From Pseudomonadota bacterium (GTDB lineage: Bacteria; Pseudomonadota; Gammaproteobacteria; Burkholderiales; Rhodocyclaceae): 64,000 nucleotides of DNA. Below are positions 1-64,000 of the stretch, piece after piece. The translations under genes were made by a program, and so were the position numbers. The stretch is from NCBI GenBank assembly GCA_021849505.1, contig JAJZSW010000004.1, forward strand, positions 1 to 64,000, in the 5' to 3' direction. The notes beneath the pieces were generated by a model. That model saw nothing but the letters and a program-made list of their open reading frames with translations. It had not been told where the DNA came from and did not search any database. Positions within the stretch are counted from its first letter, which is position 1. The number at the start of each line of letters is the position of its first letter.

Positions 1-1
1 G

Positions 2-622
2 GCCCATCGCGACTTGGCCGGCTTCGACTTCACGCAAGCGAAGGTGGATGAGACGCTGATCCGTCGGCTGCATGGCGGTGAGTTCATGCAGGCCGCGCAC
101 AACGTGGTGTTGATCGGCGGTCCGGGAACCGGCAAGACGCATCTGGCTACCGCGATCGGCGTGGAGGCGATCCAGCATCAGGCCAAACGGGTGCGCTTCT
201 TCTCGACGGTGGAGATCGTCAATGCCTTGGAGCAGGAGAAGGCCAGCGGCCGGCAGGGGCAGTTGGCCTATCGGCTGATGTACGTCGATCTGGTGATCCT
301 GGATGAACTCGGCTATCTGCCCTTCAGCCAGACCGGCGGGGCGCTGCTCTTCCATCTGCTCTCGAAGCTCTACGAGCATACGAGCGTGATGATCACCACG
401 AACCTGTCCTTCACCGAGTGGGGCAGCGTCTTTGGCGACGCCAAGATGACCACCGCGCTGCTTGATCGCCTGACCCATCACTGCCACATCGTCGAGACCG
501 GCAACGAGTCCTGGCGCTTCAAAACGAGTACGGCCCGGCTGCAGCCGGGCCGTACTCGTTCAACCAAATCTCAAGGAGGGAGCAAACCACCCGAAATCGA
601 AGATTTATCCACACCAGCGTAG
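2..622 (+). mobile_element. istB: IS21-family helper ATPase IstB, 5' end outside window
   Basis: IstB is the AAA+ partner of the IS21 transposase IstA. The reading frame is open from base 2, so the start lies before the window. The Walker A motif GGPGTGKTH and a Walker B-like [12 protein letters not shown] are visible, and the family signature [16 protein letters not shown] comes near the end. After that the frame runs on for about 35 residues that do not look like IstB and that include a long DNA palindrome (523-560), so the native C-terminus may have been altered. The IS terminal repeats follow at about 645-690. IstA is not in view. Confidence 0.85.
523..560. repeat. 38-bp perfect palindrome in the 3' end of istB
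   Basis: The two 19-base arms are exactly complementary with no loop. The left half starts AACGAGTACGGCCCGG and the centre is CTGCAG. It lies inside the extended istB frame just after the conserved part of the protein. It could act as a bidirectional terminator or be a recombination scar; there is no T-tract directly after it, so a standard rho-independent terminator is not demonstrated. Confidence 0.8.
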
Positions 623-644
623 CTATACTGCGCGCATAAACCGT

Positions 645-690
645 GGGTCACTTTTAGATGAATATCCCGGGTCAGAATTAAGTGAACGCC
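645..690. repeat. Right-end terminal repeats of the IS21-type element
   Basis: Two spaced, related copies (645-663 and 669-687) both start GGGTCA and end in TGAA plus one base. Tandem internal repeats near the tips are typical of IS21-family ends and are thought to bind the transposase. The element appears to end close to 690, where integrase coding sequence resumes. The exact tip was not determined because the other end is outside the window. Confidence 0.5.
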
Positions 691-691
691 A

Positions 692-1399
692 ACACACCTC
701 GCTATCAATGGCACGCTCAATCGCTACACCGCTCTTGTTTCGGCGATTCTGAACAAGGCGCGTAGAGAATGGGAGTGGATCGATTCGGTGCCGTGCCTGA
801 AGCGGTTTAAGGAAAAGCCGGGTAGGGTTCGCTGGATTACGCCCGAACAGGCGCAAAGGCTTTTGGATGAGCTGCCGGAGCATTTGAGGGAAGCGGTCTT
901 GTTCTCTCTGGCGACCGGGTTAAGGCAAGCCAACGTCTTTCGCTTGGAATGGAGTTGGATCGACATGCAGCATCGTGTGATCCGCATTCCTGGGGCGCAG
1001 TTCAAGAACGGCGACGATCACGGCGTGGCGCTTTCCGACGCTGCCATTGAAGCTCTCAAGCGGCAAATCGGCAAACACCATGTCCGGGTCTTCACCTACA
1101 AGGGGAAGCCTGTGGCCGCGCCTGGATTAGCTTGGAAGAAGGCTTTAACAAGAGCGGGAATTGATGATTTCCGGTGGCACGATCTGCGGCACACCTCGTT
1201 CTCCTGGCTACGCCAGAAGGGCGTGAGTCTCGATGTGATCGAAGCTATCGGCGGATGGCGGGATGGCAAGATGGCGCGGCGGTATGCGCACATTGCTGCT
1301 CATCATCTGGTGCCGCATGTGAAGGTGCTAGACGGTGTCCTGGCACATTTACGGCACACGGGAGTGGAGGAAGGGAACCTTAGTTCCGCAACCCTTTGA
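692..1399 (+). pseudogene. Tyrosine recombinase/phage integrase, N-terminus lost at the IS junction
   Basis: The frame is open from the IS end and reads like the core-binding region of phage/island integrases (NRYTALVSAILNKARREWEW). The whole catalytic domain follows: the first Arg in SLATGLRQANV, the HDLRH box, and the C-terminal Tyr in MARRYAHIA. About 150 N-terminal residues expected for a full integrase are missing, apparently cut off by the IS21-type insertion. A GTG at 788 could still start a catalytic fragment. The gene ends seven bases from the 3' end of tRNA-His, the usual place for the integrase of a tRNA-borne island, so the island would extend leftwards out of the window. Confidence 0.75.
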
Positions 1400-1405
1400 A
1401 TTAGT

Positions 1406-1482
1406 TGGGGTGGCTGATGGGACTCGAACCCACGACAACCGGAATCACAATCCGGGACTCTACCAACTGAGCTACAGCCACC
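1406..1482 (-). tRNA. tRNA-His (GTG)
   Basis: A complete cloverleaf is encoded on the minus strand. The acceptor arms GTGGCTG/CAGCCAC pair, the extra 5' G(-1) typical of tRNA-His is present, the anticodon loop is TTGTGAT, the T-arm is GGTTCGAGTCC, and CCA is encoded. It is the last of three tRNAs transcribed Pro-Arg-His. Its 3' end adjoins the truncated integrase, so it is the likely attachment site of the adjacent island. Confidence 0.96.
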
Positions 1483-1493
1483 ACCCTGAAAAC

Positions 1494-1570
1494 TGGTCCG
1501 CCCGGCGAGACTCGAACTCACAACCCCCGGCTTAGAAGGCCGGTGCTCTATCCGGTTGAGCTACGGGCGG
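1494..1570 (-). tRNA. tRNA-Arg (TCT)
   Basis: The minus strand has acceptor arms CCGCCCG/CGGGCGG, a D-arm TAGCTCAACCGGATAGAGC, anticodon loop CTTCTAA (TCT), a T-loop GTTCGAGTC, and an encoded CCA. It lies between tRNA-Pro and tRNA-His, 11 bases from the latter, and is probably processed from the same transcript. Confidence 0.96.
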
Positions 1571-1599
1571 TCTGTCGAACGGTCGGGGATGCAGGCACC

Positions 1600-1676
1600 T
1601 GGTCGGGGTGGAGGGATTCGAACCCCCGACATCTTGCTCCCAAAGCAAGCGCGCTACCGGGCTGCGCTACACCCCG
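1600..1676 (-). tRNA. tRNA-Pro (TGG)
   Basis: The minus strand has acceptor arms CGGGGTG/CACCCCG, a D-arm beginning TAGCGCAGCCCGG, anticodon loop TTTGGGA (TGG), a standard T-arm, and an encoded CCA. It is the promoter-proximal member of the Pro-Arg-His tRNA cluster. Confidence 0.96.
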
Positions 1677-1805
1677 AGGAGCGCGCATTCTACTGATCCG
1701 CCTCCGGCCGGTCAAATGAATGTGTCGAACCTGTCGAACCTGCGATCCCTGCCCATGACCCTGCCGTGATGAGGCATAATTCGCAACAATTTTGTAACAA
1801 ACGCC

Positions 1806-3395
1806 ATGGAACTCGACAACATCACCAGCATGGAGCGGGCGACCCGCAGGGGGCAGCGCGAACTCTTCCGCTTCGGCATCGCCCTGTTGTTCATCGTCGC
1901 CGTGATGTTCTACACCTGGGCGCAGGGCGGTGGCAGCTTCCTGCTGATCGTGGCCGCGATGATCGGCGGCTACATGGCGATGAACATCGGCGCCAACGAC
2001 GTCGCCAACAACGTCGGCCCGGCCGTCGGTTCCCGTGCCCTGACGATGACCGGCGCGCTGGTCATCGCCGCGATCTGCGAGGCTGCCGGCGCACTGATCG
2101 CGGGTGGCGACGTGGTGCAGACCATTCGCGGCGGCATCATCAGCCCGGAGGCTGTCGCAAACCCCGATACCTTCGTCTGGCTGATGATGGGCGCCCTGCT
2201 CGCCGGGGCGGTGTGGCTGAATATCGCCACGGCCGTCGGCGCGCCCGTGTCCACGACGCACTCCATCGTCGGCGGGGTACTCGGCGCCGGCATCGCCGCG
2301 GGTGGCTGGGACGTGGCCAACTGGGGCAAGATGAGCACGATCGCCGCCAGCTGGGTGATTTCACCGGTCATGGGCGGCCTGATCGCCGCCGCCTTCCTCT
2401 ACCTGATCAAGCGCCAGGTCACTTACCAGGGCGACATGATGGCCGCCGCGCGGCGCACCGTGCCCCTGATGGTAGCGTTCATGGCCTGGGCCTTTTCCAC
2501 CTACCTGCTGCTCAAGGGCGTGCAGGCCCTGATCAAGATGAGTTTCCTGACGGCTGCGCTGATTGGCCTGGTGGTCGCCGTCGCCGTGTACTTCCTGGTC
2601 CGCCCGCGCATCGAACGGCAATCGCGCGCGGAAGTCGCTGCCAGCATCACCGACAAGTCGCGGGTCAATTCGATGTTCACCGTGCCGCTGATCTTTGCGG
2701 CGGCCTTGCTTAGTTTCGCCCATGGCGCCAACGACGTTGCCAACGCAGTCGGTCCGCTGGCCGCCATCGCCGACATCCTCGGCGGCACTGGCGACATCGG
2801 CAAATCGGCCGCGATTCCGCTCTGGGTGATGATGGTCGGGGCGGTTGGCATCGCCATCGGCCTCGCCCTGTTCGGCCCGAAACTGATCCGCACCGTCGGC
2901 TCGGAAATCACCGAACTCGACCAGATGCGCGCCTACTGCATCGCGATGGCCGCGACGATCACCGTCATCATCGCCAGCCAGCTCGGCCTGCCCGTCAGCT
3001 CGACCCACATCGCCGTCGGCGGGGTCTTCGGGGTCGGCTTCCTGCGTGAATACCTGAAGTCCAACTACGCGCGCATGGTCGAGGAGATCAAGTCGCACCA
3101 TCCGGCGGGCGACCAGGCGGCGCTCGATGCCTTCCTCGATCGTTTCGACAAGGCCCCGGTCGAGGACAAGGGCAACATGCTGCGCGAATTGAAGCTCAAG
3201 GCCAAGCTGCAACTGGACGAAGAGGAACTGCTCTCGCCCAAGGAGCGCAAGGGGCTGCGCAAGGTGTATCGCGGCGAGCTGGTCAAGCGCTCGCAGATCG
3301 TCAAGATCGCCGCCGCCTGGGTCATCACCGTGCCGGCCTCGGCCTTCCTCGGCGCGCTGTTCTACTTCGCCATCCGCGGCGCGATGCTGCCCTGA
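1806..3395 (+). CDS. PiT-family inorganic phosphate transporter
   Basis: This is a 529-residue polytopic inner-membrane protein of the PiT/Pho4 family, which imports phosphate (often as a metal-phosphate) with protons or sodium. The family's duplicated signature is present in both halves: GANDVANNVGPAVGSRAL near residue 60 and HGANDVANAVGPLAAIAD near residue 305. A hydrophilic, charged cytoplasmic segment (about residues 420-500) precedes the final membrane helix, as in PitA-type proteins. The ATG at 1806 precedes a basic N-terminal stretch. No phoU-like gene lies next to it. PiT carriers can also take up arsenate, which may matter given the arsenic genes at 20-23 kb; that link is inference. 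Confidence 0.93.
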   Translation: MELDNITSMERATRRGQRELFRFGIALLFIVAVMFYTWAQGGGSFLLIVAAMIGGYMAMNIGANDVANNVGPAVGSRALTMTGALVIAAICEAAGALIAGGDVVQTIRGGIISPEAVANPDTFVWLMMGALLAGAVWLNIATAVGAPVSTTHSIVGGVLGAGIAAGGWDVANWGKMSTIAASWVISPVMGGLIAAAFLYLIKRQVTYQGDMMAAARRTVPLMVAFMAWAFSTYLLLKGVQALIKMSFLTAALIGLVVAVAVYFLVRPRIERQSRAEVAASITDKSRVNSMFTVPLIFAAALLSFAHGANDVANAVGPLAAIADILGGTGDIGKSAAIPLWVMMVGAVGIAIGLALFGPKLIRTVGSEITELDQMRAYCIAMAATITVIIASQLGLPVSSTHIAVGGVFGVGFLREYLKSNYARMVEEIKSHHPAGDQAALDAFLDRFDKAPVEDKGNMLRELKLKAKLQLDEEELLSPKERKGLRKVYRGELVKRSQIVKIAAAWVITVPASAFLGALFYFAIRGAMLP

Positions 3396-3450
3396 GCCCT
3401 CCGAACGGCCGCGTCATCATCGCGCCGCCTGAAACTGCTATCTTCGGGCC

Positions 3451-3848
3451 ATGGAATCGAAAGACAGCAGCCCTGGTCATGCCACCGAAAGCCCGTTCAA
3501 GGGCAAGACCGGCCTCACCCGCCTGATCAACGCCTGCCGCTACTCGTTCGACGGCTTCGCCGCCGCCTACCGCCATGAGGATGCCTTCCGCCAGGAGACG
3601 TGGCTGGCGCTGGTGCTGATTCCGCTCGCGCTGTTCCTGCCGGCCAGCGGCATCGGCAAGGCGCTGATGATCGCCAGCGTCCTGCTGGTGCTGATCGTCG
3701 AATTGCTGAATTCAGCCGTGGAAGCAGCGGTGGATCGCGTGTCGCTGGAACGCCATCATCTCGCCAAGCGCGCCAAGGACATCGGCAGCGCGGCGGTGCT
3801 GCTCGCGCTGGTCAACGTCGTCGCGACCTGGGGGCTGGTGCTGTTCGG

Positions 3849-3852
<4 letters not shown>
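3451..3852 (+). CDS. dgkA: Diacylglycerol kinase (DgkA type)
   Basis: At 133 residues it is slightly longer than the usual 120, because of a polar N-terminal extension. It phosphorylates diacylglycerol to phosphatidic acid in the inner membrane, recycling lipid from periplasmic glucan synthesis. The family core is clear: [22 protein letters not shown], then three membrane helices, with the catalytic-site stretch [13 protein letters not shown]. The 3' end overlaps the glmM stop codon by four bases; the two genes converge. Confidence 0.93.
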
Positions 3853-5209
<1,357 letters not shown>

Positions 5210-5210
<1 letters not shown>

Positions 5211-6055
5211 TACTGATTTCCCCTTTCCATGGCGGCCCAGACCGCCAATGCATCCTTCGTTGCGGCGACGTCATGCACGCGCACGATGCGCGCGCCGCGC
5301 TCGACCGCCAGCACCGCCGCCGCCACGCTGGCCGGCATGCGTGCCGCGCCGTTCGGCTGGCCGGTCACCGCGCCGAGCATCGACTTGCGCGACAGCCCGG
5401 CCAGCACCGGCACGCCGAGTTCAGTGAACCGCCGCAACTCGCGCAGCAGCGTGTAGTTGTGTTCCGCCGTCTTGCCGAAGCCGAAGCCCGGGTCGACCAG
5501 CAGGCGTTCCTTCGCGATGCCGGCCGCCTGGCAGGCCATCAGGCGCGCCGTGAGGAAGGCATGAACCTCTTCGACGACATCCTCGTACCGAGGGCTGGCC
5601 TGCATCGTGCGCGGTTCGCCCTGCATGTGCATCAAACAAATCCCGACTTCGCTGTCTGCCACGGCCTCCAGAGCGCCGGGGGTCCGCAGCGCCGCGATGT
5701 CGTTGATCAGCGCCGCGCCCTCCCCGATCGCCATGCGCATGACTTCCGGCTTCATTGTGTCGACCGAGACCGGCAGGCCCCAGTCGCGCACCGCCTTCAG
5801 CACCGGCAGCAGCCGGACGATCTCCATCTCGGCCGGCACGGGCGCCGCGCCGGGGCGCGAGGACTCGGCGCCGAGGTCGAGGAGGTCCGCCCCCGCCGCG
5901 CGCTGCGCCTCGGCATGGGCGATGGCCGCGTCCGCGTCGCCGCCGACCCCGTCGCCCGAGAACGAGTCGGGCGTGAGGTTGACGATGCCCATGATCAAAG
6001 GCCGATCATCAGCGGAAAGCGGCAGCCGGTACCGGCCGCAATACAGCGTTGTCAT
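5210..6055 (-). CDS. folP: Dihydropteroate synthase
   Basis: FolP condenses p-aminobenzoate with hydroxymethyl-dihydropterin diphosphate in folate synthesis and is the sulfonamide target. The 281-residue protein has the substrate loops [29 protein letters not shown] and [13 protein letters not shown]. The ATG at 6055 gives the normal N-terminus; a longer open frame upstream has no family similarity. The gene is upstream of glmM and overlaps it by one base. Confidence 0.96.
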
Positions 6056-6102
6056 GGGCCGGATTCTACCGGCTGGCAGGCCGATCCAGGCGTGCGCCGA
6101 TC

Positions 6103-6876
6103 TCAGCGCGCCAGCTTGCGCACCAGCGCGCGCAGTTCGGTGATCGACCAGGTTCCGGACGCCAGCTGCGGCAGCTTCAAATTGCCGGCGAGGATCAGCG
6201 GCAGCTTGTAGTCCTCGGTATGGTTGGTGCCATGCAGCGTGTCGTGGCCGGCATGGTCGCTGGTCACGACGAGCGCATGGCGGCCGCGCCTGCTCACTTC
6301 TTCGAACAAGGGGGAGAGCGCCGCGTCGATCTGGGTCAGCTCGTCGAGATAATCCTGCGACAGCCAGCCCGACTCGCCGCCCGCCCATTCGAGCCCGCTC
6401 ACGTGGAGGAAGGCGAAGCGCTTGCCTTCGCCACGGAAGAAGGCACGCATGCGCTCGATGCCATCGTGCGGTGCGAGACCATGCGCGCCGACGGCCGCAT
6501 TGACCAGATAGCCGAGCTTCGGTTTCGAATAGTAATAGGCAGTGCGATAGCCCGCCATGCGTGCATCGTCGAAGAGGGTCGACTTGACCACCTGCGGCTG
6601 CCCCGGTTGCCAGTCGTTGTCGACCTTGCCGTTCTGTGCTGGTGGCAACCCCGTCATCATCGCGGTGTGCGCGATCAGCGTCTTCGGCGGCTCGACGCTG
6701 CGCCCTTGCAGCGTAAAACGGCCTGACTGCATCAGCGCGTGCAGCATCGGGCTGGTCCTGGCGCTCAGGGCGCCGGGATGCAGTGCGTCGATCGAGACGA
6801 CGAGAATGCTGTCGGCGGCGAACGCCTTCGTCGCAACCAGCAGGATAAGCAGTGACAACACTTTACGAAGTTTCAC
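6103..6876 (-). CDS. Periplasmic alkaline-phosphatase/nucleotide-pyrophosphatase superfamily protein
   Basis: This is a 257-residue protein with an N-terminal signal peptide (LLILLVATKAFA). Its fold family is suggested by the metal-binding opening VVSIDALHPG, the nucleophile region KTLIAHTAMMTG and the metal-binding SDHAGHDTLHGTNH near residue 215. Such enzymes hydrolyse phosphate mono- or diesters using two metals; the substrate cannot be told. The GTG start at 6876 lies two bases after the stop of the NtrC-type regulator and has a GGAGAGGAA ribosome site, so it is the last gene of the binding protein-kinase-regulator operon. Its role in that operon is unknown. Confidence 0.72.
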   Translation of the reverse strand: MKLRKVLSLLILLVATKAFAADSILVVSIDALHPGALSARTSPMLHALMQSGRFTLQGRSVEPPKTLIAHTAMMTGLPPAQNGKVDNDWQPGQPQVVKSTLFDDARMAGYRTAYYYSKPKLGYLVNAAVGAHGLAPHDGIERMRAFFRGEGKRFAFLHVSGLEWAGGESGWLSQDYLDELTQIDAALSPLFEEVSRRGRHALVVTSDHAGHDTLHGTNHTEDYKLPLILAGNLKLPQLASGTWSITELRALVRKLAR

Positions 6877-6878
6877 GA

Positions 6879-8201
6879 TCAGGCTTCCTCTCCGGCTTGC
6901 GCGCGAATTTCGTGCTTCTTCATCTTTTCCCAGAGGTTTTTTCGGCTGATGCCCAGTTGCGCGGCGGTTTCCGCGATGCGTCCCTGGTTGGCGGCAAGCG
7001 CCTCGACGATGCGCCGGCGCTCGCTGGCGGCGACGTGATCGGCGAGCGTCGGGGCGGGCATCGCCTGCGCAGCGGCACAGTCGCCGCACAGCGTCGCAGC
7101 GGTCAGCACCGGCGCGGGCGAGAGGATGCAGCCGCGTTCGAGGCAATGGCGCAGCTCGCGCACGTTGCCGGGCCAGTCGGCGGCCAGCATCGCGTCCTCG
7201 GCACTGGCGTCCAGGCTGCGTTTCGCCCCATCCCCCGAAAACTCGGCGAGGAAGCGGTCGGACAGCCAGAGGATGTCCTCGCGGCGCTCCCGCAAGGGCG
7301 GAATGTCGATCTGCACGACATGGATGCGGTAATACAGATCTTCGCGAAAGCGGCCCTCCTCCACCATCTTCTTCAGGTCGCGATGCGTGGCGCAGACGAG
7401 GCGGATATTGACCGGAATCGGCTTTTCCCCGCCGACGCGCACGATGGCGCGTTCCTGGATCGCGCGCAGCAGCTTGACTTGCATCGGCAGCGACATGTCG
7501 CCGATTTCGTCGAGGAACAGCGTGCCACCATCCGCCTGCTCGAAGCAGCCCTTGTGCTCCTTCACCGCGCCGGTGAAGGCGCCGCGTGCATGACCGAAGA
7601 GTTCGGCCTCCATCAGGGATTCGCTCACCGCCCCGCAGTTCACGGCCACGAAAGGCTGCTTGCCGGACGGATCGGCCTGCGCATGCAGGGCACGGGCGAC
7701 CACCTCCTTGCCGACGCCCGACTCGCCGGTAATCAGTACCATGCGTGCATTCGCGGCCAGGCGGGGCAGCATCGCCTCGATCTGGCGCATCCTGCTGGAG
7801 ATGCCCAATTGCGGATTGTCATCTGTACCAGTACGTTCGCGTGTACTCAGGCTGCGCACCTTGTCGAGCAGTTTCGGCACGTCGAGCGGCTTGGTCAGGT
7901 AGTCCTCTGCGCCCAGCTTCAGCAGGCGCACCGCCTGGTCGATCGCGCCATGGCCGGTGATGAACAGGAAGGGCGGCAAGGGCTGGCCGGATTGCCGCAA
8001 TTCGACGAACAGCTCCTCACCGGAGATATCCGGCAGGCGGATGTCGCTGATGGCCAGCGCATAGTGCTTGTGCAGCAGGCCCGGCACCGCAAGGCGGCCG
8101 CGCTGGAACCAGTCGCAGGCATAGCCTTCCATGTCCAGCCGCTCGACGAGCGCCTCGCCCATGATCGGGTCGTCCTCGATCAGGCAGATCTGCGGTTTCA
8201 T
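6879..8201 (-). CDS. Sigma-54-dependent response regulator (NtrC family)
   Basis: The 440 residues form three domains. The receiver (1-120) has acidic residues EDD at 9-11, the phospho-acceptor D53 in AISDIRLPD and the conserved KP near 100. The AAA+ sigma-54 activation domain (about 140-375) carries the Walker motif GESGVGKE and the sigma-54-contacting loop GAFTGA. A Fis-type helix-turn-helix lies at about 395-435 ([19 protein letters not shown]). The start overlaps the end of the kinase gene by four bases, so they form one two-component system. The predicted targets are the sigma-54 promoters at 10730 and 17881, each with paired palindromes upstream. ArrR/ArxR-like regulators are organised the same way; that comparison is from memory. 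Confidence 0.9.
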
Positions 8202-9703
8202 GCTGCGTTCCCCTGTTTCAGTGCCGTCTCGCCAAGACTGACTTTCGCTGCGGCGGCATCATCAGGCGGCAACGGCAGGCTGACAACGAAACGAATCTCG
8301 CCATCGCGGCACTCGACCGCAATGCTGCCGTTCAGCTGCTTGACGGTTTGATAGGTGACCCACAGTCCAAGCCCATGCCCGCCTTCGCGGCCGGACACGA
8401 AAGGCTCGAACAGGTGGGCAAGAATTTCCTGCGGCGGCGGCTCGCCTTCATTGGCGACCACCAGACTGAACTCGTCGCTTGTTCTGCTTGCCATCACGCG
8501 GATGCGCCCCTCCTGCGGTGTCGCCGCGATGGCGTTCAGCAGCAGGTTGATGAGCACCTGCCGGACGAAGCTCGCCGGCAAGGGCAGGCTTTCCGGCAAG
8601 TCGATTTCGAATTCGAGGTGTATGAGTTTCTTGGCGACCTGGGGTTCGATCAGCGTGCGCACATCCTCGAAATCCTGCCGGCCAAGGTCGCGCGCCTGCA
8701 CGCGCGCCTGCACGAGCAACGCCCCGACCGTCTCGGTGATCTGCTGCAAGCCGCGTTCGAGCAGGGCCACGGTGCGCGCCGTGGCGGCATCCATCGTCCC
8801 GCGCTGCTTCAGGGTATCGATGGCCATCAGCATCCCGCCGAGCGGGTTGTTGACCTCGTGCGCGATACCGGCGGCCAGCCGGCCCACGGCGGCCAGCCGC
8901 TCGGACTGCATGACCTCCTTTTCGAGCGCGGTTTTTTCGCGAATTTCGGCGGCGGCCCGGCGATAGGCCGTGAAAAGTTCCCCGAGTTCATCATGGTAGG
9001 CATACAACTCTGGACCCAGTTCCTCGGGCGCACCCGTGACGATCTCGCTCATGCCGTGTGCCAGCTGCACCAGCGGTTCGGTCATGCGCCGACCCCAGTA
9101 CCAGTTGAGCGGCAGCAGGATTGCCAGCACCAGGGCGCACGTGCCGGCGGCACCCAGGGCAAAACCGAAGAAGCGCGGCAGGAAGACATCCTTGCTGTGC
9201 GTGATCACCAGGGTACCGAGATGCTCGCCTTCTTCGGCCAGCGGTATCGAGACATGCAGCCGGTCGGATCCCGGGAACTCATGTGCTCCGGTGGCCTCCG
9301 GGTTCTTGATGCGCAGAGCTTCGGCCAACTCCGGGAAGTCCTCTCCCAGGCTGGCCAGATCGGCAAGGATGGGCATCGCGAGGGGCTGCGATGAAACGAG
9401 CACCCGCAGATTCCTGTCGACGACGAAGATCGCCGCCGGGTCCATGGCCTGCCTGCTGCCTTCGTCATGAAAAGGCGCGCGAATCAGTTCATAAGCGCGC
9501 CAGATATCGTCGTGCAGCAGCGTCGTAAACAGGGTTTTGGCGAGGGTAAACCCAAGACTTTCGGAACTGATGACGAGATCGTGCTTGAGATCGTCGAAGG
9601 CCCGCAGCATGAGCGCGCCGGAGACCGCCAGCGTTGCGGCGACGATCAGGCTGCTGCCCCACAGCGGAATCTTGTGACGCAAGCTGAGGTCGAAGAAACG
9701 CAT
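8198..9703 (-). CDS. Membrane sensor histidine kinase of the oxyanion-reductase cluster
   Basis: It has 501 residues: a first membrane helix (about 12-32), a periplasmic region (about 35-175), a second helix (VLAILLPLNWYWG) and a HAMP-like segment. The phospho-acceptor box is LAAGIAHEVNNPLGG near residue 280, and the ATPase domain has the N-box LLLNAIAATPQEG and a G-box GGHGLGLW. The VNNPLGG H-box is typical of NtrB-like kinases that pair with sigma-54 activators. It starts eight bases after the PhnD-like gene and overlaps the regulator gene. The likely arrangement is binding protein sensing a ligand, kinase, then regulator; the ligand is unknown. Confidence 0.9.
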   Translation of the reverse strand: MRFFDLSLRHKIPLWGSSLIVAATLAVSGALMLRAFDDLKHDLVISSESLGFTLAKTLFTTLLHDDIWRAYELIRAPFHDEGSRQAMDPAAIFVVDRNLRVLVSSQPLAMPILADLASLGEDFPELAEALRIKNPEATGAHEFPGSDRLHVSIPLAEEGEHLGTLVITHSKDVFLPRFFGFALGAAGTCALVLAILLPLNWYWGRRMTEPLVQLAHGMSEIVTGAPEELGPELYAYHDELGELFTAYRRAAAEIREKTALEKEVMQSERLAAVGRLAAGIAHEVNNPLGGMLMAIDTLKQRGTMDAATARTVALLERGLQQITETVGALLVQARVQARDLGRQDFEDVRTLIEPQVAKKLIHLEFEIDLPESLPLPASFVRQVLINLLLNAIAATPQEGRIRVMASRTSDEFSLVVANEGEPPPQEILAHLFEPFVSGREGGHGLGLWVTYQTVKQLNGSIAVECRDGEIRFVVSLPLPPDDAAAAKVSLGETALKQGNAA

Positions 9704-9711
9704 CGGGCCGG

Positions 9712-10602
9712 TCAGTATTCGCCGAAGGCGCGCATCATGTCGACCACGCCGGCGTATAGCCGCAGCTCGCCGACAGTGAAACCGTCGAGGTTGAGCTGCT
9801 CAAGAATGCGGCGGCCAGCGACGTCATTGGACATGTCGAGCAGCACGCGCTGCATCGTCGCAAAGTCCTCCGCCGACACGGAACGATGGGCAGCGAAAGG
9901 CGGAAAGCCATATTCCGGCGAAGCGCCGATGATGCGCGTGCGCGCGGTGAGTTCGGGTTTGATGCGCGTGAGCGTGTCCCACACGTAACTGTCCATCGAG
10001 GCGCCCTCGGCCATGCCGCTGGCCACGGCCTCGACCGCCTTGCGGTGGGAAAACGTGAAGAAGGTTTTGCGAAAGAAGGTTTGGGGGTTCTCCCCAAGCT
10101 GCCGTACCCAATAACGCGGCACGAGATAGCCGGTGTTCGAATACGGGTCGGAATAGGCGAAGGCGGCGCCTTTGAGATCGGCCATGCCCTGCGCTTTGGC
10201 ATTGTCCGCATGCACCAGCAGATAGGCCCGGTAATAGGGGCGACCCTTGTTGACCGGTACCACCAGCAACCGCACCAGATCCTTCAGATACAAAAACGGG
10301 TAATCGCACAGCCAGGCGAATTCGAGGCGGGACTGGTGCAATAAATCCATCGTTTCGCGGTAACTGTTGCGCGGGTGAAATTCAATGGTGACGCCGAGTT
10401 TCGCTTCCAGATAGCGGCGCCATTCCGCCATCAATGCATGCCGGTCATGCACGAAGGCGGGGGTCAGGCCGATCCGGATGATGCGTTGCGCGCCGACCGT
10501 GCTGGCGAGCGCACCCGCCGACCCCAGCGCGATAGCCGCCGCCCCCGCTTGCAGCAGACGCCGCCGCTGCCGATTACCGTTTGGTAACTCGATGGATCCC
10601 AT
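9712..10602 (-). CDS. PhnD-like periplasmic oxyanion-binding protein, likely sensory
   Basis: The 296-residue solute-binding protein belongs to the phosphate/phosphonate PhnD type. A twin-arginine-like, basic signal region (RQRRRLLQAGAAAIALGSAG) precedes the mature part starting around IIRIGLTPAF. No transporter permease or ATPase is nearby and the kinase gene follows by eight bases, so it more probably presents a ligand to the sensor kinase, as ArrX/ArxX/AioX-type proteins do in arsenic systems (family knowledge). ATG at 10602 is chosen because GGGGGG sits about nine bases upstream; a GTG three codons earlier would abut that site. A regulatory palindrome (10573-10588) overlaps the first codons. 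Confidence 0.82.
   Translation of the reverse strand: MGSIELPNGNRQRRRLLQAGAAAIALGSAGALASTVGAQRIIRIGLTPAFVHDRHALMAEWRRYLEAKLGVTIEFHPRNSYRETMDLLHQSRLEFAWLCDYPFLYLKDLVRLLVVPVNKGRPYYRAYLLVHADNAKAQGMADLKGAAFAYSDPYSNTGYLVPRYWVRQLGENPQTFFRKTFFTFSHRKAVEAVASGMAEGASMDSYVWDTLTRIKPELTARTRIIGASPEYGFPPFAAHRSVSAEDFATMQRVLLDMSNDVAGRRILEQLNLDGFTVGELRLYAGVVDMMRAFGEY
10573..10588. promoter_or_regulatory. Palindromic activator site 1 (ATTAC-N6-GTAAC)
   Basis: The sequence ATTACCGTTTGGTAAC is an imperfect palindrome of the form GTTAC-N6-GTAAC, located within the first codons of the PhnD-like gene. Its centre is 44 bp from that of site 2, about four helical turns. The same paired arrangement recurs at 17692-17749. 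Candidate upstream activating sequence for the NtrC-type regulator; no experimental support. Confidence 0.6.
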
Positions 10603-10616
10603 TCCAAGCACCCCCC

Positions 10617-10632
10617 GTTACTGATTGGTAAC
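10617..10632. promoter_or_regulatory. Palindromic activator site 2 (GTTAC-N6-GTAAC)
   Basis: The sequence GTTACTGATTGGTAAC has perfect five-base arms. It ends 97 bp before the -24 element of the sigma-54 promoter, a normal enhancer distance, and lies between the divergent regulator and reductase operons, so it could control both. Confidence 0.65.
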
Positions 10633-10649
10633 ACTGATTATAGGAAGGG

Positions 10650-10667
10650 TCTTCGGCTTACCGAAGA
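10650..10667. repeat. Inverted repeat in the divergent promoter region
   Basis: TCTTCGG and CCGAAGA form a perfect seven-base stem around a CTTA loop. There is no long T-tract on either side, so it may be an operator or a hairpin in the minus-strand leader rather than a terminator. Confidence 0.45.
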
Positions 10668-10729
10668 ACATTTTCACTATCGCTTGAAATTTAAGGGCTT
10701 GGCATCCCACTCACGCTAGCCGGGATACC

Positions 10730-10745
10730 TGGCACGCTCCCTGCA
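10730..10745 (+). promoter_or_regulatory. Sigma-54 promoter of the oxyanion-reductase operon
   Basis: TGGCACGCTCCCTGCA matches the -24/-12 consensus TGGCACG-N4-TTGCW at all but one of the fixed positions, with exact spacing. The start of transcription would be near 10757, which rules out any start codon upstream of that and supports the GTG at 10833 for the cytochrome gene. The adjacent regulator has the sigma-54-contacting GAFTGA loop. Confidence 0.85.
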
Positions 10746-10832
10746 CTCATGCATGGCAATCGAAGCAGCCACACCCAAGGCTTTATGGGAAGCGTGGTTC
10801 AGGAAATCGCTCAACTCTCGGGGGAATCAAGC

Positions 10833-11834
10833 GTGTTCAGATCCTGGCGAAAAACCACGGCGGCGGTTGCCGCATTCGTTGCGTGCGTCTGGAGTTTCCA
10901 GGCACACGCCGGAGATGCCGTTGCGGCGGACCCCGAAGTCGTCGAGAAAAACCGCAAGGCCAACGAGGCCTGCTTTGCCTGCCACAGCGAATTCGGGTTC
11001 AAGAATCCGCCGCGTACCGACATGGATATGAAGAAGCTCGCGGAAACCCTGTACGACCCCAAGGTGTTCGCCGGTTCCAACCATGGCACGATGGACTGCC
11101 GTCAGTGTCATGGCCAGGGCTACAACGACTATCCGCACTCTGAAACCGGCAAGAGCGAAACCAGTCCCTGCTCGGAATGCCATGCCACCAAAGTCGCCCG
11201 CCTGGAACCCCAGTATGACGCCTCGGTGCATGCGCGACTGGAAAGCGTCAAGGCGAAATTCACCTGCGCGACCTGCCACGATCCGCACATTGACCTCGGT
11301 GCAACCCTGCTCAAGGATCCGCTCAAGATCGCCGTGCAGGACAACAAGGCCTGTCTCGAATGCCACGACTCGGACGAGGTCTTCGCGAAATACGCCGCGG
11401 ACGACGATAAAACGCCGGGCATCAAGAAGAAGCGGCCCAATATCGACACCATCCACGAGTGGCTGCCGAACACCAAGCGGCACTGGCAGACGGTGCGCTG
11501 CGTCGAATGCCACACTCCCGAGGTGAAAGCCAACCGTCCGCTTTCGCATGAAATCCTCGACAAGGAAAAAGCCGAGAAGAACTGCCTGAGCTGCCATTCC
11601 GCCAATAGTTCCCTGAAGACCCGGCTCTACCGCCACCTGGTGAAAGACGAGCAGGACAGGCTGGGTTTTACCAACAGCATCATCCTCTCCAGCTCCTACG
11701 TGATCGGCGCCACCCGCCATCCGCTGCTCGACAAGATCGTCATCGGCCTTGTCGCACTGACCCTCGGCGGCGTGTTGTTGCACGGCGCCATCCGCATCGT
11801 CTTCGCCATCCGTCGCAAGGGGAAAAAGCAATGA
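10833..11834 (+). CDS. Heptaheme c-type cytochrome with C-terminal membrane anchor
   Basis: The protein has 333 residues. A GTG start with GGGGGA seven bases upstream gives a clean signal peptide (TAAVAAFVACVWSFQAHA). Seven CXXCH haem sites follow in order: CFACH, CRQCH, CSECH, CATCH, CLECH, CVECH, CLSCH. A single membrane helix near the C-terminus (KIVIGLVALTLGGVLL) and a basic tail would fix it in the inner membrane facing the periplasm. NapC/NrfH/CymA quinol dehydrogenases instead have an N-terminal anchor and four or five haems, so this is a different architecture. As first gene of the operon, overlapping the b-type cytochrome gene by four bases, it probably carries electrons between the membrane and the periplasmic enzyme. 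Confidence 0.88.
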   Translation: MFRSWRKTTAAVAAFVACVWSFQAHAGDAVAADPEVVEKNRKANEACFACHSEFGFKNPPRTDMDMKKLAETLYDPKVFAGSNHGTMDCRQCHGQGYNDYPHSETGKSETSPCSECHATKVARLEPQYDASVHARLESVKAKFTCATCHDPHIDLGATLLKDPLKIAVQDNKACLECHDSDEVFAKYAADDDKTPGIKKKRPNIDTIHEWLPNTKRHWQTVRCVECHTPEVKANRPLSHEILDKEKAEKNCLSCHSANSSLKTRLYRHLVKDEQDRLGFTNSIILSSSYVIGATRHPLLDKIVIGLVALTLGGVLLHGAIRIVFAIRRKGKKQ

Positions 11835-12448
11835 GCGATCGCATCTATCTTCTGCCTCTCTGGATCCGCCTCTGGCACTGGACCAACGCGCTGCTGATCA
11901 TCACATTGGCCGTCACCGGCATCAGCCTTCACTTCGCCGATCCCAAACTGCCGCTCGTCGAATTCGCGCTCGCCGCACGCATCCACGACATCGCCGGGCT
12001 CGCCCTGGTGGCGCTGTATGTCCTGTTCGTCATCGCCAATATCGTCACCGGCAACTGGTGGCAATACGTGCCCAAGCCGCCCGGCGTGCTGGAGCGCTGC
12101 GTCAAGCAAGGTCGGTGGTACATGGTTGGCATCTTCAAGGGCGAACCGCACCCGTATCGCGTCTCCGAAGAGGCCAACTTCAATGCGATGCAGGCCATCG
12201 CCTACTGGGTGATCATGTACGTTGTCATGCCCGTCATGCTGATCACGGGACTGTTGTTCCTCTATCCCGAATTCGCGCCCGACCGCTTTTTCGGCTTCGA
12301 CGGCCTGCTGCCGGTCGCGATCCTTCACTACCTCACCGGGGCGGTCATCATCATGTTCATGATCGCGCACATCTATCTCGGCACCACCGGCAAAACAGCC
12401 ACAAGCATGTTCAAGACCATGTTCACCGGCTGGTACGAGCAACATTGA
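11831..12448 (+). CDS. b-type cytochrome membrane subunit (FdnI/PhsC-like)
   Basis: A 205-residue protein with four predicted membrane helices. Histidines suited to bind two b-haems lie in RLWHW (residue 17), ARIHDIAG, ILHYLTG and IAHIYLGTT. Proteins of this family (formate dehydrogenase gamma, thiosulfate reductase cytochrome b) exchange electrons between the quinone pool and periplasmic Fe-S subunits. It overlaps the heptaheme cytochrome gene by four bases and lies 40 bases before the next gene. Together with the beta subunit it would form the quinol-linked anchor of the complex. Confidence 0.87.
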   Translation: MSDRIYLLPLWIRLWHWTNALLIITLAVTGISLHFADPKLPLVEFALAARIHDIAGLALVALYVLFVIANIVTGNWWQYVPKPPGVLERCVKQGRWYMVGIFKGEPHPYRVSEEANFNAMQAIAYWVIMYVVMPVMLITGLLFLYPEFAPDRFFGFDGLLPVAILHYLTGAVIIMFMIAHIYLGTTGKTATSMFKTMFTGWYEQH

Positions 12449-12488
12449 CCACAGTTTTCACTCGCCAGTTTTCCATAGGAGAAACACC

Positions 12489-13556
12489 ATGAACTTCGTG
12501 ACAAATGCCATCGCCCTCGCCGTCATCGCCACCTTTGCCAGCAGCAGCGCTCTGGCCCAGGCCCAAGAAAAGCCCAAGGCGCAAAAACCGGTGCCGGTCC
12601 CCGCGCTCAAGGCGGATGCCGCCCCGAAGGTCGATGGCTCCGCTGATGATGCGGTCTGGAAATCCGCCGCGGTCGTCAAGCTCGAAGCCGTCAAGGGCGT
12701 GAACTTCAAGGACAACAAGGGCAACACCAACGGGACGGTGCAGCTCGCCTATACCGCCGACACCCTCTACATGCTGATTACCTATGACGATCCGACCTTC
12801 TCCGTCAAGCACAGTCCCTACGTCAAGAAGGCTGACGGCAAGTGGGAAATGGTCAAGGACCCGGGCGACAAGGGCAGCGACGACAACAAGTTCCACGGCG
12901 ACAAGGTGTCGGTGATGTGGAACATCAACGACAGCATCTTCGGCTTCACCGACAAGTTCTCCTGTACCTCGGTCTGCCATGGCGGCGAAAAAGGCAAGGC
13001 TTATGGGAACAAATACAGCGAGGAGGCCGAAGAGACTGCCGACCTGTGGATCATGCGCTATTCCCAGGGCGGCGCACTGGGCTATGGCGACGACAAGTAT
13101 GTGGACAACACGAAGTTCGACCCGGTCAAGTCCCCGGATGCCGGCCGCAAGGCCGATCCGAGCAGCGGCGGTGGCTATGAAAAGATCAAGCTGGTCAACG
13201 GCAAGCCGGAATTCATGGGCAAGGACGCCAAGCCCGCCAACAAGGGCGGTACGTACTGGGTCAAGGCGGAAGACAAGGTGGCCTTCGACGACAGCAAGTT
13301 CAAGGCAGGCGACGAAGTCGCTTCTGTGATCGTCGCACCGTTCAAGGGCGACCGCGGCGATGTTTCGGTCGGCGCCAAGTGGGATAAAGGCAAATGGACC
13401 GTCGAGTTCGCCCGCAAGCTGAAAACCGGCTCCAAGCATGACATCGACCTCAGCGACCTGGGCAAGACCTACGCCTTCGGCATCGGCTTCTTTGACAACG
13501 CCGAGATGCGCCATGCCTATGTGCAGGCACCGCTGCACCTGCAATTCCAGAAGTAA
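12489..13556 (+). CDS. Periplasmic ethylbenzene-dehydrogenase-type haem-binding protein
   Basis: It has 355 residues with a signal peptide ending near ALAQA. The mature part reads like the haem-binding domain of the gamma subunits of ethylbenzene dehydrogenase, selenate and chlorate reductases: an early KVDGSADDAVWKSA, a long central insert, and a C-terminal NAEMRHAYVQAPLHLQF. A cysteine motif of unusual spacing, CTSVCH (C159, C163, H164; CX3CH), suggests a covalently held c-haem. The gene lies between the b-type cytochrome and the catalytic subunit. Gamma proteins of this kind normally go with type II enzymes, whereas the catalytic subunit here belongs to the Arr/Psr/Phs group, an unexpected combination. 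Confidence 0.8.
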   Translation: MNFVTNAIALAVIATFASSSALAQAQEKPKAQKPVPVPALKADAAPKVDGSADDAVWKSAAVVKLEAVKGVNFKDNKGNTNGTVQLAYTADTLYMLITYDDPTFSVKHSPYVKKADGKWEMVKDPGDKGSDDNKFHGDKVSVMWNINDSIFGFTDKFSCTSVCHGGEKGKAYGNKYSEEAEETADLWIMRYSQGGALGYGDDKYVDNTKFDPVKSPDAGRKADPSSGGGYEKIKLVNGKPEFMGKDAKPANKGGTYWVKAEDKVAFDDSKFKAGDEVASVIVAPFKGDRGDVSVGAKWDKGKWTVEFARKLKTGSKHDIDLSDLGKTYAFGIGFFDNAEMRHAYVQAPLHLQFQK

Positions 13557-13580
13557 TCGACACACCGAAAAGGAGTCGTC

Positions 13581-16139
13581 ATGAAACTGACCAGACGTGA
13601 ATTCCTCATGGGGTCATCGGCAACTATCGGCCTGCTGATGGTCGAAGGCGTCCTTGCCGCCACCCCGCGCAATCCGAAATCCAGCGCCATCAAGATCCGC
13701 AAGGCCGGCCCTGCCGCACCCTCCAAGGGCGAATGGGTGCCTAGCACCTGTCAAGGCTGCACGGCCTGGTGCGCCGTGGAAATATTCGTGCAGGACAATC
13801 GCGCGGTGAAAGTGCGCGGCAATCAGCTCTCCAAGGCGAACAACGGCTATTGCTGTCCCCGCGGCCACCTGATTCCGCAGCAAACCTACGATCCGGACCG
13901 CATCAAGGTGCCGATGAAGCGCACCAACCCCGTGAAGGGACGCGGCGTCGACCCGCAGTTCGTGCCGATCAGCTGGGACGAGGCGCTTGATCTCGTCGCC
14001 GACAAGATGATCGAACTGCGCAAGAACGACGAGCCGCACAAGTTCGCCTACATCCGCGGCCGCTACTCCTCCACCGCGACGCAGATCCTCTACGGTGCGC
14101 TGCCGGCCATCTACGGCACCCCGAATTACTTCTCCCACAGCGCGATCTGCGCCGAGGCGGAGAAGATGGGGCCCGGCCTGACCCAGGGCTTCTTCGGCTA
14201 CCGCGACTACGACCTGGCGCGAACCAGGTGCCTGGTGACCTGGGGCTGCGATCCGGTTTCCTCGAACCGCATGGTGCCGGCAACCATCAAGCACCTCGGC
14301 GACATCATCGCGCGCGGCAGCCTGATCGCCGTCGACCCGCGCATGTCCACCTCGGCGGCGAAGGCCCATGAGTGGCTGCCGATCAAGCCGGGTACCGATG
14401 GCGCGCTAGCCAGCGCCATGGCGCATGTGCTGCTGGTCGAAGGGCTGTGGAACAGGGAATTCGTCGGCGACTTCAAGGACGGCAAGAACCTCTTTGTCGC
14501 CGGCGCGGCGGTGGATGAAGCCGCCTTCGCCGAAAAGGAAACCCATGGCCTGGTGAAGTGGTGGAACATCGAACTCAAGGACAAGACCCCAGCCTGGGCC
14601 GAGCAGGAGACCCTGATTCCGGCGGCCCAGACGCTGCGCGTCGCGCGCATGATGGCCAAGCATGCGCCCCAGACCGCCGTCTGGATGGGGCCGGGCGCGG
14701 CCATGTATCCGCGCGGCACCTATGCGGCGATGGCGGTGCATGCGCTCAACGGCCTGCTCGGCTCTATCGATGTCGAGGGCGGCGTGTTGCAGACCACCAG
14801 CCCGCCGCTCGGCGCCTACCCCAAGCGCGACGCCTACCTGGACGAGGTCGCCAAGAAGCACGGCAAGGGCAAGAAGGTCGACGGCCGCGGCGCGAAGGAC
14901 ATGCCGGCGATGATGAATGCCAGGCCGGGCAGCGGCGTCGTCACCAACAACATCGCCAACGGCATGCTCAAGGATCCGGGCGCGGTCAAGGTGCTGCTGA
15001 GTTCCTGGTCGAACTTCAACTTTTCCTGCACCGACCCGGCCCGCTGGGACAAGGCGCTGGCGCAACTGCCCTTCTTCGCGCACATGGTCACCAACGCCTC
15101 GGAGATGACACAGTTCGCCGACGTGGTACTGCCCTCGACCATGAATGCCAGCGAAGGGCTCTCGGTGATTTCCAACAATGGTCTGACGCATGGCTTCGCC
15201 TCGATCCAGCAGCCGGCCGGCAAGCGCCTGTGGGACGTCAAGCAGGAAGAGACCGAGGTCTGCTGGCTGCTCGCGGCCAAGCTCAAGGCCAGGGGCTTCC
15301 CGAACCTCTACGACTACTTCGCCAACGAGTTCAAGGATCCGGAAACCGGCAAGACGCCGACCAACGAGATGGAGTTCTCCGAGGTGCTGGCCAAGATCTC
15401 CAGCGCACCGCTGTGGATGCCCAAGGAAGCGCTCAAGGGCGACAAGCTCGAAGGCTGGGCGGATTACCGCAAGAAGGGCATTTACAACACCCAGCAATAC
15501 AGCTTCAAGAAAGGCTGGGGCGGCAAGTTCAACACCGCGACCAAGAAGTTCGAGTTCTACAGCGAGACGCTCAAGAAGGGCTTGACCGAACATGCCGCGA
15601 AGTACCAGACCACGATCGACGAGGTGCTGAAGGTTTCGGGCTATCTCGCCCAGGGCGAACTCGCCTTCGTGCCGCACTACGAAGCACCGAAGCGGCATGG
15701 CAGCTACCAGGACTACCCCTTCGAGTTCGTCGATTACAAGTCGCGTCTCAATCGCGAGGGGCGCTCGGCGAACTTGCCCTGGTACCAGGAATTCAAGAAG
15801 ATGGACACCGGCGATGTATCCTGGGGCGACGTGCTCAAGATGAACCCGGCCGACGGTGCGAAGCTGGGACTCAAGACCGGCGACACGGTGAAAATCACTT
15901 CGCCGGCGGGATCGATCGTTACCCAGCTCAGGCTGTGGGAGGGCATCCGTCCGGGCACCGTCACCAAGTGCTATGGCCAGGGCCACTGGGCCTACGGCCG
16001 TGTCGCGGCCGGGGACTATGCGAAGGCCCTGCCGCGTGGCGGCAACAACAACGAGATCCTCGTCGATGACTACGACCGACTGAGCGGCTCCACCGCGCGC
16101 AATGGCGGCTTCACCGGCGTCCGGATCGAAAAGGCCTGA
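13581..16139 (+). CDS. Tat-exported molybdopterin oxidoreductase catalytic subunit, ArrA-like
   Basis: It has 852 residues. The Tat signal is TRREFLMGSS at 4-13. C57, C60, C64 and C91 or C92 (CQGC-X3-C ... NGYCCPRG) bind a [4Fe-4S] cluster, and bis-MGD binding regions follow (GCDPVSSNR; GPGAAMYPRG). C190 in SHSAICAEAEKMG is the probable Mo ligand. R161-Y162 in RGRY, H186, K195 and Y207 line up by spacing with the arsenate-site residues I recall for Shewanella ArrA (R165, Y166, H189, C193, K198, Y210); this needs an alignment. The length equals ArrA. RGRY favours the ArrA side over ArxA. Related selenate, polysulfide, thiosulfate or antimonate reductases remain possible. AAGGAG precedes the ATG. 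Confidence 0.85.
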   Translation: MKLTRREFLMGSSATIGLLMVEGVLAATPRNPKSSAIKIRKAGPAAPSKGEWVPSTCQGCTAWCAVEIFVQDNRAVKVRGNQLSKANNGYCCPRGHLIPQQTYDPDRIKVPMKRTNPVKGRGVDPQFVPISWDEALDLVADKMIELRKNDEPHKFAYIRGRYSSTATQILYGALPAIYGTPNYFSHSAICAEAEKMGPGLTQGFFGYRDYDLARTRCLVTWGCDPVSSNRMVPATIKHLGDIIARGSLIAVDPRMSTSAAKAHEWLPIKPGTDGALASAMAHVLLVEGLWNREFVGDFKDGKNLFVAGAAVDEAAFAEKETHGLVKWWNIELKDKTPAWAEQETLIPAAQTLRVARMMAKHAPQTAVWMGPGAAMYPRGTYAAMAVHALNGLLGSIDVEGGVLQTTSPPLGAYPKRDAYLDEVAKKHGKGKKVDGRGAKDMPAMMNARPGSGVVTNNIANGMLKDPGAVKVLLSSWSNFNFSCTDPARWDKALAQLPFFAHMVTNASEMTQFADVVLPSTMNASEGLSVISNNGLTHGFASIQQPAGKRLWDVKQEETEVCWLLAAKLKARGFPNLYDYFANEFKDPETGKTPTNEMEFSEVLAKISSAPLWMPKEALKGDKLEGWADYRKKGIYNTQQYSFKKGWGGKFNTATKKFEFYSETLKKGLTEHAAKYQTTIDEVLKVSGYLAQGELAFVPHYEAPKRHGSYQDYPFEFVDYKSRLNREGRSANLPWYQEFKKMDTGDVSWGDVLKMNPADGAKLGLKTGDTVKITSPAGSIVTQLRLWEGIRPGTVTKCYGQGHWAYGRVAAGDYAKALPRGGNNNEILVDDYDRLSGSTARNGGFTGVRIEKA

Positions 16140-16170
16140 GCCCGCAACGCACGAATCAAGGAGATAGATA

Positions 16171-16941
16171 ATGCCCAAATATGGAATGGTCATCGACCTG
16201 CAAAAGTGCGTCGGCTGCGGAGCCTGCGCCCTCGCCTGCAAGGCGGAAAACAACACCCGGGATCGCGGCGACAACAACGCACACAACTGGGCCGACTTCA
16301 TCAGCACGACCGAAGGCAAGTTCCCTAACACAACCCAGATCGTGCTGCCGGTGCTGTGCAATCATTGCGACGTACCGGCCTGCATCCCGAAGTGTCCGGT
16401 CGTGCCGTCTGCGATATTCAAGACGCCGGACGGCTTCGTGCTGATCGACCACGAAACCTGCACTGGCTGCAAGGCCTGCCAGCAGTCCTGCCCGTACAGT
16501 ACCGAAGCGCTGGACGACCGCAGCCTCGCTGGCGAAACCTACAGCGTGATCAGCTTCAACAACAAACGCAAACCAGCACAACCGCGCTGGGAAGACAATA
16601 CCGCGATGATTCCCGGCTGCACCTCTTCCGGCGCCGAGGTGGCGAAAGCGGCGGGCGCCCCGCTGCCGGCCATGAATGGCTATGAATCCACTGAAACCCA
16701 GCCGGTACGCGCGCGCGGCGTGTTTGAAAAGTGTACCTTCTGCTATCACCGCGTCACCCACGGCCTGCTGCCGGCCTGCGTGGATGTGTGCCCCTCCAAG
16801 GCGCGCATTTTCGGCGATTTGAAGAACCCCAAGTCGGAAATCGCCCAGATCGTCAAGAAGCAGAAATACTTCCGCCTGCAGGAGGACAAAGGCACCAAAC
16901 CGAACGTGTACTACATCAACAAGTACAGCGCGCGGGCCTGA
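16171..16941 (+). CDS. Four-cluster ferredoxin subunit (ArrB/PhsB type)
   Basis: A 256-residue beta subunit without its own signal peptide, so it would be co-exported with the Tat-targeted alpha subunit. Four cysteine groups are visible: CVGCGACALAC near residue 12, CNHCDVPACIPKC near 65, CTGCKACQQSC near 98, and CTFCYHRVTHG ... CVDVC near 190, enough for four [4Fe-4S] clusters. An insert between the third and fourth groups is slightly longer than in many relatives. It follows the alpha gene by 31 bases behind AAGGAG. A strong terminator hairpin comes right after it. Confidence 0.92.
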   Translation: MPKYGMVIDLQKCVGCGACALACKAENNTRDRGDNNAHNWADFISTTEGKFPNTTQIVLPVLCNHCDVPACIPKCPVVPSAIFKTPDGFVLIDHETCTGCKACQQSCPYSTEALDDRSLAGETYSVISFNNKRKPAQPRWEDNTAMIPGCTSSGAEVAKAAGAPLPAMNGYESTETQPVRARGVFEKCTFCYHRVTHGLLPACVDVCPSKARIFGDLKNPKSEIAQIVKKQKYFRLQEDKGTKPNVYYINKYSARA

Positions 16942-16962
16942 ACGCACGCGCATTACAATCAC

Positions 16963-16990
16963 GAGGCAGGGGCGACCCTGCCTCTTTTTT
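16963..16990 (+). terminator. Rho-independent terminator between beta subunit and TorD genes
   Basis: The stem GAGGCAGGG/CCCTGCCTC has nine pairs around a GCGA loop and is followed by six T residues. It lies between the ferredoxin-subunit stop and the chaperone start, so the chaperone should be made at a lower level by read-through, or from a weak promoter of its own. Confidence 0.88.
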
Positions 16991-17000
16991 GGGACATGCC

Positions 17001-17627
17001 ATGACTGAAACGGAAATGCGTGAAAAGCTTGCGCGCGAAGACCTGTGCCGCCTGCTTGCCGCCTGCTACTACGAACCGGAACCCGCCTTCGCGGCAGAAG
17101 GCTTGTTCGACAATCTGCTCGCCGCCGCGCGGCAAGTCGATGAAGCCTTCGTCCCGCACGCGCAGGCAATGGGCGAGGCATTCCGCGCCACGGCAGCGCA
17201 AGCGCTGCTGCTCGATTACACCCGGCTGTTCCTCGGCCCGATGGATATCCTCGCCAAGCCTTACGGATCGGTCTGGCTCGACCAGGAAAAGACCCTGATG
17301 AACGACAGCACGATGGCCTTGCTCGATCTCCACAAGGAAGCAGGGTTCGAGATGGACGAGGAATTTCGGGAACTGCCCGACCATGTCGCCGCGGAACTCG
17401 AATTTCTCTACCTGCTGATCTTCCGCGAGAACGAAGCGCTACGCGCCGGAGATACGACCAAGCACGAACAGGCCCGCGTTCTCAAGCGGCGCTTTCTGTC
17501 GCAGCACCTCGGCCGCTGGATCGGTCCGTTCGCGGCCGCCATGCACGGCAATGCGCAAACCGACTTCTACCGCCAGTTGGCCGACCTGACAGAGAAGGTC
17601 GTCAAGCAGGAAGCCGCGCGGAGATAA
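17001..17627 (+). CDS. TorD-family molybdoenzyme assembly chaperone
   Basis: A cytoplasmic, mostly helical protein of 208 residues. TorD/DmsD-type chaperones bind the Tat signal of their molybdoenzyme and hold it until cofactor loading is done. The family core LLDYTRLFLGPMDILAKPYGSVWLD and a later DHVAAELEFLYLL are clear. The ATG at 17001 is ten bases after a terminator that follows the ferredoxin-subunit gene. Its partner should be the catalytic subunit at 13581-16139, which has a Tat signal. Confidence 0.9.
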   Translation: MTETEMREKLAREDLCRLLAACYYEPEPAFAAEGLFDNLLAAARQVDEAFVPHAQAMGEAFRATAAQALLLDYTRLFLGPMDILAKPYGSVWLDQEKTLMNDSTMALLDLHKEAGFEMDEEFRELPDHVAAELEFLYLLIFRENEALRAGDTTKHEQARVLKRRFLSQHLGRWIGPFAAAMHGNAQTDFYRQLADLTEKVVKQEAARR

Positions 17628-17646
17628 GCGATTTGCCGCCCGCTGC

Positions 17647-17670
17647 AAAGTCGGCGCTGGCAGGACGCCA
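17647..17670 (+). repeat. Dispersed 24-bp repeat, copy 1
   Basis: It begins AAAGTCGGCGCTGG and ends AGGACGCCA, differing from the consensus end GGGACGGCA at two positions. It lies 20 bases after the TorD gene stop. Confidence 0.8.
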
Positions 17671-17691
17671 CCCGACTCAGCAGCATAGCCG

Positions 17692-17707
17692 GTCACCATT
17701 CGGTAAC
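17692..17707. promoter_or_regulatory. Palindromic activator site 3 (GTCAC-N6-GTAAC)
   Basis: GTCACCATTCGGTAAC differs by one arm base from the GTTAC-N6-GTAAC form seen at 10617-10632. Its centre is 42 bp from site 4, again close to four helical turns. Candidate binding site for the NtrC-type regulator. Confidence 0.6.
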
Positions 17708-17733
17708 TTTCTCTCTGGCTGATAAATGGAGAT

Positions 17734-17749
17734 GTTACCGTTATGCAAC
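17734..17749. promoter_or_regulatory. Palindromic activator site 4 (GTTAC-N6-GCAAC)
   Basis: GTTACCGTTATGCAAC has one mismatch in the right arm. It lies 131 bp upstream of the -24 element at 17881. The DNA between this site and the promoter is markedly AT-rich (17750-17830, with a tandem CAGCATAT), which may ease looping; I found no convincing IHF site. Confidence 0.55.
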
Positions 17750-17880
17750 TCAGTTATTCAGCATATCAGCATATGTACATAAACTTTTCAAACATGTGGT
17801 TAGCTTCTTTTCTATATAAATAAGGCACTTATTGCGCAGCCTCCTTCATTGAATTCGAAGACACTCCCTCGACAGCCACC

Positions 17881-17896
17881 TGGCACGCCACGTGCA
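17881..17896 (+). promoter_or_regulatory. Sigma-54 promoter of the small cysteine-rich protein
   Basis: TGGCACGCCACGTGCA matches TGGCACG-N4-TTGCW except for one base, with correct spacing. It precedes the ATG at 17941 by 44 bases, and the paired palindromes 3 and 4 lie upstream. Apart from these sites and repeat copy 1, the gap 17628-17940 contains no gene that I can support. Confidence 0.83.
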
Positions 17897-17940
17897 TGGG
17901 TCATTGATACAACAAGCACCCATAACCGAGGAGGTCAACA

Positions 17941-18098
17941 TGAATCAAACATCAACCGGAAGTTGCCAGCAGCCGGAAGAATCCGGAGTGGTCAAAACAT
18001 GCAAGATCTTTTGCGGCTCATGCATCATGTGTGCACTGGCCGTGCCGTTCGTGCTGATCGTACTTTTCGTGGTGGCCAGATTTTTTGGCTATATCTGA
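17941..18098 (+). CDS. 52-residue cysteine-rich single-pass membrane protein
   Basis: A polar N-terminal part of about 20 residues is followed by CKIFCGSCIMC (C21, C25, C28, C31; C-X3-C-X2-C-X2-C) and one long membrane helix (about residues 32-50). A further cysteine is at position 9. The start is set by GAGGAGG eight bases upstream of the ATG. The sigma-54 promoter and paired palindromes shared with the reductase operon imply co-regulation. I do not recognise the family. The four clustered cysteines beside the membrane could bind a metal, a cluster or a trivalent metalloid, or be redox-active; all of this is inference. Being short, it is easily missed by gene callers. Confidence 0.75.
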
Positions 18099-18324
18099 AC
18101 AAGCGCGTGCGGCGCAACGGCACCTGAGCGCATTCCATCGTCCTGCTTCGATCATCCGCAGCAACAACCCATGCCCTCGATTTGCACTGGAGGGCTTGGC
18201 ACGTCGCCATAGGAGCAATACACGCAACAAACGTCCGGCAGGGGCTTGAACAGTACGTCGCTACCCTGGCACGCGTAGAACCAGTGTCAGCACTGACGGG
18301 ACGTCACTTCAGGCCACGTAGCCT

Positions 18325-18597
18325 TTAGAACTTGTAGAAATCCCTGTTCAGATAGGCGTACAGGTCGTCGATGTCCTGCTCGGTCAGCGCCGGGTTGTAG
18401 TAGTCGCCCCAGCGCAGCAGTTCCTTGCGCAGCGCATTCCCGGACTTCACCTTGCGGTCGGGACGCGCGTAGAGCTCGGTGCCGTGGCAGTCGAGGCAGA
18501 TCTTGTGCAATTCGGCGCCGCGCGCGGCATCGCCCTTGACGGTGCCGCCGTCGCAGGCGCCCAGCGTCAGCGCGGCCAGGATAAAGACGGCCTTCAC
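18325..18597 (-). CDS. Small c-type cytochrome lipoprotein
   Basis: It has 90 residues from a GTG start that overlaps the stop codon of the upstream gene by four bases (GTGA). The N-terminus VKAVFILAALTLGAC ends in a lipobox, so the mature protein should be lipid-anchored. One haem site, CLDCH, lies in AELHKICLDCHGTELY, and the C-terminal ALTEQDIDDLYAYLN is typical of class I cytochromes. The distal methionine ligand is not obvious. The gene lies tail-to-tail with the cysteine-rich small gene, with 226 intervening bases in which I see no gene. Whether it serves the reductase is unknown. Confidence 0.8.
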   Translation of the reverse strand: MKAVFILAALTLGACDGGTVKGDAARGAELHKICLDCHGTELYARPDRKVKSGNALRKELLRWGDYYNPALTEQDIDDLYAYLNRDFYKF

Positions 18598-18887
18598 TTG
18601 TCGCGCCCTCCGCGCCATTGCCGGCCCGGCGGTTCGCAACTCACGCCCGGCTGGCCCGCCGCGCGCGCCTGCATCTCGCTACGGTGTGCGGCGCGAATCG
18701 CCTGCCGCTCTTCGAGCGTGAGCGCCGCGCGCATCCTCGCACGATAGGCTTCGCGCTCCTCAGGGGTCATGCGGTCGGCGCAGTAGATCAGTTCGCGCGG
18801 CTCGGCCGGCGGGCCGGCAGGCTGTGCGACCGCCTGTGCCGACAAAGCCAGGAACGTAACCAGCAGCAACACGAATCCGGGTTTCAT
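18594..18887 (-). CDS. Secreted protein of unknown function
   Basis: A 97-residue protein with a signal peptide (GFVLLLVTFLALSAQAVAQ). The mature part is rich in Pro, Glu and Arg, with a helical repeat-like stretch MTPEEREAYRARMRAALTLEERQAIRAAH and two cysteines (LIYCAD and VSCEPP). The stretch recalls periplasmic helical proteins of the Spy/CpxP kind, but I cannot assign it. ATG at 18887 is preceded by GAGGG. It is translationally coupled to the downstream cytochrome lipoprotein. Confidence 0.7.
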   Translation of the reverse strand: MKPGFVLLLVTFLALSAQAVAQPAGPPAEPRELIYCADRMTPEEREAYRARMRAALTLEERQAIRAAHRSEMQARAAGQPGVSCEPPGRQWRGGRDK

Positions 18888-18978
18888 GGCCAATCCCTCG
18901 CAATACGTTCATTCCAGAATAGCAGCCCATTTCCCATGCACAATGTCGGCTTCGCTCAACTCGCCATTGGGACCGCCC

Positions 18979-20142
18979 ATGCCATCCGGACCGCGTGAAA
19001 TCGTCACCCCCTTCCGTCCCATCCCGCTCGCCGTGCCGGAGGGGATGAAACCGAACGAGTTCTTCAACAGCGCGGAGAACCTCGCCGACCTGATGCACAA
19101 CAACGGGCTGCTCCACAATCCCGAGGGCCTGCTGCTCTACCGCAAGGCGCTCGGGCACAGCAACCTGTTCGACTGCTCGATCATCTACAACACCTCGCAG
19201 CGCATCCTCGACCCGCTCGGCCGGCCGGTGCGCCGCACGCAGGTGCCGGAAGCGGTACGCAACGTCTGGAACCGCATGAACCAGATCCTCATCGCCTTCA
19301 TGCTGGAGCGCTATCCCGATCACGCAACGCATCTGGTGCTCGCCGGCGAGGCGAGCCTGGACGCCACCTGGCCGCTCACCTCGCCGGGGGTGCCATCGAT
19401 CCGCATGCTGCACAACCATTTCATCGTCTTCGACAAGCAGGCGCTCGCCGCCGCGCCGCTGGCCGATGCGCACAACCCGAACCTGACCGACGGCGGCCAG
19501 CATTCGCTGTTCCAGGCCACCATGCACGACGTCTACCAGGCCTTCTTCGACGCCCTCGACCTGGACATCCTCGTCCCCTGTGCGGCGGACGTGTCGCGCC
19601 TCGCGCTCACCGGCTACCCGCAGGGCCTGCCGAGCTGGGAAGTCCGCGGCGGCGCGGCGGCCCTGCGCGACGTGCGGTTCTGGAAGGAATACGACATCAT
19701 CCTCAAGGGTTTCATCGACTTCTACCGGACCTTCTTCGGCCAGGTGTCGACGCGCAATTCGCCGCTGCCGCGCGACATTCACTTCCCCCAGCTGGTCGAG
19801 GAAAAGCTGCTGTTCGACAACGCTTTCCTCACGGCCGCGAAGATGGTGCGCGACCAGTGCATCAGGGATGCGCAGTACGCGAACCTGATCCGCTGGCAGC
19901 CGGCCTTCAAGCAGCTGATCTACCGCAACGACGACGGTAAGCTGATCGTGACGATCAGCCAGAATTCGATCGGCAACGCCATCACCGAGCTGCTCGGCGT
20001 GGTGGTGAACCGCCGGCCGGACGCGGAGGCCTATGCCGCGGCCGAACCGGCCCTGCTCGATCAGCTGCTGGAAGTGCGCCGCCGGCTGGTCGCTGCCGAC
20101 CTCGGCGAAGGCATCGCCACGGCGCAGTGGGGTACGGACTGA
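18979..20142 (+). CDS. Conserved-looking cytoplasmic protein of unknown function
   Basis: About 387 residues, with codon use like the surrounding genes and no signal peptide or membrane helix. Noticeable stretches are NPEGLLLYRKALGHSNLFDC, HATHLVLAGEASLDATWP and RMLHNHFIVFDKQ near residue 160; the last recalls His-rich active-site segments but is not enough to name a family. The start is uncertain: ATG at 18979 has GGGA seven bases upstream, and an in-frame ATG at 18942 is possible. It diverges from the secreted-protein gene. I do not recognise it. Confidence 0.65.
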   Translation: MPSGPREIVTPFRPIPLAVPEGMKPNEFFNSAENLADLMHNNGLLHNPEGLLLYRKALGHSNLFDCSIIYNTSQRILDPLGRPVRRTQVPEAVRNVWNRMNQILIAFMLERYPDHATHLVLAGEASLDATWPLTSPGVPSIRMLHNHFIVFDKQALAAAPLADAHNPNLTDGGQHSLFQATMHDVYQAFFDALDLDILVPCAADVSRLALTGYPQGLPSWEVRGGAAALRDVRFWKEYDIILKGFIDFYRTFFGQVSTRNSPLPRDIHFPQLVEEKLLFDNAFLTAAKMVRDQCIRDAQYANLIRWQPAFKQLIYRNDDGKLIVTISQNSIGNAITELLGVVVNRRPDAEAYAAAEPALLDQLLEVRRRLVAADLGEGIATAQWGTD

Positions 20143-20167
20143 ATGCGCCGCCTGTATTTCCATTGCG

Positions 20168-20191
20168 AAAGTCGGCGCTGGCGGGATGGCA
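20168..20191 (+). repeat. Dispersed 24-bp repeat, copy 2
   Basis: It begins AAAGTCGGCGCTGG and ends GGGATGGCA (one change). It lies between the convergent unknown gene and the permease gene. The rest of the 155-base gap shows nothing else that I can support. Confidence 0.85.
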
Positions 20192-20297
20192 TCCCGTCCG
20201 GTGGCAAGACAGACTGCCAGGCTTGCCTTGCCCGGTCGATCAGCACATCAGCCCGAGAACGTCTCGGCGCGCCCCAGGTGCAAAGGTTTTGCACGAT

Positions 20298-21353
20298 TTA
20301 CAGGATCGCGTTGAACAGGTAGCCGACGATGACGATGCCGCTGGCGACGATGGCGACGTAGATGGCAATCAGGCGCAGCTTAAGCGCCTTGCGCAGGATG
20401 ATCATCTCGGGCAGCGACAGGGCGACGACGCTCATCATGAAGGCGAGCAGCGTGCCCATCGCGGCACCCTTGCCGTAGAGCGCTTCGACAATGGGAATCA
20501 CGCCCGCCGTGTTGGTGTACATCGGCACGCCAAGTCCGACTGCCGCCGGCACGGCCCACCAGGCTTCCTTGCCCATCAGCGTGGCCATCAGCTCCTGCGG
20601 CACGTAGCCATGGATGCCGGCGCCGATGGCGATGCCGACCATCACGTAGGGCCAGACGCGGCCGACGATTTCCTTGACGCTGCTCCATGCGCTGGCGAAG
20701 CGCTCCGGCCAGGTAGGCCGATCCATGTTCGCGCTCACCGCGCCGCCACTCTGGATGGCGACCACCCAGTCTTCGAGGTAGCGTTCCAGGTTGAGCCGGG
20801 CCAGAATCATGCCGGCGACCACCGCCAGCGCGATGCCGAAGCCGAAGTACAAGGCGGCGACTTTCCAGCCGAACATCGCGGCGAGCATGACGACCGCGAT
20901 CTGGTCGATCATCGGCGCGGCGATGAGAAAGGTGAGCGTGATGCCGAGCGGCACCCCGGCCGACAGGAAGCCGATGAACAGGGGCACCGCCGAACAGGAA
21001 CAGAAGGGCGTGACGGCGCCGAGCAGCGCGGCGAGCAGGTAGTTGACCGACGCCGCCCGGCCGGCCAGCATGGCGCGCGTGCGTTCCGGCGTGAAGAAGG
21101 TATGCACGATGCCCATCACGAACACGATGCCGGCGAGCAGCAGCAGCACCTTCGGCGTGTCGTAGACGAAGAAATGCACCGCCTCGGCGAAACGCGTGCC
21201 GCGCTCCAGCCCGAGCGCCGCGACGACAGTGTCGGCGAAGGGAATAAGCTGGCTGTAGACCGCGACCCAGACAACGGCGGCGATGGCAATGCCGATCAGC
21301 CATTTCGCCAAAATCGGCGCTGGCGGGACGGCACCCGCATTGATTCCGCTCAT
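20298..21353 (-). CDS. UPF0718/ArsP-like permease
   Basis: A 351-residue polytopic protein with the family motif TPFCSCSAVPLFIGF near residue 115 and GVPMYTNTAGVIPI near 265. Relatives include ArsP, an exporter of trivalent organoarsenicals, and permeases found with a small CXXC thioredoxin-like protein, as here. It overlaps that gene by four bases (ATGA) and is last in an arsR-arsC-ACR3 operon. The first codons contain repeat copy 3, giving an N-terminus of MSGINAGAVPPAPILAKW; residues AVPPAPIL are encoded by the repeat. Export of an arsenical is likely from context but not certain. Confidence 0.82.
   Translation of the reverse strand: MSGINAGAVPPAPILAKWLIGIAIAAVVWVAVYSQLIPFADTVVAALGLERGTRFAEAVHFFVYDTPKVLLLLAGIVFVMGIVHTFFTPERTRAMLAGRAASVNYLLAALLGAVTPFCSCSAVPLFIGFLSAGVPLGITLTFLIAAPMIDQIAVVMLAAMFGWKVAALYFGFGIALAVVAGMILARLNLERYLEDWVVAIQSGGAVSANMDRPTWPERFASAWSSVKEIVGRVWPYVMVGIAIGAGIHGYVPQELMATLMGKEAWWAVPAAVGLGVPMYTNTAGVIPIVEALYGKGAAMGTLLAFMMSVVALSLPEMIILRKALKLRLIAIYVAIVASGIVIVGYLFNAIL
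21310..21333 (-). repeat. Dispersed 24-bp repeat, copy 3, in frame in the permease gene
   Basis: On the plus strand it begins AAAATCGGCGCTGG and ends GGGACGGCA. It falls eight codons after the permease start and is translated as AVPPAPIL. Confidence 0.85.
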
Positions 21354-21586
21354 GACGCCAGCCAGCCGTCGATCTTGTCCTTGCCTGGGATGCCGCCGGC
21401 GTGCACCACCTTGCCGTCGATGACGACGCCCGGCGTGCTCATCACGCCGTAGCGCATGATGTCCTGGATCTCTTCGACCTTTTCGATCTGCACGGCGACG
21501 CCCCTGGCGGCGGCGGCCTCCTCGATGAGCTTGAAGGTGGTCTTGCAGCTGGCACAACCGGTGCCGAGGACTTTGATGTTCTTCAT
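21350..21586 (-). CDS. Thioredoxin-fold small redox protein (CASC)
   Basis: A 78-residue protein with the redox motif GTGCASCK near residue 10, followed by a thioredoxin-like fold with the cis-Pro region MSTPGVVIDGKVVHAG. Such proteins (also called redox-active disulfide protein 2) are often encoded beside UPF0718 permeases and ACR3 pumps. The start ATG has AAGGAGCAAGGTC-type ribosome binding upstream and overlaps the ACR3 stop by four bases. A role in reducing or handing over an arsenical is inferred. Confidence 0.88.
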   Translation of the reverse strand: MKNIKVLGTGCASCKTTFKLIEEAAAARGVAVQIEKVEEIQDIMRYGVMSTPGVVIDGKVVHAGGIPGKDKIDGWLAS

Positions 21587-22659
21587 GACCTTGCTCCTTG
21601 TTCGTACCAGGGTTTGGTGGCATTCACCACCTTGACGACCAGCAGCATCACCGGCACCTCGATCAGCACGCCGACCACGGTCGCCAGCGCCGCGCCCGAC
21701 TCGAAGCCGAACAGCGAGATCGCGGCGGCGACGGCCAGTTCGAAGAAGTTGCTGGCACCGATCAGCGCCGACGGGCAGGCGACGGAGTGCTTTTCGCCGA
21801 CCTGCCGGTTGAGCCAGTAGGCGAGACTGGAATTGAAGAACACCTGGATCAGGATCGGCACGGCCAGCAGCGCGATGATCAGCGGCTGCTCGATGATGGC
21901 CTTGCCCTGGAAGGCGAACAGCAGCACCAGCGTGGCGAGCAGGGCCGTGATCGACCAGGGGCCGATTTTCGCCATGACCGCATCGAAATGCGCCGGTCCC
22001 TTTTTCAGCAGCCTCTTGCGCCAGAGCTGGGCAAGTGCGAGCGGGATGACGATGTAGAGCACGACGGAAGTCACCAGCGTGTCCCACGGCACGACTATCG
22101 CCGAGATGCCGAGCAGCACGCCGACGATGGGCGCGAAGGCGAACACCATGATCGTGTCGTTGAGGGCCACCTGCGAGAGCGTAAATAGCGGATCGCCGTT
22201 GGTCAGGCGGCTCCAGACGAAGACCATCGCCGTGCACGGCGCGGCGGCTAGCAGGATCAGGCCGGCGATGTAACTGTCGATCTGGTCGGCCGGCAGATAC
22301 GGCGCGAACAGATGGCGGATGAAGATCCAGCCGAGCAGCGCCATCGAGAAAGGTTTGACCAGCCAGTTGACAACCAGCGTGACGCCGATGCCCTTCATAT
22401 GGGTTTTCACTTCGGCGAGGGCGCCGAAGTCGACCTTGATCAGCATCGGGATGATCATGATCCAGATCAGCAGGCCGACCGGCAGGTTGACCCGGGCAAT
22501 CTCCATGTGGCCGAGCGCCTGGAACGGCGCGGGGAACCACTGGCCGAGACCGATGCCGACGAGGATGCAGAGGAAGACCCAAAGCGTCAGCCAGCGCTCG
22601 AAGAAGGACATGGGCGCGCCGGCGGCGACTTTGGCGGTGACTTCGCACTGGGCCGACAT
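21583..22659 (-). CDS. ACR3-family arsenite efflux carrier
   Basis: A 358-residue membrane protein with ten predicted helices that extrudes As(III) using the proton gradient. The family's essential cysteine is present in LLAAAPCTAMVFVWS, and further signatures are SLAYWLNRQVGEKHSVACPSALIGASNFFELAVA. It starts one base after the arsC stop and overlaps the thioredoxin-like gene, so the genes are tightly coupled. Confidence 0.94.
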   Translation of the reverse strand: MSAQCEVTAKVAAGAPMSFFERWLTLWVFLCILVGIGLGQWFPAPFQALGHMEIARVNLPVGLLIWIMIIPMLIKVDFGALAEVKTHMKGIGVTLVVNWLVKPFSMALLGWIFIRHLFAPYLPADQIDSYIAGLILLAAAPCTAMVFVWSRLTNGDPLFTLSQVALNDTIMVFAFAPIVGVLLGISAIVVPWDTLVTSVVLYIVIPLALAQLWRKRLLKKGPAHFDAVMAKIGPWSITALLATLVLLFAFQGKAIIEQPLIIALLAVPILIQVFFNSSLAYWLNRQVGEKHSVACPSALIGASNFFELAVAAAISLFGFESGAALATVVGVLIEVPVMLLVVKVVNATKPWYEQGARS

Positions 22660-22660
22660 G

Positions 22661-23155
22661 TCAGGCCTTCGATTGCAGGGCGTGGATGTGACGCGCGGCA
22701 AAGTTGGCTTCGTCCGGGCTCATGCCTTCGAGCGGCAAGGCGAGGAAGGCATCGACGCGCGCTCTGAGTTCCTGATAGGCCTTTTCGAAGGCTTCCCGAC
22801 GGGCCTCGAGCGGTTCGACATGGGCCGGGTCGTCGATACCCCAGTGGGCCGTCGTCGGGTGGCCGGGCCAAACCGGGCAGACTTCCCTGGCTGCGTTGCC
22901 GCAGACCGTGAATATGTAATCAAAGCGGAGAGCGTCCGGTGCGGCAAATTCGTCCCAGGACTTGCTGCGCGCGCCAGCGCAGGAGATGCCGTGTTTCTGC
23001 AAGGTTTCGAGCGCGACGGGATTCACCTGTCCGGCCGGCTTGCTGCCGGCGGAATACGCCTTCACGCGGCCATGGCCGAGGTGGTTGAACAGCATCTCGC
23101 CGAGGATCGACCGGGCCGAATTGCCGGTGCACAGAACGAGGATGTTGATGGTCAT
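22661..23155 (-). CDS. arsC: Arsenate reductase, low-molecular-weight phosphatase type
   Basis: A 164-residue cytoplasmic detoxifying enzyme that reduces arsenate to arsenite. The N-terminal loop VLCTGNSARS supplies the CX5R nucleophile site. A resolving cysteine is likely among HGISCAG near residue 60 and VCGNAAREVCPVWPG near 90, and an acidic DPAH follows. A C-terminal extension of about 25 residues (MSPDEANFAARHIHAL) is longer than in Staphylococcus-type ArsC. It follows arsR by 10 bases. Confidence 0.92.
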   Translation of the reverse strand: MTINILVLCTGNSARSILGEMLFNHLGHGRVKAYSAGSKPAGQVNPVALETLQKHGISCAGARSKSWDEFAAPDALRFDYIFTVCGNAAREVCPVWPGHPTTAHWGIDDPAHVEPLEARREAFEKAYQELRARVDAFLALPLEGMSPDEANFAARHIHALQSKA

Positions 23156-23165
23156 CGATAACTCC

Positions 23166-23525
23166 TTATGCGGGAAGCCGGGCGCGCCGACGGGTGATGG
23201 TGGAACTGACCGCGGTCTTGGGCAGGCAATTTTCCACGCTGGCGCCGTTGCAGCAGTTCCGCGTCAGGAAGGCGATCAGTTCATCCATCGCCGCGTAGTG
23301 GGCCGCGTAATAGATGAAGCGGCCTTCCTGCCGCGCTGCCAGCAGGCCGGCCTGGGTCAGCGTCTTGAGGTGGAAGGACAGCGTGTTGGCGGGAATGCCC
23401 AGCTGCGCGCCGATCTCGCCGGCGGCCAGTCCCGCCGGGCCGGTTTCGACAAGCAGGCGGAACAGCGCGAGTCGGGTTTCCTGCGCCAGGGCAGCGAGGG
23501 CGGTGACGGCATCTGTCGTTTTCAT
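23166..23525 (-). CDS. arsR: ArsR-family metalloregulator
   Basis: A 119-residue winged-helix repressor, first gene of the ars operon. The DNA-binding segment is IGAQLGIPANTLSFHLKTLTQAGLL, followed by the wing EGRFIYYAAH. The classical ELCVCDL site of the recognition helix is absent; instead there is a C-terminal cysteine group NCCNGASVENCL (about residues 91-101), a different location for As(III) binding, as known for some ArsR subtypes. It would release its operator when As(III) accumulates. Confidence 0.9.
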   Translation of the reverse strand: MKTTDAVTALAALAQETRLALFRLLVETGPAGLAAGEIGAQLGIPANTLSFHLKTLTQAGLLAARQEGRFIYYAAHYAAMDELIAFLTRNCCNGASVENCLPKTAVSSTITRRRARLPA

Positions 23526-23531
23526 TTCATT

Positions 23532-23551
23532 ATTTCCAGAACTTTCGAAAT
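23532..23551. promoter_or_regulatory. Possible ArsR operator
   Basis: ATTTC-N10-GAAAT is an inverted repeat in the AT-rich gap directly upstream of arsR, with a smaller TTTCGAAA palindrome inside. The position fits autoregulation; the sequence assignment is tentative. Confidence 0.35.
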
Positions 23552-23599
23552 GTTAGGACAAAAATATCGGGAAGTCCAGCTTCCCGATTTCGTGATGCG

Positions 23600-25483
<1,884 letters not shown>

Positions 25484-25518
25484 GCTATAGCCTCTCTTTC
25501 ACCTTTAACCGTCTGATT

Positions 25519-26154
25519 CTATGTCAACCGCTTCTTCCTGGCCAGCAGATACAACTCGGCGCTGCGATCCCGCGACGCCGCCGGCTTGCGTGTCGTCAGC
25601 GTCTCGAAAACCGCCTGCATCTCCTTGCGCAACTCCATGAAACCCGCACCCTGAAAGACCTTGACCAGGAGATCACCTCCCGGCTTCAGATGTTGACGTG
25701 CGAAATCGAGCGTAAGTTCAGCCAGATAGATCACTTGAGCACTGTCCGTGGCTGCAATACCTGTCATATTGGGCGCCATGTCCGACAAAACAAGGTCGAC
25801 CTGCCGTCCCGCCAGCGCTGACTTCAACCGTTCCAGCACCGCATCCTCGCGGAAGTCGCCCTGGATGAATTCGACGCCGGGCATCGGTTCGAAATCCAGC
25901 AGGTCGAGCGCGATCAGCCGCCCGCCGGGCTGGATGCGCTTCACCGCGTACTGGCACCAGCTGCCGGGCGTCGCGCCGAGGTCGACGACGGTCATACCCG
26001 GCTTGAGCAGGTGGTCCTTCTCGTCGATCTCTTTGAGCTTGAACACCGCGCGCGCACGCCAGCCCTCCTTCTGCGCCTGCTGCACATAGGGATCGTTGAT
26101 ATGCGCCTGCATCCACTGCTTGCTTTTCTTTTTCTGCTTCGTCGTCCAGCTCAT
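25519..26154 (-). CDS. rlmE: 23S rRNA 2'-O-methyltransferase RlmE (FtsJ/RrmJ)
   Basis: A 211-residue SAM-dependent enzyme that methylates U2552 of 23S rRNA. Motif I reads [15 protein letters not shown], and the catalytic tetrad residues are found in [11 protein letters not shown] (Lys), [11 protein letters not shown] (Asp), LLVKVFQG (Lys) and a later Glu. It is upstream of ftsH with a 35-base gap and diverges from yhbY, the arrangement seen in many proteobacteria. Confidence 0.96.
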
Positions 26155-26181
26155 TTTGTCCAGCTCATCTAAAATCCGCCC

Positions 26182-26550
26182 ATGAACCCATTATCGCCTA
26201 CCGAAGTCCGTGCGCTGCGCGCGGCCGCGCATCATCTCAACCCGACCGTCGCCATCGCCGGCAACGGCCTGACACCCAACGTCCTGAAAGAAATCGACCT
26301 TTCGCTCAAATCCCACGAGCTGATCAAGGTCAAGCTCCACGGCATCGAGCGCGAGGAGCGCGCCGCCCTGCTCGAACAGATCTGCGCCGAACTCGACTGC
26401 GCGCCCGTGCAGCACATCGGCAACATCCTCGTCTTTTGGCGCCCCAAACCGGAAGGTGCGGTTGAAGACACCAAACCCAGACGTCGCAAACCCGCCCCGA
26501 AGAACAAGAAGCAGGCCGCCGCCGCGCTGGAAAAGAAGGCGCGCAAGTAG
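26182..26550 (+). CDS. yhbY: YhbY-family RNA-binding (CRM domain) protein
   Basis: A 122-residue protein associated with assembly of the large ribosomal subunit. The CRM domain fills residues 5-90: [20 protein letters not shown], the loop GNGL, and [10 protein letters not shown] Lys/Arg-rich tail ([13 protein letters not shown]) of about 30 residues follows. It is divergent from rlmE, 27 bases apart. Confidence 0.93.
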
Positions 26551-26555
26551 CACTG

Positions 26556-26578
26556 TGCCGTCTTGCCGGCGCCGACTT

Positions 26579-26579
<1 letters not shown>
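26556..26579 (-). repeat. Dispersed 24-bp repeat, copy 4
   Basis: In the minus-strand orientation it begins AAAGTCGGCGCCGG and ends AAGACGGCA. It sits between the convergent yhbY and uvrB genes and touches the last base of the uvrB stop codon. Confidence 0.82.
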
Positions 26580-28627
<2,048 letters not shown>

Positions 28628-28731
28628 AAGACATAAGAGCCGGTTTTTTGATTGCCGCACTGCGGCAGAAATGCGCGATTGGGCTATTATTGCGCGATTC
28701 CCCTCTCACATTTTTCAGGAGCTTTGCCGTC

Positions 28732-29940
28732 ATGAGCACTTCACTCTTCGCCAACGTCGAAATGGCCCCCCGCGACCCGATCCTGGGCCTGACCGAAGCC
28801 TACAACGCCGAAAAGAATCCCGCGAAAGTGAATCTGGGGGTGGGCGTGTATTTCGGCGACGACGGCAAGATCCCGCTGCTCGCCGCCGTCAAGCAGGCCG
28901 AGCAGGCCCGCCTCGCGGCCCAGCCGCCGCGCGGCTACCAGCCGATCGAAGGCACGCCCGCCTACAACGGCGCCGTGCAGGGCCTGCTGTTCGGCAAGGA
29001 ATCCGACATCGTCGGTTCCGGCCGCGCCGCGACCTTCCAGTGCCTCGGCGGCACGGGCGCCCTGCGCGTCGGCGCCGACTACCTGAAGGCCCTGCTGCCC
29101 GGTTCCACCGTTTACATCAGCGACCCGAGCTGGGAGAACCACCGCCAGCTCTTCGAAGCCGTCGGCTTCAAGGTCGACACCTACGCCTATTACGATCCCG
29201 CCACGCGCGGCGTCAATTTCGCCGCCATGAAGGCCTCGCTGGCCGCGATGCCGCCGAAGTCCATCGTGCTGCTGCACGCCTGCTGCCACAACCCGACCGG
29301 CGCCGACCTGACCGCCGCCCAGTGGAAGGAAGTCGTCGCCGCGATCAAGGAGCGTGATCTCGTCGCCTATCTCGATATGGCCTACCAGGGCTTCGCCGAA
29401 GGCATCGAGCAGGACGGCGAGTCCGTCAGCCTGTTCGCCGCGTCCGGCCTGCAGTTCTTCGTCGCCAGTTCCTTCTCCAAGTCCTTCTCGCTGTACGGCG
29501 AGCGCGTCGGCGCGCTGACCGTCGTCACCGCCAGCAAGGACGAAGCGGCCCGCGTCACCTCGCAGATCAAGCGCCTGATCCGCACCAACTATTCCAACCC
29601 GCCCACCCATGGCGGTGCGATCGTCGCGGCCGTGCTGACCAGCCCCGAACTGCGCAAGATGTGGGAAGACGAACTCGGTGGCATGCGCGACCGCATCCGC
29701 ACGATGCGCGCCAGCTTCGTCGCGAAGCTCAAGGAAGCGGGCACGGCACAGGACTTCGGCTTCATCAACGTGCAGCGCGGCATGTTCTCCTACACCGGCC
29801 TGACCGCCGCCCAGGTCGAGAAGCTGCGCGCCGAGTACGGCATCTACGCCGTCGGTACCGGCCGCATCTGCGTCGCCGCCCTGAACACGCGCAACATCGA
29901 TTACGTGGTCAAGGCAGTCGCAGCCGTGCTGAAGGGCTGA
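28732..29940 (+). CDS. tyrB: Aromatic amino acid / aspartate aminotransferase
   Basis: A 402-residue class I PLP enzyme that transfers amino groups between aromatic or acidic amino acids and 2-oxoglutarate. It has the N-terminal NLGVGVYFGDDGKIPLL, the HACCHNPTGADLT segment holding the PLP-ring Asn, the Tyr in YLDMAYQGFAEG, the Schiff-base Lys in SSFSKSFSLYGERVG, and the C-terminal substrate Arg in GTGRICVAALN. AGGAG lies eleven bases before the ATG at 28732. TyrB and AspC cannot be separated by eye, so the symbol is provisional. Confidence 0.9.
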   Translation: MSTSLFANVEMAPRDPILGLTEAYNAEKNPAKVNLGVGVYFGDDGKIPLLAAVKQAEQARLAAQPPRGYQPIEGTPAYNGAVQGLLFGKESDIVGSGRAATFQCLGGTGALRVGADYLKALLPGSTVYISDPSWENHRQLFEAVGFKVDTYAYYDPATRGVNFAAMKASLAAMPPKSIVLLHACCHNPTGADLTAAQWKEVVAAIKERDLVAYLDMAYQGFAEGIEQDGESVSLFAASGLQFFVASSFSKSFSLYGERVGALTVVTASKDEAARVTSQIKRLIRTNYSNPPTHGGAIVAAVLTSPELRKMWEDELGGMRDRIRTMRASFVAKLKEAGTAQDFGFINVQRGMFSYTGLTAAQVEKLRAEYGIYAVGTGRICVAALNTRNIDYVVKAVAAVLKG

Positions 29941-29967
29941 TTTGCCGCTATACTTCGCGTCCCTTTC

Positions 29968-30042
29968 GGGCGGCTAGCTCAGCGGTAGAGCACTGCCTTC
30001 ACACGGCAGGGGTCACAGGTTCGAACCCTGTGCCGCCCACCA
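29968..30042 (+). tRNA. tRNA-Val (CAC)
   Basis: A complete 75-base cloverleaf: acceptor GGGCGGC/GCCGCCC, D-arm TAGCTCAGCGGTAGAGC, anticodon stem CTGCC/GGCAG with loop TTCACAC (CAC), T-arm GGTTCGAACCC, and encoded CCA. A terminator follows. Confidence 0.96.
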
Positions 30043-30051
30043 AAACACCCC

Positions 30052-30082
30052 AAAGGGCCCGGATGATTCTCCGGGCCCTTTT
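30052..30082 (+). terminator. Rho-independent terminator after tRNA-Val
   Basis: The stem AAAGGGCCCGG/CCGGGCCCTTT encloses an eight-base loop and ends in four T residues. It ends the tRNA transcript and may also serve the convergent alcohol dehydrogenase gene. Confidence 0.85.
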
Positions 30083-30108
30083 CGATTTCCGCGCGGGATT
30101 CACCGGTC

Positions 30109-31122
30109 CTAGAAGTCGGCATCCAGCACGACGCGGTAGCGCGCCTTGCCGGAGCGCAGGTGCGCGAGCGCCTCATTGACCCGGCTCATCGGGAAATGCT
30201 CGACCTGCGGCTCGATCCGGTGCCGGACGCAGAAGTCCAGCATCTGCGCCATGTCGGTCGGCGAGCCGATCGCGGATCCGGACACGCACTTCTGCCCGTC
30301 AAGCAGCGAGAACACCTTGACCGGCACCGGTTCGAGCACCGCCCCGACGAAATGCAGCCGGCCGTGCGGCGCCAGCGTCGAGATGAGCGCCGGCCAGTCG
30401 AGCGGCACATTCACGGTCACGATGAGCAGGTCCAGCTTCTTCGCAAGCTGCGCGATGGCTTCCGGGTCGGTGCTGGACACGACGCGATGGGCCCCCAGCG
30501 CCTTGGCTTCCCTGGACTTCGCTGGCGAGGACGTGAAGGCGGTGACCTCGCAGCCCCAGGCCTTGGCGAACTTGACCGCCAGATGACCGAGGCCGCCGAT
30601 GCCGACGACGCCGACCCGACTCAGGGGCGAGATGTCATAGGCAATGAAGGGCGTGAAGACGGTGATGCCGCCGCAGAACAGGGGCCCTGCCACCGCTGGG
30701 GATAGCCCTGCGGGCAGGGGCACCGCCCAGGGCCACTGGGCGCGCACGCGTTCCGCAAACCCGCCGGGATGGTTGGAGATGGTCGCCCTGCTGTCGGCGC
30801 ACTGGTGATGCTCCCCGCCCAGGCAGGAAGCACAATGCAGGCAACTGCTGTTGGCCCAGCCGACACCCACCCGTTGCCCGATCTCCAGGCCCCTGGCCTG
30901 CGGCCCCATGGCGACGACGCGCCCGACGATTTCATGGCCGGGCACGATGGGATAGGTGGTGAATTGCCAGTCGTTGTCGATCATCGACAGGTCGGAATGG
31001 CAGACCCCGCAATGCTCGACCGCGATCTCGACCTCGTCGTCGCCCAGCGGGCCGGGTTCGTATTCGTAGAGCTCCAGCTTCTGGCCGGGTGCCTTGGCAG
31101 CCCATGCGCGTATCTTGCCCAT
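30109..31122 (-). CDS. Zinc-dependent alcohol dehydrogenase (YahK/cinnamyl-alcohol type)
   Basis: A 337-residue MDR-family enzyme that interconverts alcohols and aldehydes with NAD(P)H. The catalytic zinc is bound by C and H in HCGVCHSDL and GHEIVGRVV; the structural zinc by the four cysteines in SCLHCASCLGGEHHQC near residue 95. The nucleotide-binding glycines are VGVVGIGGLGHLAVKFAK near 175. ATG at 31122 has GAGGAG seven bases upstream. Substrate unknown. Confidence 0.92.
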   Translation of the reverse strand: MGKIRAWAAKAPGQKLELYEYEPGPLGDDEVEIAVEHCGVCHSDLSMIDNDWQFTTYPIVPGHEIVGRVVAMGPQARGLEIGQRVGVGWANSSCLHCASCLGGEHHQCADSRATISNHPGGFAERVRAQWPWAVPLPAGLSPAVAGPLFCGGITVFTPFIAYDISPLSRVGVVGIGGLGHLAVKFAKAWGCEVTAFTSSPAKSREAKALGAHRVVSSTDPEAIAQLAKKLDLLIVTVNVPLDWPALISTLAPHGRLHFVGAVLEPVPVKVFSLLDGQKCVSGSAIGSPTDMAQMLDFCVRHRIEPQVEHFPMSRVNEALAHLRSGKARYRVVLDADF

Positions 31123-31186
31123 CGAATCGCTCCTCATATCAGACAATCGTCAGCGCATTTTACGCGGGCACGCTCGCCAGCCGGCC

Positions 31187-32449
31187 TCACGCGGCGACGG
31201 GGAGTTGCGCCCAGCTCGTCGTGTAGCACGGCGACATCCTTGCGCGCTTCATCTTCCAGCGCTTGTCGACTCCCTCGGCGGCCGAGCGCAGGGTACCCCG
31301 CCCCCAGATCGCGTTGATGCGGTCCAGCGCCTGCATCAGGCGGGAGTTGTCCTGCGCCGGCGAGAACAGGCTCATCTGCCGGTTCGCCGCATCCGTCAGC
31401 TCGAGCAACGCGACCCCCGCCTTCTGGTAGGCGAAACCGGGGCGGTAGATGCGCTTGAGCCCCCACAAGGCCGCCTGCGTCAGGCGCAGGGTGTCGTCGG
31501 TCGCTTCCGGCAGCGGGATGGTCAGTCCGCGCTGGTACTGCGGCGCGTCCTTGTGCGGGTTGGTGCGGATGTAGACCTGCAGCATGCCGGCCAGCGATCC
31601 CTGCACGCGCAGCCTCTCCGCCGCGCTGGCGATGTAGCTCGCCACGGCTTCCTTGAGCTGCGGCAGGTCATACACATAGCTGCCGAACGAACGCGATGAC
31701 TGGATCTGCTGCTTGTTGGACGCGACCTCTTCCAGCGCCAGGCAGGGGATGCCGTTCAGCTCGGCCACCGTGCGCTCGACCACGACCGAGAACTCCCGGC
31801 GCAGGGTCTTGGCATCGGCGGTCCGGAGGTCTTCGACAGTGGCGATGCCCCGGGCGGCAAGCTGCTTCGTGAGCCGCGGGCCGATGCCCCAGACCTCACT
31901 GACCTCGATACGGGAGAACAGTCCGGAACGCTCGGCTGCCGTCAAGCGGCTGAAGTCGCAAACCCCGTCCGTTCCGGCCAGCCCCTTCTTTGCGCAGTGG
32001 TTCGCCAGCTTGGCGAGCGTCTTCGTGTCGGCGATGCCGACGCAGACGGGGATGCCCACCCACTGCTTGACCTGCCGGCGTATCCGCCGGCCGAACTCGA
32101 CCAGGTCGAACTGCCCGAACCCGTCCAGGCCGAGGAAGCATTCGTCGATGGAGTAGATCTCGTGGTCCGGGGCGTATTGCCCGAGGATCGCCATCACCCG
32201 GTTGCTCATGTCGGCGTACAGGGCGTAATTGCTGCTGAGGGCGACGATGCCGTGCTCCCTGGCCAGGTCGCGCATCTGGAACCACGGGGTGCCCATCCTG
32301 ACGCCGAGCGCCTTGACCTCGTTGCTGCGCGCCACGGCGCAGCCGTCGTTGTTGGACAGGACGACGACCGGCCGGCCTTCGAGCCGGGGAGCGAAGACCC
32401 GTTCGCAGGAGACGTAGAAGTTGTTGCAGTCGACCAGCGCGATGGGCAT
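31187..32449 (-). CDS. umuC: UmuC-type Y-family DNA polymerase subunit
   Basis: A 420-residue error-prone polymerase used in translesion synthesis. The catalytic carboxylates lie in [14 protein letters not shown] (residue 6) and [12 protein letters not shown] (about 100), with the finger motif [11 protein letters not shown] between them. A helix-hairpin-helix ([17 protein letters not shown]) and the C-terminal little-finger and DUF4113-like regions complete it. It starts two bases after the umuD stop, so the pair is co-translated. Confidence 0.95.
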
Positions 32450-32451
32450 CG

Positions 32452-32880
32452 CTAAACCTTGTGGATGCTCCAGCGCACGACGCCCCATACCGCGAGCTCC
32501 TGGTCGCCCGCGACGAGGATGTCCCCGTGGCCGGGATTGCCCGAGCGCAGCAGGATGCCATGCGGCAACAGGCAGAGCTGCTTGACGGTGAAGCTGCCGT
32601 CGATGACGGCAATCACGACGCAGCGGTCCTGCGGCTCCAGCGCACGGTCCACGACGAGCAGATCGCCGTCATGGATGCCGAAGCCGGTCATCGAATGCCC
32701 CTGCACGCGAATGAAGAAGGTGGCTTCCTGGTGCTCGATCAGGTGCTCGTCGAGGCTGAGGCGTTCTTCGTGGTAATCCGTCGCCGGGGACGGGAAGCCC
32801 GCGGGGACAGGCCGTGCCAGTACAGGGCATCCCGGCAACGGGATGCACGGCAAAGGCAGGCTGACCCAAGGTGTTTCCAT
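32452..32880 (-). CDS. umuD: UmuD-type SOS mutagenesis autoprotease
   Basis: A 142-residue LexA-fold protein that cleaves itself with RecA help and then activates UmuC. The cleavage-site region [13 protein letters not shown] (Ala-Gly bond) is near residue 25. The serine of the Ser/Lys dyad is in [15 protein letters not shown] and the lysine in GSFTVKQL. The start is uncertain: ATG 32880 is used, while an ATG at 32889 would add three residues; neither has a good ribosome site. I found no canonical CTG-N10-CAG LexA box upstream. Confidence 0.93.
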
Positions 32881-32895
32881 GAACACCATGCTAGT

Positions 32896-32907
32896 GAACG
32901 TTCGTTC
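32896..32907. promoter_or_regulatory. Possible operator upstream of umuDC
   Basis: GAACGTTCGTTC holds an eight-base palindrome GAACGTTC plus an overlapping GTTC repeat in the 45-base gap between the deoxyribosyltransferase-like gene and umuD. It is not the usual betaproteobacterial LexA box. Its position makes it a candidate for SOS or other repressor binding, at low confidence. Confidence 0.25.
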
Positions 32908-32925
32908 TCCTGTCAACCATCCTGC

Positions 32926-33672
32926 CTACCTGAAGCTCCTGAACTGCCGGCCGCTGATCCTCATCTGGCGGACGATGTCGTCCGGCCGGCAATCGGGGTG
33001 CGCCGCCAGTGCGATGCCCGACCACGCCGCGATCCAGCTTTGGACCTTTTCCTCCCCGACCTTGTACTGCGCGGCGACGGTGGCGACGGCCCTGCCGTCG
33101 GCGATCCGGCCGTCCGCGACCCAGCGCAGGTAGCGGATTGCCGCCTCGATGGCGGTTCTCGCCAGGGGATCGTCCGGCAGTTTCGCCGCCGTCGCCTCCC
33201 GGGCTCCACCCCGGAGTTGCCTGAGGCAATCTTCCAGGCTTCCCGCCACGATCAGGGCCGGCACGGCCAGCATCAGGTTCAGGGGCAGGCCGAAGTCCTC
33301 GATGGCCATGCCACGGTCGTCGCGCGTCCTTGCCGGATCAGCCTGTTCGATGCGATTGACCCGCGCCAGCAGGGTCTCCCCGCGTTCGACGTAGCCGCAC
33401 ACCTGCTTGCCCAGCGCCACGGCATAGCCGAGCTCGAAACAGGTGCCCGAATCCGGCTCCGCCCCGCGAAACGGGTTGAGGTTGGCGACGACCGCCTGCG
33501 CCTGCCGGATCAGCTCGAGGTTGGCCGCGAAGATCCTGTCCGGCGCGGTCTCGCCGTGGTCGATGGGCAGCAGCGGCTCGCAGCCATGGCGGCGGCAGAT
33601 TTCCCGGGCGGATTCGGCCCACTCGAGGACATCGGGGCGGAAGACGTCGGGACCGGCGAGGTAGATTTTCAT
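32926..33672 (-). CDS. Nucleoside 2-deoxyribosyltransferase-like protein with C-terminal extension
   Basis: A 248-residue protein. Residues 1-155 have the family features: N-terminal KIYLAGPDVFRP, the catalytic-type ANLNPFRGAEPDSGTCFELGYA, then GKQVCGYV. Such enzymes move deoxyribose between bases or hydrolyse nucleotides. A further 90 residues resemble no catalytic domain I know and include a helix-turn-helix-like segment (AVATVAAQYKVGEEKVQSWI), so this is a fusion or a subfamily extension. It lies directly upstream of umuDC on the same strand (36 bases to the earlier possible umuD start), which hints at a nucleotide-pool role during DNA damage. Confidence 0.78.
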   Translation of the reverse strand: MKIYLAGPDVFRPDVLEWAESAREICRRHGCEPLLPIDHGETAPDRIFAANLELIRQAQAVVANLNPFRGAEPDSGTCFELGYAVALGKQVCGYVERGETLLARVNRIEQADPARTRDDRGMAIEDFGLPLNLMLAVPALIVAGSLEDCLRQLRGGAREATAAKLPDDPLARTAIEAAIRYLRWVADGRIADGRAVATVAAQYKVGEEKVQSWIAAWSGIALAAHPDCRPDDIVRQMRISGRQFRSFR

Positions 33673-33750
33673 GGGCGGGGATGATCGGCAGGAAGTCCAG
33701 GGAGTTTACCGGTCCGTACAATGGCGGTTTTTTTGCACGGGAGATTCCTG

Positions 33751-34407
33751 ATGGACATTGCCAAGATCGCCTTGAGCCGCCACACCTGCAAGGCCTACGA
33801 CCCGGGCCGCAAGATTCCGGCCGAGCAGGTCGAGCAGCTCAAGACGCTGCTGCGCCATGCGCCCTCCTCGGTGAATTCGCAGCCCTGGCATTTCATCGTC
33901 GCTGCCAGCGATGCCGCCAAGGCGCGCATCGCCAGGGCGACCGAGCACCCGGTGTATGCGGCCAACACGCCCAAGATCCTCGCTGCCTCGCATGTGGTGG
34001 TCTGCTGCGCGCGCACGACCATGGACGAGTCGCAGATCACGGCGATCACCGACCAGGAGGAGCGCGACGGCCGCTTCCCGAACGCCGAGGGCAAGGCGCT
34101 CCAGTTCAAGAGCCGCAGCTTCTACGTGAATCTGCACCGCTTCGACTTCCGTGACACCCAGCACTGGATGGAGAAGCAGGTCTATCTCGCGCTCGGCACC
34201 CTGCTGCTGGGCGCCGCCACGCTGGGCATCGACGCGACGCCGATCGAGGGCTTCGACAGCCGCGTCCTCAACGATGAGCTCGGCCTGCGCGAGCAGGGGC
34301 TGACCAGCGTGGTGCTCGCCGCGCTCGGCTATCGCGGCGCGGAGGATTTCAACGCCCGGCTGCCCAAGTCCAGGCTGCCCGCCGCGACGGTGATTTCCGA
34401 GCTTTGA
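33751..34407 (+). CDS. Nitroreductase (NfsB-like, FMN-dependent)
   Basis: A 218-residue protein that would reduce nitroaromatics, quinones or flavins with NAD(P)H. FMN-contact motifs are visible: SRHTCKAYDPGRKIP near residue 10, APSSVNSQPWHFIVA near 38, and GIDATPIEGFD near 165. GGGAG lies eight bases before ATG 33751. The azlC start (TTG) overlaps its stop, so it may be the first gene of an azlCD operon by chance of compaction. Confidence 0.9.
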   Translation: MDIAKIALSRHTCKAYDPGRKIPAEQVEQLKTLLRHAPSSVNSQPWHFIVAASDAAKARIARATEHPVYAANTPKILAASHVVVCCARTTMDESQITAITDQEERDGRFPNAEGKALQFKSRSFYVNLHRFDFRDTQHWMEKQVYLALGTLLLGAATLGIDATPIEGFDSRVLNDELGLREQGLTSVVLAALGYRGAEDFNARLPKSRLPAATVISEL

Positions 34408-35108
34408 ACCCCGCCTTCCGCGCCGGTGCAGAAGCCGGCTTGCGCGCCTTCATCCCGCTGTCGGTCGGCTTCATTCCCTGGGCGATCGTCACCGGCATCG
34501 CCATGCGCGCCATCGGCATGGATGCCCTCGAATCGATGGGCATGAGCCTGCTCGTCTTCGCGGCGACCGCGCAGTTCGGCGCGCTGCCGCTGATCGCCAG
34601 CGGCGCGCCGCTGTGGCTGATCTTCGTCACGGGCATGGTCCTGAACCTGCGCTTCGTGATTTTCAGCGCGGCGATCGCGCCGGCCCTGCACGAGCAGTCG
34701 CTGGCGCGCCGCCTCGTCGGCGGCTTCCTGCTCACCGACGCGGCGTTCGCGGTGCTCGGCCCGGGACTCGCCGGCGCGCGCGACCCGGCCTGGCGCTGGG
34801 GCTATTACCTCGTCCCCTCGCTCTACGGCTGGCTGCTCTGGCAAGGCTTCGTGCTGGTCGGGGTCCTGGGCGCGGGCTTCTTCCCGCGCGACTGGTCGCT
34901 CGAGTTCATGGGCACGATCGCGCTGATGGTCATGGTCGTGCCGATGGTGCGCTCGCAGCCGATGCTGGTCGCCGCGCTGACGGGCGGCCTGGGCGCCGTG
35001 TTCCTGCGCGACCTGCCGCTGCGGCTCGGCCTGTTCGCCGCCATTCTGCTCGGCATCGCGGCGGGCTTCGCCGCCGAGCACTGGCGCAGGAAGGAGACGG
35101 CGGAATGA
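34404..35108 (+). CDS. azlC: AzlC-family branched-chain amino acid exporter subunit
   Basis: A 234-residue protein with about six membrane helices. AzlC, with the small AzlD, exports branched-chain amino acids or analogues. Family features are RAFIPLSVGFIPWAIVTG, the FAATAQFGALPLI segment and the LNLRFVIFSAA segment. The TTG start overlaps the nitroreductase stop (TTGA), and its own stop overlaps the azlD start (ATGA). Confidence 0.9.
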   Translation: MNPAFRAGAEAGLRAFIPLSVGFIPWAIVTGIAMRAIGMDALESMGMSLLVFAATAQFGALPLIASGAPLWLIFVTGMVLNLRFVIFSAAIAPALHEQSLARRLVGGFLLTDAAFAVLGPGLAGARDPAWRWGYYLVPSLYGWLLWQGFVLVGVLGAGFFPRDWSLEFMGTIALMVMVVPMVRSQPMLVAALTGGLGAVFLRDLPLRLGLFAAILLGIAAGFAAEHWRRKETAE

Positions 35109-35434
35109 TCGAAGGCGTCTGGCTGTGGATCGCGTTCCTGCTGCTGGGAGCCACCACGCTGATCACGCGCGGCAGCTTCATCGTGATCGGCGAGCGGGGC
35201 AGCCTGCCCCCGGTGCTGCAGCGCGCCCTGCGCTATGCGCCAGCCGCCGCCCTCTCGGCGCTGGTCGTGCCGGACCTGCTGCTCGTGCAGGGCGACCTCC
35301 AGCCCTTCAATCCCAAGCTGTTCGCCGGACTGGTCGTCATCGCGATCGCGCTGCGCTGGCGCAATCCCTGGCTGCCGTTCATCCTCGGCATGGGCGCGCT
35401 GTGGGCGGCCCGCTTCTTCGCCGGCCCGGCCTAG
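35105..35434 (+). CDS. azlD: AzlD-family transporter subunit
   Basis: A 109-residue protein with three to four membrane helices and the family motifs TLITRGSFIVIG and LRYAPAAALSALVVPDLL. It is translationally coupled to azlC and would be its partner. Repeat copy 5 begins five bases after its stop. Confidence 0.9.
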   Translation: MIEGVWLWIAFLLLGATTLITRGSFIVIGERGSLPPVLQRALRYAPAAALSALVVPDLLLVQGDLQPFNPKLFAGLVVIAIALRWRNPWLPFILGMGALWAARFFAGPA

Positions 35435-35438
35435 CGCG

Positions 35439-35462
35439 TGCCGTCCCGCCAGCGCCGACTTT
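35439..35462 (-). repeat. Dispersed 24-bp repeat, copy 5
   Basis: In the minus orientation it begins AAAGTCGGCGCTGG and ends GGGACGGCA, a perfect consensus copy, in the gap after azlD. Confidence 0.9.
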
Positions 35463-35521
35463 CATATTGACGCCGGCACGCGATTCCTGAACACTGGACA
35501 CCCCCAATGCAGGAGACCGCC

Positions 35522-36373
35522 ATGAACCGTTTCCGCCTCGCTGCTTTCCTTTGCGCATTGAGTTTGTTCGGCAGCACCCACGCCGAAACACCGCGTCCGG
35601 CACTGCCGCTGTTCGACGCCCATCTCCACTACAACTGGGAACCCGCGCCGCACCTGCCGCTCGACCAGGTGCTGGCGCTGCTGCGCGCGCAGAACGTCAC
35701 GGGCATCCTCGCTACCAGCCGGCCGAACGACGGCACGCGCGCGCTCTACGAAGCTTCGCGCAGCACGGCGCGGGATCTCTGGGTCGTTCCCTTCATCCGC
35801 CCCTACCGCGTGCGGCCGGACATCCAGACCTGGATGAGCGATCCGCAGACCGAACAACTGATCGCCACGGAATTCGCGCGCGGCTACTATCGTGGCATCG
35901 GCGAGTTCCATCTGTCCGGCCAGGCCGCCGCTGCGCCGCAGGTGAAGACCACCGTGGCCTTCGCAGCGAAACACGACCTCTACCTGCACGCCCACGCCGA
36001 CGACGAGGCGCTCGAAATCCTCTTCCGGCACGACCCGCGGGCGAAAATCATCTGGGCGCATACCGGTTTTTCGACCGCGCCGGAAAAGGTCGAGGCCTAT
36101 CTGCAGCGCCATCCGACGCTCTGGTGCGAGTTGTCCTACCGCTACGGCATCACCGACGGCAGCGGCCGGCTGACGCCCGAATGGAAGCGACTCTTCGAGA
36201 AATACCCCGACCGCTTCCTGGTCGGCTCGGATACCTGGATCGATGAGCGCTGGGACAGCTACGCCGCCATCATGGGCGGCTACCGGCAGTGGCTGGCGCA
36301 GTTGCCGCCGGCGGTGGCGGAGCAGATCGCCTTCCGCAACGGCGAGCGGCTGTTTCAAAAATTGACGAAATAG
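35522..36373 (+). CDS. Periplasmic amidohydrolase (metal-dependent hydrolase)
   Basis: A 283-residue protein with a signal peptide (FRLAAFLCALSLFGSTHA). The TIM-barrel metal ligands typical of the amidohydrolase_2 family are present: DAHLHYNW near residue 37, LHAHADD near 157, WAHTGFST near 180 and GSDTWIDERWD near 235. It could act on lactones or carboxylic acids; the substrate is unknown. AGGAG precedes the ATG at 35522. Confidence 0.82.
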   Translation: MNRFRLAAFLCALSLFGSTHAETPRPALPLFDAHLHYNWEPAPHLPLDQVLALLRAQNVTGILATSRPNDGTRALYEASRSTARDLWVVPFIRPYRVRPDIQTWMSDPQTEQLIATEFARGYYRGIGEFHLSGQAAAAPQVKTTVAFAAKHDLYLHAHADDEALEILFRHDPRAKIIWAHTGFSTAPEKVEAYLQRHPTLWCELSYRYGITDGSGRLTPEWKRLFEKYPDRFLVGSDTWIDERWDSYAAIMGGYRQWLAQLPPAVAEQIAFRNGERLFQKLTK

Positions 36374-36431
36374 GCCGCTGGCCGGCGGGCAATTGGGGGA
36401 AAATCCGCCAGCGCCACTCTTTGTCCCGATC

Positions 36432-37619
36432 ATGCCCGCATCCGCATCCAACGCCCCCCGCAGCGCCGGCCGCATCCTCGTCGTTCTCGCCGTCATCATC
36501 GCCCTCGCCGCCGCCGGCTGGTACTGGCGCGAACAGTCGGCCGCGCCGCCGGCCAAGAAGGGGCCGGGCGCCATCCCCGTCGTCAGCGCCGCTGTCGCCA
36601 CGGCCGATGTGCCGGTGCGCCTCGCCGCCAACGGCACGGTCAGCGCACTGCAGTCCGTCGAGGTGCGCGCCCAGATCAGTGCGACGATCCGCGCGGTTCA
36701 CGTCAAGGAAGGCCAGTTCGTCAAGCGCGGCGAGCGGCTGTTCACGCTGGATACGCGCACCGAGGAGGCGAACCTCGGCAAGGCGGCGGCGCAGGTCGCC
36801 AAAAGCCGCGCGGATCTCGCCAATGCCGAGCGCAACCTGAAACGGCAGCGCGAACTCTTCGCGCAGAAATTCATCTCGCAGACGGCGCTCGACGCGGTGC
36901 AGAACCAGGTCGACAGCCTGCGCGCCCAGGTCGCGGCCGATCTCGCCGTGGTCGAAGCCGGCCGCGTCGCGCGCGGATACGGCGAGATCGTCGCGCCGAT
37001 TGCCGGCCGCATCGGCGCGGTGAATGTCTATCCGGGCAGCCTGGCGCAGCCGAGTGGCACGCCGCTGGTCAGCATCACGCAGATTGACCCGATCAACGTC
37101 AGCTTCACGCTGCCCGAGCGCGAACTGCCCCAGCTGCAACAATCGATGGCGCAGGGCGCGGTCGCGGTGGCGGCCCGTCTCGACGCGGACAGCCCGGCGA
37201 CGCGTAACGGCAAGCTGGTCTTCATCGACAACGCGGTCGACAGCGGCAGCGGCACGATCCGGCTCAAGGCGCAGTTCGACAATCCCGACAGCCGGCTCTG
37301 GCCGGGCATGTTCGTCACTGTGAGCCTCTCGCCGCGGACCCTGACCAACGTCCTCACCGTTCCGGTCCAGGCGGTGCAGACCGGGCCGGAGCGGAAGTTC
37401 CTCTACGTGATCGACGCGGAGAACAAGGTCGGCATCGCGCCGGTGCGCGTCCTGCTGGTGCAGGATGGCCGCGCCGTCATCGAGGGGCCGGATGCCGGCA
37501 CCCGCGTGGTTGTCGAAGGCGCGCAGAACCTGCGCCCCGGCAGCACGGTCGCCGAAGCGCGGCCGGACGACCCCAAGGCGCCCTCCGGCGCAGGAAAAGG
37601 CAAGCAGAAGCCATCATGA
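36432..37619 (+). CDS. RND efflux periplasmic adaptor (MdtA-like)
   Basis: A 395-residue membrane-fusion protein with an N-terminal membrane helix (ILVVLAVIIALAAAGWYW). The lipoyl half-motifs NGTVSALQSVEVRAQ and GEIVAPIAGRIGAVNV flank a coiled-coil hairpin (about residues 110-180), and a beta-barrel domain (QIDPINVSFTLPE) follows. It connects the RND pump to an outer-membrane channel; no channel gene is adjacent. The gene overlaps the pump gene by four bases. Confidence 0.92.
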   Translation: MPASASNAPRSAGRILVVLAVIIALAAAGWYWREQSAAPPAKKGPGAIPVVSAAVATADVPVRLAANGTVSALQSVEVRAQISATIRAVHVKEGQFVKRGERLFTLDTRTEEANLGKAAAQVAKSRADLANAERNLKRQRELFAQKFISQTALDAVQNQVDSLRAQVAADLAVVEAGRVARGYGEIVAPIAGRIGAVNVYPGSLAQPSGTPLVSITQIDPINVSFTLPERELPQLQQSMAQGAVAVAARLDADSPATRNGKLVFIDNAVDSGSGTIRLKAQFDNPDSRLWPGMFVTVSLSPRTLTNVLTVPVQAVQTGPERKFLYVIDAENKVGIAPVRVLLVQDGRAVIEGPDAGTRVVVEGAQNLRPGSTVAEARPDDPKAPSGAGKGKQKPS

Positions 37620-40600
37620 ACCTCTCGGAACTCTGCATCCGCCGTCCGGTGATGACGGTGCTGCTGTCGGCCTCCGCCATCGTCGCCGGCATTCTCGCCT
37701 ACATCGGCCTGCCGATCGCCGCGTTGCCGAGTTACGACGCGCCGACGATTTCCGTCACCGCCAACCTGCCCGGCGCGAGCCCGGAGACCATGGCCGCGTC
37801 GGTCGCCACGCCGCTCGAGCGGCAGTTCTCGACGATCGCCGGACTGGAAGTGATGAGCTCGACCTCGACGCTCGGCAGCACTTCGATCACGCTCGAGTTC
37901 GCCCAGGACCGCAGCATCGACAGCGCCGCCATCGACGTGCAGGCCGCGCTGCTGCGCGCCCAGCGGTCCATGCCGGCGGAAATGACCACGCCGCCGGCCT
38001 ATCGCAAGGTCAATCCGGCCGACGCCCCGATCGTCTTCCTTTCGCTCACCTCGCCGTCGATGCCGCTGTCGGACGTGAACAACTTCGCCGACAAGCTGAT
38101 CGCGCCGACGCTTTCCACCCTGCCGGGTGTCGCCCAGGTCAATATCAACGGCCAGAAAAAGTTCGCGGTGCGCATCCGCGTCGATGCCGAGGCGCTCGCC
38201 GCGCGCAACCTGACGCTGGAAGACATCGCCACCGCCCTGCGCGGCGCCAACGCGAACTCGCCGGTCGGGGTACTGGAAGGACCGCGCCAGACGCTGACCA
38301 TCCAGGCCAACCGCCAGCTCGAAAACGCGGAAGCCTTTGCGCGCCTGATCGTCGCCACGGCGCCCGGGGGGCGTCCGGTGCGCCTGGCCGATGTCGCCGT
38401 CGTCGAAGACAGCGTCGAATCGGTCAAGACCGCGAGCTGGGTAAACGGCGAGCGTGGCATCACCCTTTCGGTGCTGCGCCAGCCGGGCGCGAACACCGTG
38501 GCGACCGTCGACGCGATCCGCGCCGCCCTGCCCGGCCTGATCGCCCAGATGCCCGGCTCGGTCGAACTGAAGCTGCGCAACGACCGTGCGCGCTCGATCC
38601 GCGAGGCGATCCACGACGTGCAGGTCACGCTCGCCTTCACGATGGCGCTGGTCGTCGGCGTCATCTTCCTGTTCCTGCGCAAGCCGAGTGCGACCATCAT
38701 CCCGGCGCTCTCGCTGCCGATCTCCCTGCTCGGCACGGTGGCGCTGATGCGCGCGTTCGGCTACACGCTCGACAACATCTCGCTGCTGGCGATCACGCTG
38801 GCGGTCGGCCTCGTGGTGGATGACGCCGTCGTCGTGCTCGAAAACATCGTGCGCCACGTCGAGAACGGCGAGAAGCCGCTGCAGGCGGCCCTGCGCGGCG
38901 CGAAGGAAGTCAGTTTCACGATCGTGTCGATTTCCGTTTCCCTGGTCGCAGTGTTCATTCCGATCTTCTTCATGCCCGGCGTGATCGGCCTGCTGTTCCA
39001 TGAATTCGCCGCGGTCGTCGGCATCGCCGTCCTCATTTCGGCGCTCGTGTCCCTGACGCTGATCCCGATGCTGGCGAGCCGCTTCATCCGCCACGAGGAG
39101 GCCGCAAGCCGCAGCCTGCGCCTGACGGCCTGGTTCGAGCGCGGTTTCGCGGCGACGCTGCGGCTCTACGAGCGGGCGCTCGACTGGTCGCTCGGGCACA
39201 GCCGCAGCGTTCTCGCGCTGGCTTTTGCCACCTTCGCCGCGACCTGGTGGCTGTTCGTCGTGCTGCCCAAGGGCTTTTTCCCCAACGAGGACATCGGCCA
39301 GGCCATCGTCACCGTCGAGGCCGTCGAGGACATTTCCTTTCCGGCGATGACCGAGTTGCTGCAGCGCACCAGCGACGTGATCCGCGCCAACCCGGCGGTG
39401 GATACCCTGATCGTGCATGCCAACGACAGCAACAGCGGCCGCATGTTCATGGCCCTCAAGCCCAGCGGCCAGCGCCCGCACATCGACAAGGTGGTCGAGA
39501 GCCTGCGCCGGGAAACGCGCGCCATCCCCGGCGTCAATGTCTTCATCAACCCGATGCAGAACCTGCGCCTCGGCGGGCGGGTCAGCAAGAGCCGCTACCA
39601 GTACATCCTGCGCAGCGTGAAGGCGGGCGAACTGCGCGCGTCGGCCGACGGCATGGTGACGCGCCTACGCGAGGATCCGCTGTTCCGCGACGTCACCACC
39701 GATGCCCAGATCAAGAGCCTGCAGGCGCGCCTCGAGATCGACCGCGACAAGGCCAACCTGCTCGGCGTGCAGATCGCCGACATCCGCACCGCCCTCTACA
39801 GCGCCTTCGGCGAACGGCAGGTCTCGACGATCTTCACTTCGAGCGACAGCTACCAGGTGATCCTGCAGCTGGGCGCGGAAGACCGCGCCGAGGAAAGCGC
39901 CTTCGACAAAATTTATCTGCGTGCGAAGGGTGGCGCCCTCGTCCCGCTGGCGAGCCTCGCGACGGTCGAGCGCGAAGTCGGCCCGCTGTCGATCAACCAC
40001 GCCGGCCAGCTCACGGCGATCACGATTTCCTTCAACCTCGCGCCGAACGCGGCGCTCGGCGATGCTTCGCGCAACATCGAAAAGTACCGGCAGGAGCTCA
40101 ACTTCCCGGCCAGCATCCTGACCAGCTGGGGCGGCGATGCGGCCGCCTTCCAGGCCTCGCAGACCAGCCAGTGGATCCTGATCGCCGCCGCGCTGCTGGT
40201 CATCTACGTGCTGCTCGGCGTGCTCTACGAGAGCTACATCCACCCGCTGACGATCCTCGCCGGCCTGCCCTCCGCGGCCGTCGGTGCGCTGTGCCTGCTC
40301 TGGCTGTTCCGCATGGACCTTTCGATCATCGCCATGATCGGCATCCTGATGCTGATCGGCATCGTCAAGAAGAACGCCATCATGATGATCGACTTCGCGC
40401 TCGCCGCGCAGCGCGAACAGGGCATGGACCCGCGCGCGGCGATCCGCAGCGCCTGCCTGATCCGCTTCCGGCCGATCATGATGACCACCTCGGCCGCGCT
40501 GATGGGCGCGCTGCCGATCGCGCTCGGCCTCGGCGCGGGCGCCGAGTTGCGCCAGCCGCTCGGCCTCTCGGTCGTCGGCGGCCTGCTCTTCTCGCAGGCG

Positions 40601-40684
40601 ATCACGCTGCTCATCACGCCGGTGATCTACCTCGCGCTCGACCGCTACTCGGGCAGCGGGCCGCTCAGGATCGATGGAAAGTAA
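37616..40684 (+). CDS. RND multidrug efflux pump (MdtB/MdtC-like)
   Basis: A 1022-residue inner-membrane proton-driven pump of the HAE1 type, with 12 helices and two large periplasmic loops. The proton-relay aspartates are in LAVGLVVDDAVVVLENI (TM4, near residue 405), and the partner lysine region is MIGILMLIGIVKKNAIMMIDFAL (TM10/11). Substrates cannot be read from sequence. Its start overlaps the adaptor stop. Confidence 0.94.
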   Translation: MNLSELCIRRPVMTVLLSASAIVAGILAYIGLPIAALPSYDAPTISVTANLPGASPETMAASVATPLERQFSTIAGLEVMSSTSTLGSTSITLEFAQDRSIDSAAIDVQAALLRAQRSMPAEMTTPPAYRKVNPADAPIVFLSLTSPSMPLSDVNNFADKLIAPTLSTLPGVAQVNINGQKKFAVRIRVDAEALAARNLTLEDIATALRGANANSPVGVLEGPRQTLTIQANRQLENAEAFARLIVATAPGGRPVRLADVAVVEDSVESVKTASWVNGERGITLSVLRQPGANTVATVDAIRAALPGLIAQMPGSVELKLRNDRARSIREAIHDVQVTLAFTMALVVGVIFLFLRKPSATIIPALSLPISLLGTVALMRAFGYTLDNISLLAITLAVGLVVDDAVVVLENIVRHVENGEKPLQAALRGAKEVSFTIVSISVSLVAVFIPIFFMPGVIGLLFHEFAAVVGIAVLISALVSLTLIPMLASRFIRHEEAASRSLRLTAWFERGFAATLRLYERALDWSLGHSRSVLALAFATFAATWWLFVVLPKGFFPNEDIGQAIVTVEAVEDISFPAMTELLQRTSDVIRANPAVDTLIVHANDSNSGRMFMALKPSGQRPHIDKVVESLRRETRAIPGVNVFINPMQNLRLGGRVSKSRYQYILRSVKAGELRASADGMVTRLREDPLFRDVTTDAQIKSLQARLEIDRDKANLLGVQIADIRTALYSAFGERQVSTIFTSSDSYQVILQLGAEDRAEESAFDKIYLRAKGGALVPLASLATVEREVGPLSINHAGQLTAITISFNLAPNAALGDASRNIEKYRQELNFPASILTSWGGDAAAFQASQTSQWILIAAALLVIYVLLGVLYESYIHPLTILAGLPSAAVGALCLLWLFRMDLSIIAMIGILMLIGIVKKNAIMMIDFALAAQREQGMDPRAAIRSACLIRFRPIMMTTSAALMGALPIALGLGAGAELRQPLGLSVVGGLLFSQAITLLITPVIYLALDRYSGSGPLRIDGK

Positions 40685-40690
40685 ACCGGG

Positions 40691-40714
40691 TGCCGTCTTG
40701 CCAGCGCCGACTTT
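40691..40714 (-). repeat. Dispersed 24-bp repeat, copy 6
   Basis: In the minus orientation it begins AAAGTCGGCGCTGG and ends AAGACGGCA. It lies six bases after the RND pump stop and 28 bases before the cNMP-binding protein start. Confidence 0.85.
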
Positions 40715-40741
40715 CGCAAAAATTGCTATGCTTCGATAATT

Positions 40742-41272
40742 ATGAACACCGATACCCGCCCCTTCCTGTATCGCGATATCGAGTATCTCGGCGGCGCAAG
40801 CGGCTTCGTCGACACCGTGCTCGAAGCAATCAACAGGGAAGTGCTGTTCGACGAGTTCTACCACTACGAAATCGAGGAACTCTGCCAGTTCATGCACTGC
40901 TTCAGCGCTCCCGCCGGCACGGTGCTGCTGCAGGAGGGCGAGGAAGGCGACCATCTGATCCTGCTGCTCGCGGGCCAGGTCATCGTGCGCAAGACCGATA
41001 TCGGCGGCACGGTGCATAGCCTGGCGATGGTCGGGCCGGGCAGCATCCTCGGCGAGATGTCGCTGATCGACGGCGAGCGGCGCTTCGCCAGTTGCGTCAC
41101 TGCCGAACCGACGCGCTTCGCGGTCATGTCGAAATCCGAGCTCAACGAAATTCTCGCCTTGCACCCGCGCCTGGCGAACAAATTCCTGACCATGCTGCTC
41201 CAGATGATGGTCAGCCGCCTGCGCGACATGGGCACGCGCGCGATCTCACCCCTTTCCAAGCCGCTCGTCTAG
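40742..41272 (+). CDS. Stand-alone cyclic-nucleotide-binding-domain protein
   Basis: A 176-residue protein with one CRP-like beta-roll (about residues 40-160): GTVLLQEGEEGDHLILLLAGQVIV, and the phosphate-binding cassette GPGSILGEMSLIDGERRFASCVT. No helix-turn-helix or enzyme domain follows, so it is not a classical CRP/FNR regulator and probably works by protein contact. GATAAT directly upstream may be a -10 element. Function unknown. Confidence 0.82.
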   Translation: MNTDTRPFLYRDIEYLGGASGFVDTVLEAINREVLFDEFYHYEIEELCQFMHCFSAPAGTVLLQEGEEGDHLILLLAGQVIVRKTDIGGTVHSLAMVGPGSILGEMSLIDGERRFASCVTAEPTRFAVMSKSELNEILALHPRLANKFLTMLLQMMVSRLRDMGTRAISPLSKPLV

Positions 41273-41328
41273 CGGTCTAATCCAGATCGATCGGCAGATC
41301 GTTCTGCCTGCAGACATTCGTCACCGCC

Positions 41329-43239
<1,911 letters not shown>

Positions 43240-43332
43240 TAAATACTTTGTATCCACCGAGCCATCCGGACTTCGCATAATGCTGCCCCGCAGCATGACT
43301 GCTCCCACAAGGGCGAAACGGAATGGACAAAA

Positions 43333-45090
43333 ATGGAAACCATCCAGACTGATGTAGCCATCATCGGCGCCGGCGGCGCCGGACTGCGCGCCGCAATCGC
43401 TCTCGCGGAAACCGATCCAAAACTTCGCATTGCCCTGATCTCCAAGGTTTATCCCATGCGCAGCCACACCTGCGCGGCGGAAGGCGGCGCGGCCGGCGTG
43501 ATCAAGCCGGACGACAGTTTTGATATCCATTTCGACGATACCGTGGGTGGCGGCGACTGGCTCTCCGACCAGGACTGCGTCGAGTATTTCGTGCATGAAG
43601 CGCCGAAGGAACTGCTCCAGCTCGAACACTGGGGCTGCCCGTGGAATCGCGAGCCGGACGGCTCGGTCGCCGTGCGTCCCTTCGGCGGCATGAAGAAGAA
43701 GCGCACCTGGTTCGCCGCCGACAAGTCCGGCTTCCACATCCTGCACACGCTGTTCCAGACCTCGCTGCAGTTCGACTCGATCAAGCGCTACGACGAGTAT
43801 TTCGCGCTCGACCTGCTGGTCGACGCCGGCCGTTGCCAGGGCCTCACCGCGATGGACATGCGCAGCGGCCAGCTGCGCCAATTCCACGCCAGGGCGGTGA
43901 TCATCGCCGGCGGCGGCGCGGGGCGCATGTTCCCTTTCACCACCAACGGGGCGATCAAGACCGGCGACGGCATGGCGATGGCCTACCGCGCCGGCGCGCC
44001 GCTGAAGGACATGGAGTTCGTGCAGTACCACCCGACCGGCCTGCCGAACACCGGCAGCCTGCTCACCGAGGCCTGCCGCGGCGAGGGTGGCATCCTCGTC
44101 AACAAGCACGGTCGCCGCTACCTGCAGGACTACGGCATGGGGCCGGAAACGCCGGTCGGCCAGCCGCAGCTCAAGACCATGGAGCTCGGCCCGCGCGACC
44201 GCGTCAGCCAGGCCTACTGGCACGAACTGCAGAAGGGCAACACCGTCACGACGCCCTGGGGCGAATGCGTGCTGCTCGACATGCGCCACCTCGGCACGAA
44301 GAAGATCAACGAGCGCCTGCCGCTGGTGCGCGAGCTGGCCGAAAGCTACCTCGGCGTCGACATCGTCAAGGACCCCGTGCCGATCCGCCCGGTCGTGCAT
44401 TACATGATGGGCGGCATCTCGACCAACACGCAGGCGGCCACGCCCCTGCCGGGCCTGTTCGCCGCCGGCGAATGCGCCTGCGTCAGCCTCAACGGCGCGA
44501 ACCGCCTCGGCTCGAACTCGCTCGTCGAGCTGCTGGTGTTCGGCCGCCGTGCCGCGCTCTCCGCCATCGAGCACATCGAGAAGACTCCCGCCGCCAATAC
44601 CGCCGCGCTGGAAGCCTGCGCCGACCAGACGCAGCAGCGCATCCGCGCGCTGTTCTCGCGCACCGCCGGCACCGAGTCGGTCGCCGGCCTGCGCAAGGAA
44701 ATGATGACCACGATGGAGGAGCATGCCGGCATCTACCGCACCGAAGCCGGCCTGCAGGCAGCCGTCGCCAGGATCCATGAACTGCGCGAGCGCTACCGCC
44801 GCGTCGTGCTGACCGACAGGACCAACGTCTATAACACCGACCTGTTCCAGACGCTCGAACTCGGCTCGATGCTCGACTGCGCCGAAGCCGTCACGGTCGG
44901 CGCGCTGGCGCGCAAGGAATCACGCGGTGCCCACCAGCGCCTCGACTTCCCCGAACGCGACGACAAGAACTTCCTGCGCCACACCATGGTGTATCACCAG
45001 GGCGCCGATGCGCCGCGCATCGATTACCTCGACGTTGTCATCACCAGGTCGCAACCGGGCATCCGCGACTACTCGGGGGGCCATCAATGA
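43333..45090 (+). CDS. frdA: Fumarate reductase flavoprotein subunit
   Basis: A 585-residue FAD subunit. The dinucleotide fold is IIGAGGAGLRAAIALAE; the covalent-FAD histidine is in MRSHTCAAEGGAAG; active-site regions are VQYHPTGLPNTG, PVVHYMMGGISTN and NRLGSNSLVELLVFGRRA. Length and the following frdBCD order show fumarate reductase rather than succinate dehydrogenase. It would use fumarate as terminal electron acceptor at the cytoplasmic face of the inner membrane. Confidence 0.94.
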   Translation: METIQTDVAIIGAGGAGLRAAIALAETDPKLRIALISKVYPMRSHTCAAEGGAAGVIKPDDSFDIHFDDTVGGGDWLSDQDCVEYFVHEAPKELLQLEHWGCPWNREPDGSVAVRPFGGMKKKRTWFAADKSGFHILHTLFQTSLQFDSIKRYDEYFALDLLVDAGRCQGLTAMDMRSGQLRQFHARAVIIAGGGAGRMFPFTTNGAIKTGDGMAMAYRAGAPLKDMEFVQYHPTGLPNTGSLLTEACRGEGGILVNKHGRRYLQDYGMGPETPVGQPQLKTMELGPRDRVSQAYWHELQKGNTVTTPWGECVLLDMRHLGTKKINERLPLVRELAESYLGVDIVKDPVPIRPVVHYMMGGISTNTQAATPLPGLFAAGECACVSLNGANRLGSNSLVELLVFGRRAALSAIEHIEKTPAANTAALEACADQTQQRIRALFSRTAGTESVAGLRKEMMTTMEEHAGIYRTEAGLQAAVARIHELRERYRRVVLTDRTNVYNTDLFQTLELGSMLDCAEAVTVGALARKESRGAHQRLDFPERDDKNFLRHTMVYHQGADAPRIDYLDVVITRSQPGIRDYSGGHQ

Positions 45091-45830
45091 AAGAGCGCCT
45101 CATCCGCCTCGAAGTCTTCCGCTACAACCCGGACACCGACACCGAAGGCCATTACCAGCACTACGAAGTGTCGTGCCTCGAGGAATGGGTCGTCCTCGAC
45201 GCCCTCAACAAGGTCAAGGAAACCCTCGACCCGACGCTCAACTTCCGCTGGTCCTGCCACATGGCCGTCTGCGGCAGTTGCGGCATGATGATCAACGGCG
45301 AGCCCAGGCTGGCCTGCCACACCTTCCTGCGCAACTATCCGGGCACGATCCGCGTCGAGCCGCTGGTGCACTTCCCGGTCGAACGCGACCTGGTCACCGC
45401 GCCCGACGACTTCATGGAGAAGCTCAAGCGCGTCAAGCCCTGGATCATCCGCAAGGACAAGCAGCCGATCGAGCAAGGCGAATACAGGCAGACGCCAAAG
45501 GAACTGCTGCGCTTCCGCCAGTACGCGATGTGCATCAACTGCACGCTCTGCTACGCGGCCTGCCCGGAATACGGGTTGACCAGGCATTTCATCGGCCCCG
45601 CGGCGCTGGCGCTCGCCCACCGCTACAATCAGGATTCGCGCGACCAGGGCCGTGACGAGCGCCAGGAAGTCGTCGCGACCAAGGAAGGCGTCTGGGAATG
45701 CACCTTCGTCGGCGCCTGCTCGGAAGTCTGTCCGGTGCATGTCGATCCGGCCAGCGCACTGCAACAGATGAAGATCGCCAGTTCCTTCGACTGGATCAAG
45801 GAGCATCTGTTGCCGGGAGGCGGAAAATGA
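45087..45830 (+). CDS. frdB: Fumarate reductase iron-sulfur subunit
   Basis: A 247-residue subunit with three clusters: the [2Fe-2S] site CHMAVCGSCGMMINGEPRLAC near residue 57, and CINCTLCYAACPEYG near 148 and CTFVGACSEVCPVHVDP near 205 for the [4Fe-4S] and [3Fe-4S] clusters. It passes electrons from quinol to FrdA. It overlaps frdA and frdC by four bases each. Confidence 0.95.
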   Translation: MKERLIRLEVFRYNPDTDTEGHYQHYEVSCLEEWVVLDALNKVKETLDPTLNFRWSCHMAVCGSCGMMINGEPRLACHTFLRNYPGTIRVEPLVHFPVERDLVTAPDDFMEKLKRVKPWIIRKDKQPIEQGEYRQTPKELLRFRQYAMCINCTLCYAACPEYGLTRHFIGPAALALAHRYNQDSRDQGRDERQEVVATKEGVWECTFVGACSEVCPVHVDPASALQQMKIASSFDWIKEHLLPGGGK

Positions 45831-46219
45831 GCCGGAAACCCCTGATTCGGGAAGTGCCGCCGACCACGTGGTACTTCCGCCATCCACGCTACCTGCGCTA
45901 CATGTCGCGCGAGATCACCAGCCTCTTCGTCGGCGCCTACTGCGTGCTGCTGGTGTGCGGCCTCGGCGCGCTGGCGGACGGCAAGGAAAGTTACGAGGCC
46001 TTCCTGCTCGCCCTGCAAAGCCCGCTGTCGATCGCCTTCCACGTGGCCGCCTTCATCGCCGCGCTCTATCACGCGACGACCTGGTTCAACGCTACGCAGG
46101 TCGCCATGCCGATCCAGATCGGCGAGAACTTCGTGCCGGGCAGCTGGATCTCCGGCGCGCACTACGTCGTCTGGGCGTTGCTCTCGGTTGTCGTCATCCT
46201 GCTCGCGGGAGTGTTCTGA
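45827..46219 (+). CDS. frdC: Fumarate reductase membrane anchor subunit C
   Basis: A 130-residue protein with three membrane helices. The opening PPTTWYFRHPRYLRYMSREIT matches the FrdC pattern of basic and aromatic residues; the quinone-site Glu and the ALYHATTWF segment (helix 2) are conserved. With FrdD it anchors the enzyme and binds menaquinol. Start overlaps frdB. Confidence 0.9.
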   Translation: MSRKPLIREVPPTTWYFRHPRYLRYMSREITSLFVGAYCVLLVCGLGALADGKESYEAFLLALQSPLSIAFHVAAFIAALYHATTWFNATQVAMPIQIGENFVPGSWISGAHYVVWALLSVVVILLAGVF

Positions 46220-46221
46220 CC

Positions 46222-46566
46222 ATGGCCAAATCCAACAAACCCGTCGTCTGGTTCCCGTTCGCCGCCGGCGGCACGGTGATCGCCTTCTTCATTCCGGTGA
46301 TCGCCCTGCTCACCCTGCTGGTGGCCTTCGGAAAAGTTCCGGCCGGCCTGAGCTACGAAAGCATGCATTCATGGCTGGCCGATTGCGTGCTCGCCAAGCT
46401 GGCGGTCTTCGGCATCCTCGCCCTGTCGCTGTGGAGTTCCGCGCACCGCCTGCGCTGCACCTGCTTCGATTTCGGCCTGCGCATCGACACCCTGGTCGCA
46501 GCCGTCCTCTACAGCGCGGCGATCGTCGCCAGCCTCGCGGCGGCGATGTTCCTGTTCAGGCTCTAG
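46222..46566 (+). CDS. frdD: Fumarate reductase membrane anchor subunit D
   Basis: A 114-residue protein with three membrane helices. PVVWFPFAAGGTVIAFFIPVI matches the FrdD start. The segment that in E. coli reads HRMHH is HRLRCTC here, so one His is kept and two are replaced. It starts two bases after the frdC stop and closes the operon. Confidence 0.87.
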   Translation: MAKSNKPVVWFPFAAGGTVIAFFIPVIALLTLLVAFGKVPAGLSYESMHSWLADCVLAKLAVFGILALSLWSSAHRLRCTCFDFGLRIDTLVAAVLYSAAIVASLAAAMFLFRL

Positions 46567-46590
46567 GCAGACTGTGCGCCAGCGTGCGCA

Positions 46591-47301
46591 CTAAACGCTT
46601 GGCGCCAGAGCGCGCCACAATGTCTTGCCCTTGCTTTCCTTGTCGATCTCGGCAAGCACGCGTTCGTGCTCGGCCAGTTCTTCCGCGGCGGCCGCCACCA
46701 CACGGATCGGCGGATGCTCGCCCTTGATGAAGGCGATCGCCGCCGCGCCGCTGTCGAGATCCATCACCAGGCTTTCCTGTCCGCGCGTCATGGCGAGGTA
46801 GACCTCGGCGAGCAGTTCCGCATCGAGCAGGGCGCCATGCAACTGGCGCCCAGAATTGTCGACGCCGAATTCGCTGCACAGCGCATCGAGGCTGTTCTTC
46901 TTGCCGGGACGCAGGTCGCGCGCCATCTTCAGCGTGTCGGTGATCGCATCGCAGGCGGACTTGAACGGACCGCGATCGATCAGGCCCAGTTCGTAATCGA
47001 GGAAGCCGGTATCGAAGGGTGCGTTGTGGATGATCACCTCGGCGCCGGCGACGAATTCGAGCAGTTCCTCGGCGATCTCGGCGAACTTCGGCTTGTCGGC
47101 GAGGAACTCGTCGGTCAGGCCATGCACGGCCTGCGCGCCGGCCGCGATCGGCCGCTCGGGATTGAGATAACGGTGGAAGCGCTTGCCGGTCAGCTTGCGG
47201 TTCAGCAGCTCGACGCAGCCGATCTCGATGACGCGGTCGCCCTGCCGCCATTCGAGGCCCGTCGTTTCGGTATCCAGCATCACTTGCCGCACTTCGCTCA
47301 T
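46591..47301 (-). CDS. dnaQ: DNA polymerase III epsilon subunit (proofreading exonuclease)
   Basis: A 236-residue 3'-5' exonuclease of the replicative polymerase. Exo I is [11 protein letters not shown] at the N-terminus, Exo [18 protein letters not shown] near 95, and the Exo III histidine and aspartate lie in the [19 protein letters not shown] segment near 150. A C-terminal tail contacts the alpha subunit. It overlaps rnhA by four bases, a widely conserved pairing. Confidence 0.95.
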
Positions 47302-47735
47302 CTGTTTTCCTCGATGGCCCGGCGCGCCAGGGCATCGACGCGCTCATTTTCAGTGTGTCCCGCATGGCCGCGCACCCACAACCATTCGATCCGGTGTCCG
47401 ACCGTCAAGGCATCGAGCATCTGCCAGAGGTCGGCATTTTTCACCGGCTGGCGATCGGCGGTCTTCCAGCCGCGCCGCTTCCAGCCGTGGATCCATTCGC
47501 TGATGCCCTTCTGCACATACTGCGAATCGGTATGCACGCGCGCCGTCACCGGCCGCTTCAGGACGCGCAGCGCCTCGATCACCGCCATCAGTTCCATGCG
47601 GTTGTTGGTGGTCGCCGGATCGTAGCCGGACAGCTCCCTTTCCTTGTCGCCGCTGCGCAGCAGCGCCCCCCAGCCCCCCGGACCGGGATTGCCGCTGCAG
47701 GCGCCATCGGTGTAGATATCGACAGTATCCTTCAT
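47298..47735 (-). CDS. rnhA: Ribonuclease HI
   Basis: A 145-residue enzyme that removes RNA from RNA-DNA hybrids. Catalytic carboxylates lie in [41 protein letters not shown] and [14 protein letters not shown]. It is between the methyltransferase gene and dnaQ with four-base overlaps on both sides. Confidence 0.97.
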
Positions 47736-48475
47736 TGCGCGTCGATGACCTTCTCGTTCTTTTGCGCCAACGGCTTCTGCGGCATCAGTGCGAGCGCCTT
47801 TGCGCGCGCCATGCGATCCTTCCACTTCGGCGTGACCAGGCGCATGCCCTGCTGGCGCTTGATCGCCTGCACGACATAGACGCCGCCGGCGATCGGCCAC
47901 CAGCGGTCGCCGGCCGGCTCCATGAAGCGCCAGCGGGCGAGCCATTTCTCCTGCTGCACCGGCGGCGCATAGCAGCCGAAGGCGCCGGCACGCGTCTCGT
48001 GGCCGAGCAGGGCGAACCAGTCGCGCAGGCGCGGCACGCTGATGTAGCGGCCCTGCCAGGGCGCCGCGCCGCGCTTGCCCGCCAGCAGCCGGCGCAGGCC
48101 CCAGAGGCTGTAGGGGTTGAAGCCGGTGACCACCGCGCTGCCCTCGGGCACCAGCACGCGGTCGACTTCGCGCAGGATCTGGTGCGGATTCGCGTCGAAT
48201 TCAAGTACATGCGGCAACACGACGAGATCGAGGCTGTTGGTCGCGAACGGCAGGTGATGCGGATCGCTCTTCACCGCCACGCCGGCACGATCGCAGCAGT
48301 AGAAGCGGAAGGGCATGCGGTTGGCGCGCAGGAAATCGACCTGCGGAAAACCGATCTGCACGGCATTGAAGCCGAAGATGTCGGCCAGCAGGTTGTCCAG
48401 CCTGGCCTGCTCCCAGCCGAGCACGTACTGGCCCTGCGGCGTCTCCAGCCAAGCGGAAAAACCGGCGATAGCCAT
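47732..48475 (-). CDS. Class I SAM-dependent methyltransferase (YafS-like)
   Basis: A 247-residue protein. The usual glycine-rich motif I is weak, but motif IV-like [32 protein letters not shown] is characteristic of the methyltransferase_11 family. The position between gloB and rnhA-dnaQ is conserved in many proteobacteria (yafS). The substrate is unknown. The start is 14 bases from the divergent gloB start. Confidence 0.82.
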
Positions 48476-48489
48476 TACAATCGCCCCCC

Positions 48490-49260
48490 ATGCGGATCGA
48501 ACCCATTCCGGCATTCGAGGACAACTACATCTGGGCCTTGCGCGGCATGGGCCCGGTGGGACGCGTCGCCGTCGTCGATCCGGGCGAGGCTGCGCCGGTA
48601 CTGCGCTTCCTGGAGCAAACCCGCGACCGCCTCTGCGCGATCCTCGTCACCCACCGGCACGGCGACCATGTCGGCGGCATCGCCGAGATCCTCGCCCACC
48701 ATCCCGCGCCCGTGTATGGCCCCGCGCTGGAGGCCGGCGACGTCATCACCCATCCGCTGCGGGACGGTGATCGCCTGACGCTGCAGGCGCTGGGCATCGA
48801 TTTCGAGGTGTTGCATCTGCCGGGACATACGCTGGGTCATGTCGCCTATTATCGCAAGGGACTGCTGTTCTGCGGCGACGTTCTCTTCGGCGCCGGATGC
48901 GGTCGCGTCTTCGAGGGCACGCTGGAGCAGATGCACGCCTCGCTCGCGCGTATCGCCGCCCTTCCCGCCGCCACGCACATCTATTGCGCCCACGAATACA
49001 CGCAATCCTGCCTGGGCTTCGCGCGCACGGTGGAACCGGACAACCCCGCCATCGCCGCGCGCGCCGCCCGCGTCGCGTCCTTGCGCCTCGCCGGCCAGCC
49101 TTCGGTGCCTTCGACACTGGCCGATGAACTCGTCACCAATCCCTTCCTGCGCTGGAACGCGCCCGCAGTGATCGCCGCCGCCACGGCGCGGCTCGGCCAC
49201 CCCCCCGCGAGCGACGCCGAAACCTTCGGCGCCATCCGCGTCTGGAGAGACTCGCTCTAA
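48490..49260 (+). CDS. gloB: Hydroxyacylglutathione hydrolase (glyoxalase II)
   Basis: A 256-residue binuclear metallo-beta-lactamase-fold enzyme that hydrolyses S-lactoylglutathione to lactate and glutathione. The metal motif VTHRHGDHVGG is near residue 57, with LPGHTLGHVAYY near 115, the Asp in FCGDVLFGAGCGR and the His in YCAHEYTQSCLGFA. A TACAAT -10-like element lies about ten bases from the ATG, so the leader is very short or absent. Confidence 0.96.
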   Translation: MRIEPIPAFEDNYIWALRGMGPVGRVAVVDPGEAAPVLRFLEQTRDRLCAILVTHRHGDHVGGIAEILAHHPAPVYGPALEAGDVITHPLRDGDRLTLQALGIDFEVLHLPGHTLGHVAYYRKGLLFCGDVLFGAGCGRVFEGTLEQMHASLARIAALPAATHIYCAHEYTQSCLGFARTVEPDNPAIAARAARVASLRLAGQPSVPSTLADELVTNPFLRWNAPAVIAAATARLGHPPASDAETFGAIRVWRDSL

Positions 49261-49282
49261 ACCATCCCCAAGAGGAAACGCC

Positions 49283-50449
49283 ATGAAGAAGACCCTGCTC
49301 GCCTGCCTGCTCGCCACCGCGCTGTCCGCTGCTCACGCCGCGGACAGCGTGAAAGTCGGCTTCCTCTCGACGCTCTCCGGCCCCGCCGCCGGCCTCGGCG
49401 TCGACATCCGCGACGGCTTCCAGCTCGCCATGAAGCACCTCGGCGGCAAGCTCGGCGGCATCCCCGCCGAGGTCATCATCGCCGACGACAAGCAGGATCC
49501 GAACACCGCCAAGCAGACCGCCGAGCGCTTTCTCAAGAAGGACAAGGTCGACTTCATGACCGGCATCATCTTCTCGAACATCCTGCTCACCATCGCCAAG
49601 CCGGTCTTCGACAGCCAGACCTTCTACATCTCCGCCAACGCCGGCCCCTCGCAGCTCGCCGGCAAGGACTGCAACCCCTACTTCTTCAACGTGTCCTGGC
49701 AGAACGACAACGTCGCCGAGGCGATGGGCAAGTGGGCCTCCGACAAGGGCTACAGGAACGTCATCGGCGTGGCGCCCAACTACCCCGCCGGCAAGGACGC
49801 GCTCAACGGCTTCAAGCGCTTCTTCAAGGGCAACATGTCCGACGAAATGTACACCAAGCTCGGCCAGCTCGACTACGCGGCCGAGCTGGCCCAGCTGCGT
49901 GCCGCCAAGCCGGATGCCGTCTTTTTCTTCCTGCCGGGCGGCATGGGCATCAACTTCATCAAGCAGTTCGTCGCGGCCGGCCTGTCCAAGGAGATGCAGT
50001 TGATCACCTCCGGATTCTCGGCCGACCAGGACACCATCCCCGCCGTCGGCGAGCCGCTGCTCGGCACCTTCAACTCCTCGCACTGGGCGCACGACCTCGA
50101 CAACGCGGCCAACCGGAAATTCGTCGCCGACTTCGAGAAGGAATACAAGCGCCAGCCCTCTCTCTACGCATCCCAGGGCTACGATGCCGCGATGCTGATG
50201 GACGCCGCCGTGCGGGATTCGAAAGGGAAGCTCGACGACAAGGCGGCCATGCGCAAGGCGCTGGAAGCCGCGAAGTTCGCTTCGGTACGGGGCAAGTTCA
50301 GGTTCAATACCAACCACTATCCCGTGCAGGACTACTATCTGCGCATCGTCCACAAGGACGCACAGGGCCGCATCACCAACAAGCTGATGGGCACCATCTT
50401 CACCGACCACGCCGACGCCTATGTCGGTGAGTGCAAGATGCCCAAGTAA
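49283..50449 (+). CDS. LivK-like periplasmic substrate-binding protein
   Basis: A 388-residue type I periplasmic binding protein with a signal peptide (LLACLLATALSAAHAA). The fold is clear from VKVGFLSTLSGPAAGLGVDI, ADDKQDPNTAKQTAERFL and ISANAGPSQLAGKDCNPYFF. It resembles binding proteins for branched-chain amino acids or aromatic acids. No permease or ATPase genes are near; a membrane protein and a hybrid sensor kinase follow at about 25-base gaps, so it may be a sensory partner instead. Its stop codon overlaps repeat copy 7. Confidence 0.88.
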   Translation: MKKTLLACLLATALSAAHAADSVKVGFLSTLSGPAAGLGVDIRDGFQLAMKHLGGKLGGIPAEVIIADDKQDPNTAKQTAERFLKKDKVDFMTGIIFSNILLTIAKPVFDSQTFYISANAGPSQLAGKDCNPYFFNVSWQNDNVAEAMGKWASDKGYRNVIGVAPNYPAGKDALNGFKRFFKGNMSDEMYTKLGQLDYAAELAQLRAAKPDAVFFFLPGGMGINFIKQFVAAGLSKEMQLITSGFSADQDTIPAVGEPLLGTFNSSHWAHDLDNAANRKFVADFEKEYKRQPSLYASQGYDAAMLMDAAVRDSKGKLDDKAAMRKALEAAKFASVRGKFRFNTNHYPVQDYYLRIVHKDAQGRITNKLMGTIFTDHADAYVGECKMPK

Positions 50450-50472
50450 AAGTCGGCGCTGGCGGGACGGCA
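50449..50472 (+). repeat. Dispersed 24-bp repeat, copy 7
   Basis: A perfect consensus copy. Its first two bases overlap the stop codon of the binding-protein gene and it ends two bases before the next ATG, so its GCGGGACGG segment occupies the ribosome-binding position of that gene. Confidence 0.9.
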
Positions 50473-50474
50473 CC

Positions 50475-50942
50475 ATGACCCTCGAAACCTGGGAACTGCT
50501 CTCCTATGTCGTCACGGTGATCGGCCTGCCGTTCGCCATCGGCATCTTCTTCTACGAGCAGCGCAAGGAGCGCGAGAACGAGGAAGAAGCCGCCTGGCAG
50601 CAGCTGTCCGATGCCTACATCGACTTTCTCGAAGTCGTCCTCGCCAATCCCGACCTCAAGCTGCGCAGCCAGGCGCAGACGCCCGACCTGACGGACGAAC
50701 AGCGCGAACGCATGCGCGTCATCTTCGACATGCTGATCTCGCTGTTCGAGCGCGCCTACCTGCTGCTCTACGAGGACGCCATGAGTGAGAAGCAGCGGCG
50801 CCGCTGGCACTCGTGGGACGACTACATGCGTGAGTGGTGCGGCCGCGAGGACTTCCGCGCCTACCTGCCGGAACTGCTGCGCGGCGAGGATCCCGATTTC
50901 TCCGCCTACATCATGAAGCTGGCCGAAGCGGAAGCCCGATAA
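50475..50942 (+). CDS. Small membrane-anchored protein of unknown function
   Basis: A 155-residue protein with one N-terminal membrane helix (LLSYVVTVIGLPFAIGIFF) and a charged cytoplasmic part rich in Glu, Arg and aromatic residues, e.g. SEKQRRRWHSWDDYMREWCG. The ATG at 50475 directly follows repeat copy 7. It lies between a binding-protein gene and a hybrid kinase gene on the same strand and may belong to that sensory unit. I do not recognise the family. Confidence 0.75.
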   Translation: MTLETWELLSYVVTVIGLPFAIGIFFYEQRKERENEEEAAWQQLSDAYIDFLEVVLANPDLKLRSQAQTPDLTDEQRERMRVIFDMLISLFERAYLLLYEDAMSEKQRRRWHSWDDYMREWCGREDFRAYLPELLRGEDPDFSAYIMKLAEAEAR

Positions 50943-50966
50943 CACGACAACCCGCCGGGGATTTAC

Positions 50967-53642
50967 ATGAAGATCACCCGCCACTCACGGCTTTCCGTAA
51001 CCCTGCTCGCCGGCTTCGCCCTGGGCTGGGGCGTGGCCGCGTATCTGCTGCACCAGAACTGGCAATACAAGCAGGATCAGTTTCTGGACCAGCATGCCGG
51101 CGTGGTTGCCACCGCCTACCATGCCAGTGTCGACAGCTACGCGCTCGCCACGCAGATTCTGGTTGCCGAGTCGATCCGCCGCCCCGAGGTGATCGCCACC
51201 TTCGCGCGCGGTGTCGATGGCGACCCCGCAGCACGCGACCAACTCCATCGCCTGCTGACGCGCACTTACGACGACCTGGTCAAGCACGGCATCCGCCAGC
51301 TGCATTTCCACACCGCGACCGGCCACAGCTATCTGCGTTTTCATGCCCCTGACAAGTTCGGCGACCCGCTGTTCGACGTGCGGCCTTCCCTGCGCATCGC
51401 CAGTGCCGAGAATCGCAACGTGTTCGGCTTCGAACCCGGACGGATTACTTCGGGATTCCGTTATGTCTTCCCGCTCTTCGCTGGCGAACGCCATCTCGGC
51501 GGAGTCGAAACCAGCGTGACCTTCCGCTCGATCCGCGAGACGATGGCACGCATCGCCCCCGGGCGTGAGTACGCTTTCGTCCTGAAGCGCGACACTGTCG
51601 AAGGCGTGGTATTCAGTGATACGCGCAGTCTCTATGTGCCCTGGGCAACGAACCCCGACTACTTCGTCGAGGACCCGGACCACAAACTGCCCGACTCTCC
51701 GCCGCCGGCGACACCGCAGATGCGCGCCCTCGAGGCGGCGCTGGTCACCGATGCGCGCGTCGCGGCGGGAATGGCTGCCGGCAAGCGGTTTACCCTGCCG
51801 GTTGCCGTGCAAGGCGAGTTCTGGGCGGTATCGCTGATTCCGGTCAGCGACGTGACCGACCGGCAAGTCGCCTATGTCGTCTCCTACGTCGCCGCCCCTT
51901 ATCTTGGTGACCTGCGCTGGGAGTTTCAGCGCAGCCTGGCGATCGCCGCCCTGGTGCTGGCCGCACTGTTCTTCCTCGCCTGGCGTCAGTGGCGGACGCA
52001 GCAGCAGCAGCGCAGTGAAGCGGATCGGCTGCGCGCCATCACCGACACCATCGCCGACGGCCTGTATGTGCTGGATGCGGACGGCCGGGTCACGCTGGTC
52101 AATCGAGCCTTCACCGACATCCTCGGCTATCGTCCCGACGATGTCATCGGCAGGATCGGCCACGACATCTTTCACGCGCACAATCGCGCGGGCGTGGCGG
52201 TGCCGCTCGAACAGTGCCCGATCTACTCCAGTGTGCGGGCGGGCAGGTCCTTCTGGGGCGAGGAGATTTTCCTGACCCGTGATGGCGTCTACCTGGAAGT
52301 CGAAGCGGCCGGCGGCCCGATTCTCGATGACAAGGGACGTCCGTCCGGCAGCTCGGTCACGGCCTTCCGCGACATTTCCGCGCGCAAGGCAGCCGAGTCC
52401 GCACTGGTCGAAGCCAAGCAGGCCGCCGAGGCCGCCAACCTCGCCAAGAGCCGCTTCCTGGCGACGATGAGCCACGAAATCCGCACGCCGCTGAATGGCG
52501 TGCTCGGGATGGCGCAACTGTTGCTCATGGGCCCGACCAACGCGACGGAAACGCAAGAGTACGCTCGCGTCATCATGAACTCCGGCCAGACGCTGCTCAC
52601 CCTGTTGAACGACATACTCGATCTTTCGAAGATCGAAGCCGGCCGCATCGAGCTTGAGAACGGCGTCATCGAACCCGAGCAGATCATGCGCGAAATCGCC
52701 GCGCTGTTTGCCGGCTCCGCCGCCGAAAAGGGACTGGCGCTCGGCGTCGCGTGGCAGGCTGCGGGACACGACGCCGGGCGGCGCTATCGCGGTGACCCGC
52801 ATCGCCTGCGCCAGATGCTCTCCAACCTGACCGGCAACGCCATCAAATTCACCAATCAGGGCGAAGTACGCCTCAGCGCGCGGGAAACCGGTTGCGCCGG
52901 CGACCGCTGCATGCTCGAGTTTTCGGTCAGCGACACCGGCATCGGCATCGCCGCCGACAAGCTCGACCGCCTGTTCAAGCCCTTCTCGCAGATCGATGCC
53001 TCGACGACACGCGAATTCGGCGGCACCGGCCTCGGCTTGTCCATCGTCCGCAGCCTGGCGCAACTGATGGGCGGCACCACCGGGGTCGAAAGCATTCCCG
53101 GCGAGGGCTCCCGCTTCTGGTTCCGGATCGTGCTGGAACCACTGGCGGCCGATGCCGACAGCCGGCAACACCCCCGCATCACCGATGTGGCGCTGGAGAC
53201 GCTCGACGCCGAGGGACTGCGCGGTCGCATCCTCGTGGTGGAAGACAACCGGACCAATCGCCTGATCATCAGCGCGCTGCTCGGCAAGCTCGGCCTGACA
53301 GTGGAAACCGCCGAAGATGGCCAGCAGGGCGTCGAGCGCATTCTCAACCCGGCTGACCGGCCCCTGCCCGACCTGATCCTGATGGATGTGCACATGCCGG
53401 TTCTCGACGGCCACGGTGCCACCGCGCGCATCCGGCAATGGGAAGCGGAGCATGACCGGCCGCGCCTGCCCATCATTGCCCTCACCGCCAACATCTACGC
53501 GGAAGATCGCGAACGCTGCCTCGCCGCCGGCATGGATGACTATCTTGCCAAGCCGGTCAATGCGGGCGAGTTGAAGGAATTATTGCTGCGCTGGCTGGGT
53601 TGCGCAGACTCACGGCCCCGTCTTCTTCAGCCACTTCAATAA
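50967..53642 (+). CDS. Hybrid sensor histidine kinase 1 (Cache-PAS-HisKA-HATPase-REC)
   Basis: An 891-residue protein. The periplasmic sensor (about 35-325) lies between two membrane helices and has a Cache-like look (HAGVVATAYHASVDSYALA near 45). A PAS domain follows (about 350-470, ITDTIADGLYVLDADGRV), then HisKA with FLATMSHEIRTPLNG near 510, HATPase (DTGIGI, GGTGLGLSI) and a receiver with LILMDVHMPVLDG near 810. No HPt or output regulator is nearby. The sensor half is closely like that of the kinase at 56586-59261. The 3' end overlaps the convergent kinase gene by 33 bases. Confidence 0.92.
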   Translation: MKITRHSRLSVTLLAGFALGWGVAAYLLHQNWQYKQDQFLDQHAGVVATAYHASVDSYALATQILVAESIRRPEVIATFARGVDGDPAARDQLHRLLTRTYDDLVKHGIRQLHFHTATGHSYLRFHAPDKFGDPLFDVRPSLRIASAENRNVFGFEPGRITSGFRYVFPLFAGERHLGGVETSVTFRSIRETMARIAPGREYAFVLKRDTVEGVVFSDTRSLYVPWATNPDYFVEDPDHKLPDSPPPATPQMRALEAALVTDARVAAGMAAGKRFTLPVAVQGEFWAVSLIPVSDVTDRQVAYVVSYVAAPYLGDLRWEFQRSLAIAALVLAALFFLAWRQWRTQQQQRSEADRLRAITDTIADGLYVLDADGRVTLVNRAFTDILGYRPDDVIGRIGHDIFHAHNRAGVAVPLEQCPIYSSVRAGRSFWGEEIFLTRDGVYLEVEAAGGPILDDKGRPSGSSVTAFRDISARKAAESALVEAKQAAEAANLAKSRFLATMSHEIRTPLNGVLGMAQLLLMGPTNATETQEYARVIMNSGQTLLTLLNDILDLSKIEAGRIELENGVIEPEQIMREIAALFAGSAAEKGLALGVAWQAAGHDAGRRYRGDPHRLRQMLSNLTGNAIKFTNQGEVRLSARETGCAGDRCMLEFSVSDTGIGIAADKLDRLFKPFSQIDASTTREFGGTGLGLSIVRSLAQLMGGTTGVESIPGEGSRFWFRIVLEPLAADADSRQHPRITDVALETLDAEGLRGRILVVEDNRTNRLIISALLGKLGLTVETAEDGQQGVERILNPADRPLPDLILMDVHMPVLDGHGATARIRQWEAEHDRPRLPIIALTANIYAEDRERCLAAGMDDYLAKPVNAGELKELLLRWLGCADSRPRLLQPLQ

Positions 53643-55610
53643 GGTCTCGTACAGCCTGTCCGGATCGACCGGCTTGGCGATGTGGCCGTTCATGCCGGCG
53701 GCCAGGCAGGTTTGGCGATCCTCGTCGAAGGCATTCGCCGTCATCGCCAGAATCGGCGTTTCGCGGTTCAGCGAAGCGGCACGAATGGACTGGGTGGCAC
53801 CGATGCCGTTGAGATTCGGCATCTGCATGTCCATCAGAATCAGGTCGTAGCGGTTCTGGCTGGCTAGTTCCAGCGCCTGGCGGCCATCTTCGGCGATGTC
53901 GACAGCCAGGCCGACATCGCCCAGCAATCCGCAGGAAACTTCGCGGTTGACGGGTTCGTCTTCCGCCAGCAGGACGCGCGCGCCGCCGTGGTCGCGGCGC
54001 AGTTGCTGCTCTGCCCCGGTGGTTTCAAAAGTCGGCGCTGGCGGGACGGCAGCGAGTTTCCTGCGCCTGAGCGGGACGCTGAACCAGAACGTGCTCCCCG
54101 CCCCGGGCGCGCTCTCCACGCCGATCTCGCCACCCATCAACTGCACCAGACGCTTGCAGATGGCCAGGCCCAGTCCGGTACCGCCGTACTTGCGCGTGGT
54201 GCTGTTATCGGCCTGCTCGAAGGAGGTGAAGAGGCGACTCTGCGCAGCGGGGTCGATGCCGATGCCGGTATCGACGATTTCGAAGCGTACCTGCACCGCC
54301 TCGGGCGTTTCCTTGACGGACCGGACACGCAAGCGGACATGGCCATGTTCGGTGAATTTGATGGCATTGCCGGCGAGGTTGAGGAGGATCTGGCCCAGCC
54401 GCAACGGGTCTCCCTCGAGCGGCAGCCGGGCCAGATCGCCAGGCACATCGATTTCCAGCCTCAGGCCTTTTTCTTCCGCCTTGTGGCCGAGCACGCTGAC
54501 GAGGTTCGCGACGATGCCGGCAATGTGCAGGGGAGCGTCTTCGAGCACCATGCGCTCGGCTTCGATCTTCGACAGGTCGAGAATGTCGTTGAGTACCGCC
54601 AGCAAATTGGTGGCGGCGGTTTTGGCCTTGTCGAGATGGTCGAGTCCTTTCGGGTCGCCCATGCGCCGCCTGGCCAGTTCCAGCATGCCCATGACGCCAT
54701 TCATCGGCGTGCGCAGTTCATGACTCATGTTGGCGAGGAAGGCGCTCTTCGCGCGGCTGGCGGATTCCGCCGCCTCCTTGGCGGCCGCCAGTTCGCGGGT
54801 ACGCGTGTCGACGGTTTCTTCGAGACTCTCCGCCAATTCGCGGTAGCGGTTTTCGCTTTGCCGCAATTCGTTTTCCCGGTCATGCAGGACCTGGATGCGC
54901 TCAGCGATGCTATGGGACATGGTGTTGAAGTTGTCGGCCAGCAGGCAGATCTCGTCGCGGAATCCGGAGGTCGGCACCTGGGAGCCGTATTCGCCATCGA
55001 CGATGCGGTTGGTGGCGGTGAGCAGATAGGGGATGTGGCGGGTGATCAGGTAGCCGCCGGCCACGAGCAGAAGAGTACCGAGCAGGATGCCGGCCAGCGC
55101 GATCAGCATGCCCTGCTGGATCAGGCTGTCGCGTGCCGTGGCCAGGCTTGCCAGCGAGAGTCCAAGACGCACCGTGCCGACCGGGTTGCCGGAAACCGAC
55201 AGCGGGATATAGGCGTGAAAGATCAGGTCGTCGAGGGCGTCGGCGACGACCAGGTCAGCCTTGGGCAATCTGCCGGCATCGACCTCGCCGCGCACGGCGA
55301 CCGGCTTGTCCTCCCGGTCGAGCACCACGATGTAGGTGAGCTCCGCATGCTGCGCGGCAAGAATCTCGTCGAGAATCGCAGTGACCTCGACATGATCGCG
55401 CACGAACACCCGCCCGCTCAGGGAGGCATTCATGAGCGGCTTCAATCTATCGAGCCGGGCCTGGGTCTGCGTTTCGAGCAAGTCGCCCATCAGACGGAAG
55501 CTGTTGGCCAGCAGCAGGGCCAGCATGATCGCTTGCACGACAACAGCGATGGCCACCAGCCTGAAACGGATCGAGCGGTACCAAGGCGTGCGACGAGCGG
55601 CAGGCGCCAT
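53610..55610 (-). CDS. Hybrid sensor histidine kinase 2 (sensor-HAMP-HisKA-HATPase-REC)
   Basis: A 666-residue protein. An N-terminal helix (about 15-35), a periplasmic domain (36-165), a second helix (LIALAGILLGTLLLVAGGYL), HAMP and a coiled coil lead to HisKA with AFLANMSHELRTPMNGVMG near 300. HATPase (DTGIGI, KYGGTGLGLAI) and a receiver with LILMDMQMPNLNG near 590 follow. The linker between HATPase and receiver contains repeat copy 8, translated AVPPAPTF. It starts five bases after the PhnD-like gene at 55616-56440. Confidence 0.92.
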   Translation of the reverse strand: MAPAARRTPWYRSIRFRLVAIAVVVQAIMLALLLANSFRLMGDLLETQTQARLDRLKPLMNASLSGRVFVRDHVEVTAILDEILAAQHAELTYIVVLDREDKPVAVRGEVDAGRLPKADLVVADALDDLIFHAYIPLSVSGNPVGTVRLGLSLASLATARDSLIQQGMLIALAGILLGTLLLVAGGYLITRHIPYLLTATNRIVDGEYGSQVPTSGFRDEICLLADNFNTMSHSIAERIQVLHDRENELRQSENRYRELAESLEETVDTRTRELAAAKEAAESASRAKSAFLANMSHELRTPMNGVMGMLELARRRMGDPKGLDHLDKAKTAATNLLAVLNDILDLSKIEAERMVLEDAPLHIAGIVANLVSVLGHKAEEKGLRLEIDVPGDLARLPLEGDPLRLGQILLNLAGNAIKFTEHGHVRLRVRSVKETPEAVQVRFEIVDTGIGIDPAAQSRLFTSFEQADNSTTRKYGGTGLGLAICKRLVQLMGGEIGVESAPGAGSTFWFSVPLRRRKLAAVPPAPTFETTGAEQQLRRDHGGARVLLAEDEPVNREVSCGLLGDVGLAVDIAEDGRQALELASQNRYDLILMDMQMPNLNGIGATQSIRAASLNRETPILAMTANAFDEDRQTCLAAGMNGHIAKPVDPDRLYETLLKWLKKTGP
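54028..54051 (+). repeat. Dispersed 24-bp repeat, copy 8, in frame in hybrid kinase 2
   Basis: A perfect consensus copy on the plus strand, antisense to the kinase gene. It encodes AVPPAPTF in the linker between the ATPase and receiver domains. Confidence 0.9.
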
Positions 55611-55615
55611 ACCGG

Positions 55616-56440
55616 CTATTTCCTTTCCAGCACGGCGGTGAATGGGTCGATGCGTTTCATGGTCGCGGCGTCGAGCGGCTGAAAGTCACCCAGCTTGGAT
55701 CGTTCGAGAAAGCGCTGGCCCTCGGGATGTGCGCGCACGGCCAGGAAAGCCTCGCGGATCCTTTCGAGCAAGGCATTGTCGTGGCGCGGGTGGGCCAGCA
55801 CCAGGGCGCCCGGCGTCGCCTCGGTGCGCAAGATCTCGCGGACGGCATCGCGCTGTTCCACCGGGACGTTGATGAGCACGGCCGTCGGGATGGCCCCGAC
55901 ATCGGCCTCGCCGCGCAGCGTCGCCTCCATGACATTCGAGAAGCTGGCGGTCAGGATCGGCCTGACTTCGCGGTCGAGCGACATCCCGCCGGACTGCAAT
56001 GTCCGTTCGACCAGTTGATAGGTCATCGACAGCCGGGCACCGATGGCAATCGAGCGTCCTTTCAAATCGGCCAGGCCGTGCAGCGGCGCTTCCTTGCGAC
56101 AGATCAGGGCAACCTGGATCCGGTGGGCGGTCTGGGCGACGGGCCGGTAGCCGTCGCGCTTCTCGGCAAGACGCCCCATGTGCGGCGCGGTGAAGATGAT
56201 GTCGTATTCCCCCGCCCGGGTACGCTCGATGAATCTTTCGAAATCCGGCGCGGAGACCAGGTTGACCGGCCTGCCGAGGGACTGCGCCAGATGGTCGCCG
56301 AGCGGTGCGAATTGCTCGACGATCTGGCTCGGCGAGAGGTAGGGATAAACGCCGAGATTCAGCGTGCCCGTAGGCGCTGCCGCCAAAACAGGGCGGGCCA
56401 GCGCAATGAGCAGGACAACGACAGACAGGAACAGTTTCAT
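55616..56440 (-). CDS. PhnD-like periplasmic binding protein partnered with hybrid kinase 2
   Basis: A 274-residue protein with signal peptide (LFLSVVVLLIALARPVLAAA). The phosphonate-binding-protein fold is seen in LNLGVYPYLSPSQIVEQFAPL, EYDIIFTAPHMGRLAEK and ADLKGRSIAIGARLSMTY. There is no adjacent transporter, and the kinase gene starts five bases downstream, so it is most likely the ligand-sensing partner of that kinase. The ligand is unknown. Confidence 0.85.
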   Translation of the reverse strand: MKLFLSVVVLLIALARPVLAAAPTGTLNLGVYPYLSPSQIVEQFAPLGDHLAQSLGRPVNLVSAPDFERFIERTRAGEYDIIFTAPHMGRLAEKRDGYRPVAQTAHRIQVALICRKEAPLHGLADLKGRSIAIGARLSMTYQLVERTLQSGGMSLDREVRPILTASFSNVMEATLRGEADVGAIPTAVLINVPVEQRDAVREILRTEATPGALVLAHPRHDNALLERIREAFLAVRAHPEGQRFLERSKLGDFQPLDAATMKRIDPFTAVLERK

Positions 56441-56585
56441 GCTCTCCCCAACATGAAGAAACCCGGTGTGTGATTACGGCGAATCGAAGGCTAGGGACAT
56501 GTTACACCCAGCATCTACCACGCGTGGCGGGGCGTGGTATCGGTGATGCGGGCGACGCCGACAGCCGGGAGGGCCTAGAACGTAC

Positions 56586-59261
56586 TCACGTCTCCGACTT
56601 CTGCAGCCACCTCAATAAGGTCTCGTACAGCCTGTCCGGATCGACCGGCTTGGTGATGTGGTCTTTCATTCCGGCGGCCAGACAGGTATCGCGATCCGCG
56701 CCTGAGGCGTTCGCGGTCATGGCGAGGATGGGGGTTTCGCGGTTCAAGGAGTCTGCCCGGATGGCTTGTGTCGCTTCGATTCCATTCATTACCGGCATCT
56801 GCATGTCCATCAGGATCAGTGTGTAAGGGTTCCGTCGGGCGAGTTCCAGTGCCTGCCGGCCGTCCTCGGCCAGATCGACGACAAAGCCGACATCTTCCAG
56901 CAGGCCGGACGCCACGATCCGGTTGATCGGTTCGTCCTCGGCGATCAGGATGCGCGTGCCGGCGTATCCGGTTTGCAGGCGCTGCTCCGCGGGGAAGGCT
57001 GCGAAAGTCGGCGCTGCCGGGACGGCATCGGGTTCGCATTTCCTGAGGGGAACGACGAACCAGAAGGTGCTGCCGCTGCCCGGCGTACTCGCCACGCCGA
57101 TCGCGCCGCCCATCATCGTCACCAGCCGCTTGCAGATCGCCAGCCCAAGCCCGGTGCCGCCGTACTTGCGGGTCATGCTGTTGTCGGCCTGCTCGAAGGA
57201 CTGGAACAGGCGCGTCTGCGCTTCGGCATCGATGCCAATTCCGGTGTCGGCGACTTCGAAGCGGACTTGAACCGCCTCGGCAGTTTCGCCGACCTGACGG
57301 ACGCGCAGAACGATTTCGCCATGGTCGGTAAATTTGATGGCGTTGCCGATCAGGTTCATGAGAATCTGGCCCAGGCGCAGAGGATCGCCCTTGAGATGAG
57401 CCTGGCCGAGCTGGGCGGGGACATCGACGGCAAGACGCAGGCCTTTCTCGTCGGCTTTGTGGCCGAGGGTGCCGGTGAGATGGTCGATGCTCTCGGCGAT
57501 TCGCAGGGGCTGGTCTTCCAGCACCATGCGGTCGGCTTCGATCTTGGAGAGGTCGAGAACATCGTTGAGAACCCCGAGCAGACGTTCGGCCGAGCTTTGG
57601 GCCATGTCGAGCTGATCCAGGGCCTTCGGATCGGTGATGCGTCGCCTGGCGAGGTCGATCATGCCCATGACGCCATTCATCGGTGTGCGCAGTTCATGGC
57701 TCATGTTGGCGAGGAAGGCGCTCTTCGCACGGTTGGCGGATTCGGCGGCGTCCTTGGCCTCGACCAGTTCAGTGGTACGGGTTTCTACCAGTTCTTCCAG
57801 GTGTTCCCGGTGGTTGGCGAGTTCCGCTTGAGTGCGCAAACGCTCGCTGATGTCGTGAAAGGCGACGACCGATGCACCGGTCGGCCGGTCGGGCTCGTCG
57901 CGGATCGGTCCGGCGGCCGCCTCAACATCCAGCAAGACACCGGCGCGGGTGCGGAAAATCTGCTCGCCCCGGAAAGACTTGCCTGCCCGCACGCTGGAAT
58001 AGATCGGGCACTGCTCGATCGGCACCACCGCGCCCGCGCGATCGTGAGCGTGAAAGATATCGTGGCCGACCTTGCCGACCACCTCTTCGGGACGATAGCC
58101 GAGAATGTCGGTGAAGGCTGGATTGACCAGCGCGACCCGGCCACGCTCATCCATCACATAGAGGCCATCGGCAATGGTATCGGTAATGGCGCGCAGCCGC
58201 TCCGCTTCGCGCCGTTGCTGCCAATGCATCCGCCACAGATGCCAGCCGGACAGGCACAGGACAGCCAGGGCCAGCGCGGTCAGCGCGAGGGTGCGCAGAT
58301 ACTCCTGTCGCAATGTGCCGAGATGGGGAGCAGCCACATAGGCGGCGACATAGCCGACACATCGCCCGGCCACATCGCTGACGGGGATCAACGACACTGC
58401 CCAGTACGCGCCCCCCAGTGCCACTGGCAAGGTGAGGCTTTGTCCCGCCGCCATCCCGGCCGCCACGCGCGCATCCCTCGCCAGTGCCGCGTCGATTGCA
58501 TGCATTTGGGGGGTAGGCGGCGGCGAGTCGGGCAGCCTGAATTCCGGGGCATCGACGACGTAATCGGGGTTCATCGTCCAGGGCACATATTGATCGTGCG
58601 TATCCTGGAACGCCACGCCTTCGATAGTGTCGCGTTTCAAGACGAAGGCGTAGTCCCTCCCGGGAGCGACTCGGGCCATGGTGTCGCTGATCGAACGAAA
58701 GGTTGCACTGGTTTCCACGCTGCCCAGATGGCGCCCGCCGTCGAACAAGGGATAGACATAACGAAAGCCGGAAACGACGCGCCCGACTTCGAAGCCTGAA
58801 ACCGGCCGCAATTCGGTATTTGCGATGCGCAGGGACGGGCGCACGTCGAACAGCGGATCGCCGAACTTGTCGAGGGCATGGAACCGCAGATAGCTATGGG
58901 CTGTCGCGGTGTGGAATTGCATCTGGTTAAGGCCGTGCTTGACCATCTCGTCGTAAGTGCGCGCCAGCTGTCGATACAACTGGCCGCGCGCCGCGGCATC
59001 GCCGTCGATGCCGCGTGCGAAGGTGGCGATCACTTCCGGACGACGCACCGACTCGTCCACCAGAATCCGCGAGGCCAGCGCATAGCTGTCCACGCTGGCA
59101 TGGTAGGCGGTGGCGACCACGCCGGCGTGCTGATCGAGATAACTGTCCTGCTTGTCTTCCCAGTTCTGGTGCAGCAGCCAGGCGGCAACACCCGTGCTCA
59201 GGACGAAAACCGCGAACAGGATCAGTCCGGGCCGGACGTGCGGCAAAGTCGTGCCGCGCAT
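56586..59261 (-). CDS. Hybrid sensor histidine kinase 3, apparent mosaic of kinases 1 and 2
   Basis: It has 891 residues. The periplasmic Cache-like sensor and PAS domain (1-460) are close to kinase 1 (shared HAGVVATAYHASVDSYALA, KFGDPLFDVRPSLRIA). From the HisKA domain on (about 520-891) it matches kinase 2 instead (SAFLANMSHELRTPMNG, KYGGTGLGLAICKRLV, TKPVDPDRLYETLL). The receiver acceptor is in LILMDMQMPVMNG. Repeat copy 9 lies in the ATPase-receiver linker at the same place as in kinase 2. The start overlaps the stop of the PhnD-like gene at 59261-60112. Confidence 0.92.
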   Translation of the reverse strand: MRGTTLPHVRPGLILFAVFVLSTGVAAWLLHQNWEDKQDSYLDQHAGVVATAYHASVDSYALASRILVDESVRRPEVIATFARGIDGDAAARGQLYRQLARTYDEMVKHGLNQMQFHTATAHSYLRFHALDKFGDPLFDVRPSLRIANTELRPVSGFEVGRVVSGFRYVYPLFDGGRHLGSVETSATFRSISDTMARVAPGRDYAFVLKRDTIEGVAFQDTHDQYVPWTMNPDYVVDAPEFRLPDSPPPTPQMHAIDAALARDARVAAGMAAGQSLTLPVALGGAYWAVSLIPVSDVAGRCVGYVAAYVAAPHLGTLRQEYLRTLALTALALAVLCLSGWHLWRMHWQQRREAERLRAITDTIADGLYVMDERGRVALVNPAFTDILGYRPEEVVGKVGHDIFHAHDRAGAVVPIEQCPIYSSVRAGKSFRGEQIFRTRAGVLLDVEAAAGPIRDEPDRPTGASVVAFHDISERLRTQAELANHREHLEELVETRTTELVEAKDAAESANRAKSAFLANMSHELRTPMNGVMGMIDLARRRITDPKALDQLDMAQSSAERLLGVLNDVLDLSKIEADRMVLEDQPLRIAESIDHLTGTLGHKADEKGLRLAVDVPAQLGQAHLKGDPLRLGQILMNLIGNAIKFTDHGEIVLRVRQVGETAEAVQVRFEVADTGIGIDAEAQTRLFQSFEQADNSMTRKYGGTGLGLAICKRLVTMMGGAIGVASTPGSGSTFWFVVPLRKCEPDAVPAAPTFAAFPAEQRLQTGYAGTRILIAEDEPINRIVASGLLEDVGFVVDLAEDGRQALELARRNPYTLILMDMQMPVMNGIEATQAIRADSLNRETPILAMTANASGADRDTCLAAGMKDHITKPVDPDRLYETLLRWLQKSET
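57004..57027 (+). repeat. Dispersed 24-bp repeat, copy 9, in frame in hybrid kinase 3
   Basis: One base differs from the consensus (CTGCCGGG for CTGGCGGG). It encodes AVPAAPTF in the same linker as copy 8, so the two probably descend from one insertion that was duplicated with the kinase module. Confidence 0.88.
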
Positions 59262-60112
59262 CAGAAGTTGTCCTTCTCCGGAATGTTGGCACGCGCGCGC
59301 AGCTTGCGCACGGCGTCGTAGTCCTGGTCGGCGGCAGGCACGGCACCGTGGCGGATGTTGTCGCCCCAGGTCGCGCGCTGCGCCGGTTCGGCGCCGATCA
59401 GTGCCGCACGGAGCGCGGCGATGCGCTCGGGCGACAGGCGCGCGCCGTTGGCGACCAGCGCGAATGAAGTCAGCGGCGGGCTTTCGGCGACGATCTGCAA
59501 ACCGAGGTGGGCGTATTTGTTGCCGATGGCCGTTTTCAGACCGCCTGCATCGTAATCGCCGCGCGCCACCGCCAGCGCCACCGCGTCATGCTGGTTGAAG
59601 TAACGGTAGCGGTTCTTTTCGAGATCGCTGCCGGCGCGGCGCAACATGCCATCGGTGGCAAGGTAACCGCAGGTGGAATACGGATTGGTCAGGGCGATGG
59701 TCTTGCCGCGCAGATCTTTCGCGGCAAGCTTGCGTTCCGCCAGGACGACGATGGCGCAGGTGTAGTAAGGCTGACCATCCTTTTCGTTGAAGTGCGCGAC
59801 CGGCACGGCTGCCGGAAAACGCTCCTTGAGGACCACATAGGGCAACGGGCCGAGGTAGGCCAGGTCGAGCTTGCCGGCCTCGAATTTTTCCAGAATCGTC
59901 GCGTTGCTTTCGGAATACTCGATGCGCAGCCGCGTACCGAGCGCCTTGCCGAGATAGTCGAGCGCCGGTTTCCACTGGCTGGCGACGGTTTCCGGGGATT
60001 CCATCGGCAACGGCGCGAAGGCCAGCGGTTCGGCTGCATGCGCCGGCAGTCCGCCAGCCTGAAAGATGAAGACGGTGGCGAGTAACAGGCGAGCTGGGTG
60101 AACGATCTTCAT
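59261..60112 (-). CDS. PhnD-like periplasmic binding protein partnered with hybrid kinase 3
   Basis: A 283-residue protein with signal peptide (RLLLATVFIFQAGGLPAHA). Mature features are LAFAPLPMESPETVASQWKP, KLDLAYLGPLPYVVLKERFP and LRGKTIALTNPYSTCGYLAT. It overlaps the kinase gene by one base. It is closer to the PhnD-like protein at 9712-10602 (shared NPYST/DPYSNTGYL segment) than to the one at 55616. ATG at 60112 is directly preceded by repeat copy 10 rather than by a normal ribosome site. Confidence 0.86.
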   Translation of the reverse strand: MKIVHPARLLLATVFIFQAGGLPAHAAEPLAFAPLPMESPETVASQWKPALDYLGKALGTRLRIEYSESNATILEKFEAGKLDLAYLGPLPYVVLKERFPAAVPVAHFNEKDGQPYYTCAIVVLAERKLAAKDLRGKTIALTNPYSTCGYLATDGMLRRAGSDLEKNRYRYFNQHDAVALAVARGDYDAGGLKTAIGNKYAHLGLQIVAESPPLTSFALVANGARLSPERIAALRAALIGAEPAQRATWGDNIRHGAVPAADQDYDAVRKLRARANIPEKDNF

Positions 60113-60113
60113 G

Positions 60114-60137
60114 AAAGTCAGTGCTGGCGGGACGGCA
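60114..60137 (+). repeat. Dispersed 24-bp repeat, copy 10
   Basis: It begins AAAGTCAGTGCTGG and ends GGGACGGCA. It lies one base upstream of the start codon of the PhnD-like gene, in the leader, read on the minus strand. Confidence 0.85.
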
Positions 60138-60182
60138 CGGTAAAAAGCGCGATTTGTCAATTATGCTACAGCCGGCAGTTGG

Positions 60183-61835
60183 TCAGCCTCCCAGCATTTC
60201 CCGCGCGTGGCGGCGCGTGGTGTCGGTGATCTTCACGCCACCGAGCATGCGGGCGATTTCCTCGACGCGGGCCGGGCCATCGAGCGGCGTGACGCGGCTG
60301 ACAGTGCTGCCGTCCCGGGTTTCCTTGGCGATCGACCATTGCCAGCCGGCGCAGGCCGCGACCTGAGGGAGGTGGGTGACGCACAGCACCTGGCGGTCGG
60401 CGCCGAGCTGCCTGAGCATGCGGCCAACGATCTCGGCGACGCGGCCGCCGATGCCGACATCGACCTCGTCGAAGATCAGCGTGCCGGCCGCATGCGACTG
60501 GCTGGCAATCACCTGCAGCGCGAGGCCGATGCGCGACAGCTCGCCGCCGGAGGCGACTTTGGCGAGCGGACGCGGCGGCTGGCCGGCATTCGCGGTGACG
60601 AGATACTCGATGCTTTCGAGGCCATGGGACGCCCCTTCGTCCAGGACGTCGAGCACGATCTCGAAGCGTCCGCCGGGCATCGCCAGTTCCTGCATCGCCT
60701 GCGTGACTGCTTCACCGAGTTTTTTAGCCGCCTGCCGGCGTTCCTTGCTCAGGCGCTGCGCCACCTTGAGGTAGGCCGCCGCGGCTTCCTGTTCGCGCGC
60801 CGCCAATGCCGCAGGATCGGCGGCCAGCGCCAGCTCGTCCAGCCGCGCCTGCAGGCGCGCGAGCACCTCGGGCAGTTCTTCGGGCGGCACGCGGTGCTTG
60901 CGCGCCAACTGGGTCACGGCATCGATGCGCGCGTCGAGTTCGCCCAGCCGCCCAGGATCGAGGTCGAGGCGGTCGCGGTAGCGCCGCAGCGCCAGCCCCG
61001 CTTCTTCGAGCTGAATCAGGGCGCTCTCGAAGAGCTGCGCCGCCTCGCCCAACTGCGGATCGACGCCCGTCAATTCCGTGAGCCGGCCGCTCGCATGCTG
61101 CAGAGCATTCAGCACCCCGGCATCGCCATCGTCCAGAGCAGCCAGCGCGGCATCGCTGGCTTCGAGCAGACTGGCGGCATGGCCGAGCCGCCGCTGTTCC
61201 TGCTCGGTCTCCCGCCAATCCTGTGCATCGAAGGCGAGCGCGGCAAGTTCCTTCACCTGCCAGTCGAGCAACTCCCTTTCGCGCGTGTTCGCCGCGACAT
61301 CCTGCTCGGCCGCCTTGCGCGCCTCGCGCAGCTTGCGCCAGTCGGCGAAGCGTTCCGCCACTTCGCGCGCTAGCGCTTGCGCTCCTGCGTGGGCGTCAAG
61401 CAGCGCGCGCTGGGCGTCGGCGCGCAGCAGCGAGTGGTGGGCATGCTGGCCGTGGATGTCGCAGAGGAAATCCGCCGCCGTGCGCAGCTGGCCGAGCGTC
61501 GCGGCGGTGCCGTTGAGCCAGGCGCGCGAACGCCCCCCCGCATCGACCACGCGGCGCAGCAGGCAGGTGTCAGGATCGAAGTCGTTGGCGGCCAGCCAGG
61601 CGGCCAGCGGCGATCCGGGCGCCACCTCGAACTCGGCGGAAACCTCGGCCTTCTCGGCCCCCACCCGAACCACGCCAGCGTCGGCGCGCTCGCCGAGCGC
61701 GAGCGAGAGCGCATCGACGAGGATCGACTTGCCGGCGCCGGTCTCGCCGGTGAGCGCGCCGAAGCCGCCGGCGAACTCGAGTTCGAGCCGGTCGACGATG
61801 ACGAAATCGCGGATCGTCAGGCGCAGCAGCATCAT
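60183..61835 (-). CDS. recN: DNA repair protein RecN
   Basis: A 550-residue SMC-like ATPase acting early in double-strand-break repair. Walker A GETGAGKSILVDALSLALGERAD lies near residue 30, long helical coiled-coil arms occupy about 150-380, and the ABC signature VASGGELSRIGLALQ, Walker B TLIFDEVDVGIGG and VTHLPQVAACA are near 420-500. It starts one base after the nadK stop codon. Confidence 0.95.
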   Translation of the reverse strand: MMLLRLTIRDFVIVDRLELEFAGGFGALTGETGAGKSILVDALSLALGERADAGVVRVGAEKAEVSAEFEVAPGSPLAAWLAANDFDPDTCLLRRVVDAGGRSRAWLNGTAATLGQLRTAADFLCDIHGQHAHHSLLRADAQRALLDAHAGAQALAREVAERFADWRKLREARKAAEQDVAANTRERELLDWQVKELAALAFDAQDWRETEQEQRRLGHAASLLEASDAALAALDDGDAGVLNALQHASGRLTELTGVDPQLGEAAQLFESALIQLEEAGLALRRYRDRLDLDPGRLGELDARIDAVTQLARKHRVPPEELPEVLARLQARLDELALAADPAALAAREQEAAAAYLKVAQRLSKERRQAAKKLGEAVTQAMQELAMPGGRFEIVLDVLDEGASHGLESIEYLVTANAGQPPRPLAKVASGGELSRIGLALQVIASQSHAAGTLIFDEVDVGIGGRVAEIVGRMLRQLGADRQVLCVTHLPQVAACAGWQWSIAKETRDGSTVSRVTPLDGPARVEEIARMLGGVKITDTTRRHAREMLGG

Positions 61836-62657
61836 TTATCTATAGGGCGTGGCGCTCCAGTGGAGCTTTTCCCGCAACATCGCGAAATAGCTGTAGCCGG
61901 GCGGATGCAGCAGCGTCAGCGCGTGGGCGGAGCGGGAGATGCGCACGATATCGCCGGCTTGCGCGTCGAAATACGCCTGACCGTCGCAGAGCACGCGGCC
62001 ATCGTAGGACTGCACCAGCCGCAGCTCGACGCAGCTGCTGTCGGCAATGGTGATCGGCCGGTAGGTCAGCGCGTGCGCGCACAGCGGCACCAGCGCGATG
62101 CCGGGCACGGCCGGCTGGAGGATCGGCCCGTTGGCCGCCAGCGCGTAGGCGGTCGAGCCGGTCGGCGTGGCGACGATCATGCCGTCGGCGCGCAGCACGT
62201 AGAGAAACTCGTCATCGACGCGCACCTCCATCTCGATCATGCGGCCGGGATCGCCCTTGTTCACGACGACATCGTTGAGCGCATGGGTGCGAAAGACCTC
62301 CATGCCGTCGCGGAACACGCGGGCTTCGAGCAGCATGCGCCGGTCGGGCGTGAATTCGCCGGCCAGCAGCCGGTCGAGCGCCGGCAGCATGTCGGCGCGC
62401 GCGATGTCGGTCATGAAGCCGAGCCGGCCCTGGTTGATGCCGACCAGCGGCACGTCACAGCCCGCGAGCTGGCGCGCGACGGACAACAGGGTGCCATCGC
62501 CGCCGACGACGATCGCCACATCGGCCTGGTCCGCCGCGGCCGCGGCGAGCACGTCGATGCCGCGGGCATGCAGGTGGGCGCGCAGCAGCTCGACGGCCGC
62601 GAGGGCATCGGCGCTGCCGCTCTTGCCGAACAATGCAACGGTGCGGAATATGGTCAT
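61836..62657 (-). CDS. nadK: NAD kinase
   Basis: A 273-residue enzyme that makes NADP from NAD and ATP or polyphosphate. GGDGTLLSVAR near residue 52, GINQGRLGFMTD near 75, the NDVVVNKGDPGRM region and TPTGSTAYALAANGP near 165 are diagnostic. It lies between the DNA methyltransferase and recN genes with a four-base overlap upstream. Confidence 0.96.
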   Translation of the reverse strand: MTIFRTVALFGKSGSADALAAVELLRAHLHARGIDVLAAAAADQADVAIVVGGDGTLLSVARQLAGCDVPLVGINQGRLGFMTDIARADMLPALDRLLAGEFTPDRRMLLEARVFRDGMEVFRTHALNDVVVNKGDPGRMIEMEVRVDDEFLYVLRADGMIVATPTGSTAYALAANGPILQPAVPGIALVPLCAHALTYRPITIADSSCVELRLVQSYDGRVLCDGQAYFDAQAGDIVRISRSAHALTLLHPPGYSYFAMLREKLHWSATPYR

Positions 62658-63829
62658 GCCGCCCTCCTCTGCGACTGTGCCTGCGCCATTTTCTGCAGTT
62701 TCTCGAACACCGGCGGCAGCAGGGAGTTCTGCAGCGTGCGCTGGGTGAACAGGAAACGGCCGTCGCAGATGAAGCCGAGCTCGGCCCAGTCGACCTGGTC
62801 GTTGAGCAGATCGGCCGCCAGCGCGAGATCCATGCCGGGCAGGCGCGGAAACAGCGCGAGCACCGACCCGTCGTAATTCGGACAGTCGTGCAGGAAGAAG
62901 GGGCGCGACCGGCGCGTCTTGCAGTTCACGTAGATGCGCGGCGAAGCGGAGACGTGATGAAGCCGGCCCCAGTGCCACCAGTTCGACTCGTCGAAGGGCC
63001 GCACGCGCCGCGCCAGCAGCTTGTCCTTGTGGGCCTCGAGCTGCGGGTGGAGCGCGCCGAAGATCATGCGCCGGGTGCGGCCGTCGTCGATGGTCTTCGA
63101 GCAGACGAATTCGGCGTTGCCCTCGGGATGCTCGAAGATCTCGTCGGCGCCGGAGACCGCGCCGACCTTGACGTCGAACAGGTCGGCCAGCGGCATGCGG
63201 TAATCGCCGCGCAGGAACATCAGCTGGCCATCGACCAGCGCGAAGTGGCGGCCGTCATGCAGGCGCCGTTCGTGACGCCCGCGCTCGAAGCGGAAGATCG
63301 CGCAGTTCGGGTTGTGCGAGCCGAAGATGCGCGCGTCGCCCAGCTCGATGAAATCGGTGATGTCGCCCTCTTCGTAGAGGAAGGCGTTGAGCTTGCGCGC
63401 CGCGGTCAGCTTGGTGAATTCGCGCGGCACGATGAAGATCAGCTCGCCGCCGCGGCGCAGGTGGCGCACCGCCTTTTCGATGAAGAACAGGCACAGGTTG
63501 CTGCGCCCGTCGAACAGCGTGCTGTCGAGCAGGGCCAGCGTTTCCGGCGGGATATCCTGCTGGCGCACGTAGGGCGGATTGCCGATGATGGTGTCGAACT
63601 TCTCCTCCAGCGGCAGCGCGAAGAAATCCATCACGCGCGCGCCGGACGGCGCCACGGTTGGGTCGATCTCGATGGCCTCGCAGCCGTTGATGCGCGTGCA
63701 GAACGCGCCGTCGCCGGCCGAAGGGTCGAGGCTGCGCCCGCGCCGCTTGCGCAGGGCGAGCATGCGCTCCACCACCGCGGCGGGGGTGAACACCTGGCCC
63801 AGGGCATGGACATTCAGTTGTTTTGACAT
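62654..63829 (-). CDS. Solitary N6-adenine DNA methyltransferase
   Basis: A 391-residue enzyme of the N6-adenine type. The SAM-binding region [12 protein letters not shown] is near residue 35 and the catalytic [11 protein letters not shown] near 85, so motif order is that of gamma-class enzymes such as Eco57I-like methylases. The C-terminal half is the likely target-recognition domain. No restriction endonuclease gene is adjacent, so it may be an orphan methylase. It is translationally coupled to nadK (ATGA overlap) and inserted between nadK and hrcA. Repeat copy 11 lies four bases upstream of its start. Confidence 0.85.
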
Positions 63830-63833
63830 GGAA

Positions 63834-63857
63834 AAAGTCGGTGCTGGCAGGACGGCA
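63834..63857 (+). repeat. Dispersed 24-bp repeat, copy 11
   Basis: It begins AAAGTCGGTGCTGG and ends AGGACGGCA. It lies four bases upstream of the DNA methyltransferase start, in the leader between that gene and the divergent hrcA. Confidence 0.85.
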
Positions 63858-63904
63858 TGAATGCCCGGCATTGTAATCGAGAGGTTCGCTACAATCTGTC
63901 CGCC

Positions 63905-64000
63905 ATGCTCGACCCGCGCGCCCAAACCCTGCTCAAGACCCTGATCGAACGCTATATCGTCGAAGGGCAGCCCGTCGGCTCGCGCACGCTCTCCAAATAT
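63905..64000 (+). CDS. hrcA: Heat-inducible transcription repressor HrcA, 3' end outside window
   Basis: Only the first 32 codons are visible. They read [20 protein letters not shown] and then [12 protein letters not shown], the well-conserved N-terminal winged helix of HrcA, the repressor of groESL and dnaK that binds CIRCE. An inverted repeat ATTGTA-N14-TACAAT (63870-63895) lies just upstream and may include the -10 element. Diverges from the DNA methyltransferase gene. Confidence 0.9.

Follow-up and report, generated by a model that had tools for sequence, protein, structure and literature searches.

Paired putative AioR-type operator boxes precede two predicted sigma-54 promoters at an arsenic-type XSR and ArrA-like gene cluster

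Introduction

Two sigma-54 promoters in a 64,000-nucleotide stretch of a Rhodocyclaceae genome (contig JAJZSW010000004.1; the whole stretch analysed is called the window below) are each preceded by a pair of palindromes resembling GTTAC-N6-GTAAC. This raises the question of which regulator would bind these sites, to which signal it would respond and which genes it would control. An original prediction, made from the letters of the DNA, held that the palindromes define an operator motif which gene annotation does not explain, that an NtrC-type regulator encoded nearby is the activator and that the two promoters form a two-unit regulon. Our analysis indicates that the four palindromes are very probably paired enhancer sites for the regulator R of an AioXSR/ArxXSR-like arsenic system, and that they would drive both units.

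Sites of this kind have been described in other organisms. The AioR consensus GTT-N10-AAC was footprinted on GTTCGGATTTCCGAAC (PMC5335332), and paired palindromes with a −24/−12 element were described in 2013 at 12 aioXSR-linked aioBA operons (PMC3834237). Direct control of arx by ArxR has not yet been demonstrated in the open-access literature (PMC6683785, PMC6549141).

Results

Predicted operator boxes and promoters in the window

The sites, the promoters, the gene families and their comparative conservation can be read from the sequence, and the features of the locus are listed in Table 1.

Table 1 Features of the XSR and ArrA-like locus, with positions numbered from the first letter of the window.
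Feature	Position	Strand	Sequence or assignment	Basis or remark
R	6879-8201	-	NtrC-type response regulator (receiver, sigma-54 AAA+ domain with GAFTGA, Fis-type HTH), AioR/ArxR-like	Pfam, sequence, helix comparison
S	8198-9703	-	Membrane sensor histidine kinase in AioS/ArxS position	Pfam, synteny
X	9712-10611	-	Periplasmic binding protein, AioX/ArxX/ArrX subfamily	PDB matches
Box 1	10573-10588		ATTACCGTTTGGTAAC	1 mismatch to GTTAC-N6-GTAAC
Box 2	10617-10632		GTTACTGATTGGTAAC	Exact GTTAC-N6-GTAAC; directly 5' of X start
Sigma-54 promoter 1	10730-10745	+	TGGCACGCTCCCTGCA, TGGCACG-N4-CTGCA	97 bp from box 2 edge to −24
Heptahaem cytochrome c	10749-11834 (listed ORF)	+	Cytochrome c with 7 CXXCH	Pfam, haem count
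Cytochrome b	11831-12448	+	PhsC / Ni-hydrogenase b-type
EB_dh-domain protein	12489-13556	+	Periplasmic, ethylbenzene dehydrogenase gamma-type haem-binding domain	Pfam
A	13581-16139	+	ArrA-like Mo-bisPGD catalytic subunit
ArrB-like subunit	16171-16941	+	Iron-sulfur subunit
TorD-family chaperone	16731-17627	+		Mechanical ORF start overlaps B gene
Box 3	17692-17707		GTCACCATTCGGTAAC	1 mismatch
Box 4	17734-17749		GTTACCGTTATGCAAC	1 mismatch
Sigma-54 promoter 2	17881-17896	+	TGGCACGCCACGTGCA, TGGCACG-N4-GTGCA	131 bp from box 4 edge to −24
52-aa protein	17940-18098	+	MNQTSTGSCQQPEESGVVKTCKIFCGSCIMCALAVPFVLIVLFVVARFFGYI, Cys-rich single-span membrane protein	GGAGG ribosome site upstream

The positions of palindromes and promoters given in the original prediction were all confirmed, including the centre spacings of 44 bp for boxes 1 and 2 and 42 bp for boxes 3 and 4, and its estimates of about 100 and 130 bp between enhancer and promoter agree with the measured distances. 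Its description of the sites as GTTAC-N6-GTAAC palindromes holds in that all four are near-consensus, with the exact sequence present in box 2 alone and one mismatch in each of the other three. Under the strict pattern GTT-N10-AAC, boxes 2 and 4 are exact, while box 1 (ATT...AAC) and box 3 (GTC...AAC) have one mismatch each, that of box 3 matching a published T/C variant of the pattern. Both promoters have the canonical GG-N10-GC spacing (GG at −24, GC at −12), TGGCACG-N5-TGCA is matched exactly nowhere else in the window, and both show the two tandem palindromes and −24/−12 element which are a feature of aioXSR-linked operons. RpoN is encoded in the same genome.

Apart from the four boxes, the window contains no site within one mismatch of the motif, while first-order Markov draws put the chance expectation at a mean of 0.17 sites, and box pairs 20–70 bp apart were absent from 300 such draws of the window (19.2 Mb). 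When two mismatches were allowed the motif was not enriched in the window (6 seen vs 4.6 expected), and the signal therefore consists of the pairing and the near-exact copies. Pattern searches of the genome (2.75 Mb in 161 contigs, at 94% completeness) gave nine sites with at most one mismatch, comprising the four window boxes and five isolated sites, and found no strong sigma-54 site beside any of these five. The paired motif is thus rare in this genome, and not a motif which is frequent away from sigma-54 promoters.

XSR sensor and regulator genes

The adjoining genes X, S and R follow the order of the AioXSR/ArxXSR/ArrXSR three-component layout. X has an RR-containing, Tat-like signal peptide, and its top PDB matches were AioX (6esv, 2e−58) and then ArrX (6x6b, 1e−37). 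When X was aligned to the AioX structure, six of the seven pocket residues (Tyr88, Cys106, Tyr131, Ser161, Ser163, His192 and Asp210; PMC5908839) were identical, Ser163 being replaced by Thr. The alignment also places in X the AioX loop residue Phe57, which is reportedly missing in ArrX, with Val56 changed to Ala. Because the pocket residues and Phe57 are AioX-like, an arsenite-type ligand is suggested for X, with arsenite more likely than arsenate judging by the pocket. R is the best candidate for the activator of both promoters, so that the earlier choice of this NtrC-type protein stands in silico.

Box 1 is contained in the 5' part of the X coding sequence and is translated there as Leu-Pro-Asn-Gly-Asn. 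Since boxes 1 and 2 overlap the start of X, we infer that R probably also acts on the transcription of its own XSR operon. A stronger form of this idea would make the boxes mainly an autoregulatory operator of the divergent XSR genes, acting by repression or as a roadblock at the X start, with another enhancer-binding protein driving the sigma-54 promoters. Boxes 1 and 2 do straddle the X start, and a box 1 in the X coding sequence in the same frame (LPxxN-type) was present in about 25 among the loci listed. However, the same box pair recurs at 17692-17749, distant from X; pairs at ArxA-type loci lie 50–200 bp from X and yet keep their distance to the sigma-54 promoter; and the RKNLWEK helix of R was not found in the other NtrC-type proteins of this genome. 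We therefore consider a mainly autoregulatory role improbable and favour R as the activator at both promoters.

ArrA-like operon behind promoter 1

The heptahaem cytochrome gene is the first behind promoter 1. As the listed start of its ORF is too close to the −12 element, the GTG at 10833, with GGGGGA at 10820, is likely to be the true start. The catalytic subunit A is 49.5% identical to a bona fide ArrA (locus L178) and scored 1034 bits on the NCBIfam ArrA model NF041714, below the curated cut-off of 1600, where the true ArrA of L178 reached 1742; the ArrB-like subunit scored 232 against a cut-off of 450. In a FastTree phylogeny A fell in a 26-row clade with the L178 ArrA (100% support) and ArxA stood apart, but L178 is a long branch, which makes the placement moderate, and A is therefore named ArrA-like and no more. 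A lies outside the ArxA clade, the operon does not match the arxB2ABCD gene set and no NrfD-type subunit was found among its genes. A type II DMSO reductase of the perchlorate, selenate or ethylbenzene kind, as suggested by the EB_dh gene, was ruled out by the ArrA-like catalytic subunit. The regulatory mechanism of the original prediction is well supported in silico, but the identity of the cluster as an arsenic-type XSR system with an ArrA-like operon had been missed.

Conservation of the boxes across XSR loci

We scanned 84,980 species genomes with an alignment of X and obtained 80 XSR loci. Boxes with at most one mismatch occurred at 1.83 per kb from −1000 to +80 of the X start compared to 0.024 per kb elsewhere, a 76-fold enrichment. 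A box was found in 67 of the 80 loci and a pair in 52, with no recognisable box found in 13, and the control pattern CAATG-N6-CATTG gave zero pairs. A strong −24/−12 element was located downstream of the boxes in 92.5% of box-bearing loci vs 9.8% of random stretches. The paired motif is thus kept upstream of homologous operons, as the original prediction required of a true operator. It could still be argued, from the lack of enrichment in the window at two mismatches, that the palindromes arose by chance or as structural repeats and have no regulatory role, but with no pair in the simulated 19.2 Mb and such an enrichment upstream of X this can hardly be the case.

The spacings of the pairs were 32–34 bp (n = 9), 40–44 bp (n = 34), 51–53 bp (n = 18), 62 bp (n = 1), 96 bp (n = 2) and 104 bp (n = 1). 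With one locus taken per 70% X-identity cluster, 25 of 41 had a pair and the phase concentration was R = 0.67 at 10.5 bp; the spacing classes clump on the X tree, with approximately 4 changes, and few independent events therefore lie behind this helical-phase statistic. The phase of the distance from box to −24 was weaker (R = 0.48 at 10.5 bp, in 65 loci without reduction for relatedness).

The sequence of the box also varies with the recognition helix of the regulator. Regulators with RK[N/T/S]LWEK are paired with GTTAC...GTAAC at ArrA-like, ArxA, other molybdoenzyme and betaproteobacterial AioBA loci, and those with RTTLWEK are paired with GTTCG...CGAAC at alphaproteobacterial aio loci (NT-26, Agrobacterium, Rhodobacterales). 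That the box tracks the helix is suggestive, as this is essentially one evolutionary contrast, between alpha-type and beta/gamma-type R. A natural control is L040, whose genome lacks X but carries this operon (A 84% identical); a sigma-54-like site is present there and no boxes were found, and the NtrC regulator of L040 is 36% identical to R and has a helix, GIPRQNLYVRM, unlike that of R.

Second unit behind promoter 2

The 52-aa protein encoded behind promoter 2 belongs to no Pfam family, and its PDB matches were weak ones to ATP synthase subunit c alone, which were judged not credible. Homologues were found in two genus-mates (44 and 39%, E ~1e−9), both on contigs which also carry XSR/molybdoenzyme clusters, and the box pair was not found at either homologue. 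No convincing terminator was found after the ORF, one of the two matches falling on box 3 and the other inside the ORF itself.

These observations leave some room, though not much, for promoter 1 being the sole genuine target of R and the second unit being a decayed or recently duplicated control region with little function. Boxes 3 and 4 each have a mismatch, the homologues lack the box pair and the transcript would hold a single 52-aa ORF. On the other hand, the −24/−12 element is near-perfect, the boxes are 42 bp apart, a strong ribosome site precedes the ORF and two genus-mates encode homologues of the protein. Furthermore, distal box pairs with a sigma-54-like site were found in other genomes ahead of non-enzyme genes, at L068 (in front of a small cytochrome c), L119 (in front of a CBS-domain protein) and L098, and AioR has a second target in Agrobacterium GW4, the chemoreceptor gene mcp (PMC5335332). 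Given these distal pairs and the control of the GW4 chemoreceptor gene by AioR, a regulon of more than one unit is a reasonable reading here. The two-unit regulon originally proposed is plausible in this sense, but its second unit is unsupported by conservation.

Discussion

The closest parallels to this locus include arsenic systems. Like the AioXSR/aioBA systems of Rhizobium NT-26, Agrobacterium and Sinorhizobium M14, it combines a sensor, a histidine kinase and an NtrC regulator, and aioBA promoters also have two GTT-N10-AAC palindromes followed by −24/−12 (PMC3834237), the aio box pairs of NT-26 and M14 being 33 bp apart. The enzyme in those systems is AioBA whereas in the window it is an ArrA-like complex, and alphaproteobacterial aio loci have GTTCG...CGAAC with an RTT helix where the window has GTTAC...GTAAC with RKN. 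The ArxXSR/arxB2ABCD clusters of Aromatoleum tolulyticum and Sulfuricella denitrificans share with the window a divergent XSR adjoining a Mo operon and the paired GTTAC box (43 bp apart, with a sigma-54 promoter, in A. tolulyticum). However, their catalytic subunit is of the ArxA branch, at 31–39% to the A of the window, and they have an NrfD-type ArxC where the window has cytochrome b, a heptahaem cytochrome and EB_dh. The ArrAB respiratory arsenate reductase is similar in that A groups with ArrA and not ArxA and has ArrB-like and TorD partners; unlike ArrAB, the window adds the heptahaem cytochrome, PhsC-like cytochrome b and EB_dh, and its sensor X is nearer to AioX than to ArrX. NtrC/glnA-type tandem enhancers likewise place two dimer sites, in phase with the helix, ahead of a sigma-54 promoter, and differ from this locus in sequence, signal and genes.

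From the known AioR system we infer a phosphorelay, binding by R, DNA looping and an arsenic ligand. X would take up an arsenic oxyanion in the periplasm and signal to S, which would phosphorylate R. One R dimer would then occupy each box, and the two dimers, on the same face of the DNA and a whole number of turns apart, would aid the assembly of the AAA+ oligomer. The oligomer would loop over 97–131 bp and remodel the sigma-54 RNA polymerase at both promoters (10730 and 17881), which would switch on the respiratory operon with the ArrA-like enzyme as well as the gene of the 52-aa Cys-rich membrane protein.

The AioR box and the paired palindromes at aioBA sigma-54 promoters are already known, and the original claim of an operator motif beyond annotation is only half right, as this same motif had been published for AioR and its pairing was described in 2013 (PMC5335332, PMC3834237). 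What is new here, from sequence comparison, is the extension of the box to this ArrA-like branch and to further enzymes linked to XSR, the classes of helical spacing, the match between helix and box, and the candidate 52-aa target. More speculatively, XSR could be a wide family with one operator code, in which paired boxes stand whole turns apart and two bp inside GTT are set by the helix (RKN with GTTAC, RTT with GTTCG). This code would drive at least 5 molybdoenzyme classes, among them a betaproteobacterial ArrA-like branch whose sensor is of the arsenite type and which may oxidise arsenite and not respire arsenate, together with accessory genes such as that of the 52-aa protein. We hold this wider picture only tentatively.

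For genome analysis, two GTTAC-N6-GTAAC sites spaced 33, 42 or 52 bp apart, together with a −24/−12 element, would provide a sharp rule for recognising arsenic-responsive operons. It would connect arsenic-type sensing with an ArrA-like branch and several further molybdoenzymes, all of them so far unassigned, and the 52-aa protein becomes a candidate small protein. The finding also bears on whether ArxR-type regulators directly control their own operons.

Predicted operator within the X gene

In the window, the palindromic box proximal to X, the gene for the AioX/ArrX-type binding protein, lies within the X coding sequence (10573-10588), as do matching boxes in the related loci L049-L084. It is read in the same frame in about 25 listed loci, giving LPxxN-type peptides which directly precede the twin-arginine motif of X, so that the predicted operator and the X signal peptide share bases.

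Gene neighbourhood and dispersed repeat

Homologues of the permease close to the ArrA-like operon were found near other XSR (binding protein, histidine kinase and regulator) or ArrA-like loci (L041, L042, L069, L083 and L089). Direct reading of the intervening DNA of L041 suggests genes resembling those for an arsenite permease and an arsenate reductase. The small cytochrome and secreted protein genes are convergent to the 52-aa small ORF. A dispersed repeat, AAAGTCGGCGCTGG (longer form approximately GAAAGTCGGCGCTGGCGGGACGGCA), is also present at loci of related Rhodocyclaceae; pattern search of the 2.75-Mb genome found 239 exact copies of this 14-mer and 0 of its reversed pattern.

Features of the window and of related loci
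Feature	Location	Strand	Remarks
ArsP_1/SaoE-like permease	window 20298-21623	-	
Small c-type cytochrome	window 18325-18639	-	CLDCH
Secreted hypothetical protein	window 18594-18893	-	
AAAGTCGGCGCTGG repeat	window 17647, 20168, 35449, 40701, 50449, 54028 and others		
Distal box pair	L068 7780/7833		sigma-54-like site; before small cytochrome c
Distal box pair	L119 1106/1138		sigma-54-like site; before CBS-domain protein
Distal box pair	L098 15072/15105		sigma-54-like site; before long coiled-coil-like ORF

Boxes in other loci

A large clade of XSR-linked molybdoenzymes (L185, L100, L104, L112, L125 and others) has approximately 25% identity to ArrA and is PhsA-like with a score below the cut-off; many members have boxes. 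On Azoarcus KH32C plasmid pAZKH, a member of this clade adjoins arsB/arsA/arsD. Judged by sequence, the genes behind the distal box pairs of L068, L119 and L098 are likely additional regulon members.
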